The notes under the pieces were generated by a model. That model saw only the letters and a program-made list of their open reading frames with translations. It was not told the origin of the DNA and did no database searches. DNA of 64,000 bases. Origin: Pseudolabrys taiwanensis. Its GTDB lineage: Bacteria > Pseudomonadota > Alphaproteobacteria > Rhizobiales > Xanthobacteraceae. This document shows positions 1 to 64,000 of the stretch, piece after piece. How positions within the stretch are numbered: the stretch's first letter is position 1; the number at the start of each line of letters is the position of its first letter. The translations under genes were made by a program, and so were the position numbers. The DNA is taken from contig NZ_CP031417.1 in NCBI RefSeq assembly GCF_003367395.1, positions 1,426,001 through 1,490,000 on the forward strand, read 5' to 3'.

Positions 1-76
1 ACATGGGGGTGTGCACCACCGCGTCCTTGAGAACGCGGCGGGCTTCTTCGATATCGGCAAGCGTCACGGGCAGCAC
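1..76 (-). CDS. ilvA: Threonine ammonia-lyase (threonine dehydratase), N-terminus only
   Basis: Only the first 25 codons lie in the window; the gene runs off the left edge on the minus strand. The reading from a GTG at 76 begins VLPVTLADIEEARRVLKDAV, the typical start of PLP-dependent threonine dehydratases (fold-type II), which deaminate threonine to 2-oxobutyrate. A GGAGG motif ends five bases before the GTG, which decides the start. The call rests on recognising this short N-terminus; the PLP lysine is outside the window, so a related serine/threonine dehydratase is possible. Confidence 0.6.
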   Translation of the reverse strand, partial: MLPVTLADIEEARRVLKDAVVHTPM

Positions 77-198
77 GGGGACCTCCAGATCGGCGCACCA
101 TGCCGCACGCGGGGGCCATCGGCCAGTGCGCAACCGCCCTGGCGGCGCCTCTTTTCCAGCCCTATCTTAATGGCTCCAGGCGCGAGGGGGTTGGTGCC

Positions 199-717
199 AT
201 GCCGATCGATATCAAACCGCACGCTTACGATCCGATCCGCAACCCCGAACTGTTCGAGGGCGTGCTGGCGCGCCGCATCGTCGCCTTCGTCATCGACTTC
301 GTCCTCATCGCCATCCCCGTGGTGCTGGCGGCGATGTTTATCTTCGCCTTCGGCCTCGTCACGCTCGGGCTCGGTTTCGCGCTCTACTGGCTGCTGCCGC
401 CCGCCACGGTGGTGTGGGCGCTGATCTATTTCGGCGCGACCTTGGGCAGCCCGCGCTCGGCGACGATCGGCATGCGCGTGATGAATCTGGAGATGCGCAC
501 CTGGTACGGCGCGCCCGCTTATTTCGTGCTCGGCGCGGTGCACGCCATCGTCTTCTGGGTCTCGATTTCGGCGCTGACGCCGTTCATCCTCCTGGTCGCC
601 TTCTTCAACGACCGGCGGCGGCTACTCCACGACATCGTGCTCGGCACGGTGGTCATTAACAACTCCGAGCGGGCCGCCATGCTAAGAACAGGGAACCCGG
701 GTTACGGCGCCGCATGA
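199..717 (+). CDS. RDD family integral membrane protein
   Basis: A 172-aa membrane protein of the RDD family. Residues 24-46 (ARRIVAFVIDFVLIAIPV) give the hallmark Arg plus Asp in the first helix. Further hydrophobic stretches follow at about 50-85 and 100-130, and the closing NDRRRLLHDIVLGT motif supplies the last conserved Asp region. RDD proteins are small membrane proteins, some linked to ion or solute transport; the substrate here is unknown. The ATG at 199 is preferred over the upstream frame because the conserved domain starts about 20 residues later. It is divergent from the threonine dehydratase and followed on the same strand by bpt. Confidence 0.85.
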   Translation: MPIDIKPHAYDPIRNPELFEGVLARRIVAFVIDFVLIAIPVVLAAMFIFAFGLVTLGLGFALYWLLPPATVVWALIYFGATLGSPRSATIGMRVMNLEMRTWYGAPAYFVLGAVHAIVFWVSISALTPFILLVAFFNDRRRLLHDIVLGTVVINNSERAAMLRTGNPGYGAA

Positions 718-823
718 CGACCTTTGACGGCACGACTATACCGCGCGATGCTACCCGAATCGTGGGGCAATGGGAGGAGCGCTTGTGCGAACCTTACCTT
801 CCGCCAATGAAATGGTTTGACGC

Positions 824-1573
824 GTGACCCAACATTCGCGCGATACACCGCAGTTCTACCTCACGGCGCCTTCGCCCTGCCCGTATTTGCCCGGCCAGGA
901 AGAGCGCAAGGTGTTCACGCATCTGGTGGGCGAGCGCGCCGGCGAGCTCAACGACCTGCTCACCCATGGCGGCTTCCGCCGCAGCCAGTCGATCGCCTAT
1001 CGCCCGGCCTGCGAGAGCTGCCGCGCCTGCATCTCGGTGCGGGTGATTGCGGCCGAGTTCAAGCCGTCGCGCAACATGCGGCGCCTGGTCGATCGCAACA
1101 GCGACCTGATCGGCGACATGCGCTCGCCGACGCCGACCTCCGAACAGTATTCCGTCTTCCGCGGCTATCTCGACGCGCGCCACCGCGACGGCGGCATGGC
1201 CGACATGACCGTGCTCGACTACGCGATGATGATCGAGGACAGCCACGTCGACACCCGCGTGGTGGAATATCGCCGGCGCGGCCCCGATAGCGGCATCACC
1301 GGGCGCGGACAAGGCGAGATCGTCGCCGTCGCGCTCACCGACGTGCTGAGCGACGGGCTGTCGATGGTCTACTCGTTCTTCGACCCGGCCGAGGCCGACC
1401 GCTCGCTCGGCACCTTCATGATCCTCGATCACATCCAGCGCGCCCTGAAGATGGGCCTGCCCTACGTCTATTTGGGCTACTGGGTCTCGGGCTCGCGCAA
1501 GATGGATTACAAGGGCCGCTTCTTGCCGCAGGAACGGCTGATGCCGGCGGGCTGGATGCGGGTCGATAAATAG
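824..1573 (+). CDS. bpt: Aspartate/glutamate leucyltransferase (bacterial Ate1 homologue)
   Basis: A 249-aa aminoacyl-tRNA-protein transferase of the Bpt type. In the N-degron pathway it transfers Leu from Leu-tRNA to N-terminal Asp or Glu, marking proteins for ClpS/ClpAP. The N-terminal domain has [15 protein letters not shown] and the [13 protein letters not shown] cysteine motif; the C-terminal GNAT-like domain contains [10 protein letters not shown] and [14 protein letters not shown]. The start is a GTG at 824. Length matches the family (about 240-250 aa). Separated from the RDD gene by about 100 bp, so co-transcription is possible but not shown. Confidence 0.93.
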
Positions 1574-1576
1574 CCT

Positions 1577-2953
1577 TCAGCCTGAAACCGTGTCGATCAG
1601 CAGCTTCACGTTCAGCACGACGATCAGCGCCGCGACGATCCACGCCAGAACCGCGACCGGACGCGGGATCGCGAAGCGGCCCATCTTCCGCGCATCGGTC
1701 GTGAACATGACCAGCGGGATCACGGCGAAGGGCAGCTGCATCGACAGGATCACCTGACTGAAGATCAGCAGCTTGCCGGTGCCGCTCTCGCCATAGATCG
1801 CGGTCACGATAACCACCGGCACGATGGCGATGGCGCGCGTGATCAGGCGCCGCATCCAATGCGGCAGGCGAATGCGCAGAAAGCCTTCCATCACGATCTG
1901 CCCGGCGAGCGTCGCCGTGACGGTGGAGTTCAGGCCCGAGGCGAGCAGCGCGATCGCGAACAGCACCGACGCGATGCCGACGCCGAGGAGCGGCGACATC
2001 AACGCATAGGCCTGCTCGATCTCCGTCACCTCCTTGCCGTGCGCATGGAAGACCGCGGCCGCGACGATGAGAATGGCTGCGTTGACGAACAGCGCCAGCA
2101 TCAGGGCGATGGTGGAGTCCACGGTCGCCCAGCGGATGGCCTGCCCCTTCCCCTCGTCGGTCCGCTCGTACTGGCGCGTCTGCACGATCGACGAATGCAG
2201 GTAGAGGTTATGCGGCATCACCGTGGCGCCGAGGATGCCGATGGCGATGTAGAGCATCTCGGGGTTGGTGACGATTTGCGGCGACGGCACGAAACCGCCG
2301 AGCACGGCAGCGATCGGCGGCGCCGCCATGGCGATCTGCGCGGCAAAGCACCCGGAGATGATGATCAACAGCGCGACGATGAAGGCCTCGAGGAAACGGA
2401 AGCCTTTGCTCATCAGCAGCAGCACGAGAAACGCGTCGAGCGCCGTGATCAGCGCGCCGCCGATCAACGGAATGCCGAACAGCAGGTTCAAGGCAATGGC
2501 GGTGCCGATCACCTCCGCGAGGTCGCAGGCGATGATCGCCAACTCGCAGGCGATCCAGAGCACGAAGCCGACCGGCCGCGGATAGGCGTCGCGGCAGGCC
2601 TGGGCGAGGTCGCGGCCGGTGGCGATCCCGAGACGGGCCGACAGTGCCTGCAACAGGATGGCCATCAGATTGGAAATCATGATGACCGCGAGCAGCGTGT
2701 AGCCGAACTTCGATCCACCGGCGAGATCGGTCGCCCAGTTGCCGGGGTCCATATAGCCGACCGAGACCATGTAGCCCGGCCCCGAGAAGGCAATCAGCCG
2801 GCGCACCCAGGAGCCATGCCACGGGACGGCAACGCTGGCATGCACCTCGGACAGGCTCGGCCGCTCGGCACCGGAGGCCGTGCGCCAGCCCGTTTCGCTA
2901 TTGCCGGACATGGGATTGAAGGGACCCTTGGCAGTTTCACTCGAAACGGTCAT
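1577..2953 (-). CDS. mntH: Nramp family divalent metal (Mn2+) / proton symporter
   Basis: A 458-aa inner-membrane importer of the Nramp/MntH family with about 11 hydrophobic helices. The two metal-site motifs are present: DPGN in helix 1 ([15 protein letters not shown]) and MPH in helix 6 ([14 protein letters not shown]). The roughly 45 N-terminal residues before the first helix are hydrophilic and longer than in E. coli MntH. A perfect TTGCAACT-T-AGTTGCAA palindrome lies about 39 bases upstream of the start, placed as an operator for a Fur/Mur-type metal regulator. It converges tail to tail with bpt with only 3 bp between the stop codons. Confidence 0.93.
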
Positions 2954-2991
2954 CGCATGTGCCCAGACTTAACGCCATCGGTTTTCTGCAG

Positions 2992-3008
2992 TTGCAACTT
3001 AGTTGCAA
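2992..3008. promoter_or_regulatory. 17-bp perfect palindrome, probable metal-regulator operator for mntH
   Basis: TTGCAACT, one central T, then AGTTGCAA form a perfect inverted repeat between the divergent mntH (start 2953) and CPA2 antiporter (start near 3193). TTGCAA-type dyads next to manganese uptake genes are typical of Mur (Fur-family) operators in alphaproteobacteria. Position and symmetry are seen; the regulator is inferred. Confidence 0.6.
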
Positions 3009-3192
3009 AAAGAAATCTGGCAGTGCCGACGGGAACCGTCAAGCGGCCTGGGGCCAACCGTGGCAAAAAAGAAAGCCGAAGCTCCGATTCGGACCCTTTC
3101 CACGCCGGCCGCTCCTGTTCCAGGCTGGAACCTCTGCGATGGAACCGGGTTGTCAGACGCTCGAATCCAGAGGGCTCGGAGGGACACCGCGC

Positions 3193-5445
3193 GTGAGCGG
3201 ACCGAAAATCAGATGGCTGTGGGCATTGGCGCTCGCGGCTCTCGTGGCAGCCCCAGCCTGGGCCGCCGCCCCCACTGGCGAAGCCTCCAAAGGCCCCTCG
3301 GAGGTCATTTTCATCGTCGAGGTCGTGGCGCTGATGATCGTCGGCCGCCTGCTCGGCGAACTGATGCTGCGCTGGGGCCAGCCTGCGGTCATGGGCCAGC
3401 TCGTCGCCGGCCTGCTGCTCGGGCCGTCGTTCTTTGGCCTGATCGCGCCCGACCTGCAGCACATGATCTTTCCCAAGACGCCTGAACAGAAGGCGATGAT
3501 CGAAGGCGTTTCGCAGTTCGGCGTCCTGCTGCTGTTGCTGCTCACCGGCATGGAGACCGATCTCAAGCTGGTGCGTCAGACCGGCCGGGCCTCGGTCTAC
3601 GCCTCGGTCATGGGCATCATCGTGCCCTTCGCGTGCGGCGTGGCGCTCGGCGAGATGCTGCCGGACTCGCTGCTGCCCGATCCGGAAAAGCGGCTGATCA
3701 CGTCCCTCTTCCTCGGCACGGCCCTCGCCATCGCCTCGGTGAAGATCGTCGCCGTCGTCATTCGCGAGATGAACTTCATGCGCCGCGTGGTCGGCCAGGT
3801 GATCCTCGCTTCCGCCATCATCGACGACTCGATCGGCTGGATCATCGTCTCGGTGATCTTCAGCCTCGCTTTGCACGGCGCGATCGAGCCGCTGTCGGTC
3901 GCGCAGAGCGTGATAGGCACCATCCTGTTCATGGTGGCGAGCTTCACCATCGGCCGGCGCCTGGTGTTCTTCGCCATCCGCTGGGTGAACGACACCTTCG
4001 TCAGCGAATTCGCCGTCATCACCGCCATCCTGGTGATCATGAGCGTGATGGCGCTGATCACGCATCTGATCGGCGTGCACACGGTGCTCGGCGCCTTCGT
4101 CGCCGGCATTCTGGTCGGTGAATCGCCGATCCTCACCAAGCATATCGACGAACAGCTGCGCGGCCTGATCACCGCGTTCTTCGCGCCGGTGTTCTTCGGC
4201 ATCGCCGGCCTGTCGGCCGACCTCTCCATCCTCGCCAACCCGCAGGTGGCGCTGCTCACGACCGGCCTGATCGTCATCGCCAGCGTCGGCAAATTCGGCG
4301 GCGCCTTCGTCGGCGCCGAACTGGGCGGCCTCACCAAGCGCGAAGGCTTCGCCCTCGCCTGCGGCATGAATGCGCGCGGCTCGACCGAGGTGATCATCGC
4401 CACCGTCGGCCTGTCGATGGGCGCGCTGAACCAGGATCTCTTCACGATGATCGTCGCCATGGCGGTGATCACCACGATGGCCATGCCGCCGACCTTGCGC
4501 TGGGCCCTCTCCCGCATTCCGATGCGCAAGGAGGAAAAGGAGCGCCTCGAGCGCGAGGACATGGAGGCACGCGGTTTCGTGTCCCATCTCGAGCGGCTGC
4601 TCATCGCCGTCGACGACAGCGCCAACGGCAAGTTCGTCACGCGCATCGGCGGCATCCTCGCCGGTCACAATGCGATGCCGACCACCGTCATGCACATCGA
4701 GCCCACCAAGACGCGCAGCAAGTCGGCGGCCGCCGAGGCCGATGAGAAGGCCAAGCAGGCCGCCGAAACCATTCAGGCCGTAGCCGAACGCAGCCGGTTG
4801 TCGAAGGAGGACGAAGAGAAGGAAAAGAGCGATCTCAAGCTCGACATCAGCACCGCCGTGAAAGCCGCGCCGAATGCCGAGCACATCGCGGAAGAAGCCG
4901 AGAAAGGCTACGACCTGATGCTGATGGGGTTGAACAAGCCGGTCGTCCGCAAAAACGAGTTCAGCGACGACATCACCAATCTCGCCGCCGGCTTCCAAGG
5001 CCCGCTCGCCGTCGCCGATGCCCGCGGCGATCTCCTCAAGGACCCGCTACGCGGCCGCATGAGCATTCTCGTGCCGGTGAACGGCACCGAAGTTTCGCGC
5101 CGCGCCGCCGAAGTCGCGATCACCATCGCGCGCGCCAGCCGCGCATCGATCACCGCGCTCTATGTCGCCCCGAGCGCGCGCACCAAGAAACGCTCGCGCC
5201 GCAACGAAGAAGCGATCCTCAAGGACATCGCCAAGTTGGCGGACACTTACGGCGTCGAGATCAAGACCACCGTGCGCGCCGACATCGCGGCCGACGAAGC
5301 GATCGTCAAGGAAATGCACCGCCGCCGCGCCAATCTTGTCGTGCTCGGCGTCGGCCGCCGCCCCGGCGAAGGTCTGTTCTTCGGCGATACCGCGGCGTCA
5401 TTGCTGGAGAAGTCGGATCGCGCGCTGTTGTTCGTGGCAACGTGA
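3193..5445 (+). CDS. CPA2-type cation:proton antiporter with C-terminal USP-like domains
   Basis: A 750-aa protein. A GTG at 3193 follows a GGAGGG ribosome site by nine bases and opens a signal-like hydrophobic N-terminus (WLWALALAALVAAPAWAAA). Residues about 40-430 form the Na+/H+ exchanger domain with some 12 helices, including SAIIDDSIGWIIVSVIF (tandem Asp of the transport site) and CGMNARGSTEVIIATVG. Residues about 460-750 are soluble and resemble one or two universal stress protein folds (LLIAVDDSANGKFVTRIGG; MSILVPVNGTEVSRRAAEVA; final VLGVGRRPGEGLFFGDTAASLL). KefB-like proteins exchange K+ or Na+ for protons. Reading from further upstream would add about 78 unlikely residues. Confidence 0.88.
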   Translation: MSGPKIRWLWALALAALVAAPAWAAAPTGEASKGPSEVIFIVEVVALMIVGRLLGELMLRWGQPAVMGQLVAGLLLGPSFFGLIAPDLQHMIFPKTPEQKAMIEGVSQFGVLLLLLLTGMETDLKLVRQTGRASVYASVMGIIVPFACGVALGEMLPDSLLPDPEKRLITSLFLGTALAIASVKIVAVVIREMNFMRRVVGQVILASAIIDDSIGWIIVSVIFSLALHGAIEPLSVAQSVIGTILFMVASFTIGRRLVFFAIRWVNDTFVSEFAVITAILVIMSVMALITHLIGVHTVLGAFVAGILVGESPILTKHIDEQLRGLITAFFAPVFFGIAGLSADLSILANPQVALLTTGLIVIASVGKFGGAFVGAELGGLTKREGFALACGMNARGSTEVIIATVGLSMGALNQDLFTMIVAMAVITTMAMPPTLRWALSRIPMRKEEKERLEREDMEARGFVSHLERLLIAVDDSANGKFVTRIGGILAGHNAMPTTVMHIEPTKTRSKSAAAEADEKAKQAAETIQAVAERSRLSKEDEEKEKSDLKLDISTAVKAAPNAEHIAEEAEKGYDLMLMGLNKPVVRKNEFSDDITNLAAGFQGPLAVADARGDLLKDPLRGRMSILVPVNGTEVSRRAAEVAITIARASRASITALYVAPSARTKKRSRRNEEAILKDIAKLADTYGVEIKTTVRADIAADEAIVKEMHRRRANLVVLGVGRRPGEGLFFGDTAASLLEKSDRALLFVAT

Positions 5446-5457
5446 GGCGCGCGCTTT

Positions 5458-5581
5458 TCCCTCCCCTGAAAGGGGAGGGTCGATCGCGCAAAGCGCGATC
5501 GGGGTGGGGTCGCGCTCAAGATGTTTACTCGCCCCGCCGGCTCGCTTTCGCTCGCCACCCTCCCCGCAAGCGGGGAGGGAT
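5458..5581. repeat. REP-like intergenic palindromic repeat (class 1)
   Basis: Several nested palindromes sit between two convergent genes: CCCTCCCCTGAAAGGGGAGGG, then CGATCGCGCAAAGCGCGATCG, then a terminal CCTCCCCGCAAGCGGGGAGG. Similar arrangements recur at 40374-40495 and 46760-46885. They may help terminate the convergent antiporter and parC transcripts. Confidence 0.75.
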
Positions 5582-5597
5582 TGGGAGGCGCCGCCGT

Positions 5598-7871
5598 CTA
5601 ATCCTCGCTCGCCTTCGCGGTGGGCGACGCGATGAACTTGTTGCTCTTGGGGAAGCCCTTGGGCGCGATCTTGCCGGCGTCGGCGCGGTTGCCGCGCCAT
5701 TCCTTCAGCTCCTTGAGCGGCAGCGTGAAGGAGCGCCCTGCCCCCGTGGTCCAGGTCAGGCCCACTTCGGCGCGGAAGACGCAGATGTCCGACAGGCCCT
5801 TCTGCAGATAACGCTGCAGGCGCACGCCGCGGCCCTTGGTCATCTCCGGCACCTGCTCGATACCGAAGATCACCATCTTGCGGTTTTCGCCGACCGCCGC
5901 GACCAGTTCGCCATCGGCGACGGTCAACGCCGCAGCCTTGTCCGGCGCCTTCAGGTTCAACACCTGCTTGCCCTTGCGCGTCGTGCCGAGCACTTCGCTT
6001 TCCGGCACGATGAAGCCGTTGCCGTCGTAGCTCACGACCAGGAATTTGCGGTCGCCCTGATAGGCCATCGCGGCAACGACATCGGCGTCCTCGAGATCGA
6101 TGAACAGTCGCACCGGCTCGCCGTGACCACGGCCGCCCGGGAGCTTCTGCGCGTCGATGGTGTAGAAGCGCCCGTTCGAGCCGAAGATGAGGACCTTGGC
6201 CGTGTTCTCCGTCGGAAAGGCGAACTTCAGCGAGTCGTCCTGCTTGAAGGCGACGCCGGACAGATCGGCGACGTGGCCGCGCAGCGCGCGGATCCAGCCC
6301 TTCTCCGACACGACCACCGTGATCGGCTCGCGGATGACCATGGCTTCTTCGATCGCCGCGACGTCATGCGCCGGCGCTTCGCCGAAGGTCGTGCGGCGCT
6401 TGCCGATCTCGGTCTTGGGGCCGAACTTCTCGCGGATCTCCTTGATCTGCGCGCCGACCGCCTGCCACTGCTGCTCCTCGGAGCCAAGCAGCGCCTTGAG
6501 CTTCTTGAGTTCGTCGCGCAGCGCCTTGTCCTCGCCGCGGATCTCCATCTCCTCGAGCTTGCGCAAGTTGCGCAGCCGCATGTTGAGGATGGCGTCGGCC
6601 TGGACGTCGGTCAGGTTGAACGTCTTCATCAGGACGGGCTTGGGCTCGTCCTCGGTGCGGATGATCTTAATGACCTTGTCGAGGTTCAGATAGGCGACGA
6701 GATAGCCGCCGAGCACTTCCAGGCGGTGCTCGATCTCCGCCTGGCGATGCTTCGACCGGCGGATCAGCACCTCGCGGCGGTGGTCGAGCCATTCGCGCAG
6801 CGCTTCGGCAAGGCCGAGCACCTTCGGCACGCGGCCCTTCACCAGCACGTTCATGTTGAGCGGAATGCGGCTTTCGAGCTCGGTGAGCTTGAACAACGAT
6901 TCCATCAGCAGTTCGGCATCGACCGTGCGCGCGCGCGGCTCGATGACGAGACGGACGTCTTCCGCCGATTCATCGCGCACGTCGGCGACGAGCGGCAGCT
7001 TCTTCTCGTTGATCAGCTCGGCGAGCTTCTCGACGAGGCGCGATTTCTGCACCAGCCACGGGATCTCGGTGATGACGATCACCCAGGTCCCGCGGTTGCC
7101 CTCTTCCACCTTCCAGCGCGCGCGCACGCGGAACGAGCCGCGGCCGGTGGTGTAGGCCTCGGCGATCGAGTCATGACCGTCGACGATGATGCCGCCGGTC
7201 GGGAAGTCCGGACCCTTGACGTATTTCAGCAGCGTCTTGCCGCGCGCATTCGGATTGTCGATCAGATGCAGCGCCGCGTCGCACAGCTCGGCGGCATTGT
7301 GCGGCGGGATCGACGTCGCCATGCCGACGGCGATGCCTTGCGAGCCGTTGGCGAGCAGATTCGGAAACGCCGCCGGCAGCACCACCGGCTCTTCGCTGGT
7401 GCCGTCATAGGTGGCGCGGAAATCGACCGCATCCTCGTCGATGCCGTCGATCAGCAGGCGCGCGACCTCGGTGAGCCGTGCCTCGGTGTAACGCATGGCG
7501 GCGGGATTATCGCCGTCGATGTTGCCGAAATTGCCCTGCCCGTCGACCAGCGGATAACGCTGGGCGAAGTCCTGCGACAGGCGCACCAGCGCGTCGTAGA
7601 TCGCCTGGTCGCCGTGCGGATGGAAGTTACCCATCACGTCGCCGACGACCTTGGCCGACTTCTTGAACGCGGCGCCCGGATCGAGGCGCAACAGACGCAT
7701 GCCATAGAGGATGCGGCGGTGCACCGGCTTGAGACCGTCGCGCGCATCCGGCAGCGCGCGGTTCATGATGGTCGAGAGCGCATACGCCAGGTAGCGCTCC
7801 TCGAGCGCCTCGCGCAACGCGACGTCCTCGACCTTGCCGTCTTCTGGAGGGGGAATCACTCTTTTAGCCAT
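5598..7871 (-). CDS. parC: DNA topoisomerase IV subunit A
   Basis: A 757-aa type IIA topoisomerase A subunit, the breakage-reunion half that pairs with ParE to decatenate chromosomes. The N-terminal part has the DALRE-like start ([20 protein letters not shown]), [14 protein letters not shown] and the active-site tyrosine Tyr128 in [10 protein letters not shown]. The C-terminal beta-propeller is the short ParC type and lacks a GyrA box, which with the length favours ParC over GyrA. The position equivalent to E. coli GyrA Ser83 is Gln89, with Asp93 at the Asp87 equivalent. The start is the ATG at 7871, immediately before the conserved MAKR...EDVALREAL segment. Confidence 0.93.
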
Positions 7872-8030
7872 GGTGGACTAGCTACTGCGCCGATCCCGGA
7901 TGAACAAGTGATGAACGGGCCAGCCATCCAATCTTCTAATTTTCAATGGTAATTTGAGAACTTACTGGGTTCCGTCACGTTATCGGGAACAGACGTTCCG
8001 CGGGATGCCGGGACGTAAATGGAGGAAGCA

Positions 8031-8342
8031 ATGCGACGTATTGTACTCGCCATCGCCGCGACCCTCGCGATCTTCGCCGCGGGCTCGCTGGCACCTAGCC
8101 GGGCCGAGGCCATGACCGTGTCCACGCCGGCCGGCATCGCGGCCGCGGTGGATGCCACAGGGCTGGCCCAGGACGTGGCCTATGTCTGCCGCCGCGTCTG
8201 GCGCTGCGGCCCCTATGGCTGCGGCTGGCGGCGGTTCTGCACCAACACCTATCCGCGCTATTATGGCCGTCCGTACTACTATGGCCGCCCCTACTATCGC
8301 GGCTATCGCGGTTACGGCTATCGGCATTACCGCCGCTGGTAA
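8031..8342 (+). CDS. Small secreted cationic Cys/Tyr/Arg-rich protein
   Basis: A 103-aa protein starting at the ATG at 8031, chosen because GGAGGAA lies four bases before it. Residues 1-28 are a signal peptide (RRIVLAIAATLAIFAAG followed by SLAPSRAEA). The mature part has a short helix-like segment, then CRRVWRCGPYGCGWRRFC with four cysteines, then a Tyr/Arg/Gly-rich tail (repeats of YYGRPYY). The central part is paralogous to the next gene (8495-8722). No known family recognised; likely periplasmic or secreted. Four cysteines suggest one or two disulfides. Function unknown. Confidence 0.75.
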   Translation: MRRIVLAIAATLAIFAAGSLAPSRAEAMTVSTPAGIAAAVDATGLAQDVAYVCRRVWRCGPYGCGWRRFCTNTYPRYYGRPYYYGRPYYRGYRGYGYRHYRRW

Positions 8343-8494
8343 CGGCAACGTGACGAAGACTCTTGTAACCTCGTGCGTCGCGGCCGGCCTCGCCGTAGGG
8401 CCGGCCCTGATCGAATAATACGGTGGACGTCGTTGTTGGGAGACCGGGTCGCCGATCCGGGGAGGACCAACGCTCAACTGAGAGGAAAAAGAAG

Positions 8495-8722
8495 ATGCGC
8501 ATGATCGCTCTGTCGGCCCTGGTGGCTCTCGGTCTCGGCTTTGCCGCTACCACCGGCGCTTCCGCGGCTCCCGCCGCCCCTGCCAGCGGCCTGAGCCAAG
8601 GCCTCAACGCGAGCTCGCTGCTGCAGGACGTGGCTGTGCGCTGCCGTAACGTGCGCGTATGCCGCCCCACGCCCTACGGCCGCCGCTGCCGTTGGGAGCG
8701 CGTCTGCCGCCGCGTGTGGTAA
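8495..8722 (+). CDS. Small secreted Cys/Arg-rich protein, paralogue of the preceding gene
   Basis: A 75-aa protein; the ATG at 8495 follows AGAGGAAAAAGAAG. Residues 1-25 form a signal peptide (MIALSALVALGLGFAA...ASAA). The mature part ends with CRNVRVCRPTPYGRRCRWER then VCRRVW. It shares with its neighbour the arrangement L-x-QDVA, C-R-x-V, C-x-P, YG-x-x-C and W-x-x-x-C, but lacks the Tyr-rich tail. The pair probably arose by tandem duplication. A strong terminator follows. No function can be assigned. Confidence 0.75.
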   Translation: MRMIALSALVALGLGFAATTGASAAPAAPASGLSQGLNASSLLQDVAVRCRNVRVCRPTPYGRRCRWERVCRRVW

Positions 8723-8743
8723 TCGGAATCAATCGTACACAGA

Positions 8744-8774
8744 ACGGCCCGGCGATCGCCGGGCCGTTTTTTTT
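8744..8774 (+). terminator. Rho-independent terminator
   Basis: The hairpin ACGGCCCGGC/GCCGGGCCGT with a four-base loop is followed directly by eight T residues. It closes the small secreted protein gene pair on the plus strand and lies just before the recO stop on the other strand. Confidence 0.9.
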
Positions 8775-8784
8775 GCGCGCTTCG

Positions 8785-9519
8785 TCAAGCAGCGTTCGAC
8801 AACGCCCTCGCCAGCGCGGCGATGAAATGCGCGCGCTCGTCGCCGAGCAGCAGACCGCGCGGCTCCAACACATAGCGATTGAGGAAGAAGCCGGTCAGTA
8901 CGAAGCCGTCGGCGACATCGCGCCCTTCCGGCTCCGCCTCCTGATCGCGCAGGAAAGCCGGCAGCCGCAACATGCGGTCGGCATAGGGCGTCCCCGCCGT
9001 ACGCGACACCGCCCGTCCCGATTTCGGCGACACGTAATCGAGTTCGTCCGTCGCGCCGGTCGCGACGCATTGCTCGAGATCGAGTCCGAAGCCGAGTTCG
9101 GACAGAAGCTGCAACTCGAACCGCACCACCGCCGGCGCGATCGCCGCCGCATCGTCGAGATGATCGAGCATCTCGTCGAGGATCGCGTACAGCCCCTCGT
9201 GCGGATCCCGCTCCGGCAGAAGGCGCATCAACGCCGACAGATGGGAAAGACCATAGATGGCATGCTGCGCGCCAAAGAACTTGGCGGCACGCAGATCCAG
9301 CGCCTCGACCGTATACGCGCCGAGATGCTCGTCGAGCCGCGCGCGCCAGGTCGCGCTGACGCGGTTGCCCGGCTGCAGGATCGGTCGCAGGCGCGAGCCG
9401 GTCCCGCCGCGCACCATGCCGAGATGACGCCCGTGCTCGCGCGTCATCAGGTCGAGGATGGCATTCGCCTCCCCGTGCCTTTTGACCCCCAGCACGATGC
9501 CTTCATCGGTCCATTGCAT
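8785..9519 (-). CDS. recO: DNA repair protein RecO
   Basis: A 244-aa RecO, which loads RecA with RecF and RecR at gaps and anneals SSB-bound strands. The N-terminal OB fold reads [20 protein letters not shown], followed by the helical C-terminal domain; length is typical. It is the last gene of the rnc-era-recO housekeeping run but is unusually far (about 590 bp) from era, because a segment with a small ORF and a second copy of the first 27 recO codons lies between them. The promoter and ribosome site in front of the present copy therefore differ from the ancestral era-coupled arrangement. Confidence 0.92.
9440..9519. repeat. 80-bp direct repeat, copy A (functional recO 5' end)
   Basis: Matches 9890-9969 at 78 of 80 positions by eye, offset exactly 450 bp. 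It covers the recO start codon through codon 27. Both mismatches (9463/9913, and the GGG/GGC glycine codon) are synonymous in recO. Confidence 0.9.
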
Positions 9520-9584
9520 TTACTGGCCTGACTTTACCTTTCGCTGCCAAATTTGAACGATACTCCAAGTGCGCGAGGCCAAAC

Positions 9585-9863
9585 ATGAAGATTTGGAAGT
9601 CTGTTCAGTACACCTTCCTCGTCGCGAGCTTTCTCGCGATGCTCGCAGCAATGCTGCTTACAGCATGGTTGGCAACAACGGACGTCCACAAGATTACCGA
9701 TTCCGAACATCCTGTTCGCCATCAATACGGGCCTGTGACTTTCTTTATTAATCAATCGCAGGACACTTGGATAACGCGCTTTTGGATAATTTTCGGAGCC
9801 TGCTTCGTTTGCGGTGTCATTATTGCGCTGTTGCGGGGTGATATCCGCGGGCAAAAACGGTAG
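9585..9863 (+). CDS. Small two-helix membrane protein inserted upstream of recO
   Basis: A 92-aa ORF with two predicted transmembrane helices: residues about 10-30 ([20 protein letters not shown]) and 65-84 ([20 protein letters not shown]). Between them is a polar loop of about 35 residues, and the tail is basic (RGDIRGQKR). Base composition is clearly more AT-rich than the flanks and it is antisense to the recO operon. It lies inside the segment bounded by the two 80-bp recO 5'-end copies, so it was probably acquired with them. No family recognised; no strong ribosome site, so expression is uncertain. Confidence 0.55.
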
Positions 9864-9969
9864 TCACGCAGCGCATAATACTCTGCGCCCGCGTCATCAG
9901 GTCGAGGATGGCGTTCGCCTCCCCGTGCCTTTTGACGCCCAGCACGATGCCTTCATCGGTCCATTGCAT
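9820..9969 (-). pseudogene. recO: recO 5'-end remnant (27 codons, then unrelated sequence)
   Basis: Starting at the ATG at 9969 the frame reproduces RecO residues 1-27 ([20 protein letters not shown], then ILDLMTR) and then changes to unrelated sequence, ending at 9820. By position, next to era, this is probably the original recO start, now cut off from the rest of the gene. The current recO uses the other copy. Confidence 0.8.
9890..9969. repeat. 80-bp direct repeat, copy B (stranded recO 5' end)
   Basis: The partner of 9440-9519. Identity ends exactly at the recO start codon on one side and at codon 27 on the other. Confidence 0.9.
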
Positions 9970-9975
9970 GTTATT

Positions 9976-10106
9976 GTCGTCCCCGCGAAGGCGGGGACCC
10001 ATAACCCCTGAGCTAACGACGGCGCGTATTCTCGACCAAAAGACAATTTATTCCGTGCCACAAGGAAACGCTGCGGCGTATGGGTCCCCGCCTTCGCGGG
10101 GACGAC
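9976..10106. repeat. 27-bp perfect inverted repeat pair (REP-like, class 2)
   Basis: Positions 9976-10002 (GTCGTCCCCGCGAAGGCGGG and on) and 10080-10106 are exact reverse complements separated by 77 bases. Each arm contains its own CCCCGC-GAA/TTC-GCGGGG palindrome. The pair occupies the space between era and the stranded recO start. A relative occurs at 24739-24801. Confidence 0.85.
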
Positions 10107-10109
10107 ACA

Positions 10110-11030
10110 TCACTCCTTCGGAAACTCCAGGCCCATCGCGCGGTAGCGCTCGGGGTCCTCGCCCCAGCCTTCGCGCACCTTCACGAACAGGAACAGGTGC
10201 ACCTTGCCCTCGGTGATCTTTTCGATCTCGCGGCGCGAGGCTTCGCCGATCGCCTTGATCGCCGCCCCGCCCTTGCCGAGCACGATCTTGCGCTGGCTTT
10301 CGCGCTCGACATAGATCGTCTGCTCGATGCGCACGGCGTTGCCGCGCAATTCCTTCCATTGATCGGTTTCGACCGTCGAGTGATACGGCAATTCCTGGTG
10401 CAGCCGCTCGAACAGTTTCTCGCGCGTGATCTCGGCCGCGAGCTGCCGCATCGGCGCTTCCGAGATCTGGTCCGCCGGGTAGAGCCACGGCCCGAGCGGC
10501 ATGCGCCCCGCCAGCCAGCGCTTCAAATCGGCGACGCCGTCGCCGGTCAGCGCCGACACCATGAAGGTGGCTTCGAACTTCGATTTCTCGTTGGCGACCT
10601 GCGTCAGCTTGAGCAGCGCTTCCTTGGCCGTCAGATCGACCTTGTTGAGGATGAGGATCTTCTCGCCCTTCACGTCGGCGAGCCGATCGAGCAACGCCTC
10701 GGCTTCCTCGTCGATGCCCTTGCGCGCATCGATCAGCACGGCCACCAGATCGGCTTCGTGCGCGCCGCTCCAGGCGGTCGTCACCATGGCGCGGTCGAGC
10801 CGACGCTTCGGCGAGAAGATGCCCGGCGTATCGACGAAGATGAGCTGCGCCTTGTCCTCGACGGCGATGCCGCGAATGAGCGCCCGCGTCGTCTGCACTT
10901 TGTGCGAAACGATCGTGACCTTGGAGCCGACCAGCGCGTTGAGCAGCGTCGACTTGCCGGCATTCGGCGCGCCGATCAGCGCGACGAAGCCGCAACGGGA
11001 ATCGCCTTCCGGCGCGAATTGTTCAGCCAT
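10110..11030 (-). CDS. era: GTPase Era
   Basis: A 306-aa Era GTPase that assists 16S rRNA and 30S maturation. The G domain has G1 GAPNAGKST, G3 DTPG and G4 NKVD; the C-terminal KH domain has KIVLGKGGAAIKAIGEASRR. The start is set at the ATG at 11030, which overlaps the rnc stop in ATGGCTGA; a frame starting upstream at 11048 would lie further inside rnc. Rnc and Era act on the same rRNA, and the overlap implies translational coupling. Confidence 0.95.
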   Translation of the reverse strand: MAEQFAPEGDSRCGFVALIGAPNAGKSTLLNALVGSKVTIVSHKVQTTRALIRGIAVEDKAQLIFVDTPGIFSPKRRLDRAMVTTAWSGAHEADLVAVLIDARKGIDEEAEALLDRLADVKGEKILILNKVDLTAKEALLKLTQVANEKSKFEATFMVSALTGDGVADLKRWLAGRMPLGPWLYPADQISEAPMRQLAAEITREKLFERLHQELPYHSTVETDQWKELRGNAVRIEQTIYVERESQRKIVLGKGGAAIKAIGEASRREIEKITEGKVHLFLFVKVREGWGEDPERYRAMGLEFPKE

Positions 11031-11742
11031 CGAGTTTGTCCGCGGCAATGCCGACGCGCGCGAGCATGGCGGCTGCTGCCGCCTGCTCCGCCGCCCGCTT
11101 GGAGGATCCGATGCCTTCCGCCGTCGGCCGGTCTGGCAAACTCACCGACACGCGAAATTCCGGATCGTGATGTGGCCCGGTGCGCTCGACCTCCTTGTAG
11201 GCCGGCGCCGGCAGGCCGCGCCCTTGCGCCCATTCCTGCAGCAAAGTCTTGGGATCGCGCAACGGGCGCAGCGGCTTGAGCATGCGCTCGCGCCAGAAAC
11301 GATCGACCAGCGCCTCGGCCGCGGCATAGCCGCCGTCGAGAAACACGGCCCCGACAAGCCCCTCGCAGGCATCGGCGAGGATGGTCGCGCGCAGCCGGCC
11401 GCCGGCATGCGACTCCGACGAGCCGAGCTTGAGCGCGGGACCGATATCCATGACGCGCGCGACCTCGGCGCAGGTTTCCTTGCGCACCAGATCGGACAGG
11501 CGGCGCGACAGCTCGCCCTCATTGGCGCGCGGGAACGACTTGTAGAGCATGTCCGAGATCACGAGCCCGAGCACGTGATCGCCGAGAAACTCCAAGCGCT
11601 GATAGCTGGCATTGCGGTTGCCGCCGGCGAGCGCGGAGATGTGCGTGAGCGCGCGCTCCAGCAGCTCCTTGTCGGTGAACGCGTAACCGATCCGCTCCTC
11701 GAGAGCCGCGCGTTCCTTATCCTTGGCCGACTTCCGGCTCAT
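11023..11742 (-). CDS. rnc: Ribonuclease III
   Basis: A 239-aa double-strand-specific RNase that processes rRNA precursors and structured mRNAs. The signature RLEFLGDHVLGLVI (metal-binding Glu/Asp) and the second acidic patch (DACEGLVGAVFLDGGY) are present, followed by a dsRNA-binding domain at about 165-230. The ATG at 11742 forms an ATGA overlap with lepB, which decides it over the ATG nine codons upstream. It belongs to the lepB-rnc-era unit. Confidence 0.95.
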   Translation of the reverse strand: MSRKSAKDKERAALEERIGYAFTDKELLERALTHISALAGGNRNASYQRLEFLGDHVLGLVISDMLYKSFPRANEGELSRRLSDLVRKETCAEVARVMDIGPALKLGSSESHAGGRLRATILADACEGLVGAVFLDGGYAAAEALVDRFWRERMLKPLRPLRDPKTLLQEWAQGRGLPAPAYKEVERTGPHHDPEFRVSVSLPDRPTAEGIGSSKRAAEQAAAAAMLARVGIAADKLDG

Positions 11743-12497
11743 CTTACGATCGTGAACAACCTGTTCCAACGGACCGACACCGGCCAGCGCCAGAACTGCC
11801 AGGCGCGCTCGCCCTCATAGACCGAGAAGAAGATGATCTGCGCCTTGCCGACGATGTTCTCGAACGGCACGTAGCCGACCTGCGACAGGAAACGGCTGTC
11901 CGTCGAGTTATCGCGGTTGTCGCCCATCATGAAGTAGTTGCCGGGCGGCACGGTGTAGACCTGGGTGTTGTCGGCGAAGCCGTTGTCGACCAGATCGAGC
12001 GTGTAATAGCTCACGCCGTTCGGCAGCGTTTCCTTCCAGCGCTTCACCGGCTGCTCGCGCACGCCCTCTTCGTTCTCGATGAAGTCCGGCGCGCGCTCGC
12101 GCTTGATCGGCACGCCGTTGATGTTCACGACCCCATCGATGACCTGGATCTTGTCGCCGGGCAGACCGATCACGCGCTTGATGTAATCGGTCGAGGTGTC
12201 CTTGGGCAGCCGGAAGACGACGACGTCGCCGCGCTCAGGCGTCATGCCGCCCGGAATGCGCCCCGAGAACAACGGCGGCGACAGCGGCAGCGAGTACTGG
12301 CTGTAGCCGTAGGAGTATTTCGAGACGAACAGGTAGTCGCCGACCAGCAGCGTCGCCTTCATCGAGCCGGACGGGATGTTGAACGGCTGAAACAGGAAGG
12401 TCCGGATCACCAGGGCGATGATCAGGGCATGGAAAATGACCTTAACGGTCTCGGAAAAACCGCCCTCTTTCCGCTTGGTTCCGGATGTCACGCTCAT
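11739..12497 (-). CDS. lepB: Signal peptidase I
   Basis: A 252-aa inner-membrane leader peptidase that removes signal peptides from exported proteins. One N-terminal helix (VIFHALIIALVIRTFLF) precedes the periplasmic catalytic domain. The catalytic Ser45 lies in NIPSGSMKATL and the general base Lys107 in YIKRVIGLPGDKI; GDNRDNSTDSR is the conserved box E. It is first of the tightly coupled lepB-rnc-era genes and about 120 bp downstream of acpS. Confidence 0.96.
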   Translation of the reverse strand: MSVTSGTKRKEGGFSETVKVIFHALIIALVIRTFLFQPFNIPSGSMKATLLVGDYLFVSKYSYGYSQYSLPLSPPLFSGRIPGGMTPERGDVVVFRLPKDTSTDYIKRVIGLPGDKIQVIDGVVNINGVPIKRERAPDFIENEEGVREQPVKRWKETLPNGVSYYTLDLVDNGFADNTQVYTVPPGNYFMMGDNRDNSTDSRFLSQVGYVPFENIVGKAQIIFFSVYEGERAWQFWRWPVSVRWNRLFTIVR

Positions 12498-12619
12498 CGG
12501 CCTCTTGTCCCGCCTTTCGGCAACCGCACCCGGCGGTCTTGTAGCCGCTCACCCGAAGGGGCGCAACGAAGATCGCCCCAACCTACGCATAACCTTTTGG
12601 CAAACTTGATGTTCTGGCC

Positions 12620-13027
12620 TCAACCAGACGTGGCGGGGACGGCCGAAATGATGACGATGGCCTGGGCGGTCGGCCCTTCGTCGGTCAGCGACACGTCGAT
12701 GGTCGCCTGGTAGCCGGGCGGCGTGATCGCCTTGAGGCGCGCCAGCGCCCCACCGGTGAGCTTCATGGTGGGCCGTCCGGACGGCAGGTTGATCACCCCC
12801 ATGTCGCGGAAGAACACGCCCTTGCGAAAGCCGGTGCCGAGCGCCTTGGCGCAGGCCTCCTTGGCCGCGAAGCGCTTGGCATAGGTCTCGACCCGGTTGG
12901 CGCGGCGCTCGGCCTTGGCGCGTTCGGCGGGCGTAAAGATGCGATCGAGGAAGCGGTCGCCATGCCGTTCGAGCACCTTCTCGATGCGGCGCGCGTCGCA
13001 GAGGTCGGAGCCCAGCCCAATGATCAT
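12620..13027 (-). CDS. acpS: Holo-[acyl-carrier-protein] synthase
   Basis: A 135-aa phosphopantetheinyl transferase that moves 4'-phosphopantetheine from CoA to apo-ACP for fatty acid synthesis. It begins [20 protein letters not shown] (metal-binding Asp) and contains [16 protein letters not shown] (catalytic Glu/Lys). The ATG at 13027 overlaps the pdxJ stop as ATGA, so much longer upstream readings are rejected. The pdxJ-acpS pairing is conserved in many proteobacteria. Confidence 0.95.
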
Positions 13028-13800
13028 GCTTTTTCCTTGAGCGCGGCGCCCGCGATCTGCCGGCGTCCCCGGTCCATGGCGGCGCGCATGAACCGCACGG
13101 TCTCGGCCAGGCCCTCGAACACGGCCTCCCCGATCAGAAAATGACCGATGTTCAGTTCGACGATCTGCGGCAACGCGGCAATGGTTTCGGCGGTCGCGTA
13201 ATCGAGGCCGTGACCGGCATGCACTTCCAGGCCGACGCTTTGGGCGAGCAAGGCGCCGGCGCGGATGAGCTGCCACTCGGCCTCCGCTTCGGTGTGCCGG
13301 CCCTCGGCCAGCGCATCGCACCACGCCCCGGTATGGATCTCGATCACCGGCGCGCCGATCTCGGCCGCCATCTCGATCTGCGCCGGCGCCGCCGCGATGA
13401 ACAGCGACACGCGGATGCCGGCGTGCTTGAGCGCATGCACCGCCGGCTTCAGCGACGCCGCCTGCCCGACCACGTCGAGCCCGCCTTCCGTCGTGCGCTC
13501 CTCGCGCTTCTCCGGCACGAGACAGACGGCATGCGGCTTAGTGTGAAGCGCGATGCGTACCATCTCCTCGGTCGCCGCCATTTCGAAATTGAGCGGCTTG
13601 TCGATCTCGGACTTGAGCCGCGCCATGTCGTCGTCGCGGATATGGCGACGGTCTTCGCGCAAATGCGCGGTGATGCCGTCCGCACCGGCCGCGATGGCGA
13701 GCTTGGCCGCGCGCACCGGATCGGGATGCCGCCCGCCGCGCGCGTTGCGGATGGTGGCGACGTGGTCGACGTTGACGCCCAGACGGATGCGGTTGCTCAT
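13024..13800 (-). CDS. pdxJ: Pyridoxine 5'-phosphate synthase
   Basis: A 258-aa TIM barrel that condenses 3-amino-2-oxopropyl phosphate with 1-deoxyxylulose 5-phosphate to give PNP, the last step of DXP-dependent vitamin B6 synthesis. Recognised from [39 protein letters not shown], and the closing [15 protein letters not shown]. Full length for the family. It lies 6 bp downstream of rsh and overlaps acpS, so the three are probably co-transcribed. Confidence 0.96.
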
Positions 13801-13806
13801 GCGAAC

Positions 13807-16137
13807 TTACCCGTTCACGCGCTCGGCTTTCGCCACCATCGGCTTGGCGCGCAGTTGCGCGAGGATCGCGGTGAGATGCTTGAGGTCGTAGACCTCGAGA
13901 TCGATGGTCACGTCGGTGAAGTCCGGCGCGCGCCGCGACATGTTGATGTTGTCGATATTGCCGTCGTTCTCGGCGATCACTTGCGCGATCTGCGCCAGCG
14001 AGCCCGGCTCGTTCACCGATTGCACGGCGATGCGCGCGGGGAAGCGGCGCGGCGTCGTCTCGTCCGCGTCCCAGCGCACGTCGAGCCAGCGCTCGGGATG
14101 ATCCTCGAACTCGCTCAAGGCCGGCGACTGGATCGGATAGATGGTGATGCCCTCGCCCGGCGCGACAATGCCGACGATCCGGTCGCCCGGGACGGCGCCG
14201 CCATTGGGCGCGAAGCGGATCGGCAGATCGCTGTTGATGCCGCGGATGGGGATCGCCGCGCCGGTGTCGCTGTCCGGCACCTTGAACTTGACCGAGGTGA
14301 GCTTCTTGAGGCCGAACCAGCCGCTTTCCGCGCGCTTCGGTCGCGCCGCCATCGCGGCGGCCCGCTCTTCGCGGTAGTCGGGATACATCGCGCGGGCGAC
14401 GTCGGAAGCCTTCAGTTCGCTGCGCCCGACCGCCGCCATCACCTCCTCGATCGACGAGCGCGCAAGGCGCGGCAACGCGCCGGTGAGCTTCTCGTCGGAA
14501 TAGGCGATCTTGGCGCGGTGGAACAGGCGCTCGACGATGCGGCGGCCGAGGCCGGCATATTGGTTGCGCACCGCGACGCGGGTGGCGCGGCGGATGGCGG
14601 CGCGCGCCTTGCCGGTGACGACCAGCGACTCCCAGGCCGCCGGCGGCGCCAGCTGCGCCTTCGACACCAGCACCTCGACCTCGTCGCCGTTGAGCAGTTC
14701 GGAGGTGAGCGGCGCAATCTTGCCGTTGATCTTGCAGCCGACGGCCGTGTTGCCGACGTCGGTATGCACCGCATAGGCAAAGTCGATCGGCGTCGCCTTG
14801 CGCGGCAGCGCGATCAGCTTGCCCTTCGGCGTGAAGCAGAACACCTGATCGTGGAACAGTTCGAGCTTGGTGTGCTCGAGGAACTCCTCAGGGTTCGAGC
14901 CTTCGGCCAGCAGCTCGATGGTGCGGCGCAGCCAGGCATAGGCCGTCGACTCGCGCGACAGGAGTTCGGTCGGCGAGCCGGCGCCGTCCTTGTAGAGCGC
15001 ATGCGCGGCGATGCCGTATTCAGCGATCTCGTGCATCTCGCGCGTGCGGATCTGCAGCTCGACGCGTTGCTTGCCGGGGCCGATCACCGTGGTGTGGATC
15101 GAGCGATAGTCGTTCGCCTTCGGCGTCGAGATGTAGTCCTTGAAGCGGCCGGGCACGGTCGGCCAGGTCGTGTGCACGATGCCAAGCGCCTGGTAGCAGT
15201 CGGCCATCGTCTTCACGATGACGCGGAAGCCGAAGATGTCGGACAGCTGTTCGAAGCCGACCGACTTGCGCTCCATCTTGCGCCAGATCGAATAAGCGCG
15301 CTTGCGCCTGCCCTTCACCACCGCGTCGATGCCGCGGTCGGAAAGCTTCTTCGTCAGCTGGCTTTCGATTTCCGTAATGAGAACGCGGCTCTTGTCTTCC
15401 AACGCGTTGAGACGCGCGGTCACGACCGCATAGGCGTCGGGATAGAGCTCACGGAATGCGAGGTCGTCGAGTTCCTCGCGCAGCTCATGCATGCCCATGC
15501 GGCCGGCGAGCGGCGCATAGATCTCCAGCGTCTCGTCCGCCGTCCGCCGGCGCGACGCCTCGCGCATGTAATGCAGCGTGCGCATGTTGTGCAGGCGATC
15601 GGCGAGCTTGATCAGCAGCACGCGCACGTCGTCGGCGATGGCCAGCAGCAGCTTGCGCAGGTTCTCGGCCTGCTTGGCTTCTTTGGTGACGAGGTCGAGC
15701 TTCTTGAGCTTGGTCAGGCCCTCGACCAGCCGGCCGATATCGGGGCCGAACAGCTGATCGATCTCGGCCCGGGTGGCGGCGGTATCCTCGATCGTGTCGT
15801 GCAGCAGCGCCGCCGCGATGGTGGCGTCGTCGAGCTTGAGGTCGGTCAGGATCGCCGCCACTTCGAGCGGATGCGAGAAGTACGGGTCGCCCGAGGCGCG
15901 GCGCTGATCGCCATGCGCCTTCATGGCGTAGACATAGGCGCGGTTGAGCAGCGCCTCGTCGGTGTTCGGGTTGTAGGCCCTGACCCGCTCGATCAGGTCG
16001 TACTGCCGCATCATCTGCGGCTTACGCGGCGGCGGCGCGGCCGGCTTGTCCTGCGCCGGAACGGCAACGGCCCCGAGCGGCGCCCGGATGGGAGCCTGCT
16101 TCTGCATGCGCGGAAGATCGGGACGCGGACGCATCAT
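13807..16137 (-). CDS. rsh: Bifunctional (p)ppGpp synthetase/hydrolase (Rel/SpoT)
   Basis: A 776-aa long RSH enzyme making and degrading (p)ppGpp in the stringent response. In order: HD hydrolase domain with His113-Asp114 (ALLHDTIEDT), intact and so probably active; synthetase domain (GRRKRAYSIWRKM; FGFRVIVKTMADCYQALGIV; KANDYRSIHTTVIG); TGS domain around 440-510; C-terminal ACT domain (RIAVQSVNEPGSLAQIAQVI). The first 41 residues are Pro/Arg-rich and not typical; many relatives start at the MMRQYDLIERVRAYNP segment, so the true start may be near 16014. It lies downstream of rpoZ. Confidence 0.95.
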   Translation of the reverse strand: MMRPRPDLPRMQKQAPIRAPLGAVAVPAQDKPAAPPPRKPQMMRQYDLIERVRAYNPNTDEALLNRAYVYAMKAHGDQRRASGDPYFSHPLEVAAILTDLKLDDATIAAALLHDTIEDTAATRAEIDQLFGPDIGRLVEGLTKLKKLDLVTKEAKQAENLRKLLLAIADDVRVLLIKLADRLHNMRTLHYMREASRRRTADETLEIYAPLAGRMGMHELREELDDLAFRELYPDAYAVVTARLNALEDKSRVLITEIESQLTKKLSDRGIDAVVKGRRKRAYSIWRKMERKSVGFEQLSDIFGFRVIVKTMADCYQALGIVHTTWPTVPGRFKDYISTPKANDYRSIHTTVIGPGKQRVELQIRTREMHEIAEYGIAAHALYKDGAGSPTELLSRESTAYAWLRRTIELLAEGSNPEEFLEHTKLELFHDQVFCFTPKGKLIALPRKATPIDFAYAVHTDVGNTAVGCKINGKIAPLTSELLNGDEVEVLVSKAQLAPPAAWESLVVTGKARAAIRRATRVAVRNQYAGLGRRIVERLFHRAKIAYSDEKLTGALPRLARSSIEEVMAAVGRSELKASDVARAMYPDYREERAAAMAARPKRAESGWFGLKKLTSVKFKVPDSDTGAAIPIRGINSDLPIRFAPNGGAVPGDRIVGIVAPGEGITIYPIQSPALSEFEDHPERWLDVRWDADETTPRRFPARIAVQSVNEPGSLAQIAQVIAENDGNIDNINMSRRAPDFTDVTIDLEVYDLKHLTAILAQLRAKPMVAKAERVNG

Positions 16138-16262
16138 ACCTGCCTATCGGACCGCGGCTCCTTGGTTAACGAGCGTTTGCCGCGATCTCTGTCGTAATTA
16201 CAGATATCACGTCGAATCCCTGCGGTCGCAAGGCTTTGAGCGTTCTGGTTGACAAAAAGCAG

Positions 16263-16288
16263 ACGGCCCGGCGCTAAGGCCGGGCCGT
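16263..16288 (-). terminator. Probable rho-independent terminator after rpoZ
   Basis: ACGGCCCGGC and GCCGGGCCGT arms flank a short loop. Read on the minus strand, the hairpin is followed by CTGCTTTTTG, so it would end the rpoZ transcript about 30 bases after its stop and separate it from rsh. Confidence 0.7.
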
Positions 16289-16319
16289 TAAAAAATGTTT
16301 ATGCCGTCAGGGGCGCGGC

Positions 16320-16715
16320 TTACTCGCCGTCCTCTTCCGGTACCTCTTCCGGCGGCGCCAGACCCTCGAGGCCCTTGAGCAGTTCCTCTTCGGTCATGCG
16401 GTCGGCGGTGACTTCGGTATCGTCGGCCTCGACGCCCGCGCCGGCACCCGCGCCGATCAGCGGCACCTCGGGCTCGGGCTCGTCGACCTCGACGTATTTC
16501 TGCAGGCTGTGGATCAGGTCTTCCTTCAGATCGCCCGGCGATACGGTCGTCTCGGCGATCTCGCGCAGCGCCACGACGGGGTTCTTGTCGTTGTCGCGAT
16601 CGAGCGTGATCTGCGAACCGGACGAGATCATACGCGCGCGATGGCTCGCGAGCAGCACGAGGTCGAAGCGGTTCTCAACCTTGTCGATGCAATCTTCTAC
16701 GGTGACACGGGCCAT
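16320..16715 (-). CDS. rpoZ: DNA-directed RNA polymerase omega subunit
   Basis: A 131-aa omega subunit that helps assemble beta-prime. The N-terminal segment [20 protein letters not shown] and [11 protein letters not shown] are diagnostic. The C-terminal about 50 residues are a long acidic, low-complexity tail ([18 protein letters not shown]... EVPEEDGE), as in other Hyphomicrobiales. An AAGGAG lies ten bases before the ATG. Omega is also part of the ppGpp response in some bacteria, which fits its place before rsh. Confidence 0.95.
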
Positions 16716-17043
16716 CGGCTCGTCACTCCTTCGTGGAACAATGTCCTGGAAACAGCCGGTAGCTATCCCCTATCGCGCGAAATTTCAAGCATTTTTGTCT
16801 TGGTTTGGCCGCAACCGTCTGTTACCGAACTTCGATTGCAGACAGGCGGCCCAGGGCGAATTTTCGCCGTAAGGGCGTGTTTGCGTGGGTGCCAAATACG
16901 TTGATCGAGGCTGCCATCCGCCGTTCCGTAACGCGTGCCCAACTTTGCACGACCCGCGCTCATGGCGCGCCGGCGGACGACAGGTCCCGGCCTTCTAAAT
17001 TCCGACTTCCGCGACTCGAATTGCAAGGATTGTGAGAACCGAC
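16716..17043. other. Divergent intergenic region rpoZ / NYN gene
   Basis: About 330 bp between two divergent genes. It must contain the rpoZ promoter and probably that of the NYN gene, but I see no convincing ORF, RNA gene or repeat in it. Confidence 0.5.
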
Positions 17044-17712
17044 ATGACCGTTCCCGGTGAAAAAATCGCATTGTTCATTGATGGCGCTAATCTCTACGCG
17101 ACGGCAAAATCTCTCGGGTTCGACATCGATTACAAGAAGCTGCTGCGCGAGTTCCAGTCGCGCGGCTATCTGCTGCGTGCGTTCTATTACACCGCGGTGA
17201 TCGAAGATCAGGAATACTCCTCGATCCGTCCGCTCATCGATTGGCTCGACTACAACGGTTATTCGGTCGTCACCAAAGCGACGAAGGAATTCGTCGATCA
17301 GACCGGCCGCCGCAAGGTGAAGGGCAACATGGACATCGAACTCGCGGTCGATGCCATGGAGATCGCCAGCCACATCGACCAGATGGTGTTGTTTTCGGGC
17401 GACGGCGATTTCACGCGTCTCGTTGAAGCCGTGCAGCGCAAGGGCGTACGCGTCACCGTGATCTCGACGGTCACGACTCAGCCGCCGATGGTCGCCGACG
17501 AACTGCGCCGCCAGGCCGACATCTTCACCGACATCGTGACGTTGCAGACCAAGATCGGACGCGAGCCGTCCGAGCGGCCGGCGCGCGAGCCGCGCGGCCC
17601 GCGCGACGACCGCGAGCCCGGCCATACGCCGCAATTCCTGCAGCGCTCGACCGCGCCGCCGCAGCGGGCCGGTGCCGGCGCGCCGGTGGACGACGACGAG
17701 TCCTACGAATAG
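17044..17712 (+). CDS. NYN domain (LabA/DUF88-type) protein, putative ribonuclease
   Basis: A 222-aa protein with a PIN-like NYN domain over residues about 1-160. Conserved acidic residues appear in ALFIDGANLY, GNMDIELAVDAM and LFSGDGDFTRLV, the pattern of metal-dependent nucleases in this family. The last about 55 residues are Arg/Pro/Glu-rich and disordered. The ATG at 17044 is used; a GTG four codons upstream is possible and neither has an ideal ribosome site. RNA processing or turnover is the family-based guess; the substrate is unknown. Confidence 0.8.
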   Translation: MTVPGEKIALFIDGANLYATAKSLGFDIDYKKLLREFQSRGYLLRAFYYTAVIEDQEYSSIRPLIDWLDYNGYSVVTKATKEFVDQTGRRKVKGNMDIELAVDAMEIASHIDQMVLFSGDGDFTRLVEAVQRKGVRVTVISTVTTQPPMVADELRRQADIFTDIVTLQTKIGREPSERPAREPRGPRDDREPGHTPQFLQRSTAPPQRAGAGAPVDDDESYE

Positions 17713-17721
17713 CCTGCGGCC

Positions 17722-18366
17722 ATGGGGGGCACCGCAGGGATGCCGGGGCGCGATTGTCCGCGCTGTCCGCGGCTGGTCGAATTCCGCAAAGCGTGGCGCA
17801 AGAAGGAGCCGACGTGGTTCAACGCGCCGGTCCCCTCCTTCGGACCGGAGAAGGCGCGCGTCCTGATCGTCGGTCTCGCACCGGGCGTTCAAGGCGCCAA
17901 CCGCACCGGCCGGCCGTTCACCGGCGACTATGCCGGCGTGCTGCTCTACGAAACGCTGCTGCGCTACGGCTTCGCGCGCGGCGAATACAAGGCGGATCCT
18001 GACGACGGGCTGACGCTGACCGACTGCCGCATCACCAATGCGGTGCGGTGTGTGCCGCCCGAGAACAAGCCGCTACCGATCGAGATCAACACCTGCCGCG
18101 ATTACCTGAAGGCGACCATCGCCGAGATGCCGAAGCTCAAGGCGCTGGTCGCGCTCGGCCGCATTGCCCATGAATCGACGGTGGTCGCGCTCGGCGCCAA
18201 GGGATCGGCGCACGCCTTCAAGCATGGCGGCAAGCACACGATCGGCGATCTGGCGCTGTTCTCGAGCTATCACTGCTCGCGCTACAACACGAACACCGGC
18301 GTGCTGACGCCCGAGATGTTCCGCGATGTGTTCAAAGCGGTACGGGGCTTTTTGGATGGCGCATGA
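17722..18366 (+). CDS. Uracil-DNA glycosylase, family 5 (UdgB type)
   Basis: A 214-aa 4Fe-4S uracil-DNA glycosylase that excises uracil and other deaminated bases. The N-terminal CPRCPRL supplies two cluster cysteines, and later Cys residues in TNAVRCVPPENK and INTCRDYL are probably the rest. Motif A, VGLAPGVQGANRTGRPFTGD, lacks the catalytic polar residue of family 4, and motif C reads YHCSRYNTNTGVLT, both typical of family 5. It starts 9 bp after the NYN gene and is probably co-transcribed. An ATG six codons in (17740) is an alternative start. Confidence 0.85.
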   Translation: MGGTAGMPGRDCPRCPRLVEFRKAWRKKEPTWFNAPVPSFGPEKARVLIVGLAPGVQGANRTGRPFTGDYAGVLLYETLLRYGFARGEYKADPDDGLTLTDCRITNAVRCVPPENKPLPIEINTCRDYLKATIAEMPKLKALVALGRIAHESTVVALGAKGSAHAFKHGGKHTIGDLALFSSYHCSRYNTNTGVLTPEMFRDVFKAVRGFLDGA

Positions 18367-18399
18367 TCGCGACCGAAAAACCGTCCCCGCTCTTCGGGA

Positions 18400-18981
18400 T
18401 CACGCGCGCGACGCCTGAATCCAGGCGATCACCTCTTCAGCATTCTTGTCCGGCGGAAACACCGGATAGAACACCTTGCTGATGATGCCCTCGTCGACGA
18501 CGAGGGCCATACGCTTGAGCAGCGTCATGCCGGCGACGCCGAAGGTCGGCAATGTCAGCGCGGTGGTGAAGGCCAGGCGTTCGTCCGACAGAACCGGAAA
18601 CGGCAGATGCAGCCGCTCCGCCGCCTCCTGCTGATAGAGCGTATCCTGCGTCGACAACCCATAGAGCTGGGCGACGCCGAGCGCGCGCAATTCGTCATGA
18701 TGATCGCGGAAGGCGCAGGACTGCGGCGTGCAGCCGCGCGCGCCGGGGATCTCGTCCCAGCCCTCGGGCAAAGCCTGTCCCGGCACGCCGGTGCGCGGAT
18801 AGATGTAGATCACCGTGCGGCCGGAGAGCCGCGACAGGTTGACCTCGCTGCCGTCGGTGGCCGGCAGCGCGAGATCGGGCAGCCGCAGACCGGTCAGATG
18901 GTCGGCCCCGCCGTCGTCCTCCGGCGCCGGAATGTCCGCCGGCAAATCCAGCGGATTGTGCATTCCTGGTGCTTCGCTCAT
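18400..18981 (-). CDS. Peroxiredoxin (BCP/PrxQ-like) with an insertion before the active site
   Basis: A 193-aa thioredoxin-fold peroxidase. RTVIYIYPRTG is the usual strand before the active site. The peroxidatic Cys84 lies in GCTPQSCAFRD, with a possible resolving Cys89 five residues later as in PrxQ. Between YPRTG and GCTP sit about 17 extra residues (VPGQALPEGWDEIPGAR), where ordinary BCP has three or four. The C-terminal half (PFPVLSDE; MALVVDEGIISKVFYPVFPP) fits the fold. Cytosolic; probably reduces H2O2 or organic peroxides. Confidence 0.85.
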   Translation of the reverse strand: MSEAPGMHNPLDLPADIPAPEDDGGADHLTGLRLPDLALPATDGSEVNLSRLSGRTVIYIYPRTGVPGQALPEGWDEIPGARGCTPQSCAFRDHHDELRALGVAQLYGLSTQDTLYQQEAAERLHLPFPVLSDERLAFTTALTLPTFGVAGMTLLKRMALVVDEGIISKVFYPVFPPDKNAEEVIAWIQASRA

Positions 18982-19022
18982 CGTCGCCTCCCTTGGGAAG
19001 CGAACATTTTAGCGCAGCCGCC

Positions 19023-19406
19023 TCAGCCGCGATACGACATGAACTCCATCAGGGAACCGTCGGGATCGCGGAAATAGACGCTCGTCCCCGGCCCCTTGGC
19101 GCCGAAGCGCTGCAGCGGGCCACGTTCGATGGCGATGCCCTGCGCCTTGAGATGCGCCACCGCATCGGCGATCGGGCCGTCCCATTCGAAGCACAGGTCG
19201 CTGTTGCCGGGCTGCACCGGCAGCCGCGCGACCTCCGCCGGCGTCACGCCGGGCCCGTGCACGTTGAGCTGCTTGTCGCCGAAGCGATAGGCCCAGCCGG
19301 CCGGCCGCGACACGAGCTCCGCGCCGAGCACATCGGCGTAGAACTTGTTGGAGCGTTCCCAGTTGGAAACATGGATGACGCAATGATCGAGTTTGGTTGG
19401 CGGCAT
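19023..19406 (-). CDS. VOC (glyoxalase/extradiol dioxygenase superfamily) protein
   Basis: A 127-aa single VOC domain of paired beta-alpha-beta-beta-beta units. It starts KLDHCVIHVSNWERSNKFYA (metal-type His) and ends FRDPDGSLMEFM, the classic closing Glu motif. Members are metal-dependent lyases, dioxygenases or resistance proteins; nothing in the context fixes the reaction. Divergent from sodC. Confidence 0.85.
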   Translation of the reverse strand: MPPTKLDHCVIHVSNWERSNKFYADVLGAELVSRPAGWAYRFGDKQLNVHGPGVTPAEVARLPVQPGNSDLCFEWDGPIADAVAHLKAQGIAIERGPLQRFGAKGPGTSVYFRDPDGSLMEFMSYRG

Positions 19407-19529
19407 AGGCGGCTCTCCCGGCTCATCTGGTCACGGCAACGTGAATGCGGCCGAAGGTCAAGGCGTACCGCCCTTGCCTTCGGTCACATTAGCGATCAAG
19501 AACGACGACCCAACCCAGGGAGCGACATC

Positions 19530-20051
19530 ATGCAATTCCACCGTCATTTCGCATTCGGTCTGCTGACCGCCGTGTTCTGCACCGGCGCGGCCTTGCCGGC
19601 CGCCGCGCAGAGCGCCTCCGCGCCGCTCAAGAATGCCGAGGGCAAGGAAGTCGGCTCGGTGAACCTGACGCAGACGCGGCAAGGCGTGCTGATCAATGTG
19701 TCGGTGAAGGGACTGCCGCCGGGCGAGCATGCGTTTCACGTGCACGCCGTCGGCAAGTGCGAACCGCCATTCACCTCGGCCGGCGGTCACTTCAATCCCG
19801 CCAACCACAAGCACGGCATGATGTCGCCCGAAGGCCAGCACGCCGGCGACATGCCCAACCTCCACATCCCGCAGAGCGGCGACCTGACCGTCGAGATTCT
19901 CAACACCAACATCACGCTCGAGAAGGGCAAGCCGAACTCGGTCTACGACGCCGACGGCTCGGCGGTGATCATCCACGCCGGCAAGGACGACTATAAGACC
20001 GATCCGACCGGCGATGCCGGCGGCCGCATCGCCTGCGGCGTGATCGAGTAA
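19530..20051 (+). CDS. sodC: Periplasmic Cu/Zn superoxide dismutase
   Basis: A 173-aa secreted SOD that dismutates superoxide in the periplasm. A signal peptide covers residues 1-26 (FGLLTAVFCTGAALPAAAQ). Copper ligands are His70 and His72 in HAFHVHAVGKC, bridging His87 is in GGHFNP, and further zinc-site residues are in EGQHAGDMPN. The disulfide pair is Cys77 and the late Cys in GGRIACGVIE. The ATG at 19530 follows AGGGAG; an upstream open frame is ignored because the signal peptide starts here. Confidence 0.95.
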   Translation: MQFHRHFAFGLLTAVFCTGAALPAAAQSASAPLKNAEGKEVGSVNLTQTRQGVLINVSVKGLPPGEHAFHVHAVGKCEPPFTSAGGHFNPANHKHGMMSPEGQHAGDMPNLHIPQSGDLTVEILNTNITLEKGKPNSVYDADGSAVIIHAGKDDYKTDPTGDAGGRIACGVIE

Positions 20052-20078
20052 GCAGCGCCTCGCAGGCCGCGCGGAACC

Positions 20079-20106
20079 GCTCCTCCTGCGCCGCGCCAGG
20101 AGGAGC
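20079..20106. other. Strong 10-bp hairpin downstream of sodC
   Basis: GCTCCTCCTG and CAGGAGGAGC are perfect complements around an eight-base loop, 28 bases after the sodC stop. No T tract follows, so it may stabilise the mRNA 3' end rather than terminate. Confidence 0.45.
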
Positions 20107-20153
20107 GCAACGCGCCGACGGAACACGGCGGCTGATTCGCGTGTTCACGGACC

Positions 20154-20363
20154 ATGAGCCGCAAGACAACTGCCAAGACGACTGCCAAGAAGACTGTCAA
20201 AACCTATCACGCGACCATGCTCGTCACGCGCGTCGAGGAATGGTGCGTTGACGCCAGCAGCCCGGAAGAAGCCCGCGCGCTGTTGCAGGCCGGCGAAGGC
20301 CACCGCTGCCACTTGGGGCAAGCGGTGCACACCGAACTCGATCAGATCGTCGATCCCCTCTAG
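20154..20363 (+). CDS. Small hypothetical protein
   Basis: A 69-aa protein. Residues 1-17 are Lys/Thr-rich (RKTTAKTTAKKTVK), the rest a compact alpha/beta-like segment (HATMLVTRVEEWCVDASSPE then EARALLQAGEGHRCHLG) with two Cys. The folded part looks like a genuine small domain because charged and hydrophobic residues alternate sensibly and the gene stays open between sodC and the convergent smpB. The ribosome site is weak. No function assigned. Confidence 0.55.
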   Translation: MSRKTTAKTTAKKTVKTYHATMLVTRVEEWCVDASSPEEARALLQAGEGHRCHLGQAVHTELDQIVDPL

Positions 20364-20374
20364 CGCGCGAGGGC

Positions 20375-20851
20375 CTAGCCCTTGAGCCGCATCAGCCGGC
20401 TCTTCTCGCGATCCCAGGACCGCTTCTTCTCGGTCTCGCGCTTGTCGTGCAGCTTCTTGCCGCGCGCGACCGCGAGCTCGACCTTCGCCCGCCCGCGCTC
20501 GTTGAAGTAAAGCTTGAGCGGCACGATGGTCATGCCTTCGCGCTCGACCGCGGCGGCCATCTTGTCGATCTCGCGCTCGTGCAGCAGCAGCTTGCGCGGC
20601 CGCTTCGGCGCATGATTGTTGTAGGGTCCGGCCTGCTGGTACTCGGGAATGTTGGCGTTGACGAGCCAGATCTCCCCGCCTTTGGCGTCGGCGTAGGACT
20701 CGGCAATCGTCGCCTTGCCCGAGCGCAAAGATTTCACCTCGCTGCCAGTCAGCGCAATGCCGGCCTCGACGGTATCTCCGATCTCATAGTTGAAACGCGC
20801 CCTTCGGTTCTCGGCGACCACCTTGAACCGGCGCTCAGGTTTTGCAGACAT
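20375..20851 (-). CDS. smpB: SsrA-binding protein SmpB
   Basis: A 158-aa partner of tmRNA in trans-translation rescue of stalled ribosomes. Recognised from [39 protein letters not shown], and the basic C-terminal tail [19 protein letters not shown] that enters the empty decoding site. Full length. No ssrA was found in the window. It lies downstream of mscL and dapA on the same strand. Confidence 0.96.
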
Positions 20852-20870
20852 GGGTAAGGAATATCAGCGC

Positions 20871-21287
20871 TCAGGTGCGCGCCTTCAAGAGATCGCGGAT
20901 CTCGGTCAGCAGTTCTTCTTGCTTGGTCGGCGGCGTCGGCTTCGCCTCCTCTTTCTTCATCACCGTGCCGATCGCCCGGATTGCCATGAACAGCACCCAG
21001 GCAATGATGATGAAGTTAAGCGTTACGGTGAGAAAGCTCCCGTAAGCCAATACAGCGCCTTGCTTTTTCGCCTCGACCAGCGTGTCGGCTGTGACCTTGG
21101 AGGACAGCGGGATGTAGTAGTTCGAAAAGTCGAGGCCGCCGGTGACGGCGCCGATCACCGGCATGATGACGTCGCCGACCAGCGAGGACACGATGCTGCC
21201 GAAGGCCGCGCCGATGATCACGCCGATGGCGAGATCGATGACGTTGCCTTTCAGCGCGAATTTCTTGAAGTCGTCCAACACCGGCAT
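20871..21287 (-). CDS. mscL: Large-conductance mechanosensitive channel
   Basis: A 138-aa inner-membrane channel opened by membrane tension in hypo-osmotic shock. The N-terminal [20 protein letters not shown] plus [20 protein letters not shown] form the pore helix TM1; TM2 is [18 protein letters not shown]. The C-terminal helix ([15 protein letters not shown]) makes the cytoplasmic bundle. Located between dapA and smpB with short gaps, so possibly one transcript. Confidence 0.96.
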
Positions 21288-21308
21288 TGTGGCGCCCCTA
21301 TTCCAGCT

Positions 21309-22199
21309 TCAGTTGATCAGGCCAGCGTGGACCATGGCCTCACGCACGGCGGCCTTCGACTTCTCCGACAGCGGCACCATCGGCAGGCGCACATCGTCCG
21401 ACATCTTGCCAAGCACCGACAGCGCGTACTTGGCCGGCGACGGGTTGGTCTCGATGAACAGGTTCTGGTGCAGCGGCAGCAGCTTGTCCTGCAGCTTGAG
21501 CGCGGTGGCGTAGTCGCCCTTCAGGCACGCGCTCTGGAATTCGGCGCAGAGCCGCGGCGCCACGTTCGACGTCACCGAGATGCAGCCGTGGCCGCCATGC
21601 GCCATGAAGCCGAGGCAGGTGCCGTCTTCGCCCGAGAGCTGGTTGAAGTCCTCGCCGATGACCGCGCGCTGCTGCGACACGCGCAGCACGTTGGCGGTGG
21701 CGTCCTTCACGCCGGCGATGTTCTTGAGCTCATAAAGCCGCTTCATGGTGTCGACCGACATGTCGATCACCGACCGTCCCGGAATGTTGTAGATCAGGAT
21801 CGGAATGCCGATGGCATCGTTGATCGCCTTGAAGTGCTGATAGAGCCCTTCCTGCGTCGGCTTGTTGTAGTACGGCGTCACGATGAGCACGGCGTCGGCC
21901 CCCGCCTTCTCGGCGTGCTTGGAGAAGTCGATCGCCTCGGCGGTCGAGTTCGACCCGGCGCCGGCAATCACCGGCACGCGCCGCCGCGCCTGATCGACGC
22001 ACCACTCCACCACGCGCTTGTGCTCGTCGTGCGACAAAGTCGGGCTCTCGCCCGTCGTGCCGACCGGCACCAGACCGTTGGTGCCTTCGGCGATCTGCCA
22101 GTCGACCAGGTCGCGGAAGGCTTTTTCATCGACCGCGCCGTTCTTGAACGGCGTGACGAGGGCGGTAAAGGAGCCTCGAAAGCTCGTCTTGGCGGTCAT
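21309..22199 (-). CDS. dapA: 4-hydroxy-tetrahydrodipicolinate synthase
   Basis: A 296-aa class I aldolase TIM barrel joining pyruvate and aspartate semialdehyde, the first committed step to diaminopimelate and lysine. It begins [20 protein letters not shown], has [14 protein letters not shown], the catalytic Tyr in [14 protein letters not shown] and the Schiff-base Lys in [13 protein letters not shown]. The ATG at 22199 is chosen over one 12 codons upstream because the domain begins here. Confidence 0.95.
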
Positions 22200-22329
22200 G
22201 ATGCGTCCACTCCGGTAAAGAGATAAGAGGACCATAGATATCGGGTCGGCGGCGGCGATGAAAGCCCTTAAGGCTCCGCCGGGAAAGGTGCGATCCGCCC
22301 CGCTTTTGCCCCTGTCCGCCGCTAGGCAT

Positions 22330-22357
22330 CCGGGCTAGCATTCAGCCCGGTATTTTT
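22330..22357 (+). terminator. Orphan plus-strand terminator between dapA and slt
   Basis: CCGGGCT and AGCCCGG arms enclose a seven-base loop and are followed by TATTTTTT. It points rightward, but the only gene to its left, dapA, is on the other strand. It might end a small RNA transcribed from about 22205, or attenuate a long leader of the transglycosylase gene. Confidence 0.6.
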
Positions 22358-22457
22358 TCGTCAACCATGTTGGCCTAATGGGGGTGTGATTCCCTTTCTG
22401 AGTCGGACTGACCGGGAACCGCAGAGGGGTTACAGGGACGTGCTTGATCGAAAAGCC

Positions 22458-24698
22458 ATGAGAGTGGCTCGTTTATCTCTCGTGCTTGCGGGCGCCATCA
22501 GCGCCGGCCCGGTCCTGGCCGCAACGAGCAAAGTTCCCCTGCCCCGGCCTCGCCCCGCCATCGGCGCTCCCAGCGTGGTTCGCGCACCGGCCGCCGTCAG
22601 CGCTCCCCACGTTGCCGCCCAGACACCCCTACCCCGTCACCGCCCATCGGCCGCCGCGCCCGAGATGACGTCCTATGCGCAGGCCAATGTCGGCGTGCGC
22701 GGCGCCATGTTCGCCAGCCGGGCGACCTTCCAACCGCTGGTCCGGCCGACCGCGGGTCCGTTCGCGGTTGCCGCCTCCACCGCCACATCGCCCGCCGACA
22801 TCGCCACGCTCAAGCGTGTGCTGGAGGCGACGCGCAAGGGCAAGGAAGCGGATGCCGACGCCGCCGCGCGTCAGCTGTCCGATCCGGTCGCCCGCAAGCT
22901 CGCCGAGTGGATGATCCTGCGGTCTGACAACACCAGGCCGAGCTTCCAGCGCTACGCCGCGTTCGTCGAAGCCAATCCGGCCTGGCCGCATTCGGCCTTG
23001 TTCCGCCGCCGTGCCGAGAACGCGCTGTGGAACGACAAGCTCGACGACAGCACCGTGCGCGCCTTCTTTGCGCGGTCGAAGCCGACCACCGCGAAGGGCC
23101 GCTATGTGCTGGCGCGCGCGCTGCTCGCCCAGGGCGATCGCGACGGCGCCGCGGCGCTCGTGCGCTACGCCTGGCGATACGACGACTGCAGCGCCGACGT
23201 CGAAGCCCGCGTGCTCGACATGTTCGGCGACCTGCTCACGCGCGCCGATCACAAGATCCGCATGGATCAGCGCTTCTACGACGACGACGTGGAAGCCGGC
23301 ATGCGCGAGGCCGAACGGCTCGGCGGCAACGAACTGCTGATCGCGCGCGCGCGCGCCGCCGTCATCAAGCGCGCCAGCAACGCCAAGGCCCTGCTCGACT
23401 CCGTGCCGAGCTCGGCGCGCGGCGACGCCGGCTATCTGTTCTCGCGCGCGCAGTGGCTGCGCAAGAACGACCAGCCGGAAGAAGCCGCGCGGGCGATCCT
23501 CGCCGCGCCGCGCGACCGGGAGTCCGTCGTCGATCCAGATCAGTGGTGGGTCGAACGCCGCCTCGTCGTGCGCAAGCTGCTCGACGACCAGGACGCGCAG
23601 ACCGCCTATCGCGTGGCGCGCGATGCCGCGCCGGCGCACAAAGGCAATTACCGCGTCGACCAGCACTTCACCGCCGGCTGGATCGCGCTGCGCTATCTGC
23701 ACGATCCCAAGACCGCCGCGCAGCATTTCGCCCACATCGACGACGGCACGACCAATCCGCATGCGCTGGCGCGCGGTGGCTATTGGCAGGGCCGCGCCGC
23801 GGAGGCCATGGGTCAGCGCGCCCAGGCCAAGGCTTTCTACGAAGCCGCCGCCGTGCACTCGGCGACCTATTACGGCCAGCTCGCGCGCGCCCAGCTCGGG
23901 CTTTCCGACCTCGGCCTGCGCGGCCCGCCGACCTTCACGACCCACGATCGTAACCTGCTCAGCAACCTCGAAGTCGTCCGCGCGGCGGAAATTCTTTACG
24001 CGCTCGACGAGCGCGACATGCTCGCCTCGATCTATGCCGAACTCGGCGAGACCGCGACCGACGTCGCCGGCCTCGCGGCGCTGGGCGAACTCGCCGCCAA
24101 GCATCGCGACGGCCGCGCCATGCTCCTGCTCGGCAAAGGCGCGCTCGGTCGCGGCCTGCCGCTCGACTACTACGCTTATCCGGTGGTCGGGCTGCCGCAC
24201 TACACGCCGATCGCGCCGGCCATCGAGGACGCGGTCGCCTACTCGATCGCGCGCCAGGAAAGCCACTTCAATCAGAAGGTCGTCTCCATCGCCAAGGCGA
24301 TGGGGCTGATGCAGGTGACGCCGGCGTCGGCGCAGGATACGGCCAAGCGCTTCAAGGTCGCCTATAACAAAGCGCGGCTGCTGAGCGACCCGATCTACAA
24401 CGTGCAGATGGGCGCGGCCGAACTGTCGATGCTGCTGTCGCAGTACAACGGCTCCTACATCATGACCTTCGCCGGCTACAACGCCGGCCGCGGCCGCGTG
24501 CGTCAGTGGGTCGCCGCTTATGGCGATCCGCGCGACCCGCGCGTCGATCCGGTCGACTGGGTCGAGCGCATCCCGATCGCCGAGACACGCAACTACGTGC
24601 AACGGATCATGGAAAACCTGCAGATCTACCGCGCCCGCTTCGGCGGCAGCAGCCGGCTGGTGATCGAGGCCGATCTCAAGCGCGGCAATTCGAACTAA
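22458..24698 (+). CDS. Soluble lytic murein transglycosylase (Slt70-like)
   Basis: A 746-aa periplasmic enzyme that cleaves peptidoglycan glycan strands to 1,6-anhydro ends. The ATG at 22458 opens a signal peptide (MRVARLSLVLAGAISAGPVL). Residues about 30-110 are Pro/Ala-rich; about 140-570 is the alpha-superhelical U-domain; the C-terminal SLT domain has YSIARQESHFNQKVVSIAKA (catalytic Glu) then MGLMQVTPASAQ, and TFAGYNAGRGRVRQW. Divergent from dapA. The upstream 250 bp hold an orphan terminator that might attenuate it. Confidence 0.93.
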   Translation: MRVARLSLVLAGAISAGPVLAATSKVPLPRPRPAIGAPSVVRAPAAVSAPHVAAQTPLPRHRPSAAAPEMTSYAQANVGVRGAMFASRATFQPLVRPTAGPFAVAASTATSPADIATLKRVLEATRKGKEADADAAARQLSDPVARKLAEWMILRSDNTRPSFQRYAAFVEANPAWPHSALFRRRAENALWNDKLDDSTVRAFFARSKPTTAKGRYVLARALLAQGDRDGAAALVRYAWRYDDCSADVEARVLDMFGDLLTRADHKIRMDQRFYDDDVEAGMREAERLGGNELLIARARAAVIKRASNAKALLDSVPSSARGDAGYLFSRAQWLRKNDQPEEAARAILAAPRDRESVVDPDQWWVERRLVVRKLLDDQDAQTAYRVARDAAPAHKGNYRVDQHFTAGWIALRYLHDPKTAAQHFAHIDDGTTNPHALARGGYWQGRAAEAMGQRAQAKAFYEAAAVHSATYYGQLARAQLGLSDLGLRGPPTFTTHDRNLLSNLEVVRAAEILYALDERDMLASIYAELGETATDVAGLAALGELAAKHRDGRAMLLLGKGALGRGLPLDYYAYPVVGLPHYTPIAPAIEDAVAYSIARQESHFNQKVVSIAKAMGLMQVTPASAQDTAKRFKVAYNKARLLSDPIYNVQMGAAELSMLLSQYNGSYIMTFAGYNAGRGRVRQWVAAYGDPRDPRVDPVDWVERIPIAETRNYVQRIMENLQIYRARFGGSSRLVIEADLKRGNSN

Positions 24699-24738
24699 CG
24701 GCGTTGCCGCTCGCATAACATCGATTATCCTGTATCCG

Positions 24739-24801
24739 TTCACCCCCCGCGAAAGCGCGGACCCATCGCTGGATTCCCGCTTTCGCGGGAATGAGCGGAT
24801 G
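24739..24801. repeat. REP-like palindromes (class 2)
   Basis: CCCCGCGAAAGCGCGG and, 13 bases on, TTCCCGCTTTCGCGGGAA. It resembles the era/recO pair (arms ending in GGACCCAT) with point differences. It lies between the transglycosylase and hydrolase genes. Confidence 0.75.
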
Positions 24802-24871
24802 AAAATACGCACTAACTAGAACAGCTTCCGCTTCTAAACCCCGCTCCATCGTTCCCACATCGAAGGCCCTC

Positions 24872-25765
24872 ATGAGCGACGCCGTCAGCACGTTCATCTC
24901 CGCACCCGACGGCCTGAAGCTGCACGTGCGCTGCTATGGTCCGCGCAGCGCGGAAGCCACCGTCGTCTGCCTGCCGGGCCTTGCCCGCACGGCCGCCGAT
25001 TTCGACGTGCTGGCCCGATCATTGGCCGGCGATGCCGCGACACCCCGGCGCGTGCTGGCGCTCGATTATCGCGGCCGCGGTCTGTCCGACTACGACCGCG
25101 ATCCTTCGCACTACGACTTTCATGTCGAACTCGCCGATGTGCTGGCGGTTCTCGCCGCACTCGACGCCATGCCGGCGGTGTTCATCGGCACCTCCCGCGG
25201 CGGCATCCTGACTATGCTGCTCGCGGTGCTGCGGCCGACGGCGATCGCCGGCGCGGTGCTCAACGACATCGGCCCCGTGATCGAGCCGAAGGGGCTCATG
25301 CGGATCAAGGGCTATGTCGGCAAACTGCCGCAGCCGCGCGATTTCGAAGAAGGCGCGGAGATTCTGCGCCGCTTGTTCAGCGCGCAGTTTCCCAAGCTCA
25401 CATCCGAGGATTGGCTGGCCGCGGCGCGGCGCGGCTTCAAGGAAGAGCACGGCCGGCTGGTGCCGACCTACGACGTCAAGCTCGCCAAGACCATGGAAGG
25501 CGTCAACTTCGACAAGCCGCTGCCGCCGCTGTGGCCGCAGTTCGACGCCCTCGCCCACGTGCCGGTCATGGTGATCCGCGGCGAAAACTCCGATCTTCTG
25601 ATGCCGGCCACCGTGGAAGCGATGCAGGCGCGGCGTCCGGACCTGGAGACGCTCGAAGTGCCCGACCAGGGTCACACGCCGCTGCTGGTCGAGCCCGACG
25701 TGATCGGCCGGATCGCCGATTTCGTGGCGCGATGCGAGCGCGCTATTCCCGCGGCGGCACGCTAA
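24872..25765 (+). CDS. Alpha/beta hydrolase
   Basis: A 297-aa serine hydrolase fold. The nucleophile elbow is GTSRGGILTM, with the oxyanion strand at VVCLPGLARTAADFD. The acid residue is probably in MVIRGENSDLLMP and the His in PDQGHTPLLVEPD. Cap residues span about 130-200. The substrate is unknown; such proteins include esterases, epoxide hydrolases and C-C hydrolases. Its last 23 bases overlap the 3' end of the convergent GT41-like gene. Confidence 0.88.
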   Translation: MSDAVSTFISAPDGLKLHVRCYGPRSAEATVVCLPGLARTAADFDVLARSLAGDAATPRRVLALDYRGRGLSDYDRDPSHYDFHVELADVLAVLAALDAMPAVFIGTSRGGILTMLLAVLRPTAIAGAVLNDIGPVIEPKGLMRIKGYVGKLPQPRDFEEGAEILRRLFSAQFPKLTSEDWLAAARRGFKEEHGRLVPTYDVKLAKTMEGVNFDKPLPPLWPQFDALAHVPVMVIRGENSDLLMPATVEAMQARRPDLETLEVPDQGHTPLLVEPDVIGRIADFVARCERAIPAAAR

Positions 25766-27875
25766 AGGGCGACGGCGGCTCGCCACGCTGCGCGCGCTGC
25801 CACATCGTCAAGTACGCCGCCTCAATGTGCCGCGTGAAGCGCGCGGTATCGAAAAGCGGCGACCGGTTGCGGTTGGCCGCGAGCGTGCCGCGCAGCGAGG
25901 ACAGCAGGTCCGGGTCGCGCGCGAGCTTGAGCGCCAGTGCTGTGTAGTCGGCGAGATTGTCCGTAACGAGTTCGGGCAATCCGACAGCGGTCAGCAAGCT
26001 CGCCGCCACGCGGCTGCCAAACGTGCCGCCACGGCAGGTCAGGACCGGAAGCCCCGCCCACAAGGCGTCGTTCGCGGTCGAATGTGCGTTGATCGGCAAG
26101 GTATCGAGATAAAGATCGGCCAGCCGATGCCGCGCCAGATGGTCTTCGTTGCGCGCGACGCGCCGCGCGAAGACGAGCCGTTCGGGCGCGACGCCGCGCG
26201 CCTGCGCCGCCGCACGCAGGCGGCGTTCGGCACTCTCGTTGCTGCCCGAGAGCCACAGCACGCTGCCCGGGACCTCGTTCAGCAGCGCCATCCAAACATC
26301 AAAGATCAGCGGGCCGAGCTTGTAACTGTTGTTGAAGGCGCAGAACACAAATCCGCTCGGCGGCAGCCCCTCCTCCGCCCGCGTCGGCGTCGCCGCCGCG
26401 ATGGCGCGCGACGAATCCGCGCCCATGAAGCTGTCGGGCAGATAGACGATCCGCTCGCGAAACAGCTCCCGCTCCGCTTCGGGAATGACGACGCGATCCG
26501 CCAGCAGATAGTCGACGTAAGGCGCGCCGCTGCTGCCGGCATAACCAAGATACAGGACCTGAACCGGCGCGGGCCGATGCGCCAGAATGCCGGGACGTGC
26601 GTTCTGCGTCGGCCCCATGAGGTCGACCGCGATATCGATCTCCATGTCGCGCAGCAGCTGCGCGACATCGCCGTCGCTTTTGTCGTGCACATCGAGGAAG
26701 CGATCGAAAGCGCCCATCAACCGCTGCCGCATCGGCGAGTTGCCCGCGGCGCCGAACGACACCGCCATCGTCTCGAAGCGGCTGCGGTCGTGCCGCTCGA
26801 ACAGGCCGGCCAGCAGGATGGCGACCGGGTGCTCGCGGTAGTCGGCGGACAGATAAGCGATGCGGATCCGTTGGTGATCGTAGCGTTCGCCGCGCCATAG
26901 CGGCGGTCGCGCGGGGTAATCGCGGTCGGCGAACATATTAGCGCACTGAATCTGCGCCGCCGCCGGGGCCTGCGCGGTCAGAAATGCGAACGGCCTCGAC
27001 ACGGGGCGCGCCGCCGCGACGCCCGCGACGAGATGCGCGTTCTCTGCCGCCAGATCCGTCCAGTCGCAGATCATCATTTTGGCAAAGAAACGATCGCCCT
27101 CGAGGTAATCCAGATTGGGATCGAGGCGAAACGCCTGATCGTAGGCGGCGAAGGCTTCGTCGAAGCGCTTGAGATCGAGCAGGATGTTGGCGCGGTTGAG
27201 GTGCAGGCCGGGATGCTGCGGCTGCAGCGCGATCGCCTTCGCCAGCGCGGCGAGCGCCTCATCGTTCTGGCGCAAGCGGTGCAGGATGTTGGCACGGCTG
27301 GCGTGAAACTCCGGCTGCTGCGGATTGAGAGCGATCGCGCGGTCGTAGCTCGCGAGCGCCTCGTCAGGCCGGCCGAGCGCTTCCAACGCATTGCCGCGGT
27401 TGCAATGCGCCTCGGCGTAGCGCGGATTGATCTGCAAGGCCGCGTCGAAACAGGCGATCGCATCCCGCGGCTGCTGGCGCATCATGAGAATGCCGCCGCG
27501 GTTGAGGTGCGCCTCCGGGATCGCCGGGTGGAGCGCCAGCGCCCGCCCGAAGGCGGCGAAGGCCTCGTCGTGGCGTTGCATCGCCAGCAGCACGTTGGCG
27601 TGGTTGAACTGCGCGCCGGGATCGCCCGGGTGCACCGTGAGCGCCTCGCGCAACAGCCCCTCCGCCTCCACCAGACGCCCCTGCTGTGCGCAGACGAGCC
27701 CGAGCATGACGAGCGCGGGAAAGTGCTTCGACTCCGCTTTCAGGACCTTGCGATAGAGGCGCTCGGCATCGTCGAGCCGGCCGCTCTGGAGCGCGGCCAT
27801 CGCCTCCTCAAAAGCGCGGGCCGCCGGCGGCGGCAGAGGTCGGGGTTGGCCAGAAGACGATCGTTTGGATGTCAC
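25743..27875 (-). CDS. TPR protein with O-GlcNAc transferase-like (GT41/SPINDLY) domain
   Basis: A 710-aa protein. Residues about 20-270 are roughly seven tetratricopeptide repeats (for example RPDEALASYDRAIALNPQQP). Residues about 330-690 form the GT-B glycosyltransferase of family 41 (RIAYLSADYREHPVAILLAG; VQVLYLGYAGSSGAPYVDYL; FCAFNNSYKLGPLIFDVW; then LYLDTLPINAHSTANDALWA). Family members add O-linked GlcNAc or fucose to Ser/Thr of proteins. No signal peptide, so cytoplasmic. The target is unknown; the TPR groove would recognise it. No flagellin or adhesin gene is adjacent. Confidence 0.9.
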   Translation of the reverse strand: MTSKRSSSGQPRPLPPPAARAFEEAMAALQSGRLDDAERLYRKVLKAESKHFPALVMLGLVCAQQGRLVEAEGLLREALTVHPGDPGAQFNHANVLLAMQRHDEAFAAFGRALALHPAIPEAHLNRGGILMMRQQPRDAIACFDAALQINPRYAEAHCNRGNALEALGRPDEALASYDRAIALNPQQPEFHASRANILHRLRQNDEALAALAKAIALQPQHPGLHLNRANILLDLKRFDEAFAAYDQAFRLDPNLDYLEGDRFFAKMMICDWTDLAAENAHLVAGVAAARPVSRPFAFLTAQAPAAAQIQCANMFADRDYPARPPLWRGERYDHQRIRIAYLSADYREHPVAILLAGLFERHDRSRFETMAVSFGAAGNSPMRQRLMGAFDRFLDVHDKSDGDVAQLLRDMEIDIAVDLMGPTQNARPGILAHRPAPVQVLYLGYAGSSGAPYVDYLLADRVVIPEAERELFRERIVYLPDSFMGADSSRAIAAATPTRAEEGLPPSGFVFCAFNNSYKLGPLIFDVWMALLNEVPGSVLWLSGSNESAERRLRAAAQARGVAPERLVFARRVARNEDHLARHRLADLYLDTLPINAHSTANDALWAGLPVLTCRGGTFGSRVAASLLTAVGLPELVTDNLADYTALALKLARDPDLLSSLRGTLAANRNRSPLFDTARFTRHIEAAYLTMWQRAQRGEPPSPFSVPPRE

Positions 27876-27950
27876 TGTGGCTCGGCACTCGGCGGAGGGT
27901 TCGCTGACGGTCCGGCCGTGCCACGCCGGCGGCGCAAAGGCAAGGCGCCA

Positions 27951-27986
27951 AAAACAAAACCCCGGCGGTTGCCCGCCGGGGTTCGG
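27951..27986 (-). terminator. Rho-independent terminator of the porin gene
   Basis: On the minus strand, CCCCGGCGGG-CAA-CCGCCGGGG is followed by TTTTGTTTTT, about 30 bases beyond the porin stop at 28013. The gene's 3' control has survived although its 5' end has not. Confidence 0.85.
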
Positions 27987-28012
27987 TTATCCAAGAAATC
28001 GCGGTTAAGCGA

Positions 28013-29296
28013 TCAGGGATAGAAGTCCTTGTGCGCACGCAGACGGACGGCCCAGTTGTCGATGTCCTTGATGCTGGTGACACCGGCCGGAGCCGTCGCC
28101 GGCACGAAGCCAGCCGGAGCGGTCGCGCTCTGGAGCTTGGAGTACAGCACGTCGACACCGAGGTAGAAGTCAGACGTGACGTTCCACTGGGTACGCGAAC
28201 CGACCCACCAGGTCTTCCAGTTCATGTCGCAACCGGCGAGAACGGTCGACGGCGAACCGGTGCAGAGGATGTTGTTCGCGGTCGAGTTGTAGCTCGTGGC
28301 AGCATAACCGCCATAGAGCGACGTGCGCCAACGGGCATTCCAGAAGTGCTCGTAGGCCGCGTTGACGTTCCAAGCCGTGGTCAGCTGGAGGTCGGTCGTG
28401 CCGGTGGCCGAGTACACGCCGTCGGTCAGGAAGCCGAAGCCCATGCCCGAGCCGTCAACCTTGCCCCAGTTGGAGTTCGGCGTCATGAACGTATAACGCA
28501 GAGCGCCCTGGGTGTAGTTGACTTGGGCTTGCAGGTAGTCGCCCTTGCCGATCATCGGCGCGTTCAGCTTGATGCCGGCGCCGACCGCGAAGCCCCACTT
28601 GTCGCCCGGGTGACCCGAGCCAGGAGCCGCAGCGTAGTAGAGCGCGTTGACTTCGTGCATCGCGCCCATGATCTGGGCCGAACCCCAAGCCTGGTCGACG
28701 CGCAGGTTGGCGACGATGTCCGGCGCCTGGAAGCCGCCGTACGCGCCCGGGAACGCCGAGGTCACGGTCGAGGTGCCACCGACGATCGAGGTCATGCGAC
28801 GCTCTTCAGCCGAGATCGTGGCCGACAGACCGTTGCCGAACTGCGCGGTGTAGCCCCAGACCAGCCAGCCCGGATCGCCGCTGTCCGACGACGGGAACGC
28901 ACCCCAGTACGAGGTCGCCGGCGACGAGTAGAAGTCGTAGAACGACTGCGCGCGGCCGAAGGTGAAGCCGGCCCACTGGATGAAGGCGCGGTTGGCGCTG
29001 AACGTGTTCGACGAGGTGTTCGCACCCGTGTCGTTTTCCGAAACGCCGACCGCCAAGTAAGCGCGGACGGTGCCGTATTCGGTCTGGTTGCGCGCGTCGG
29101 CGGTGATGTAACCGCGGGCGCGGAACACGCTGTTGTTGGTCGTACGGTTGTTGACGTTACCGTTCGCCCAGCCCCACGCGAAGTTGCCGTTGCCGCCGTA
29201 CGAATATTCCGAACGGACCCAGCCACCAATCTTCACGCACATGTCGGTGCCGGGGATGTAGTAGAACCCGACGCCGTACAGGCTGCAAATCTTCAC
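28013..29296 (-). pseudogene. Rhizobiales porin lacking signal peptide and 5' end
   Basis: 427 open codons of an alphaproteobacterial 16-stranded porin (Porin_2 type) from KICSLYGVGFYYIPGTDMCV to a C-terminal RLRAHKDFYP. Normal relatives begin with a signal peptide, then AADLPVKAKPV(Q/E)YVKICSLYG. Here homology starts at QYVKICSLYG; upstream in frame are only CTQSL and a TGA, with no ATG, and none of the three upstream frames shows a signal peptide. The apparent start is the GTG of the Val codon at 29296. The coding part is otherwise intact and followed by a terminator. As it stands it could not be exported, so it is a recent truncation or a silent donor copy. Confidence 0.75.
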
Positions 29297-29673
29297 GTAC
29301 TGGAGGGATTGCGTGCATCACCGCGCTGCAATCCCAAGAATGGTGGATTTTCTAGGTTCGCCAATGTCCACCATCGCCCGCAAAGGCATCTCGACCTTCT
29401 GGGGCTCTCGTGGGTCGGCGGAAAACTCAAGCTCCGGAATGCAATCGACTTTCGCCGCGCGTGGACCTTACGAACTGGCTGAGCGAAATAGGTATGGCGT
29501 AGGTCGCCTTTAAAAACGGCGCAAAATCGCGCGCTTGCGGCGCGCGAATGCGTTCGCAACGTTGGCGTTCAAGGGATGAATTTTCGGTAAAGTTTAAGAA
29601 TGCAGACGCGCGTCAGCGGCGCCGACTGCCGGTGGCAGTTCGCGCGGTGACGTCACGAAGAGAGGAGTTGTGC
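29297..29673. other. Gene-free junction between truncated porin and integrase
   Basis: About 380 bp with no supportable gene. It holds a TGGTGGA...TCCACCA inverted repeat (29341-29374) and GCGCGC-TTGCG-GCGCGC near 29530. It should contain the breakpoint where porin homology stops. No signal peptide or tRNA fragment was recognised in it. Confidence 0.5.
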
Positions 29674-30909
29674 TTAGGTCGTTTGTTGTGCGGCCGGCGG
29701 GAAATCCGCCACCGGTGCGGCCGTCTCGGCGCGCCGCTCGACACCTGGAAACGTCACGACCTCCTGGATGAGGTCGGCCGCGCCGATGAGCGTCTCCTGC
29801 GTCAGATGCGCGTAACGCTGTGTCGTGCGCGCGTGCAGATGCCCCAGCAGGCCCTGCACGACATAGAGCGAGACGCCGCGGTTGACGAGGAAGCTCGCGA
29901 ACGAATGACGCAGGTCGTGGAGACGGACATCCTCGAGCCCTGCCCGCTTGCGGATGCGATCCCAAGGAAAGAACAACGACGGCGATGGCTTGCCGTTCAC
30001 CGGCGACGGGAAGATGTACGGATTGCCTTCCATCCGCGGCGTCGACGTCAGCAGCGCGATCGCCGACTGGTTCAGCGCCACGACGCGGGCGCGGCCCGAT
30101 TTCGACTTCGGCACCAGAAGCGTCTTGTTCTTCCAGTCGATGTAGTCCCACTTCGCGAAGGTGACTTCGTTCCGGCGCGCACCGGTCAACAGCAGCAACA
30201 TGATGCACCGCGCCGCCGTGCGGTTCTCATCGGCATGGATCGCGCGCATCAAAGCTTCCGCCTCCTCCTCGCTGAGGAAGCGGTTGCGCTGCACGTCGGG
30301 CCCGGCGGTCAAGCCGGCGGCCGGATTCTCCAGCCCACCGGGCACCTTCCACTTGCGGGCGAGATTATAGATGTAGCGCAGGATGACGATCACGCGGTTC
30401 ATCGTGCCGGCCGCGTAACCATCCTCGCGCATGCGATTGATCAGATCGGTGATGGCGTCGGTTTTGATCTCGTCGAGTGCCAACGCGCCGAGCTTCGGCA
30501 GGATGTGAATGCGCAGAACCGTCTCGTCGGTCGACCAGCTGTTCTTGTAGGTTTGCACGTAGGGCAAATAGCGCTCGGCGACGAAATCCCTGAGCAAGGG
30601 GACGGCGCGCAGCTCGCGCCGCTTTTGCTGCGGGTCGGCGCCCAGCAGCGCCTCGGCAACGATCTGCTTGGCCTTCCGCCGCGCCTGATCGAGGGAGACG
30701 ACGTCGGCGGGGCCGATTTTGTACTGGCGCTCGCGGCCACGCTCATCGGTGTATCGCTGGTAATAGGTCTTGCCGCCGGAGCAGCGCACTTCGAGGAGAA
30801 AGCCGCGTTGCGTTGAATCGAAATAGTCAGTCTTCCTGCGGCCGGTGGGACACACGGCCTGACGTACGAAAGGAACTGACAACACAACAGTCGGCATAGC
30901 CGTAATCAC
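29674..30909 (-). CDS. Tyrosine recombinase / phage-type integrase
   Basis: A 411-aa site-specific recombinase of the island and prophage integrase type. The N-terminal part (YFDSTQRGFLLEVRCSGGKTY) is the DUF4102-like arm-binding domain, followed by a SAM-like core-binding domain at about 105-200. The catalytic residues are all present: Arg245 (LTGARRNEV), Lys270, His331 and Arg334 (HDLRHSFASF), His357 (LLGHLHA) and Tyr366 (RTTQRYAHLT), so it is probably active. No excisionase, cargo or tRNA attachment site was recognised next to it. An internal Met5 (30897) is an alternative start. Confidence 0.9.
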   Translation of the reverse strand: MITAMPTVVLSVPFVRQAVCPTGRRKTDYFDSTQRGFLLEVRCSGGKTYYQRYTDERGRERQYKIGPADVVSLDQARRKAKQIVAEALLGADPQQKRRELRAVPLLRDFVAERYLPYVQTYKNSWSTDETVLRIHILPKLGALALDEIKTDAITDLINRMREDGYAAGTMNRVIVILRYIYNLARKWKVPGGLENPAAGLTAGPDVQRNRFLSEEEAEALMRAIHADENRTAARCIMLLLLTGARRNEVTFAKWDYIDWKNKTLLVPKSKSGRARVVALNQSAIALLTSTPRMEGNPYIFPSPVNGKPSPSLFFPWDRIRKRAGLEDVRLHDLRHSFASFLVNRGVSLYVVQGLLGHLHARTTQRYAHLTQETLIGAADLIQEVVTFPGVERRAETAAPVADFPPAAQQTT

Positions 30910-31359
30910 ACACTAACGCAGGAGTTCCTGCCTCGAGCTCATCATCGCCGAGACCGCATGCCGGCGACACCGATTGGTTGTCCTTGAGCACAAGTACAGG
31001 CATAAATTTCATGTAAATTTTGTCGTAACGACCGTATCGAGGCAAGCAAAAATCATAATTTATGCACTTTGCATCACAAGAAATAACGAAGGGCATATCA
31101 TCAGTGATTTCAATACGTTCTTTTTGCCGCAGTGCACACTCATGACCAGAACGGCGGTCTTGCGTGTCCGGTAAATTGTCGTCGCGTTCGAAAACACTAT
31201 TTTTCTATTACTTGGAACTACTCTGTCGTAGTCCTGATATTCCCGTCATGGTCGCATCTCTATACGCCTGCACCACCGGACGCCGAAGGGTTCGGAGCGA
31301 TTTACTCGGCACCTTGTGCTTTATACTCGGCATTTCGCCGCACGTTCGCGCGGCAAGCC
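30910..31359. other. AT-richer gene-poor stretch upstream of the integrase
   Basis: About 450 bp, visibly lower in GC than the flanks (for example near 31000-31110). Short open frames exist on both strands but none has a ribosome site or a recognisable product. It probably holds the integrase promoter and one arm of an integration site. Confidence 0.5.
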
Positions 31360-32232
31360 TCAGCCGACCGGCGTTACCTGCACGGCGACTTCGAGGCGCT
31401 GTCCGCCGGCGGCGACAATAACGCCGTCGATCGGTGCCACATCGGCATAATCGCGGCCGATGGCGAGCACGAGATGATCGGTGCCCGCCGGCATGTCGTT
31501 GGTCGGATCGAGCCCGATCCAGCCCGCCTCGTCCCCGCACCACACCAGCACCCACGCGTGCATGGCGTCGGCGCCCTCCAGCTTGACTTCGTCGCCCGGT
31601 CGCGCCGTGCGCAGATAGCCGCTCACGTAAGCGGCCGGCAGCCCAAGCGAGCGCAGCCCCGAGATCATCACGTGCGAGAAGTCCTGGCAGACGCCACGCC
31701 GCAGCGCGAATGACATCGGCGGCGTGGTGGTCGCCGTCGTCGCACCAACCTCGTAGACGAAGTCGGCCTTGATGCGGCCCATCAGATCGACCGCGCCTTC
31801 AAGCACCGGCCGCCCTTCGGGAAAACTCGCGGCCGCATATTCGCGGATCTCAGGATCGAGCGAGACCACGCGGCTGGCGAACAGGAAATGTGCGGGCGCT
31901 TCCGGGCTGAAATCGGTGCAGCGTACGGCGGCCTCCCGCACCTCCTCCCACGCCGGCGTCTCGCCCGGCTGCTGCGGCGGCTCGACGACAATACGCGCGG
32001 CGACACGCACGCTGAGCACATCATGCTGCTGCTCGAGCTTGATCCAGGTGACTCGGTTGCCAAAGAAGTCGCGGCCTTCGCGGCGCTCGACAGGCGCCGG
32101 CGTGACGTCGAGCGCGGCGGCGTGCACGCGCTGCCCCGGGCGATCGATCGGTGTCAGCCGCAGCGCGTGGTGCGCGTCGGTGACCGCGGAGTCGTAATGA
32201 TAGGTCGTGACCTGGCGCACGTCGTAGATCAT
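31360..32232 (-). CDS. Transglutaminase-like cysteine peptidase/ligase domain protein
   Basis: A 290-aa cytoplasmic protein (no signal peptide). An N-terminal beta domain (MIYDVRQVTTYHYDSAVTDA then HHALRLTPI) precedes the transglutaminase core with Cys182 (RRGVCQDFSH), His225 (DAMHAWV) and Asp242 (GLDPTND). The fold includes amide-bond hydrolases and acyltransferases. It is last in the operon and its ATG overlaps the stop of the ATP-grasp/alpha-E gene by four bases. Companions point to cleavage or transfer of a peptide or isopeptide bond made by the ligases; this is inference. Confidence 0.9.
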   Translation of the reverse strand: MIYDVRQVTTYHYDSAVTDAHHALRLTPIDRPGQRVHAAALDVTPAPVERREGRDFFGNRVTWIKLEQQHDVLSVRVAARIVVEPPQQPGETPAWEEVREAAVRCTDFSPEAPAHFLFASRVVSLDPEIREYAAASFPEGRPVLEGAVDLMGRIKADFVYEVGATTATTTPPMSFALRRGVCQDFSHVMISGLRSLGLPAAYVSGYLRTARPGDEVKLEGADAMHAWVLVWCGDEAGWIGLDPTNDMPAGTDHLVLAIGRDYADVAPIDGVIVAAGGQRLEVAVQVTPVG

Positions 32233-34730
32233 TCGAGCGCTTCCCAGGCTGCTTCCGAACGTTCGCGCGCGGTGAAGTAGTTGGACCCGATCAGGTCCGA
32301 CAGTTTCATCAGCGCATTCTCGATCTCGATCAGGTCGTTCGCATCGATCGCCGTGGCGTCGGATGTACGGATCCTGGTCGCCAGCGCCGATGCCACCTGC
32401 TCCGGGGGTGACAGCCGGCCGTCTTGTCCACGCCGCGGCAATGCGGCGAGATGCGTTTCGATGCGCGCCAGTTGATAGACGATGGAACGCGGATTGTTCG
32501 GATCGAGCACGACCAGATCGATGACTGGCGCTCGCGCCGCCACCATCACATAACGCAGACGATACGTGATCTGGCTGTCTGCGAGTTCAAGCAGACAATC
32601 GAGCGCTCCGTCCAGCCGTTCGCCAAAAGCGAACTGGCGCACGAAACGCGAGGTCGCGAGTGCGCGCTCCAGACGGCGGCCGAGCTCGAGATAGCGCCAG
32701 CCGACCGCCTGGCTCATGTTCTCCTGCGCCAATCCCGAGAACGAAGCGACGATACGGAGCGCGCCATCAACCCTTTCAAACATGGCGCTTTCGGCCGGCC
32801 CCTGTTCCAGCGGCGTGCTGATCAGATTCGACAGCTCGGTCAGAGCACGCCAGGCATCCGGCGAGAAGCGGTCGCGGATCACCGACGCGGCGGCCTCGGC
32901 CGCCCCCGTCAGCGCGGGCAACGCACCGTAAAGATCGCGACTTTGCATCGCGGCCGATGCGACCAGCGCCGGCTTGACGCTGAGCATGTCGGGCGCAACG
33001 GCGTCCCAGCTCGCCAGCAGCGCCGTGATGCTGGCGCAGACCGCGCTCAAAGCCTCATCGCTCTCGGTCGACCGGCTCACGAGCGCACGCACCAACCGCA
33101 ACGTCGCCTCCGCGCGCTCGACGTAACGTCCGAGCCAGAACAGATTGGCGGCGGCCCTACTCGGCAGCGGTCCGGTCGAACGATTGATGGCCACGCGATC
33201 GGGCGCCGGCAACAGCGTCAGGTGCGCGACCGGCTTGTCGGAGACCACCCAGGCATCGGCGGTGCGCCCGCCGCGCTGAAGGCTGACCGCACGCGCGTCG
33301 ATGTCGTCGGCGATGCGCACGAAGCCACCCGGCATCACCCGCCAGCCGTCGCTGGTGCGGGCCAGCAGCAGCCGCAGGCTGAACGGACGCGGCACCAGCT
33401 TGCCATTATCCCATACGGGCGTTGTCGACAGCGTCACCGCTTCCTGCGCCACAAAGTCGATGCCGCGGCGGCCGATCGCTTCGATCATCGCCGCGCGGCC
33501 CGCGTCGTCCAACTGCTTGCCGAGCACGTAAGGCCGGTTGAATGGCGGCGGCAGATCGCGGTTGAACGCACAGGCAATCACGAGATCGTCGAGCCGCTCG
33601 ATCACGTCCTCGCGTACGCTCGGATCGCCCAGCCACCAAGTGGCGACGTTCGGCAATGCGAGGTCCTTACCGGTCAGGATCGGCGCCAGCGCCGGCAGGA
33701 AGCTGAGCATCGCGCGCGCTTCCATCACGCCCGCACCGAGGCTGTTGGCGACGACGACGTTGCCGTCGCGGATCGCCTGCATCAGGCCCGGCACGCCGAG
33801 ACGCGAGCGTGCCGACAGTTCGAGTGGATCGGCGAAGTCGGCATCAAGCCGGCGCAGCAGCACTTCCGCGCGCTTGAGCCCGGAGACGGTGCGGATGAAA
33901 ACGCCGTCGGGGCGTACCGTGAGATCTTCGCCTTCGACCAAAAGAAACCCGAGGTAACGCGCGAGATAAGCGTGCTCGAAATAGGTCTCGTTCAGCGGTC
34001 CGGGCGTGAGCACGCAGACGCGGCTGTCGTCCTGCCGGTTGAGCGAGGACAGCTCCATCTGGAAGGCTTGAAAAAACGGCGCCACGCGCTCGACGCGCAA
34101 GTCGCGGTAGATGTCCGGCATGGCGCGCGACAGCGCCAGCCGGTTTTCCAGGGCATAGCCGGCGCCGGACGGCGCCTGGGTGCGATCGCCCAGCACCCAC
34201 CAGCGTCCGTCCGGCGAGCGGCCGACATCGACGCCGTAGAAACGCAGATGGGCGCCACCTGGCGGCTCGACGCCGACCATCGGCCGCAGAAATTCCGGGT
34301 TGCCGGCAACGACCGGCGCCGGCAGCCGGCCGTCGCGAATGAACTCGGCCGGGCCGTAGATGTCGCCGAGGATGGCTTCGAGCAGCTCCGCGCGCTGAAC
34401 GAGGCCAGCCTGCAACTCCTGCCATTCGGTGGCATCGATGATCAGCGGCACATGCGACAGCGGCCACGGCCGCACCGCGCCGGCCGGGTCCTCGTAAACC
34501 CGGTAGAAGACGCCGGAGTCGCGCAAATGACGGTCGGCCGCCGCAAAGCGCCGGTTGACCTCGTCCGGCCCGAGGTCGGCGAGCATCTGCAGGAACGGCC
34601 GCCAATGCGGGCGCACGTGGCCCGCATGGTCCATCATCTCATCGAAATTTCGCGGCAGCGGGCAGTAGTAGCCCGACAGCAGGCTTTCCAGCTCGCCAGG
34701 CGGCGCCGCGGCGTTCTCGGGCGAGGTCAT
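32229..34730 (-). CDS. Circularly permuted ATP-grasp ligase fused to alpha-E (DUF403) domain
   Basis: An 833-aa protein starting at the ATG at 34730, seven bases after the stop of the upstream gene. Residues about 20-490 are the circularly permuted ATP-grasp (DUF404/DUF407) ligase: FYRVYEDPAGAVRPWPLSHV, RFYGVDVGRSPDGRWWVLGD, GYALENRLALSRAMPD, then LTPGPLNETYFEHAYLARYL. Residues about 520-825 are the helical alpha-E domain (LPSRAAANLFWLGRYVERAE; EQGPAESAMFERVDGALRIV). ATP-grasp enzymes join a carboxylate to an amine via acyl phosphate, so a peptide-bond-forming role is predicted. In many genomes the two domains are separate genes. Confidence 0.9.
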   Translation of the reverse strand: MTSPENAAAPPGELESLLSGYYCPLPRNFDEMMDHAGHVRPHWRPFLQMLADLGPDEVNRRFAAADRHLRDSGVFYRVYEDPAGAVRPWPLSHVPLIIDATEWQELQAGLVQRAELLEAILGDIYGPAEFIRDGRLPAPVVAGNPEFLRPMVGVEPPGGAHLRFYGVDVGRSPDGRWWVLGDRTQAPSGAGYALENRLALSRAMPDIYRDLRVERVAPFFQAFQMELSSLNRQDDSRVCVLTPGPLNETYFEHAYLARYLGFLLVEGEDLTVRPDGVFIRTVSGLKRAEVLLRRLDADFADPLELSARSRLGVPGLMQAIRDGNVVVANSLGAGVMEARAMLSFLPALAPILTGKDLALPNVATWWLGDPSVREDVIERLDDLVIACAFNRDLPPPFNRPYVLGKQLDDAGRAAMIEAIGRRGIDFVAQEAVTLSTTPVWDNGKLVPRPFSLRLLLARTSDGWRVMPGGFVRIADDIDARAVSLQRGGRTADAWVVSDKPVAHLTLLPAPDRVAINRSTGPLPSRAAANLFWLGRYVERAEATLRLVRALVSRSTESDEALSAVCASITALLASWDAVAPDMLSVKPALVASAAMQSRDLYGALPALTGAAEAAASVIRDRFSPDAWRALTELSNLISTPLEQGPAESAMFERVDGALRIVASFSGLAQENMSQAVGWRYLELGRRLERALATSRFVRQFAFGERLDGALDCLLELADSQITYRLRYVMVAARAPVIDLVVLDPNNPRSIVYQLARIETHLAALPRRGQDGRLSPPEQVASALATRIRTSDATAIDANDLIEIENALMKLSDLIGSNYFTARERSEAAWEALE

Positions 34731-34737
34731 CGCGGCA

Positions 34738-37700
34738 TCACATCTGAGTCGGACGCCGCAGGTCGAGGGTCGTCGGGTATTCGAGCGAGCGTTCTTCCGC
34801 GGGAATCGTGAAGGCGCCGGGGGTGTGGCCACGCGCTTCGAACCGGGCGAGCCGGCGGGCCTGGGCTTCGTAGGAGTTCACGGGGAAAGTCTCGTAGTTG
34901 CGGCCGCCCGGGTGGGCGACGTGATACACGCAGCCGCCCAAGGAGCGGCCATTCCAGGCGTCATAGATATCGAAAGTGAGCGGCGCCTGCACAGGAACCG
35001 TGGGTTGCAACGCCGCGGCGAGCGCCCAGGCCTTGAACCGCACGCCCGCGACGAATTCGCCGCTGCGCCCGGTCGGCGTGAGCGGCATGCGGCGGCCATT
35101 GCACGTCACCGCGTGGCGGGCAGGATTGAGGCCATCCACCCTCACCTGCAAGCGCTCGACCGAGGAGTCGACGAAGCGCGTCGTGCCGCCCGCGACGCTC
35201 TCTTCGCCCAGCACATGCCAGGGCTCGAGCGCGTGACGCAGTTCGAGTTCGACGCCGCCATGGGTGACGCTGCCGTAGAACGGGAAGCGGAATTCGCGCT
35301 GCGCCTCGAACCAGACCGGATCGAACGGATAACCGGCGTGCGAAAGATCGGCGAGCACGCCGAGGAAATCCTGCCAGACGAAATGGCCGAGCATGAAGCG
35401 GTCGTGCAGCGTCGTGCCCCACCGCACCAATTGTCCCTGCTGCGGCTCGCGCCAGAACCAGGCGACCAGCGCGCGCAACAGGAGCTGTTGCGCGAGGCTC
35501 ATGCGCGCATCGGGCGGCATCTCGAAAGAACGGAATTCGACAAGACCCAGGCGTCCGGTCGGTCCATCCGGCGAGAACAGTTTGTCGATGCAGATCTCGG
35601 CGCGGTGCGTGTTGCCGGTGACGTCGACCAGCAAGTTGCGAAACAGCCGGTCCACCAGCCACGGCCGCGGAGCTTCGCCGGCATTCGGCGGCGGCACCAG
35701 GCCCATCGCGATCTCGAGCTCGTACAACAGATCGTGGCGCGCTTCGTCCATCCGCGGCGCCTGGCTGGTCGGGCCGATGAACAGACCGGAGAACAGATAG
35801 GACAGCGACGGATGGCGCTGGAAATACAGCACCAGGCTCTTCAGCAGATCGGGCCGGCGCAGGAACGGACTGTCGGCCGGCATCTCACCGCCGAGCACGA
35901 CGTGGTTGCCGCCACCGGTGCCGGTATGCCGCCCGTCGGTCATGAACTTGTCGGTGCCGAGCCGCGACAGCCGCGCCTCGTCGTAAAGCGTGCGCGTGAT
36001 GTCGACCGCTTCGCGCCACGACGCGGCCGGATGCACGTTCACTTCGATGACCCCGGGGTCGGGCGTCACCTTGATCACGTTCAGCCGCGGATCGGGCGGC
36101 GGCAGATAGCCTTCGATATGCACCGGCAGATCGAGTTCGGCCGCGGTCGCCTCGACAGCACCCAGCAGGGCGACATAATCGTCGAGCCGCTCGGTCGGCG
36201 GCATGAACACGCAGAGCTGACCATCGCGCGGCTCGATCGTCAGCGCGGTGCGCACCGGCCAGCCGCCCGAGCCGCCGCTATACCCGGCCGGCTCGGCCAT
36301 GCGCGCCTGCGGCGACAGCGCCGCAGCATAGGCCGTCGAAACGGCGAAGCTGCGGGCCAGCGCCGCAGCGTCCGGCAAAGGCCGCGGCTCATCGAAAGGA
36401 TCGGCAGGCGCCGGCAACGGCTCCTCGAATGGGCGCAGATAAGGCAGCGACTTCAGCGGCAGACGGAAGCCGATCGGTGAATCCCCCGGCAGCAGGAACA
36501 ACCGCTGGCGCCGCGTCTGCCAGATCTCGCTGAACCAGCCACCGCCCGCACCCAGCGCGCCCCAACGCTGCACCGGCAGCACGTAGCCGGTCGGCACCGA
36601 CAAAGGCCGTTCGAACTCGCGCATGATCCGCGCGCGCTCGACCGGGTCGTCGATCTTGGGATCGGCCGGGTCGACATTCGGCGGCAGCGCGCCTTCCTTC
36701 AACAGACGATCGGCCGGATCCTCGAAGGCCGGCTGCACGTAATCGCGCGTGAGACCCAGTTTGCCGGCAAGCACTTCCGTAAAGCGCTGCGCATCGGGCG
36801 CCGACGGCGGCTGCGTGCGCGGCTTGGCTGCGACGAGGGCGGCATCCTGCCAGAGCGGCTTACCGTCCTTGCGCCAGATCAGCGACAGCGCCCAGCGCGG
36901 CAGCTCTTCGCCCGGATACCATTTGCCCTGGCCGTAATGCAGCATGCCGCCCGGCGCGAAACGGTCGCGCAACTTACGGATCAGCGTATCGGCTAACTGA
37001 CGCTTAGTCGGCCCGAGCGCCGCCGTATTCCACTCCGCGGATTGGTAGTCGTCGATCGACACGAAGGTCGGCTCGCCGCCCATGGTGAGCCGTACGTTGT
37101 GGGTAGCAAGATCGGCATCGACCTTCTCGCCCAGCGCATCGAGCGCTTTCCACGCCGCGTCGGAAAACGGGAAGGTCACGCGCGGCTTTTCGTTGATGCG
37201 CGTCACCTTCATCTCGAAGGCGAAGTCGACCTTGGCGGCCTCGACGCCGCCGCTGATCGGCGCCGCCGCGCGATAATGCGGCGTGGCGGCGAGCGGCAGA
37301 TGCCCCTCGCCCGTCAGCAAGCCGGACGTCGGATCGAGACCGATCCAGCCAGCGCCGGGTAGATAGACTTCGCACCAGGCATGCAGATCGGTGAAGTCCT
37401 CTGCCGCGCCAGCCGGACCGTCGAGTGCCGCGATATCGGGCTTCAACTGGATGAGGTAGCCGGAGACAAACCGCGCGGCGAAGCCGAGATGGCGTAACGC
37501 CTGCACCAGCAGCCACGCGCTGTCGCGGCACGAGCCGGACGCGCAAGCGAGCGTTTCTTCCGGTGTCTGAACGCCCGGCTCCATGCGCACGAGATACCGT
37601 ATCTCGTGCTGAAGGCGTTGATTGAGAGCGACCAGGAAGTCTGTGGTGTTCTGCTTTCCGCGCGGTACCGAGGCGAGAAAGGCTTCAAGCCGCGGCCCGA

Positions 37701-38067
37701 GCGGCTCCTTCACCAGATACGGCGCCAATTCCTCGGCGAATTCCGCCGGGTAATCGAAGGGAAAATCGGTCGCGAAGGGTTCGACAAAGAAATCGAACGG
37801 ATTGACGACCGACATGTCGGCGGTCAGATCGACGGTAACCGAGAACTCGCGTGTGCGTTCGGGGAAGACGAAGCGCGCCAACCAATTGCCGTTCGGATCC
37901 TGCTGCCAGTTCACGAAATGCTGGCTCGGCGTCACCTTCAGCGAATAACTCAAGATGGTCGTACGCGTGTGCGGCGCCGGCCGCAGGCGCACGACCTGTG
38001 GCCCGAGCGCGACCGGACGGTCGTAGAGGTAGCGCGTGACGTGCCTGAGACTGACTTGAATTGACAT
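34738..38067 (-). CDS. Transglutaminase-like domain fused to DUF2126 (putative amidoligase)
   Basis: A 1109-aa protein starting at [20 protein letters not shown] (ATG 38067). Residues 1-300 are a transglutaminase module with Cys180 ([10 protein letters not shown]), His229 (DLHAWCEV) and Asp245 (GLDPTSG). Residues about 305-1105 are DUF2126, predicted to be a glutamine-synthetase-fold COOH-NH2 ligase; recognisable pieces are [34 protein letters not shown] (nucleotide/metal-site-like), [20 protein letters not shown] and [20 protein letters not shown]. The product is unknown. An ATG 16 codons upstream lacks homology and is rejected. Confidence 0.9.
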
Positions 38068-38190
38068 GCCTTGGACTTCTCCGCCGGACCCAAACGGGCT
38101 TGATAAGAGAAGCAAGTTTCAGGCCGCCAAGCGACACTGTTGCGACGGCGGCGGAACCGCCGCCAGCCGGATTTCGTCTTTTGTATCAGC

Positions 38191-39321
38191 TTATTGGGTC
38201 GGCTCCGGCGCGGCAACGGCTCGCTTTAGTCCCGCGACGACCGCGCGCAGCGGCTCCTCGGGCGCCGCCGCATCGGCCGAACCATGGGCGCCGTGGATGA
38301 GCGCATGGATGAAAGCCAGCTTCACGATGACCGTCGGCGCCAACACGAAAGGATAAAGATCCGGCACCCCCATGCTGCGGTTGATCGAGTTGACCGCGAA
38401 AGTCAGCGGCAGCCAGGCATCGACGATGCGCTCCATCTCGACCTCGTGCGGATCGAAATCGACCGCGGTGGCAAGTTCTGCCCCCATGGTCACGCGCGGC
38501 CGCACGCGCAGACCAAAAGCCTTGGCGGTCTCCAAGGTATCCACCATGTGGAAGTAGTGCGCCCAGGTCTCGGCGAAATCCTCCCACGGATGACTGCTGG
38601 CATAAGCGGTGACGAAGTGCTCGTTCCAATCCGGCGGCGGGCCGTTGTCGTAGTGTCGCTTCAGCGACTCACCGTAGTCGATCGTTTCATCGCCGAAGAG
38701 CTGACGGAATTCGGTGATGACCGGCTTATCCTTGATCAATTGATCCCAGTAATAGTGCGCAATTTCGTGCCGGAAGTGCCCGAGCAGCGTACGGTAGGGC
38801 TCGCCGAGCGCGTGACGGGCACGCTCGCGTTCGGCGTCGTCGGCTTCGGCGATATTGATCGTGATCACGCCATTGGCGTGACCCGTCATCACCGGCTCGC
38901 CGGCCGCCGACTTGAAGTCGAAAATCAAGCCATTGGCATCGCCGGCTTGGCCGCCCAGCGGCAACTTCAAGCGCAACAGCGAATAGAACAGCCGATGTTT
39001 TGCCGTTTCGATCTTGCGCCAATTGAAGAGGTTCTGCGGCACGGACAGATCGGGAATGGTGCGGTTATGGCGGCAGGCCGCGCAGAATTGCTCATCGCTA
39101 TCGGCGGCGACCAGCCAGTTGCACACCTCGTGTTCGGCGTTGGCGCAGTAGCGATAGCGCCCATCGGGGTCGGCCAAAGCACGCCAAACGCCATTGTCGT
39201 CCTCGAGCGCAGTCACGGTCCCACGGCCCGGCAGATAGCCGAGCTTATGCCCGCAGCTCTCGCAGCGCGTATTTTCGAAGTAGAGCGGCTGGCCGCAATG
39301 CTGGCACTCGAACAGCTTCAT
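38191..39321 (-). CDS. Zinc-ribbon putative zinc metallopeptidase
   Basis: A 376-aa protein. The N-terminal 90 residues carry two Cys clusters (Cys6, Cys9, Cys20, Cys23; then Cys59, Cys67, Cys80, Cys83), consistent with zinc ribbons. The main domain has the HEXXH metallopeptidase motif His185-Glu186...His189 (GHFRHEIAHYYWD), and a downstream PWEDFAETWAHYFH provides further ligands. Cytoplasmic. It is first in the amidoligase operon, 123 bp before the DUF2126 fusion. A processing or editing peptidase for the ligase product is a reasonable inference. Confidence 0.88.
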   Translation of the reverse strand: MKLFECQHCGQPLYFENTRCESCGHKLGYLPGRGTVTALEDDNGVWRALADPDGRYRYCANAEHEVCNWLVAADSDEQFCAACRHNRTIPDLSVPQNLFNWRKIETAKHRLFYSLLRLKLPLGGQAGDANGLIFDFKSAAGEPVMTGHANGVITINIAEADDAERERARHALGEPYRTLLGHFRHEIAHYYWDQLIKDKPVITEFRQLFGDETIDYGESLKRHYDNGPPPDWNEHFVTAYASSHPWEDFAETWAHYFHMVDTLETAKAFGLRVRPRVTMGAELATAVDFDPHEVEMERIVDAWLPLTFAVNSINRSMGVPDLYPFVLAPTVIVKLAFIHALIHGAHGSADAAAPEEPLRAVVAGLKRAVAAPEPTQ

Positions 39322-39450
39322 CGGCTTCGCGAAGTTGATTGGCCCGGGTTATGAAACTGCTGGTGACAGAAAAGGTTGCAGACACGGTGCGGCCTTGGCC
39401 TCCTCGCGCATCGCCCGCTATCATGCCGCGAATTCACGCACGACCGGCCA

Positions 39451-40338
39451 ATGACACCACACAACCTTGCCGCCCTCAACACCGCGCCCGCCACGGACTT
39501 CGTCGCCGCCCTCGCCGGCATCTACGAGCACTCTCCCTGGATCGCCGAGGCGGTCGTCGCGCAGCGGCCGTTCGCCAGCCTGCTGGCGCTGCACGACGCG
39601 ATGATCGGCGCCGTGCGGGGCGCCTCCGCCGATAAGCAGTTGGCGCTGGTCAAAGCCCATCCCGATCTCGCCGGCAAGGCGGCGCGCGCCGGCGAACTCA
39701 CCGCCGCCTCGACCAGCGAGCAGATGAGCGCCGGCCTCGACCGGCTGAGCGACGCGGATTATGCGCGCTTCCATCGGCTCAACGATGCGTACAAGGCGCG
39801 CTTCGGCTTTCCTTTCATCGTCTGTGTGCGGCGACACACGAAAGACTCGATCCTGCGGGCCTTCGAGCGGCGGCTTGCGCATAGCGCGGACGAGGAGTTG
39901 GCCACCGCCCTCACCGAGATATTCCGCATCGCGGCGCTGCGGCTCGACCAGGCGGTCGCGGCGGACGACAAGCTCAAAGTAGCGGGCCGCATCTCCACCC
40001 ACGTGCTCGACACGCATGCGGGCCATCCCGCCAAAGGCGTCGTCGTGGAGCTGTGGGAATTATCGGCGTCTGGCGACAGCCGCTTCGTCGCGCGCGGAAT
40101 AACCAACAGCGACGGCCGCACCGATGCGCCCTTGATCGGCGGCCGGCCGGTGCCGATCGGCGTCTACGAACTGCGCTTCGACGTCGCCACTTATTTCGCC
40201 GATCGTGGCATCAGCCTTCCCGACCCGCCGTTCCTTGGCATCGTGCCGCTCCGTTTCTCCGTGGCGGAGCCGGAGGGGCACTATCACGTGCCGCTGCTGG
40301 TCACGCCGTGGAGCTACTCGACCTATCGCGGCAGCTAG
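39451..40338 (+). CDS. UraD-UraH fusion: OHCU decarboxylase / 5-hydroxyisourate hydrolase
   Basis: A 295-aa bifunctional enzyme of urate breakdown. Residues 1-170 are OHCU decarboxylase with catalytic His70 in KAHPDLAGKAARAGELT; residues 177-295 are the transthyretin-like HIU hydrolase, from GRISTHVLDTHAGHPAKGV to the hallmark C-terminal TPWSYSTYRGS. Together they convert 5-hydroxyisourate to S-allantoin. The ATG at 39451 starts just before the UraD fold. The two steps are consecutive, but the hydrolase half is C-terminal. Fits the purine genes that follow. Confidence 0.93.
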   Translation: MTPHNLAALNTAPATDFVAALAGIYEHSPWIAEAVVAQRPFASLLALHDAMIGAVRGASADKQLALVKAHPDLAGKAARAGELTAASTSEQMSAGLDRLSDADYARFHRLNDAYKARFGFPFIVCVRRHTKDSILRAFERRLAHSADEELATALTEIFRIAALRLDQAVAADDKLKVAGRISTHVLDTHAGHPAKGVVVELWELSASGDSRFVARGITNSDGRTDAPLIGGRPVPIGVYELRFDVATYFADRGISLPDPPFLGIVPLRFSVAEPEGHYHVPLLVTPWSYSTYRGS

Positions 40339-40373
40339 AGAGTCATAGCTTTGGATTAAATCGCCGCACGCTC

Positions 40374-40495
40374 TCTTCACCTCTCCCATAGGGAGAGGTC
40401 GACGCGCATAAGCGCGTCGGGTGAGGGGTTACCAACTCCGAGAGTCATACCCCCCTCACCCCAACCCTCTCCCCACAGGGGAGAGGGAGCCTGCA
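40374..40495. repeat. REP-like intergenic palindromic repeat (class 1)
   Basis: CCTCTCCCATAGGGAGAGG, GACGCGCATAAGCGCGTC, then a mirrored CCCTCTCCCCACAGGGGAGAGGG. It has the same layout as 5458-5581 and 46760-46885. It lies between the convergent uraD-uraH and outer-membrane protein genes. Confidence 0.75.
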
Positions 40496-40550
40496 GTGCT
40501 TGCGGCATGCGCCTCCCCTAACTCAGAGCACCCACCCCCGGCAGAAAGAA

Positions 40551-40580
40551 ACGCCGGCCGCGTGCGGCCGGCGTAGTCAG
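40551..40580 (-). terminator. Rho-independent terminator of the outer-membrane protein gene
   Basis: The near-perfect hairpin ACGCCGGCCGC/GCGGCCGGCGT, read on the minus strand, is followed by TTCTTTC about 26 bases after the stop at 40600. Confidence 0.75.
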
Positions 40581-40599
40581 GTTCAAGCGCGCAAGTTCG

Positions 40600-41553
40600 T
40601 TAGAACGCCACCGTTGCGCCGAGGAGCCACGTGCTTTCGGTGGTGGCCGTGAAGTTGCCGAAGGGCTGCTTCGGATCGATGCCGAACTTGTTCACCCAGT
40701 AGCGATAGCCGCCCCAGACCGAGTACATGTTCGGGCGCAGCCCGAGCCACGGACCGACATCGAGGCTGAGGTTCTGCTGCAGGTAGTATTCGGTCGTGCG
40801 TTCGAGGCCCGCGCTGCCGGCCGGCTCACCCATTCCCTTCGGCCCGTGAATGGTGCCGAAGAACTTATAGGTCAGCGGCAGCCAGGACGGCATGAAACCG
40901 AGCGGCTGCACATAGAGCCATTCGAAGCCCCAAGTCGTGTTGAAGTCGACATTGCCTGACGGATTTGTCGTGCCGGGCGTAATCCCGTTGAACCCGTCGT
41001 GCTGCCATTCCTTGTAGACAGTCGGCGTCACGTTCAAGAAGCCCTTGTAGGGCATCGCGAAACTGAACTGGATACCCGCTTCGATGGACCGCTTGGCCGA
41101 GCCGAGCTGCGTGTTGTCGGTGTTGAGATCGGCGCCGACCATCAGCGATACATTGGTCAGCGGACCATAGGAGAAGGCTTTGGTGTTGAAGACCTCGTTG
41201 AAGCCGAAGGTGCTGCGGAAGAAGCCGTAGATCTCGGTATACGGAGCGCCGCCATCGAGCGTCGGCGTCTGCATGCTGGTGGCTTTGAGCCAGTCGATGT
41301 TGATGAAATTCGTGCCGTACTTCCACACGTCGAAATGCGTGAAGCTGAGCACATGTTTCGGCGTCTTGCCGGCGCCGGGATTGGTGGCGAGGAATTCGTA
41401 GTGGTAGCTGATCGAATTGTCGTTGACGAAGAAGAACGGGAGCTCCGCCGGCGCCTTCAGCACCGGCGCTTTGGTCGCCATATCGGCCGCGCTTGCAACG
41501 CCGACCGCCGCCGCCGTGAGCATACCGGCGAGCATCGCTGTTCGAAGAAACAT
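40600..41553 (-). CDS. Outer-membrane channel-like protein, probably Tsx (nucleoside channel) family
   Basis: A 317-aa protein with a signal peptide (FLRTAMLAGMLTAAAVGVAS followed by AADM) and alternating beta-strand pattern ending in LLGATVAF, a typical C-terminal Phe of outer-membrane barrels. Segments such as SISYHYEFLATNPGAG, HFDVWKYGTNFINIDWLKA and YTEIYGFFRSTFGFNEVF resemble the Tsx-type nucleoside channel family. It is divergent from the nucleoside ABC transporter genes, which fits. The ATG at 41553 is set by the signal peptide. Family call is moderate; the barrel call is firm. Confidence 0.7.
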   Translation of the reverse strand: MFLRTAMLAGMLTAAAVGVASAADMATKAPVLKAPAELPFFFVNDNSISYHYEFLATNPGAGKTPKHVLSFTHFDVWKYGTNFINIDWLKATSMQTPTLDGGAPYTEIYGFFRSTFGFNEVFNTKAFSYGPLTNVSLMVGADLNTDNTQLGSAKRSIEAGIQFSFAMPYKGFLNVTPTVYKEWQHDGFNGITPGTTNPSGNVDFNTTWGFEWLYVQPLGFMPSWLPLTYKFFGTIHGPKGMGEPAGSAGLERTTEYYLQQNLSLDVGPWLGLRPNMYSVWGGYRYWVNKFGIDPKQPFGNFTATTESTWLLGATVAF

Positions 41554-42079
41554 AGTTTGACCCCCAACGAAGACTCCCGGCGACAAAAAACTGTCACAGC
41601 CGTTGCGCGGGGGAAGCGCGAAGATTCCGCAATCGACGCTGCTTATTTCGGCGTGCATGCGCCGAGACGAGCCACCTTTACATGCATTGGGTGTTAGCGA
41701 CGACCGATCTAGAGCGGCGCCTATCGTATGAATCTATCTAAGGTAATTCCGTACGACGGTCGCTCGGCGTGAAGCAATTTTCGGCCTCCTGTCCCAAAGA
41801 GACGGCGCTGTACAAAAAACGAGCAGAGGTTGTGGCGCTGCACACAATGTCTTGCCGCTGTGACCCTGCGGCAACATGTCCCGCCACGATGACGTCCCCG
41901 GGGCGGACCGTCGGCGAAGACCCGCAGGTTCGTTCTGCCCGGTTTAGCGCATTGCTACGATTTGGTGCATGTTGCCAGTGGATTAGGCGGCTGTTGCCGC
42001 AATTTCACGTCTTCTAATGCCGTCTCTTTTGTCACACTATGAGATTGCCTAACTCGTAAACGTCGAGGCTCCTGCCGTC
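41554..42079. other. Divergent promoter region, Tsx-like gene / BMP-type ABC operon
   Basis: 526 bp with no convincing gene. It should hold both promoters. A loose dyad AGCGACGACCG (41696-41706) with GACGGTCGCT (41755-41764) flanks about 48 bases and might be an operator. No purine riboswitch core was recognised. Confidence 0.45.
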
Positions 42080-43649
<1,570 letters not shown>

Positions 43650-43666
<17 letters not shown>

Positions 43667-44741
43667 GCGGCGCGCCGAGCGCTCGACCTTGATCGCGATC
43701 GCCTCGCCGCTGCTCGCGATCGCCCTCACCCTCGTCACCATGTCGATCCTGGTGGCGGTCATGGGCAAGAACCCACTCGCCGCTTTGTGGGTCTATTTCA
43801 TCGAGCCGCTGACCGACTCCTACGCGTTGCAGGAGTTGGTGGTGAAAGCCTCGCCCCTGGTGATGATCGCGGTCGGCTTGTCGCTCTGCTATCTCGCCAA
43901 TGTCTGGAACATCGGCGCCGAAGGCCAATTCATCATCGGCGCGGTGTGCGGCTCCTGGCTCGCCGTCATCACCAACGGAACCGGCGCCGGACCGTGGGTG
44001 CTGCCGGCGATGCTCGTGCTCGGCGCCGCCGGCGGCGCGCTCTACGCGCTCATTCCGGCGCTCTGCAAGGTGCGCTTCGGCGCCAGCGAAATCCTCACCA
44101 GCCTGATGCTGGTCTATGTCGCCGATCTGTTGATGGACTATTTGGTGCGCGGCCCCTGGCGCGATCCCAAGGGCATGAACTTCCCCACCACCGCCGAGTT
44201 CGACCCGGTCGCCACGATGCCGACCTTGGTCGAAGGCAGCCGCCTCCATGCCGGCGCGCTCGTTGCGCTGATCGTGGTGATCGGTGCCGCCGTACTGCTC
44301 GGCCGCACCATCAAGGGTTTCGAGATCCGCGTCGTCGGCGCCGCGCCGAAGGCCGCGCGCTTCGCCGGCTTCAATGCCAACCAGCTGGTGTTGTTCACAT
44401 TCGCCGTGTCCGGCGCGCTTGCCGGGCTAGCCGGAATCATCGAAGTGGCGGGGCCGGTCGGCCATCTGCAGCCCGGCATCTCACCGGGTTACGGCTTCAC
44501 CGCGATCATCGTCGCGTTCCTTGGCCGGCTCAATCCGATCGGCATCCTCGTCGCCGGACTGTTCCTCGCCCTCACCTTCATCGGCGGCGAAGGCGCGCAG
44601 ATCTCGATGAAGCTGCCGCTCGACCTCACGAAGGTGTTTCAGGGCATCCTGCTGTTCTACGTGCTCGCCTGCGACTCCATGATCCTCTACCGCATCCGCC
44701 TCATCGGCTCTTCGCGAAAGGCCGCCCATGGGCCTGTTTGA
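43650..44741 (+). CDS. Nucleoside-type ABC transporter permease 1
   Basis: A 363-aa inner-membrane permease of the BPD_transp_2 family with about ten helices. The coupling and signature region is SLCYLANVWNIGAEGQFIIG; later GFNANQLVLFTFAVSGALAG is also typical. The ATG at 43650 has ACGGGAGG six bases before it, which decides it over frames starting upstream. It overlaps both neighbours (ATPase by 17, second permease by 14 bases), so translation is coupled. Confidence 0.92.
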
Positions 44742-45648
44742 AGCCATCGTCCTCTCGGTTATCGCCGCCTCCACGCCGTTGTTGCTGGCGGCCGCCGGCG
44801 AATTGGTCGTCGAGCGATCCGGCGTGCTCAATCTCGGCGCCGAAGGCATGATGATCATGGGTGCCGCCTGTGGTTTTGCCGGCGCCTGGCTCACCGGCTC
44901 GACTTTCATCGGCGCCCTGTTCGGCATCGCCGCCGGCGTCGCGATGTCAGCCATCTTCGCCGTGCTGACGCTTGGCCTCGCCGTCAACCAGGTGGCGACC
45001 GGCCTCGCGCTCACCATCCTTGGCATCGGCCTATCCGGCCTCATCGGCGCCGGCTTCGTCGGCGAGCGCATCAACCCGGCGCCGCATCTTTACGTTCCCG
45101 GACTCTCCGACCTGCCGGCGCTCGGGCGCATCGTCTTCAATCAGGACGGCTTCGTTTACTTCTCGATCCTGCTGATCGCCGGCATCTGGTGGTTTCTCTA
45201 TCGCACCCGTGCCGGGCTCATCCTTCGCGCCATCGGCGACAATCATGCCTCGGCGCATGCGCTCGGCTATCCGGTGCTCAAGGTGCGCTTCTACGCCGTG
45301 CTGTTCGGCGGCGCCTGCGCCGGACTTGGCGGCGCCTATCTGCCGCTCGCCTACACGCCCTTCTTCATTCCCGGCATGACCGCAGGCCGCGGCTGGATCG
45401 CCCTGGCGCTCGTCGTCTTCGCGTCCTGGCGGCCGCTCCGCCTGGTCGCCGGAGCTTACCTGTTCGGAGCGGTATCGATCTTGCAGCTTCATGCGCAAGG
45501 CGCCGGCATCGGCATTCCCTCGCAACTGATGTCGTCGCTACCCTACCTCGCTACTGTTATCGTCCTCGTCTTGATTTCGCGGACGCGCGCTAGCGCCGGA
45601 TCGGCCGCGCCTGCATCGCTTGGAATGGCGTTCGTCCCCGATCGTTGA
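44728..45648 (+). CDS. Nucleoside-type ABC transporter permease 2
   Basis: A 306-aa permease of the same family, forming the membrane heterodimer with permease 1. It contains VVERSGVLNLGAEGMMIMGA, the family signature, and helices through VAGAYLFGAVSILQL. Its start overlaps the end of permease 1. Confidence 0.92.
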   Translation: MGLFEAIVLSVIAASTPLLLAAAGELVVERSGVLNLGAEGMMIMGAACGFAGAWLTGSTFIGALFGIAAGVAMSAIFAVLTLGLAVNQVATGLALTILGIGLSGLIGAGFVGERINPAPHLYVPGLSDLPALGRIVFNQDGFVYFSILLIAGIWWFLYRTRAGLILRAIGDNHASAHALGYPVLKVRFYAVLFGGACAGLGGAYLPLAYTPFFIPGMTAGRGWIALALVVFASWRPLRLVAGAYLFGAVSILQLHAQGAGIGIPSQLMSSLPYLATVIVLVLISRTRASAGSAAPASLGMAFVPDR

Positions 45649-45669
45649 GATTCTAACCGGAGTGATCCC

Positions 45670-46746
45670 ATGAAAAAGCTACTCGTCACCGCCGTCGCCG
45701 TGCTGGCGGCCGCCGCGACCGCGCTGCCCGTATCCGCCGCGGAAAAACTGAAGGTCGGCTTCATCTATGTCGGCCCGGTGGGCGATTTCGGCTGGACCTA
45801 CCAGCACGAAGTCGGCCGTCAGACCATCGTCAAAGAGTTCGGTGACAAGATCGAGACAACCTATCTCGAGAACGTCAGCGAAGGTCCGGACTCCGAGCGC
45901 TCGATCGAGCAACTCGCCCGCACCGGCCATCAGCTTATCTTCACGACGTCGTTCGGCTACATGGACCCGACGGTGAAGGTCGCCAAGAAGTATCCGAAAA
46001 TCGATTTCGAGCATGCCACCGGCTACAAGCGCGCGGACAACCTCGGGATCTATTCGGGCCGCTTCTATGAAGGCCGCTACATCCAGGGCATCATCGCCGC
46101 CAAGATGTCGAAGACCGGCGTGCTCGGCTATATCGGCTCGTTCCCGATCCCCGAAGTGATCTCGGGCATCAACGCCACCATGCTCGGCGCGCAGACCGTC
46201 AATCCGAACATCAAGATCAAGATCATCTGGGTGAACACCTGGTTCGATCCGGGCAAGGAAGCCGATGCCGCCAAAGCGCTGATCGATCAGGGGGCGGACA
46301 TCATCATGCAGCACACGGACAGCCCGGCCGCCATGCAGGTCGCGGCGCAGCGCGGCATCTACGCCTTCGGCCAGGACTCCGACATGAGCAAGTTCGGCCC
46401 GAAGACCCAGCTCACCGCCATCATCAACAATTGGGCGCCCTATTACGTGCGCCAGGTGAAAGCCAAGCTCGACGGGAAATGGAAGGCCGAAGACACCTGG
46501 GACGGCCTGAAAGAAAAGATGGTCATGATGGCGCCCTACACCAACATGCCCGACGATGTGAAGAAGATGGCGCAGGACACGGAGGCGGCGATCGTCGCCG
46601 GCACGCTGCATCCGTTCAAGTGCCCTGTCCTCGGCCAGGACGGCAAACCCGTCGAGTGCAAAGGCGGCACGCATCTCGATGCCGGCCAGATCCTCGGCAT
46701 GAACTTCTATGTGAAGGGCGTGGACGACAAATTCCCAGGCAAGTGA
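45670..46746 (+). CDS. BMP family periplasmic nucleoside-binding protein
   Basis: A 358-aa substrate-binding protein of the BMP (PnrA-like) family. The signal peptide KKLLVTAVAVLAAAATALP ends in VSAA without a lipobox Cys, so the protein is probably soluble in the periplasm. KVGFIYVGPVGDFGWTYQHE is the diagnostic start of the fold, followed by TTSFGYMDPTVKVAKKYP and IGSFPIPEVISGINATMLG. BMP proteins bind purine nucleosides. It is 21 bp after permease 2 with GGAGTGATCCC before the ATG. Confidence 0.93.
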   Translation: MKKLLVTAVAVLAAAATALPVSAAEKLKVGFIYVGPVGDFGWTYQHEVGRQTIVKEFGDKIETTYLENVSEGPDSERSIEQLARTGHQLIFTTSFGYMDPTVKVAKKYPKIDFEHATGYKRADNLGIYSGRFYEGRYIQGIIAAKMSKTGVLGYIGSFPIPEVISGINATMLGAQTVNPNIKIKIIWVNTWFDPGKEADAAKALIDQGADIIMQHTDSPAAMQVAAQRGIYAFGQDSDMSKFGPKTQLTAIINNWAPYYVRQVKAKLDGKWKAEDTWDGLKEKMVMMAPYTNMPDDVKKMAQDTEAAIVAGTLHPFKCPVLGQDGKPVECKGGTHLDAGQILGMNFYVKGVDDKFPGK

Positions 46747-46759
46747 GCGGCGTCGCCTT

Positions 46760-46885
46760 ATCCCTCCCCTGAAAGGGAGGGTCCGGCGCGTAGCGCCGGG
46801 GGTGGGGTCACATCCCGATTGCGAAGACCCCCACCCGACTCGCTTGCGCTCGCACCCTCCCCCGCAAGCGGGGGAGGGATAAGAA
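46760..46885. repeat. REP-like intergenic palindromic repeat (class 1)
   Basis: CCCTCCCCTGAAAGGGAGGG, CCGGCGCGTAGCGCCGG, then CCCTCCCCCGCAAGCGGGGG. It lies between the convergent binding-protein and deaminase genes and has the same order of palindromes as the 5458 copy. Confidence 0.75.
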
Positions 46886-46913
46886 AGCCCAGCGGTCAGC
46901 GCGTATGAGACCG

Positions 46914-48251
46914 CTACCCCCGCAGCTTGCGCGCCGCCTCGTTATGACGGCGCATCAGGGCGGCAAGATCGAGACCGGGAATGACGCCGTTCTCGACCGT
47001 CCAACGGCCGTCGACCATGACGCGGTCGGCGCGATGCGCGCCGCACAGCACGAGTGCCGCGAGCGGATCGCCGGCGCCGGAGAAGCGCAACTCGTCGAGC
47101 TTGAATAACGCAAAATCGGCGCGCTTGCCGACGGCGATCTCACCAAGCTCAGGCCGTCCAACGCACGCCGCCGAGCCTTGCGTCGCCCACCGCAGCGCAT
47201 CCTTGTGGCTGACTTTCGAGACGCCGTAGCGCGCCCGCTGCACCAGGAACGCCGCGCGCACCTCCTGCATCAGGTTCGAACCGTCATTCGACGCCGAGCC
47301 GTCGACGCCGAGACCGACCTTCACGCCGGCCGCTTCCAGTTCGCACACCCGGCACGTGCCTGAGCCGAGCACTTGATTGCTGCACGCACAATGGCTGACG
47401 CTGATCCCCGCTCTGGCCATGCGCGGCATCTCCTCGGCCTGGAAGTGGACGCCGTGTGCCAGCCAGACGCGGCTCGACAACCAGCCGCATCGCTCGAGAT
47501 AATCGAGCGGCCGGCAGCCATAGAGACTGTCGCAGAAGCGATCCTCGTCCTCGGTTTCGGCCAAATGCGTATGCAGGCGCACGTCGAGTTTGTCGGCAAG
47601 CTCGGCAGTCGCGCGCATCAGCGACGTCGTCACCGAAAACGGCGAGCACGGCGCCAGGGCCACCTGCACCATCGCCGCCTCGCCGCGCTCATGGAAACGC
47701 GAGACGACGCGTTCGCTGTCAGCAAGGATCGTATCCTCGTCCTGCACGACGCTGTCGGGCGGCAGGCCGCCGTCGCGCTCCGACAGGTTCATCGAGCCGC
47801 GCGTCAACAAGACGCGCAGACCGAGACGCTTGGCGGCCGCCACCTCGATGTCGACGCCGTCTTCCAGCCCGTTTGGAAACACATAATGATGGTCGGTCGT
47901 GGTGGTGCAGCCCGACAGCATCAGTTCGGCCATCGCCACGGTCACCGCGGCATCGAGCGCCTCAGGCGTCAGCTTTGCCCATACCGGATAGAGCGCCTTG
48001 AGCCAGGGAAACAGTTCGCGGTCGAGCGCGGCCGGCAGCGCGCGGGTGAGCGTCTGATAGAAATGGTGGTGGGTGTTGATCAAACCTGGGAGCACCACGT
48101 GCTCGCCCGCGTCGTACGTCCCAGTCGGCGTTCTCGGCTCCCTGCCCATCCCGACCAATTCGACGATCCGGCCGTCGGCGACCACGACGCCGCGCTCGGC
48201 GCCATCGGCCAAGATCGCCAGAGGGTCCTTGATCCAGAGCGCTTCGCTCAT
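46914..48251 (-). CDS. 8-oxoguanine deaminase-like amidohydrolase (or guanine deaminase)
   Basis: A 445-aa cytosolic metal-dependent deaminase of the COG0402 amidohydrolase family. Metal ligands are in GLINTHHHFYQTLTRALP, in RLHTHLAETEDE, in WLAHGVHFQ and in LGVDGSASND. NTHHHFYQTLTRA and the whole layout resemble bacterial 8-oxoguanine deaminases (producing urate) more than classical guanine deaminases. Divergent from the molybdenum hydroxylase genes with 60-75 bp between, and next to the nucleoside importer. A longer upstream frame is rejected because the domain starts at MSEALWIKDPLAIL. Confidence 0.85.
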   Translation of the reverse strand: MSEALWIKDPLAILADGAERGVVVADGRIVELVGMGREPRTPTGTYDAGEHVVLPGLINTHHHFYQTLTRALPAALDRELFPWLKALYPVWAKLTPEALDAAVTVAMAELMLSGCTTTTDHHYVFPNGLEDGVDIEVAAAKRLGLRVLLTRGSMNLSERDGGLPPDSVVQDEDTILADSERVVSRFHERGEAAMVQVALAPCSPFSVTTSLMRATAELADKLDVRLHTHLAETEDEDRFCDSLYGCRPLDYLERCGWLSSRVWLAHGVHFQAEEMPRMARAGISVSHCACSNQVLGSGTCRVCELEAAGVKVGLGVDGSASNDGSNLMQEVRAAFLVQRARYGVSKVSHKDALRWATQGSAACVGRPELGEIAVGKRADFALFKLDELRFSGAGDPLAALVLCGAHRADRVMVDGRWTVENGVIPGLDLAALMRRHNEAARKLRG

Positions 48252-48326
48252 TTGGCAGCTCCCATTAACCCGGCGAACATACAGGGACAGGCAAAGTCGC
48301 GGCCACATTCTTGCATGGGTGCGGGT

Positions 48327-49151
48327 ATGGACCTGAACACAATCACGGAAGTGATGCGGCCCTCGGAACGCGCCGAATTGCCGGCTTGGCGGGAGGGCGA
48401 CGCCTATCTCGCGGGCGGCACTTGGCTGTTCTCGGAGCCGCAGCCCCATCTCAAGCGACTGATCGATTTGCCAGGCCTCCGGCTCGCCCCGCTGCAGGCA
48501 ACGCCGGCGGGCCTGACGATCGCCGCGACCTGCACCATTGCGCAACTCGAGAGCGTCGCGTTACCCGCCCCGTGGACGGTGAAGCCGCTGATCGAGCAGT
48601 GCTGCCGCGCTTTCCTCGCTTCCTTCAAGATCTGGAACATGGCGACTGTCGGCGGCAATCTGTGCATGTCCCTGCCGGCCGGCCCGATGATCTCCCTCAC
48701 CACCGCGCTCGATGGCGAATGCGTCATCTGGTCGTCGGATGGCGGCGAGCGGCGCGTGCCAGTCATCGACTTCGTGCTCGGGCCGCAGCGCAATGTGCTC
48801 CAACCGGGCGAGTTGCTGCGGCAGATCGAGCTGCCGAGCGCGGCCATGACGCGGCGCACCGCCTTCCGCCAGATTTCGCTGTCCCCGCTTGGACGCTCGG
48901 CGGCGCTGCTCATCGGCACGCGCACGACAGACAGCGACGCTTTCACCCTCACCATCACGGCGTCGACGCCGCACCCGGTGCGGCTCGCCTTCGAGACGAT
49001 GCCTTCGGCCGCGGCTCTGCGTGCCCGCATTGAAGATGAGGTGCCGGCGGGCGCCTACTACAACGATGTACACGGCGCGCCGGATTGGCGGCGCGCGATG
49101 ACCCTCACCTTCGCCGAAGAAATTTGCGCTGAACTGACAGGTGCGCGATGA
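48327..49151 (+). CDS. Molybdenum hydroxylase FAD-binding subunit (xanthine dehydrogenase-type)
   Basis: A 274-aa CoxM/XdhB-like FAD subunit. The N-terminal domain has [20 protein letters not shown]; the FAD pyrophosphate loop is [19 protein letters not shown]; the CO_deh_flav_C domain is at about 170-270. It passes electrons from the Fe-S centres to NAD+ or another acceptor. The ATG at 48327 is used; one four codons earlier (48315) is equally possible. It ends in an ATGA overlap with the next gene, its partner. Confidence 0.88.
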
Positions 49152-51883
49152 GCTTCACCGTCAACGGCAAGACGTTTTCCGAACAGCCCGCGGCGGGGCA
49201 ATGCCTGCGCACATTCCTGCGCCAGCTCGGCTGGTTCGGGGTGAAGAAAGGCTGCGATGCCGGCGACTGCGGCGCCTGCACCGTCTATGTCGACGGCGAC
49301 CCGGTGCACAGTTGCCTGACGCCGGCCTTCCGCGCCGAAGGTCGCGAGGTGACCACCATCGAGGGCCTCGCCAAAGGCAACGACCTGCATCCGATGCAGC
49401 GCGCCTTTCTCGACGCGCAGGCCTTCCAATGCGGCTTCTGCACCGCCGGCATGATCATGACGGCGGCCTCGCTCAACCAGGCGCAGCGTCACGATCTAGG
49501 CTGGGCGCTCAAGGGCAATCTCTGCCGCTGTACCGGTTATCGCAGCATCGGCGACGCCTTCGCCGGCGCCAACAATATCGAGGCCGAAGCGCCCGGCGCC
49601 GGCTGCGGCCACAACGTGCCCGCGCCGGCCGGCCCCGATGTTGTCACCGGCAAGGCCCGTTACACGCTCGATGTCGCGATCGACGGCCTCTTGCATATGA
49701 AACTCGTGCGGTCGCCTTATCCGCATGCGCGCATCCGCTCGATCGACAAGACGGCCGCGCTGGCGGTGCCCGGCGTGCGGGCCGTATTCACGCACGAGGA
49801 TTCGCCCAATGTGCCTTTCTCGAGCGCCCGGCATGAAATCCGCACCACGGATTGCGACGATACATTCGTGCTCGACGATGTGGTGCGGTTTATCGGGCAG
49901 CGCGTTGCCGCCGTCGTCGCCGACACCGACGCCGCCGCCGAGGAAGGCTGCCGCCGGCTGATCGTCGATTACGAGATATTGCCGGCCGTGTTCGACCCCG
50001 AGGAGGCGATACGCCCCGGCGCGCCGCTCCTACACGCCGACAGGCCCGCGGACGCGCGCATCGAAGACCCGGCGCGCAACATCGTCGCGCAGTTCGACGG
50101 CGGATTTGGCGATGTCGTCCAAGGCTTCGCCGAGGCCGACGTCGTGTACGAAGGCAGCTTCGAAACGCCACGCATCCAGCACGCCCATCTCGAGACACTC
50201 AGCGCCATCGCCTGGTGCGACGACAACGGCCTGACCGTCCGCTCCTCGACGCAGGTGCCGTTCCTGACGCGCAACGAACTCGCGCACGTGTTCGGGCTCG
50301 ATCGCGACAAAGTGCGCGTGTTCTGCGAGCGCGTCGGCGGCGGTTTCGGCGCCAAACAGGAAATGTTGGTCGAGGACGTGGTGGCGCTGGCCGCGCTCAA
50401 GCTGCGCCGGCCGGTCAAGCTCGAATTCACGCGCACGGAGCAGTTCGTCGGCGCCACGACGCGCCATCCGATGCGCACCCGGGTCAAGATCGGCGCCAAG
50501 CGCGACGGCACCCTCACCGCCATCAAGCTCGATATCGTCTCCAACACCGGCGCCTATGGCAATCACGCCAAGGCCGTGCTGGCACATGCCTGCTCCGAGG
50601 TGATCGCGGTCTATCGTTGCCCGAACAAGAAGATCACCGGCGTCGCGGCCTATACGAATACGCTGCCGGCCGGCGCGTTCCGCGGCTATGGCCTGCCGCA
50701 GTCGAATTTTGCCGTCGAGCAGGCGATGGACGAAGTCGCGCGCCTGCTCGGCTTGGATCCGTTCGAGGTCCGCCGCCGCAACGTCGTCAAACCCGGCGAT
50801 CCGATGCTGGCGCTGTCGCCGCATCCGCACGCGGACGTGGTCTACGGCAGCTATGGCCTCGACCAGTGTCTCGATCTTGCCGAGGCCGCGCTGAAGAACG
50901 ACGCGGGCTTGACGCCTCCCGCCGCCGACTGGCTGACCGGCACCGGCATGGCGCTGACCATGATCAACACCGTGCCGCCCGGCGGGCATATCTCGGACAG
51001 CGTCGTGTCGCTCGATGCGGACGGCCGCTACACGCTGACGGTCGGCACCGCCGAGTTCGGCAACGGCACGGCGACGGTGCACAAGCAGATCGCCGCGACC
51101 CTGCTCGGCGCGCCGCCCTCGGCGTTCAGGCTGCGGCCGTCGGACACGGTGCATGGGGGCCACGATACCGGCGCTTACGGCAGCACCGGCACGGTCGTCG
51201 CCGGCAAGGCGACCGAGGCGGCCGCGCAAGCCTTGCGCGACACGATTCTCGATTTTGCCGCCAGCCACACCGGCGCGCCGCGCGAAAGCTGCACGCTGAA
51301 CGGCGACGTGGTGATGTGCGGTGGCACCCCGCTCGTGCTGACCAAGCTGCAGGCGGCGGCCACGGCGGCCGGCGTCAGCCTGTCGGCCAGCGGTCATTCC
51401 GGCGGCACGCCGCGCTCGGTGGCTTTCAACGTCCACGGCTTCCGCATCGCGGTGAACCCTGCCACCGGCGAGATCCGAATCCTCAAGAGCGTGCAGGCGG
51501 CGGACGCCGGCCGCGTCATCAACCCGATGCAGTGCCGTGGCCAGATCGAAGGCGGCGTGGCGCAGGCCTTGGGCGCGGCGCTGTTCGAGGAAGTCATCAT
51601 CGATGCCGACGGCAAGGTGACGACGCCCAGCTTCCGCACCTATCACCTGCCCGCCTTCGGCGACGTGCCGCGGACCGAAGTGCTGTTCGCCGACACCTAT
51701 GACAGCCTCGGCCCGCTCGGCGCCAAATCGATGAGCGAGAGCCCGTACAACCCGGTCGCCGCCGCTTTGGCCAATGCCCTGCGGGACGCGACCGGCGTGC
51801 GCTTCCATCGCCTGCCGCTGCGGCCGGACCGGGTCTATGCGCGGCTGAAAGAGGCGGAACGGGAAAAGAACGCGTGCGCTTGA
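49148..51883 (+). CDS. Molybdenum hydroxylase: 2Fe-2S subunit fused to molybdopterin subunit
   Basis: A 911-aa fusion. Residues 1-160 carry two 2Fe-2S clusters: plant-type Cys36, Cys41, Cys44 and Cys56 ([16 protein letters not shown]), and Cys95, Cys98, Cys126 and Cys128. Residues about 165-900 are the Mo-cofactor subunit ([48 protein letters not shown]). The probable catalytic Glu is Glu864 in [12 protein letters not shown]. With the FAD subunit it makes a xanthine dehydrogenase-like enzyme. The deaminase and nucleoside importer next door suggest a purine substrate. FeS-Mo fusion with a separate FAD gene is a less common arrangement. Confidence 0.88.
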
Positions 51884-51932
51884 CCCGCGACGCGGGCAAT
51901 CGGCCGATCTCTGGAAGGATGACGGGTGGAGA

Positions 51933-52009
<77 letters not shown>

Positions 52010-52059
52010 CCGGTCTCAGGGACGCTCGATACACGGCCCGCCGCCGGCCAGCAAGCGAC

Positions 52060-52512
52060 CTAGCGGCCCTTGAAGATAGAACCCGCGACCCGGTCGCCGG
52101 GGGCGATGCCCAATTTGCGGGCGGTTCCGCCGATCACCTCCAGCACCGCCCGGACCGGCCCGTTCGACGGCACGATCTTTTCCGATAGCGGCTCGGTGTT
52201 TTCGGCGATCCGCAAAATTCGGCCATCGCCGCGGATGAAGATCATATCGAGCGGGATATAGGTGTTCTTCATCCAGAAGCCGACTTCCTGGTCGCGGTGG
52301 AAGTCGAACAGCATGCCCTGCCCCTCCGGCAGCGACTTGCGGTACATCAGCCCCTTCTCGCGCTCCGCCTCGGTGGCAGCCAGTTCGACCGAGAAGGCGT
52401 GCACGCCGGACTTCGTGGCGATCTCCACCGTGTCCCGCTCGGCGGACCGAGCGGGCGCGGTCGCCCACATAACAGCAAGGAGAACGAGAGAGAGCCAGCG
52501 GAGGATACGCAT
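52060..52512 (-). CDS. DUF192 family secreted protein
   Basis: A 150-aa protein with a signal peptide (RILRWLSLVLLAVMWATAP followed by ARSA). The rest is a DUF192 domain: FSVELAATEAEREKGLMYRK, MLFDFHRDQEVGFWMKNTYI then PLDMIFI, and GTARKLGIAPGDRV. DUF192 proteins are small beta-barrel-like periplasmic proteins of unknown role. The ATG at 52512 is set by the signal peptide. tRNA-Pro lies just downstream. Confidence 0.88.
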   Translation of the reverse strand: MRILRWLSLVLLAVMWATAPARSAERDTVEIATKSGVHAFSVELAATEAEREKGLMYRKSLPEGQGMLFDFHRDQEVGFWMKNTYIPLDMIFIRGDGRILRIAENTEPLSEKIVPSNGPVRAVLEVIGGTARKLGIAPGDRVAGSIFKGR

Positions 52513-52569
52513 GGCATCGCCTTTACGCGGCCGCGCCGGAGCCGGCAACTGACAACTCGGTGAGCGCGC

Positions 52570-53178
52570 TCAGTGCGACGCCGGTCCGAGCGAGCCACCG
52601 TCCGGGCGGACCTCCGCGGCCATCAGGCCCTTCGGCCCAGGCCCGAAGCGCACCAGCACGGTCTGACCCGGGCGCAGCTCGGTCAGGCCGAAGCGGCGCA
52701 AGGTCTCCATGTGGACGAAGATGTCCTCCGTGCCCTCACCCCGCGTCAGGAAGCCGAAGCCCCGCAGCCGATTGAACCACTTCACCACCGCGCGCTCGAG
52801 GCCGCTCGTCGGGGTGACGGTCACATGGGTGCGCGGCGGCGGCATCTGCGCCGGATGGATCGCCGTCGACTCGTCCATCGAGATGATGCGGAAGCACTGC
52901 AGGCCCTTCGGCCGGACCAGCACCTCCGCGACGATGCGCGCGCCCTCGTATGCGGTTTGATAACCGTCGCGGCGCAAGCAGGTCACGTGCAAAAGCACGT
53001 CCGCCATACCATTGTCAGGAATGATGAAACCGAAGCCCTTCGCGACGTCGAACCATTTGATGACCCCCGTCATCTCAACAAGGTTCGTCGCCGTTTCGTC
53101 GACGATTTCTGTATCTCTGACCGTTCCTGGCCGAAATGTTGTCGCAGGCATTTTTGATTCAATCCCGTCCGACGCCAT
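52570..53178 (-). CDS. Tandem cold-shock domain protein
   Basis: A 202-aa protein with two cold-shock domains. CSD1 is at about 35-100 (GVIKWFDVAKGFGFIIPDNG; DVLLHVTCLRRDG, with the second RNA-binding motif altered to LLHV). CSD2 is at about 125-190 (AVVKWFNRLRGFGFLTRGEG; DIFVHMETLRRFG, canonical). It binds single-stranded RNA/DNA, probably as an RNA chaperone. Double-CSD proteins of this length are common in alphaproteobacteria. The start could also be the Met nine codons further in (53151). Confidence 0.88.
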   Translation of the reverse strand: MASDGIESKMPATTFRPGTVRDTEIVDETATNLVEMTGVIKWFDVAKGFGFIIPDNGMADVLLHVTCLRRDGYQTAYEGARIVAEVLVRPKGLQCFRIISMDESTAIHPAQMPPPRTHVTVTPTSGLERAVVKWFNRLRGFGFLTRGEGTEDIFVHMETLRRFGLTELRPGQTVLVRFGPGPKGLMAAEVRPDGGSLGPASH

Positions 53179-53321
53179 GACGCCGCAACGCCGCCGCTTT
53201 TCTGGCGCCTCTTCAAGAGCGCTTCGTCGAATCTCTAAAAGAACGATAACACCGCGCGCATAGCCGCAAAGTGCAAAATATGCTTGCGCACAACTCTGTT
53301 CCACTCGGAAAGCATTGCGAA

Positions 53322-54083
53322 TCAGTGCTGAATGAAGGGTCCCAGCACGTCACCGATGTCATGACGAACGACGAGATCGGCGATCTCGTCGAACTCCGTG
53401 GGATCGCGATTGATGATGACGAGCGAAGCGCCATTGCGCTTTGCCATCAAGGGGAAGCCCGCCGCCGGCCACACCACGAGTGACGAACCGACCGCGAGGA
53501 ACAGGTCGCAACGTTTGGTCAAATCTTCAGCACGTTGCATCGCAGCAGCGGGCATGGATTGCCCGAACGATACGGTCGCGGTCTTGATGAAGCCGCCGCA
53601 GGTACAATCCGGCGCGTGCTGTCCGTTGGCGTCGAACTGTTCTTTGATCCATTCCAATTCGTAGCGCCGCTCACATTCGAGGCAGAGGGCGTAAGTGGTG
53701 TTACCGTGCAGCTCCACCACATCTTGCGGGGCGATGCCCGAAGCTTGATGCAAATTGTCGATGTTCTGCGTCACCACGGCCGGAACTTTACCGCTGCGAT
53801 AAAGGCTGGCGAGCGCGCTATGGCCGCGGCCCGGTCTGGCCGCCCCGAAGGTCGCGTCGATGGCGAAGCGCCGCCGCCAGGATTCGTCGCGCATGTCCTG
53901 GCTGGCGAGAAATTCGTCAAAGGGGATCGGCCGGTTCTTTGTCCACAGCCCGCCGGGCGAGCGAAAATCCGGGATACCGCACTCGGTCGAGATGCCGGCG
54001 CCGGTGAACGGCAGGATGGCCTCCGCCTCCGCGATCATCTCGCTCAATTCGGCGACGGCGGTGTCAAGATCGGGAGCGATCAT
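53322..54083 (-). CDS. cobB: NAD-dependent protein deacylase, Sir2 family
   Basis: A 253-aa sirtuin removing acyl groups from Lys using NAD+. NAD-site motifs are FTGAGISTECGIPDFRSPGG and TQNIDNLH; catalytic His126 is in VELHGNT; Zn cysteines are Cys134, Cys137, Cys160 and Cys162. The loop with AVGSSLVVWPAAGFPLMAK is the usual cofactor segment. Typical targets include acetyl-CoA synthetase; none is adjacent here. Divergent from gloA. Confidence 0.93.
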   Translation of the reverse strand: MIAPDLDTAVAELSEMIAEAEAILPFTGAGISTECGIPDFRSPGGLWTKNRPIPFDEFLASQDMRDESWRRRFAIDATFGAARPGRGHSALASLYRSGKVPAVVTQNIDNLHQASGIAPQDVVELHGNTTYALCLECERRYELEWIKEQFDANGQHAPDCTCGGFIKTATVSFGQSMPAAAMQRAEDLTKRCDLFLAVGSSLVVWPAAGFPLMAKRNGASLVIINRDPTEFDEIADLVVRHDIGDVLGPFIQH

Positions 54084-54140
54084 TGCTATATAAGTCCTGG
54101 CGGGCCGGCATGACCGCCCGACGTTCGTGAGGTCCAGTCA

Positions 54141-54596
54141 ATGCGATATCTGCACACCATGTTGCGCGTGCGCAATCTCGACGCCGCGCTCGATTTTTAC
54201 GTCAACAAACTCGGTCTGATCGAGACCCGGCGGCGGGTCGACGAGAAGAACCGCTACACCCTGGTATTCCTGGCTGCGCCGCAGGACGACGCGGCGCTTG
54301 AGATCGCCAAGAAGGCCGGCCGGCCTGGCCCGGAGGTGGAACTCACCTACAACTGGGATAGCGAGGACTATGGCGAGGCGCGATTCTTCGGCCACCTCGC
54401 CTATGAGGTCGACGACATTTACGCGACCTGCGACCGGCTGATGAAGGCGGGCGTCACCATCAACCGCCCCCCGCGCGACGGCGTCATGGCCTTCGTGCGC
54501 TCACCCGACAAGCATTCGATCGAGTTGCTCCAGAAAGGGAATCCCCTGCCGCCGCAGGAGCCCTGGAAATCGATGGCCAACACCGGGCATTGGTAA
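54141..54596 (+). CDS. gloA: Glyoxalase I (lactoylglutathione lyase)
   Basis: A 151-aa metalloenzyme turning the methylglyoxal-glutathione hemithioacetal into S-lactoylglutathione. Metal ligands in the usual order are His5 (MRYLHTMLRV), Glu67 (VELTYNWDS), His85 (FGHLAYEV) and Glu128 (HSIELLQKG). It lacks the insertions of the Zn type, so it is probably Ni-dependent like the E. coli enzyme. GAGGTCC precedes the ATG. Confidence 0.93.
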   Translation: MRYLHTMLRVRNLDAALDFYVNKLGLIETRRRVDEKNRYTLVFLAAPQDDAALEIAKKAGRPGPEVELTYNWDSEDYGEARFFGHLAYEVDDIYATCDRLMKAGVTINRPPRDGVMAFVRSPDKHSIELLQKGNPLPPQEPWKSMANTGHW

Positions 54597-54705
54597 CCGG
54601 GAGGCCGGCCCGGAAAATTTCCACCACCGGCTCGCTTGCCCGGCCGGGCGAAGCTCTTTATACAGCCGCCATCCTGCTGCCGGCGCCTGCCGCCGGCGGC
54701 ATCCC

Positions 54706-54781
54706 GCGCCCTTCGTCTAGAGGCCTAGGACACCGCCCTTTCACGGCGGTAACAGGGGTTCGAATCCCCTAGGGCGCGCCA
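54706..54781 (+). tRNA. tRNA-Glu (anticodon TTC)
   Basis: 76 nt. GCGCCCT/AGGGCGC acceptor stem, CCGCC-CTTTCAC-GGCGG anticodon arm with TTC (reads GAA/GAG), GGTTCGAATCC T arm, discriminator G and encoded CCA. Upstream is the GC-rich palindrome CCGGCGCCTGCCGCCGG. Confidence 0.96.
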
Positions 54782-54928
54782 TTTGCGTACAAAGCGAACG
54801 CCATCAATCGCGGTCTGTCTGCCCGCGATTGAAGCCCGCCGTACGTCCCCTTATTTCCAAACCGCGGACGCCACCGGCGATCCATGGGTTGCCTCGTCGA
54901 TACGGCAACCAGTTAAAGGCTTACTTTC

Positions 54929-56989
<2,061 letters not shown>

Positions 56990-57009
56990 CGGCCAGGCGG
57001 CCGCTGCGC

Positions 57010-58123
57010 TTAGGCCTTCGTCAGCGACAGCGCGAGATCGAGCAGCGCGCCGCCGTTGAGCCCTTCCAGCATGCTGAAGTGATGGCCTGGCACGATCAGC
57101 GACTCCGGCGCACCCCACAGCGTCGCCATCTCCCGCGACTGGCGCTTGAACTCGTCGCTCTCCTCCGAGCCGACGGCGACGCCGATCTTGACGCCCTTCG
57201 GCGCCGGCAGACGCAGCGGCGACAAGTCGGCGACCAGTTCAGGGGTAAGCTTGAGGATGCCGCCCATCGGCAGGAACGTGAGCGGCTCGAGGTCGAACAC
57301 CCCCGACAGCAGCAGCGCCGAACGCAATGTCGGCGCGGCGCCGCGCGTGGCGATCATGCCGGCAATATGGCCGCCGGCGGAGTGCCCGGCGATGTGCAGG
57401 CGGCTGGCGTCGATGCCGAGGCTGTCGGCCTGCTCGACGAGATAGGCCAGGAGGCGCGTGTTCTGCGCCACGATGTTGGCGAGCGCGTTTTCCGGCGCGA
57501 GGCCGTAATTGGCCATCACCACGGCGAAGCCCGCTTCCAACATCCCTTTGGCGAGATGCGCGTGCTGATTCTTATCGGAGGCCTGCCAATAGCCGCCATG
57601 CACGAAGACCCAGACCGGCGGCTTCTCGACGCCCGCGGGCAGGAAGATATCGAAGGCCTCATAACGGCCGGGCCCGTAGGTGAGATCGAGACCCGGAAAG
57701 CGGGCGCGGAAGCCCTCGCCTTCCGCGCTCCAGGCCTTGAACAGCACGTTCATGTCGGTCTGGAAACGCGGGCTGTATTCGCGCGCGAGCTGCATCGGCG
57801 CGTAGCCGCGATACACCGCATCGGTGCCCGGCGCGCTTGCCGGTTTCCTGGCTTGGAGCACCGCGCGCAAGCCTGCGACATCCTTGGCGCGCTTGAGCGT
57901 CACCGGCACCCGAAAGCCGGCGAAGACCTCGCGCTGCGCCAGCTCGATCTCGTGCCGTGACGGATGGAAGCGCAGCGGCGCGGCCGCCTCCCAGCGCATC
58001 GCGGTCATGTGCTGCGGTCCGCAGCCGGCGGCGCCGAGCGTCTTGGCCGCCTCGCTGAGCGCATCGCGCACGGCATTGATTGGATCGGCCGCGGTGGAGG
58101 CGCCGACCACCTCGATCACATTT

Positions 58124-58137
<14 letters not shown>
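57010..58137 (-). CDS. RidA-like domain fused to formamidase-like alpha/beta hydrolase
   Basis: A 375-aa protein. Residues about 5-95 look like a YjgF/RidA-type domain (INAVRDALSEAAKTLGAAGC; HMTAMRWEAAAPLRFHPSRH; VFAGFRVPVTLKRA). Residues about 105-375 are an alpha/beta hydrolase with the oxyanion motif VFVHGGYWQA, the nucleophile in IAGHSAGGHIAGM, and final His in VPGHHFSMLEG; HGGYW is typical of kynurenine formamidase-like esterases. Both halves handle amide/imine chemistry. It overlaps livF by 14 bases, so it is expressed with the transporter and may act on its cargo. Confidence 0.82.
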
Positions 58138-58821
<684 letters not shown>

Positions 58822-58822
<1 letters not shown>

Positions 58823-59574
58823 CAGACGTCCCCCTCGCCGAGATAGGCCGTGCGCACGTCCTCGTTGTTCTTGATCGCCTCGACATCGCCTTGCGCGATG
58901 ACCTTGCCGTAGACCAGCACCGAGACGCGGTCGGCCAAAGTGAACACGGCCTCCATGTCGTGCTCGACGATCAGCATGGTGATCTTGCCCTTGAGCGCGG
59001 CAAGCTGGCCGATCATCTGCTGGCTTTCCGCCGTGCCGAGGCCCGCCATCGGCTCGTCGAGCAACAGCAGACGCGGCTTGCCGGCGAGCGCGGCCGCAAG
59101 CTCGAGCTGCTTGCGCTCGCCCTGGGCGAGATCGCCGACGCGGGCCTGCGCGCGCGGCGCAAGGCCCACTTGATCGAGATACTGCGCGGCCTCGGTGCGG
59201 ATGGCGCGGTTGCGCCGCGCATCGGCGAAGAAGCGGAAGCTGTGACCGTGCCGCGATTGCACCGCCAGCATGACAGTATCGAGCGCCGTGAAGTCCGGCA
59301 GCAACTGCGTGATCTGGAAGGTCCGGCCGAGCCCGCGGTGCACCCGCTTCCACACCGGCAGTTGACCGATCTCCTCGCCGGCGAGCTTGATGGAGCCGGA
59401 GTCATGCGGCAACGCACCGACAAGCTGGCTGATCAAGGTGGTCTTGCCAGCGCCGTTCGGGCCGATGAGCGCGTGCAGCTCGCCTTCCGGCAGCGTGAGA
59501 TCGACCGAGTCGGTGGCCGTCAGGCCGCCGAACCGCTTGCTTAAACCTTGAACGTCGAGGAGCGGCGCGGTCAT
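58822..59574 (-). CDS. livG: Branched-chain amino acid-type ABC transporter ATPase (LivG-like)
   Basis: A 250-aa ABC ATPase with Walker A LIGPNGAGKTTLISQLVG, signature LAQGERKQLELAAAL (divergent, as in many LivG), Walker B LLLLDEPMAGLG and switch His in VEHDMEAVF. The ATG at 59574 overlaps the livM stop by ATGA. Forms the ATPase pair with LivF. Confidence 0.92.
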
Positions 59575-60590
59575 GGCTTGTCCGGCAGAAAGCGGCGGAC
59601 GAGCGCGACGATGCCGCCATGCGAGAACAGCACGATGGCCAAGAGGATGATGCCGAGCGGGAGCTGCCAGTTCTCGGTATAGGCCGTCAGCACCGCTTCC
59701 AGGATCACCAGCGCCGCCGCGCCCAAGAGCGGCCCGAACAACGTGCCCGCGCCACCGAGAATGACCATCATCATCAGCTCGCCCGATTTGGTCCAATGCA
59801 GCATGTCGGGGCTGGCAAAGCGCAGATAGTTGGCCATGAGAGCACCGGCGAGCCCTGCCCCCATGCCGGCGATGACGAAGGCGACCAGCTTGTAGGGATA
59901 AGGCGCATAGCCCATCGCCGCCATGCGATTTTCGTTCTGCCGCATGCCGTTGAGCACGAAGCCGAAGCGCGACCGCACCAAACAATAGGTGACTCCCAGC
60001 CACAGCGCCGCGGCCGCAAGGCACAGATAATAGAACGTCGTCGGATCGCGGGTGTCGAGGAACGGCAGCACGTCGCGCCGGCGCATGATCAGGCCGTCGT
60101 CGCCGCCATAGGTGTCGAGCGATACGAACAGGAAGAACAGCATCTGCGCGAAGGCGAGCGTGATCATGATGAACTGCACGCCGCCGGTGCGCAGCGAGAA
60201 GGCCCCGATGATCGCCGCCACCAGCCCAGCCACGATCATCGCGGCCGGCAAGGTAACCAGCATCGCGTCGGTGCCCGGAACCAGGCCGAGGAACAGGCTA
60301 TCGTCGGCCATGTGATAATAGAGAATGCCGACGGCATAGGCGCCGACGCCGAAGAACGCCGCGTGGCCGAAGCTGACCATGCCGCCGTAGCCCAAGATGA
60401 GATTCAGGCTGAGCGCGGCGATGCCGTAGATCAGCACCTGTGTCGCCAGACCGGTGAAGGATTCATAGCCGAACGATCGGACAGCGAAAGGCAACGCGAC
60501 CAGCAGCGCCGCAACGATCGCCGCGAGCAGCCAGCGCCAGGCCATTGACGGCTTCGCCGCCGTGGATGCGTGGAGAGCCTCGCTGGTCAT
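59571..60590 (-). CDS. livM: Branched-chain amino acid-type ABC transporter permease (LivM-like)
   Basis: A 339-aa permease with about ten helices. GYGGMVSFGHAAFFGVGAYA is the family signature, and MAAMGYAPYPYKLVAFVIAG the usual EAA-like coupling region. It overlaps livH and livG by four bases each. Confidence 0.92.
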   Translation of the reverse strand: MTSEALHASTAAKPSMAWRWLLAAIVAALLVALPFAVRSFGYESFTGLATQVLIYGIAALSLNLILGYGGMVSFGHAAFFGVGAYAVGILYYHMADDSLFLGLVPGTDAMLVTLPAAMIVAGLVAAIIGAFSLRTGGVQFIMITLAFAQMLFFLFVSLDTYGGDDGLIMRRRDVLPFLDTRDPTTFYYLCLAAAALWLGVTYCLVRSRFGFVLNGMRQNENRMAAMGYAPYPYKLVAFVIAGMGAGLAGALMANYLRFASPDMLHWTKSGELMMMVILGGAGTLFGPLLGAAALVILEAVLTAYTENWQLPLGIILLAIVLFSHGGIVALVRRFLPDKP

Positions 60591-61498
60591 GACTGCTTCA
60601 CGAACAGGCCCTTGGGCCTCAGCAAGAGAACGATCGCCATCAACAGATAGACGCCCATGGAAGAGAGCCCCGCCCCAAGCGCATCGGCGCCGGAGCCGGT
60701 CATGACCTGACGCAGCAGCCCCGGCAGGAAGGCGCGCAGCAAGGTATCAATCAAGCCCGCCAGCAAGGCGCCGTAGAAAGCGCCGCGCACGGAGCCGACG
60801 CCGCCAATGACCACGACCACGAAGGCGAGGATGAGGATCTGCTCACCCATGCCGACCTGCACAGCGATGATCGGGCCCGCCATCGCGCCGGCAAGGCCCG
60901 CCAGCAGCGCGCCGAGCCCGAACACGACCGTATAGAGCAGCCGGATATCGACGCCGAGCGCCCGCACCATCTCGCGGCTGGTGGCGCCGGCGCGCACCAG
61001 CATGCCGATGCGCGTGCGGTTGATGAGCAAGGCAAGTCCGATGGCGACCAGCAGTCCGACGCCGATCACCACCAGGCGGTAGACGGGATAGACGAGCCCG
61101 GGCAGCAGCGTCACCGAATGCGACAGCGCCGGCGGCATCGCCACGAACAGCGGCTGTCGGCCGAACAGCATTGTGGCCGTCTGATTGATGATGAGGATGA
61201 GCGCGAAAGTCGCGAGCACCTGATCGAGATGATCGCGCGCATAAAGGCGTCGGATCACCAGCGCCTCGATGACGACGCCGGCCACCGCCGCACCGGCAAG
61301 ACCCGCGAGCAGCGCCAAGAGCGCCGAGCCGGTCTTGGCGGCGACGATCGCAGCAGCATAGGCGCCGACCATATAGAGCGAACCATGGGTGAGATTGATC
61401 ACACCCATGATGCCGAAGATGAGCGTCAGGCCGGCCGACATCAGAAACAGCGCGATGCCGAATTGGATGCCGTTGAGGATCTGCTCCAGAACAAGCAT
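60587..61498 (-). CDS. livH: Branched-chain amino acid-type ABC transporter permease (LivH-like)
   Basis: A 303-aa permease. Recognised by LTLIFGIMGVINLTHGSLYM near the N-terminus and MVRALGVDIRLLYTVVFGLG in the coupling region; it ends LRPKGLFVKQS, typical of LivH. Starts about 40 bp after the stop of the binding-protein gene. Confidence 0.92.
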   Translation of the reverse strand: MLVLEQILNGIQFGIALFLMSAGLTLIFGIMGVINLTHGSLYMVGAYAAAIVAAKTGSALLALLAGLAGAAVAGVVIEALVIRRLYARDHLDQVLATFALILIINQTATMLFGRQPLFVAMPPALSHSVTLLPGLVYPVYRLVVIGVGLLVAIGLALLINRTRIGMLVRAGATSREMVRALGVDIRLLYTVVFGLGALLAGLAGAMAGPIIAVQVGMGEQILILAFVVVVIGGVGSVRGAFYGALLAGLIDTLLRAFLPGLLRQVMTGSGADALGAGLSSMGVYLLMAIVLLLRPKGLFVKQS

Positions 61499-61538
61499 GT
61501 CTTATCGATCCGATTGAAGCCGGCCTGACCTTAAGCGA

Positions 61539-62708
61539 TCAGAGCTTGCAGTCTTTGGCGAAAGAGTCGCCGTAGGCCGACATGATCTTGCGCTTGGTGT
61601 TGAGGTGCGGCGCACCGTCCGCGCCCTTCTCCACTTTCAGCGCGTACCAGTCCTGAACGGGATGCTGGTTGGGGCCGAACTTGAAGTTGCCGCGCACCGA
61701 CTTGAAGTCCGCTTTCAGCATCGCCTTGCGGAAAGCGTCCGTATCGTCGACCTTGCCGCCGGTCTCCTTCAACGCCGCGCCGATGGCGAGCGCCGTGTCG
61801 TAGCCCTGGGCCGCATAGTAGGTCGGCGGACGGTTGTACTCCTTGGTCCATGCCGCCATGAACTCTTTGTTGGCGGCATTGTCAAAGTCGGCGTTCCAGT
61901 GCGCGGTCACGTTCAGGCCGAGCGCGGCGTCCCCGACCGCCTTCAGGGTCACGGCATCGAGCGATGGCTCGGCGACCACCATCGGAATCTCGGTGTTCAG
62001 GTTGGCCTGCTGATACTGACGCAGGAAGGCGATGCCGAGGCCGCCCGGCTGGAACTGGAACACCATCTCGGGCTTGGCGGCGCGGATCTGCGCGAGTTCG
62101 GCGGAGAAATCCGTCTGGTCGAGCTTAGTGTAGATCTCGCCGACGATCTTGCCCTTGAAGAAGCGCTTGAAGCCGGCGAGCGCGTCCTTACCGGCCTGAT
62201 AGTTCGGCGCGAGGATGAAGGCCGTCTTGAAGCCGAGCTCGGTCGCGTTCTGGCCGGCGCTTTCGTGCAGGCTGTCGTTCTGCCAGGAGATCACATAGTA
62301 GTTCTTGTTGCAGCCCTTGCCGGAGAAGGTCGAGGGCGCCGCGTTGGGGCTCACGTAGATGCCGCCGGCGTCCAGCACGTCCGGCACGACGGCGCCGGAC
62401 ACGTTCGAGAACACGATGCCCGTGAACAACTTGATCTTGTCGTTCTTGAGCATCTTGTCGGCGATCTGCTTGCCCTGCCCCGGCTTGAGGCCGTCGTCTT
62501 CCACCACGACTTCGACCGGAACGCCGCCGAGCTTGCCGCCCTGCATCTTGATCGCGAGATTGAAGGCGTCGCGGATATCCTGGCCGAGATAGCCGCCCGG
62601 GCCCGACAGCGTGGTGATGAAGCCGACCTTGAGCGGCGTTTGCGCCAAGGCCCCCGCCCCGGCGGCCAAAGTCATCGCAGCGGCGCACGCTAGTGAAGCA
62701 ACTCGCAT
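61539..62708 (-). CDS. Liv-type periplasmic substrate-binding protein
   Basis: A 389-aa binding protein of the Peripla_BP_6 (LivK-like) family. The signal peptide is VASLACAAAMTLAAGAGALA; the mature part begins QTPLKVGFITTLSGPGGYLG. A bound-ligand type is not readable; such proteins in alphaproteobacteria bind amino acids, amides, urea or aromatic acids. First of the transporter genes in transcription order. A near-duplicate begins beyond 63711. Confidence 0.92.
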   Translation of the reverse strand: MRVASLACAAAMTLAAGAGALAQTPLKVGFITTLSGPGGYLGQDIRDAFNLAIKMQGGKLGGVPVEVVVEDDGLKPGQGKQIADKMLKNDKIKLFTGIVFSNVSGAVVPDVLDAGGIYVSPNAAPSTFSGKGCNKNYYVISWQNDSLHESAGQNATELGFKTAFILAPNYQAGKDALAGFKRFFKGKIVGEIYTKLDQTDFSAELAQIRAAKPEMVFQFQPGGLGIAFLRQYQQANLNTEIPMVVAEPSLDAVTLKAVGDAALGLNVTAHWNADFDNAANKEFMAAWTKEYNRPPTYYAAQGYDTALAIGAALKETGGKVDDTDAFRKAMLKADFKSVRGNFKFGPNQHPVQDWYALKVEKGADGAPHLNTKRKIMSAYGDSFAKDCKL

Positions 62709-62769
62709 CGATAGTCCCCTCTGATGATAGTCTTACCCGGCACCTGTCATTCCATGCGCAAGGCCTACG

Positions 62770-63723
62770 TCAAAGCGGCACGTACGTATAGCCCGCGCTG
62801 GCCCGCTCGAAGCGGCCGAATACCGGCGTTGGAAAATGATACGGTGCAACGATTGTGCCACGGGCCACACAATCGTCGAGCAGACGGCGGCGCGTGGCAT
62901 TGGCCATCGCCGGGTCCTGACAGAAATTCGATGTTGTCTCCGGATCGCTCAATTGCAGCGGGTGGTGAACGGCGTCCGCCAGGAACAATACTTCCGTGTC
63001 CTCCGCCTTAAGTCGTACGACCGCCATGCCCGGCGAATGCCCATGCGCCGGCTCGAGCGAGATGCCCGGCGCGATCTCGCTCGGCGTTGCCACCGTCTCC
63101 AACCGACCGCGTTCGACCAGCGGCGCGACGCTGTCGGCATAAGCGCCGTGCAACGTCTCGACGCCCTGGGTCTCGTAAAGCTTGCCCCAATGCGCCAGTT
63201 CGCCTTCCGGAGTCACGTAACGCGCCCGTGGAAAGGCCGGCACCCAGGCGCCGTCTTTGAGCACCGTGTTCCAGCCGACGTGGTCTGCGTGCAGATGCGT
63301 GTTGATGACGATGTCGAAGCGCTCCGGCGTAAACGACATCGCCGCCAACGCATCGAGAAATTTGCTCGTCCGCTTATGCCAACGCGGGCGATCGGGACGA
63401 TCCTTGTCATTGCCGATGCCGGCATCGACCAGCACCAACGCGTCCGGCGTCTCGACGACGTAGGAGTTGAAGCTGAGCAGCAGGCCCTCTTCCGCCACGT
63501 CGATCATGCCGGCGGGCGTATTGGCCGCCGCCCGCACCAGGGCATCACCTGTCATCGCCCGGAACATTGCGGTCGCCGGCCACTTCACACGGTCCATGTC
63601 GGCGATGCGATGAATGCGGTACGGCCCGATGTGCAGGCTGTGCACATCGAAGCCGAGGACGTCGCGCTGGGACTGTTCGATCACAGCGCGATTCGCATTG
63701 CTGGCCGCGCTCACAGTTTGCAC
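62770..63723 (-). CDS. MBL-fold metallohydrolase
   Basis: A 317-aa metallo-beta-lactamase-fold hydrolase. The metal motif is VINTHLHADHVGWN, with later ligands in EPAHGHSPGMAVV and FLADAVHHPLQLSD. No signal peptide, so cytosolic. Candidates are lactonase, thioesterase or amide hydrolase. A GTG at 63723 (or 63714) starts it, overlapping the 3' end of the upstream binding-protein gene. Sits between two Liv-type binding proteins, so it may process the imported compound. Confidence 0.88.
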   Translation of the reverse strand: MQTVSAASNANRAVIEQSQRDVLGFDVHSLHIGPYRIHRIADMDRVKWPATAMFRAMTGDALVRAAANTPAGMIDVAEEGLLLSFNSYVVETPDALVLVDAGIGNDKDRPDRPRWHKRTSKFLDALAAMSFTPERFDIVINTHLHADHVGWNTVLKDGAWVPAFPRARYVTPEGELAHWGKLYETQGVETLHGAYADSVAPLVERGRLETVATPSEIAPGISLEPAHGHSPGMAVVRLKAEDTEVLFLADAVHHPLQLSDPETTSNFCQDPAMANATRRRLLDDCVARGTIVAPYHFPTPVFGRFERASAGYTYVPL

Positions 63724-64000
63724 TGCGCCGCGAAGGGATCGACGTAATTGCTCATGATCTTGCCCGTCGTCTTGAGCGTGAGCGCGCCGGAGGCATCCTT
63801 CTCGACCTTCATGGCGTACCAGTCCTGCACCGGGTGCTGATTGGCGCCGAACTTGAAGCTGCCGCGCGTCGCGTGGAAATCCGCCTTCAGCATCGCCGTG
63901 CGGAAAGCGGCCGCGTCGTCGATCTTGCCGCCGGTCTGCTTGAGCGCGGCATCGATCGCCAGCGCGGTGTCGTAGCCCTGGGCGGCATACATCGTCGGCA
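63711..64000 (-). CDS. Second Liv-type substrate-binding protein, C-terminal part only
   Basis: The last about 95 residues of a paralogue of the 61539-62708 protein; the gene continues past the right edge. Aligned ends are close (shared YAAQGYDTALAI, AMLKADF, NQHPVQDWYA, and final CKL). It supports a local duplication with the MBL hydrolase between copies. Confidence 0.88.
   Translation of the reverse strand, partial: PTMYAAQGYDTALAIDAALKQTGGKIDDAAAFRTAMLKADFHATRGSFKFGANQHPVQDWYAMKVEKDASGALTLKTTGKIMSNYVDPFAAQCKL

Follow-up and report, generated by a model that had tools for sequence, protein, structure and literature searches.

The protein families that meet at the locus analysed here reportedly form a predicted peptide-tagging or peptide-synthesis system: Iyer et al. 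are said to have brought together in 2009 an ATP-grasp protein, a glutamine synthetase (GS)-like ligase, an alpha-E protein, a transglutaminase and an NTN-hydrolase. Both the families and the way they group have been predicted before, and the present operon is a common member. To our knowledge, the function of the Anbu and DUF2126 gene sets has not been established. In the Anbu operon of Yersinia the standalone ATP-grasp frees phosphate from ATP, and the excerpted text of the same study reports no peptidase activity of Anbu with standard substrates and no specific interaction of the operon's proteins (PMC6376114). According to excerpts of another study, Anbu is bound by proteasome inhibitors and protein degradation is favoured over peptide synthesis (PMC5666114); in both publications, as excerpted, the ATP-grasp family is treated as putative ligases. 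The Rlo/Rim systems, as described in excerpts of PMC12239564, combine an ATP-grasp with an aspartic protease, to which Rlo adds a membrane-bound inactive transglutaminase.

The window, i.e., the whole stretch of 64,000 nucleotides analysed here (G000, C1:1426001-1490000), carries four collinear genes on its minus strand, all with named domains scoring above the Pfam cut-offs. The first encodes a 376-aa metallopeptidase with a Zn-ribbon (38191..39321; PF15887, Peptidase_Mx, 356 bits; PF10005, Zn_ribbon_DZR_6, 122 bits) and ends 123 bp before the ATG (38067) of the second, the transglutaminase-DUF2126 fusion of 1109 aa (34738..38067, stop at 34738; Bact_transglu_N, Transglut_core and DUF2126, 1312 bits). 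The transglutaminase-like cysteine-enzyme domain occupies residues 1-293 of this protein (37189..38067) and DUF2126 corresponds to 34756..37239. A 7-bp gap (34731..34737) separates the DUF2126 stop from the ATG (34730) of the 833-aa fusion of a circularly permuted ATP-grasp with alpha-E (32229..34730, stop at 32229; CP_ATPgrasp_2, 459 bits; Alpha-E, 214 bits), a predicted pseudo-ligase as discussed below. Its ATP-grasp-like domain, residues 61-532 of an 867-aa reading (33237..34652), is homologous to the solved structure 3N6X (E 4.2e-74), and the helical alpha-E domain (32274..33167; PF04168, 214 bits; model pLDDT 92.4) keeps both E-R motifs. The stop of the fusion overlaps in ATGA (32229-32232) with the start of the last gene, encoding a standalone transglutaminase-like protein of 290 aa (31360..32232; Bact_transglu_N and Transglut_core), whose Cys, His and Asp codons lie at 31687-31689, 31558-31560 and 31507-31509. 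The earlier note had described this layout correctly, including the gap and the overlap, the alpha-E domain, the two transglutaminase-type sites, both with intact Cys-His-Asp, and the HEXXH peptidase, whose zinc-binding motif is HEIAH at residues 185-189 (38755..38769).

The start at 38067 is supported by a 1109-aa database copy, P0005, of 99% identity, and an extension of the transglutaminase-DUF2126 gene to a TTG at 38115 is unlikely; the start at 34730 is supported by an identical 833-aa copy, P0125. Named database matches to the window proteins include Pseudolabrys sp. and Xanthobacteraceae, the closest named one (93%) being labelled Microbacteriaceae bacterium K1510. Just downstream of the operon lies a gene for a tyrosine recombinase/phage-type integrase (29674-30909, minus strand), which was matched in none of 142 other loci at E < 1e-20.

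The conserved unit consists of the last three genes, the metallopeptidase being an occasional, usually divergent neighbour. Among the matches listed, at least 593, from which 80 loci were kept, the fused ATP-grasp/alpha-E follows transglutaminase-DUF2126 in 70 of the 80 loci, and the order transglutaminase-DUF2126, fused ATP-grasp/alpha-E, transglutaminase is found in 53 of 80, where contig ends and simple gene calling may account for part of the loci without the full order. The metallopeptidase, among the same matches listed, occurs in 9 of 80 loci, seven times divergent and twice downstream on the opposite strand, and in none of the 80 is it collinear upstream as in the window. It is therefore linked to the unit and not a fixed member of it, and the four-gene transcription unit proposed earlier is not supported as a conserved one. 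In a Caballeronia plasmid the metallopeptidase gene, read from the opposite strand, is placed between alpha-E and DUF2126. As regards a peptide tag or peptide product, the 25 most frequent neighbour families (ORFs of at least 70 aa) are Anbu and otherwise generic or lineage-bound families.

Sequence alignment rather than structural superposition was used to place the residues of the ATP-grasp domain on 3N6X. Columns conserved in at least 93% of the 42 standalone copies number 130; in most of the 34 fused copies about 48 of these have changed, so that the loss extends beyond the ATP site. The changed columns include E154 and N156 of the motif E-D-N-x-R-x-P-S-G, D312-D313-K314, K361, G367-G368-Y369-G370 and D421; the metal-binding, ATP-lysine and glycine-loop roles of these positions we take from the ATP-grasp superfamily. 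In the window copy the E-x-N metal motif, the ATP-binding Lys and the Gly-rich loop of active ATP-grasp ligases are absent, and GDRTQAPSG (34164..34190, minus strand) stands at the place of the standalone motif, so that E and N, the predicted metal ligands, are missing. Six positions were then scored in 105 fused copies, the 34 aligned and 71 further ones: none is kept in 87 copies, one in 13 and two in five, never more, and among 92 representatives at 90% identity the corresponding numbers are 74, 13 and 5. Taken singly, E154 is kept in two of the 105, N156 in none, K314 in three, K361 in seven, G368 in 11 and D421 in none. All six are present in 42/42 standalone copies by construction, since they were picked from columns already invariant there. 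In the window copy all six are lost. The earlier note had named the loss of the ATP-binding residues in structural alignment as a reason to abandon its proposal; that loss is largely what the sequence alignment to 3N6X gave.

The replacements are ordered: N156 is R in 97 of the 105 fused copies, R158 is Q in 85 and D312 is E in 100, and nine other positions, picked as seemingly unchanged, are identical in 105/105. For both reasons the fused site is remodelled rather than decaying, and since a different conserved motif takes the place of the lost residues, the fused ATP-grasp can be read as a retained pseudo-ligase; judged from its sequence, the window's copy is probably one. In a tree of the ATP-grasp domains, two long rows of which were flagged by the tool, a branch of length 1.38 with a support of 100/100 separates the 34 fused copies from the 43 others. 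The fused-type motif is present also in Granulicella, an acidobacterium; the motif pattern gave no match in the fused copy of B. multivorans. In the alpha-E domains of the fused and the standalone kinds the E-R motifs are kept and other positions are changed. It is also worth noting that in genome G126 (locus L071, 9853-12276) a fused ATP-grasp/alpha-E, the longest end branch of the tree, lies beside a standalone ATP-grasp and alpha-E, and that this genome gave no DUF2126 match.

The conservation of the replacement residues over such distances, the acidobacterium included, would also suit a fused ATP-grasp that has become an enzyme of a new kind, acting on a nucleotide or phosphoryl substrate in the rearranged site (DRxQxPSGxG, E312); a pocket can gain new chemistry after its canonical residues have gone. 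We consider this unlikely, as nearly all copies have lost the usual metal ligands and most of them the glycine loop, and a conserved partner-binding surface would look alike. The reading closest to the earlier proposal, in which the operon's ATP-grasp and DUF2126 are both active ligases making an amide or isopeptide that the peptidases trim, draws on the high Pfam score of the ATP-grasp domain (459 bits), on the view of the family as putative ligases (excerpts of PMC5666114 and PMC6376114) and on the phosphate released from ATP by the Anbu-operon ATP-grasp (excerpt of PMC6376114). That enzyme, however, is of the Anbu-operon and not of the fused kind, and the fused copies rarely keep ATP-site positions (the motif N and D421 in 0/105 each; the window copy 0/6), which makes activity of both very improbable.

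The earlier proposal of two COOH-NH2 ligases is not supported for the ATP-grasp. The model of DUF2126 has a glutamine-synthetase fold (pLDDT 81.3, pTM 0.78), and the invariant residues of the domain, E844-x-R846, GGG-N/x-H722 and R822, resemble GS motifs by eye; profile comparison with hhalign gave no match between DUF2126 and GS. DUF2126 is likely the only ligase of the window operon, the ATP-grasp of which lacks the predicted ATP and metal residues.

One set of 200 Pseudomonadota genomes served for all the family searches: 63 have DUF2126, 112 alpha-E, 29 Peptidase_Mx and 69 Anbu. A shared phylogenetic profile of the families is supported with respect to alpha-E: all 63 DUF2126 genomes, which span 23 families, also have alpha-E (Fisher p 2.6e-21), as do 68 of the 69 Anbu genomes (p 5.9e-22) and 28 of the 29 Peptidase_Mx genomes (p 3e-07), kinship being ignored in all three tests. 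Among the alpha-E genomes there is no association between DUF2126 and Anbu (35 with both, 28 with DUF2126 only, 33 with Anbu only and 16 with neither; p 0.24) or between Peptidase_Mx and DUF2126 (p 0.19); Anbu was not detected in 28 of the 63 DUF2126 genomes. At least two alpha-E genes are present in 57 of the 63, and the remaining six have a single alpha-E, whose open frame measures 327-370 aa and which is therefore of the standalone type. Altogether, a standalone-type alpha-E is found in all 63 DUF2126 genomes, in 62 within an open frame shorter than 600 aa and in the last, G167, as a copy apart from its ATP-grasp (L064). Six genomes have at least two alpha-E genes and no DUF2126. The DUF2126 and Anbu-type modules share one region in 17 of 37 DUF2126 regions.

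The second alpha-E locus of the host genome, at C1:504147-505082, about 0.95 Mb from the window operon, is an Anbu operon (L037) comprising the genes for ATP-grasp, alpha-E, transglutaminase and Anbu, and its ATP-grasp, one of the 42 standalone copies, keeps the ATP and metal positions. The only Anbu match of the genome lies at C1:502448-503191, and no Anbu was found by Pfam among the window operon genes. The protein encoded by the L037 Anbu gene is similar to Anbu proteins of solved structure (5nyj, E 5.5e-71), and Pfam PF00227 gives no match to it (L037 8446-9192); family searches with PF00227 can therefore undercount Anbu.

Published transcriptomes of relatives connect Anbu-type operons with nitrogen shortage. 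In Burkholderia cenocepacia H111 an NtrC/sigma-54-dependent cluster comprises proteins annotated as DUF404/407, DUF403, transglutaminase-like and large transglutaminase, for which excerpts of PMC5491218 give fold changes of -8.2, -9.4, -9.4 and -6.0, respectively, in an ntrC mutant. The locus of B. multivorans has the order ATP-grasp, alpha-E, transglutaminase, TG-DUF2126, fused ATP-grasp/alpha-E and transglutaminase, and on the basis of this gene order the large transglutaminase protein of H111 is probably TG-DUF2126. In Pseudomonas putida grown on nitrate versus ammonium, PP_2685 (proteasome-type) and PP_2688 (ATP-grasp) were up by 4.44 and 3.99 log2 units; the response of the PP_2688 promoter to nitrogen depletion was 3.7-fold, but the PP_2685 upstream fragment was constitutive (excerpts of PMC8050072). 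PP2685, PP2686 and PP2687 were up 11.1-, 6.6- and 7.1-fold under nitrogen versus carbon limitation (excerpt of PMC3325844), and a sigma-54-type site is listed before a CP_ATPgrasp gene of Bradyrhizobium (excerpt of PMC13207237). Against this, expression of the Anbu operon was unchanged under various other conditions covered by the excerpted text of PMC5666114.

In a promoter scan allowing at most one mismatch to the sigma-54 consensus, with the other genes of the same loci as controls and kinship ignored, sites precede 16 of 44 standalone ATP-grasp genes versus 13 of 1370 other genes (p 2e-18); they precede one of 104 fused and none of 17 peptidase genes, and before TG-DUF2126 genes (1/116) they are not commoner than before the controls. 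At a weighted-score cut-off that about 1% of controls pass, 15 of 44 standalone ATP-grasp genes pass (p 5e-17), as does the host Anbu operon, and TG-DUF2126 genes pass in 2 of 116 cases (p 0.33), with the window operon failing the cut-off. At looser cut-offs TG-DUF2126 displays a weak excess (7/116 versus 17/1370, p 0.002; 13/116 versus 65/1370, p 0.006), and some DUF2126 modules may be sigma-54-driven, since good sites are present in L050, L090, L093, L081 and L079. The nitrogen link is thus clear for the Anbu-type module, partial for the DUF2126 modules and indirect for the window operon.

Other genes of the window may be mentioned here in their own right. A perfect match to the sigma-54 consensus, TGGCACAATCGTTGCA, lies at 62845-62860 (minus strand). 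About 136 bp downstream of it begins a periplasmic-binding-protein gene (61539-62708), and UrtB-, UrtC- and UrtE-like transporter genes come next, all below curated cut-offs. At 39376-40338 (plus strand) an OHCU decarboxylase is fused to a hydroxyisourate hydrolase, and adjoining it are an ABC transporter (42080-46746) whose binding protein is PnrA-like and a gene of the 8-oxoguanine deaminase family (46914-48545); this region is a purine breakdown cluster.

The induction under nitrogen limitation reported in the excerpted transcriptomes of relatives, together with the several hydrolase-type active sites (the Cys-His-Asp triads and HEIAH) and the preference of one Anbu study for degradation over peptide synthesis (excerpt of PMC5666114), could also point to a machine for nitrogen salvage, in which the transglutaminase-like domains, Anbu and the metallopeptidase free nitrogen that the GS-fold protein merely captures. 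The six ATP-site positions present in 42/42 standalone ATP-grasps argue for a ligation step instead, and no peptidase activity of Anbu with standard substrates is recorded in the excerpted text of PMC6376114; we regard the salvage reading as quite unlikely.

The reading we prefer, for which the odds seem about even, is that the three-gene module is a duplicated, specialised partner of the Anbu-type system, with DUF2126 as its ligase. The transglutaminase-DUF2126, the ATP-grasp/alpha-E fusion and the transglutaminase would accompany the Anbu-type operon found elsewhere in the genome. In view of its lost residues, the fused ATP-grasp, devoid of the usual ATP and metal binding, might be a subunit that, joined to alpha-E, binds the substrate or acts as a scaffold, and ligation by the operon itself would fall to DUF2126, whose GS fold is modelled. 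The two domains with Cys-His-Asp triads would be amidases, peptidases or transamidases acting on the same substrate. The Anbu-type module, on which the three-gene module would depend, would supply an ATP-grasp ligase and a peptidase, and both modules might jointly modify or turn over peptides or proteins under nitrogen shortage, as the transcriptomes of relatives suggest. Against this reading speak the window operon's want of a convincing sigma-54-like site, the 28 DUF2126 genomes in which Anbu was not detected, the missing association of DUF2126 with Anbu among alpha-E genomes, the fused gene of G126 in a genome with no DUF2126 match, and the broad divergence of the fused copies. A bolder version, which we hold to be highly doubtful, makes of them one nitrogen-starvation machine for two-ligase, non-ribosomal tagging, in which the dead ATP-grasp/alpha-E carries or presents the growing peptide or target protein between the ATP-grasp of the Anbu module and DUF2126.

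To the known predictions the present analysis adds that the fused kind has lost ATP residues, an observation for which no priority over Iyer et al. (2009) is claimed, that DUF2126 is nested within alpha-E genomes, and that the promoter signals differ. If the fused ATP-grasp is indeed a pseudo-enzyme, ligation assays of that protein alone are expected to fail, and the apt combination would be DUF2126 with the standalone ATP-grasp of the Anbu operon. The nesting and the nitrogen link point to concrete growth conditions and gene combinations.

Compared with the system of Iyer et al., the window operon has the same families, but it lacks the NTN-hydrolase (Anbu) and its ATP-grasp is devoid of the predicted ATP and metal residues; of the features of an amidoligase peptide-tagging system, DUF2126, the alpha-E E-R motifs and the Cys-His-Asp of the transglutaminases are present and the ATP-grasp residues are not. 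The Anbu operon of the host is the nearest relative at hand: its ATP-grasp, alpha-E and transglutaminase are paralogous to those of the window operon, yet it has neither DUF2126 nor the fusion, its ATP-grasp positions are kept and a sigma-54-like site is present, whereas Anbu is missing from the window operon, its ATP-grasp is remodelled and it shows no convincing sigma-54-like site. The Rlo/Rim systems likewise pair an ATP-grasp with a peptidase, and Rlo also has a transglutaminase-like partner; unlike the window operon they use an aspartic protease and an inactive, membrane-bound transglutaminase, and alpha-E is unmentioned in the excerpted main text of PMC12239564. With the glutamine synthetase-fold ligases, finally, DUF2126 shares its modelled fold; no profile similarity to them was found and, unlike them, it is fused to a transglutaminase-like domain.
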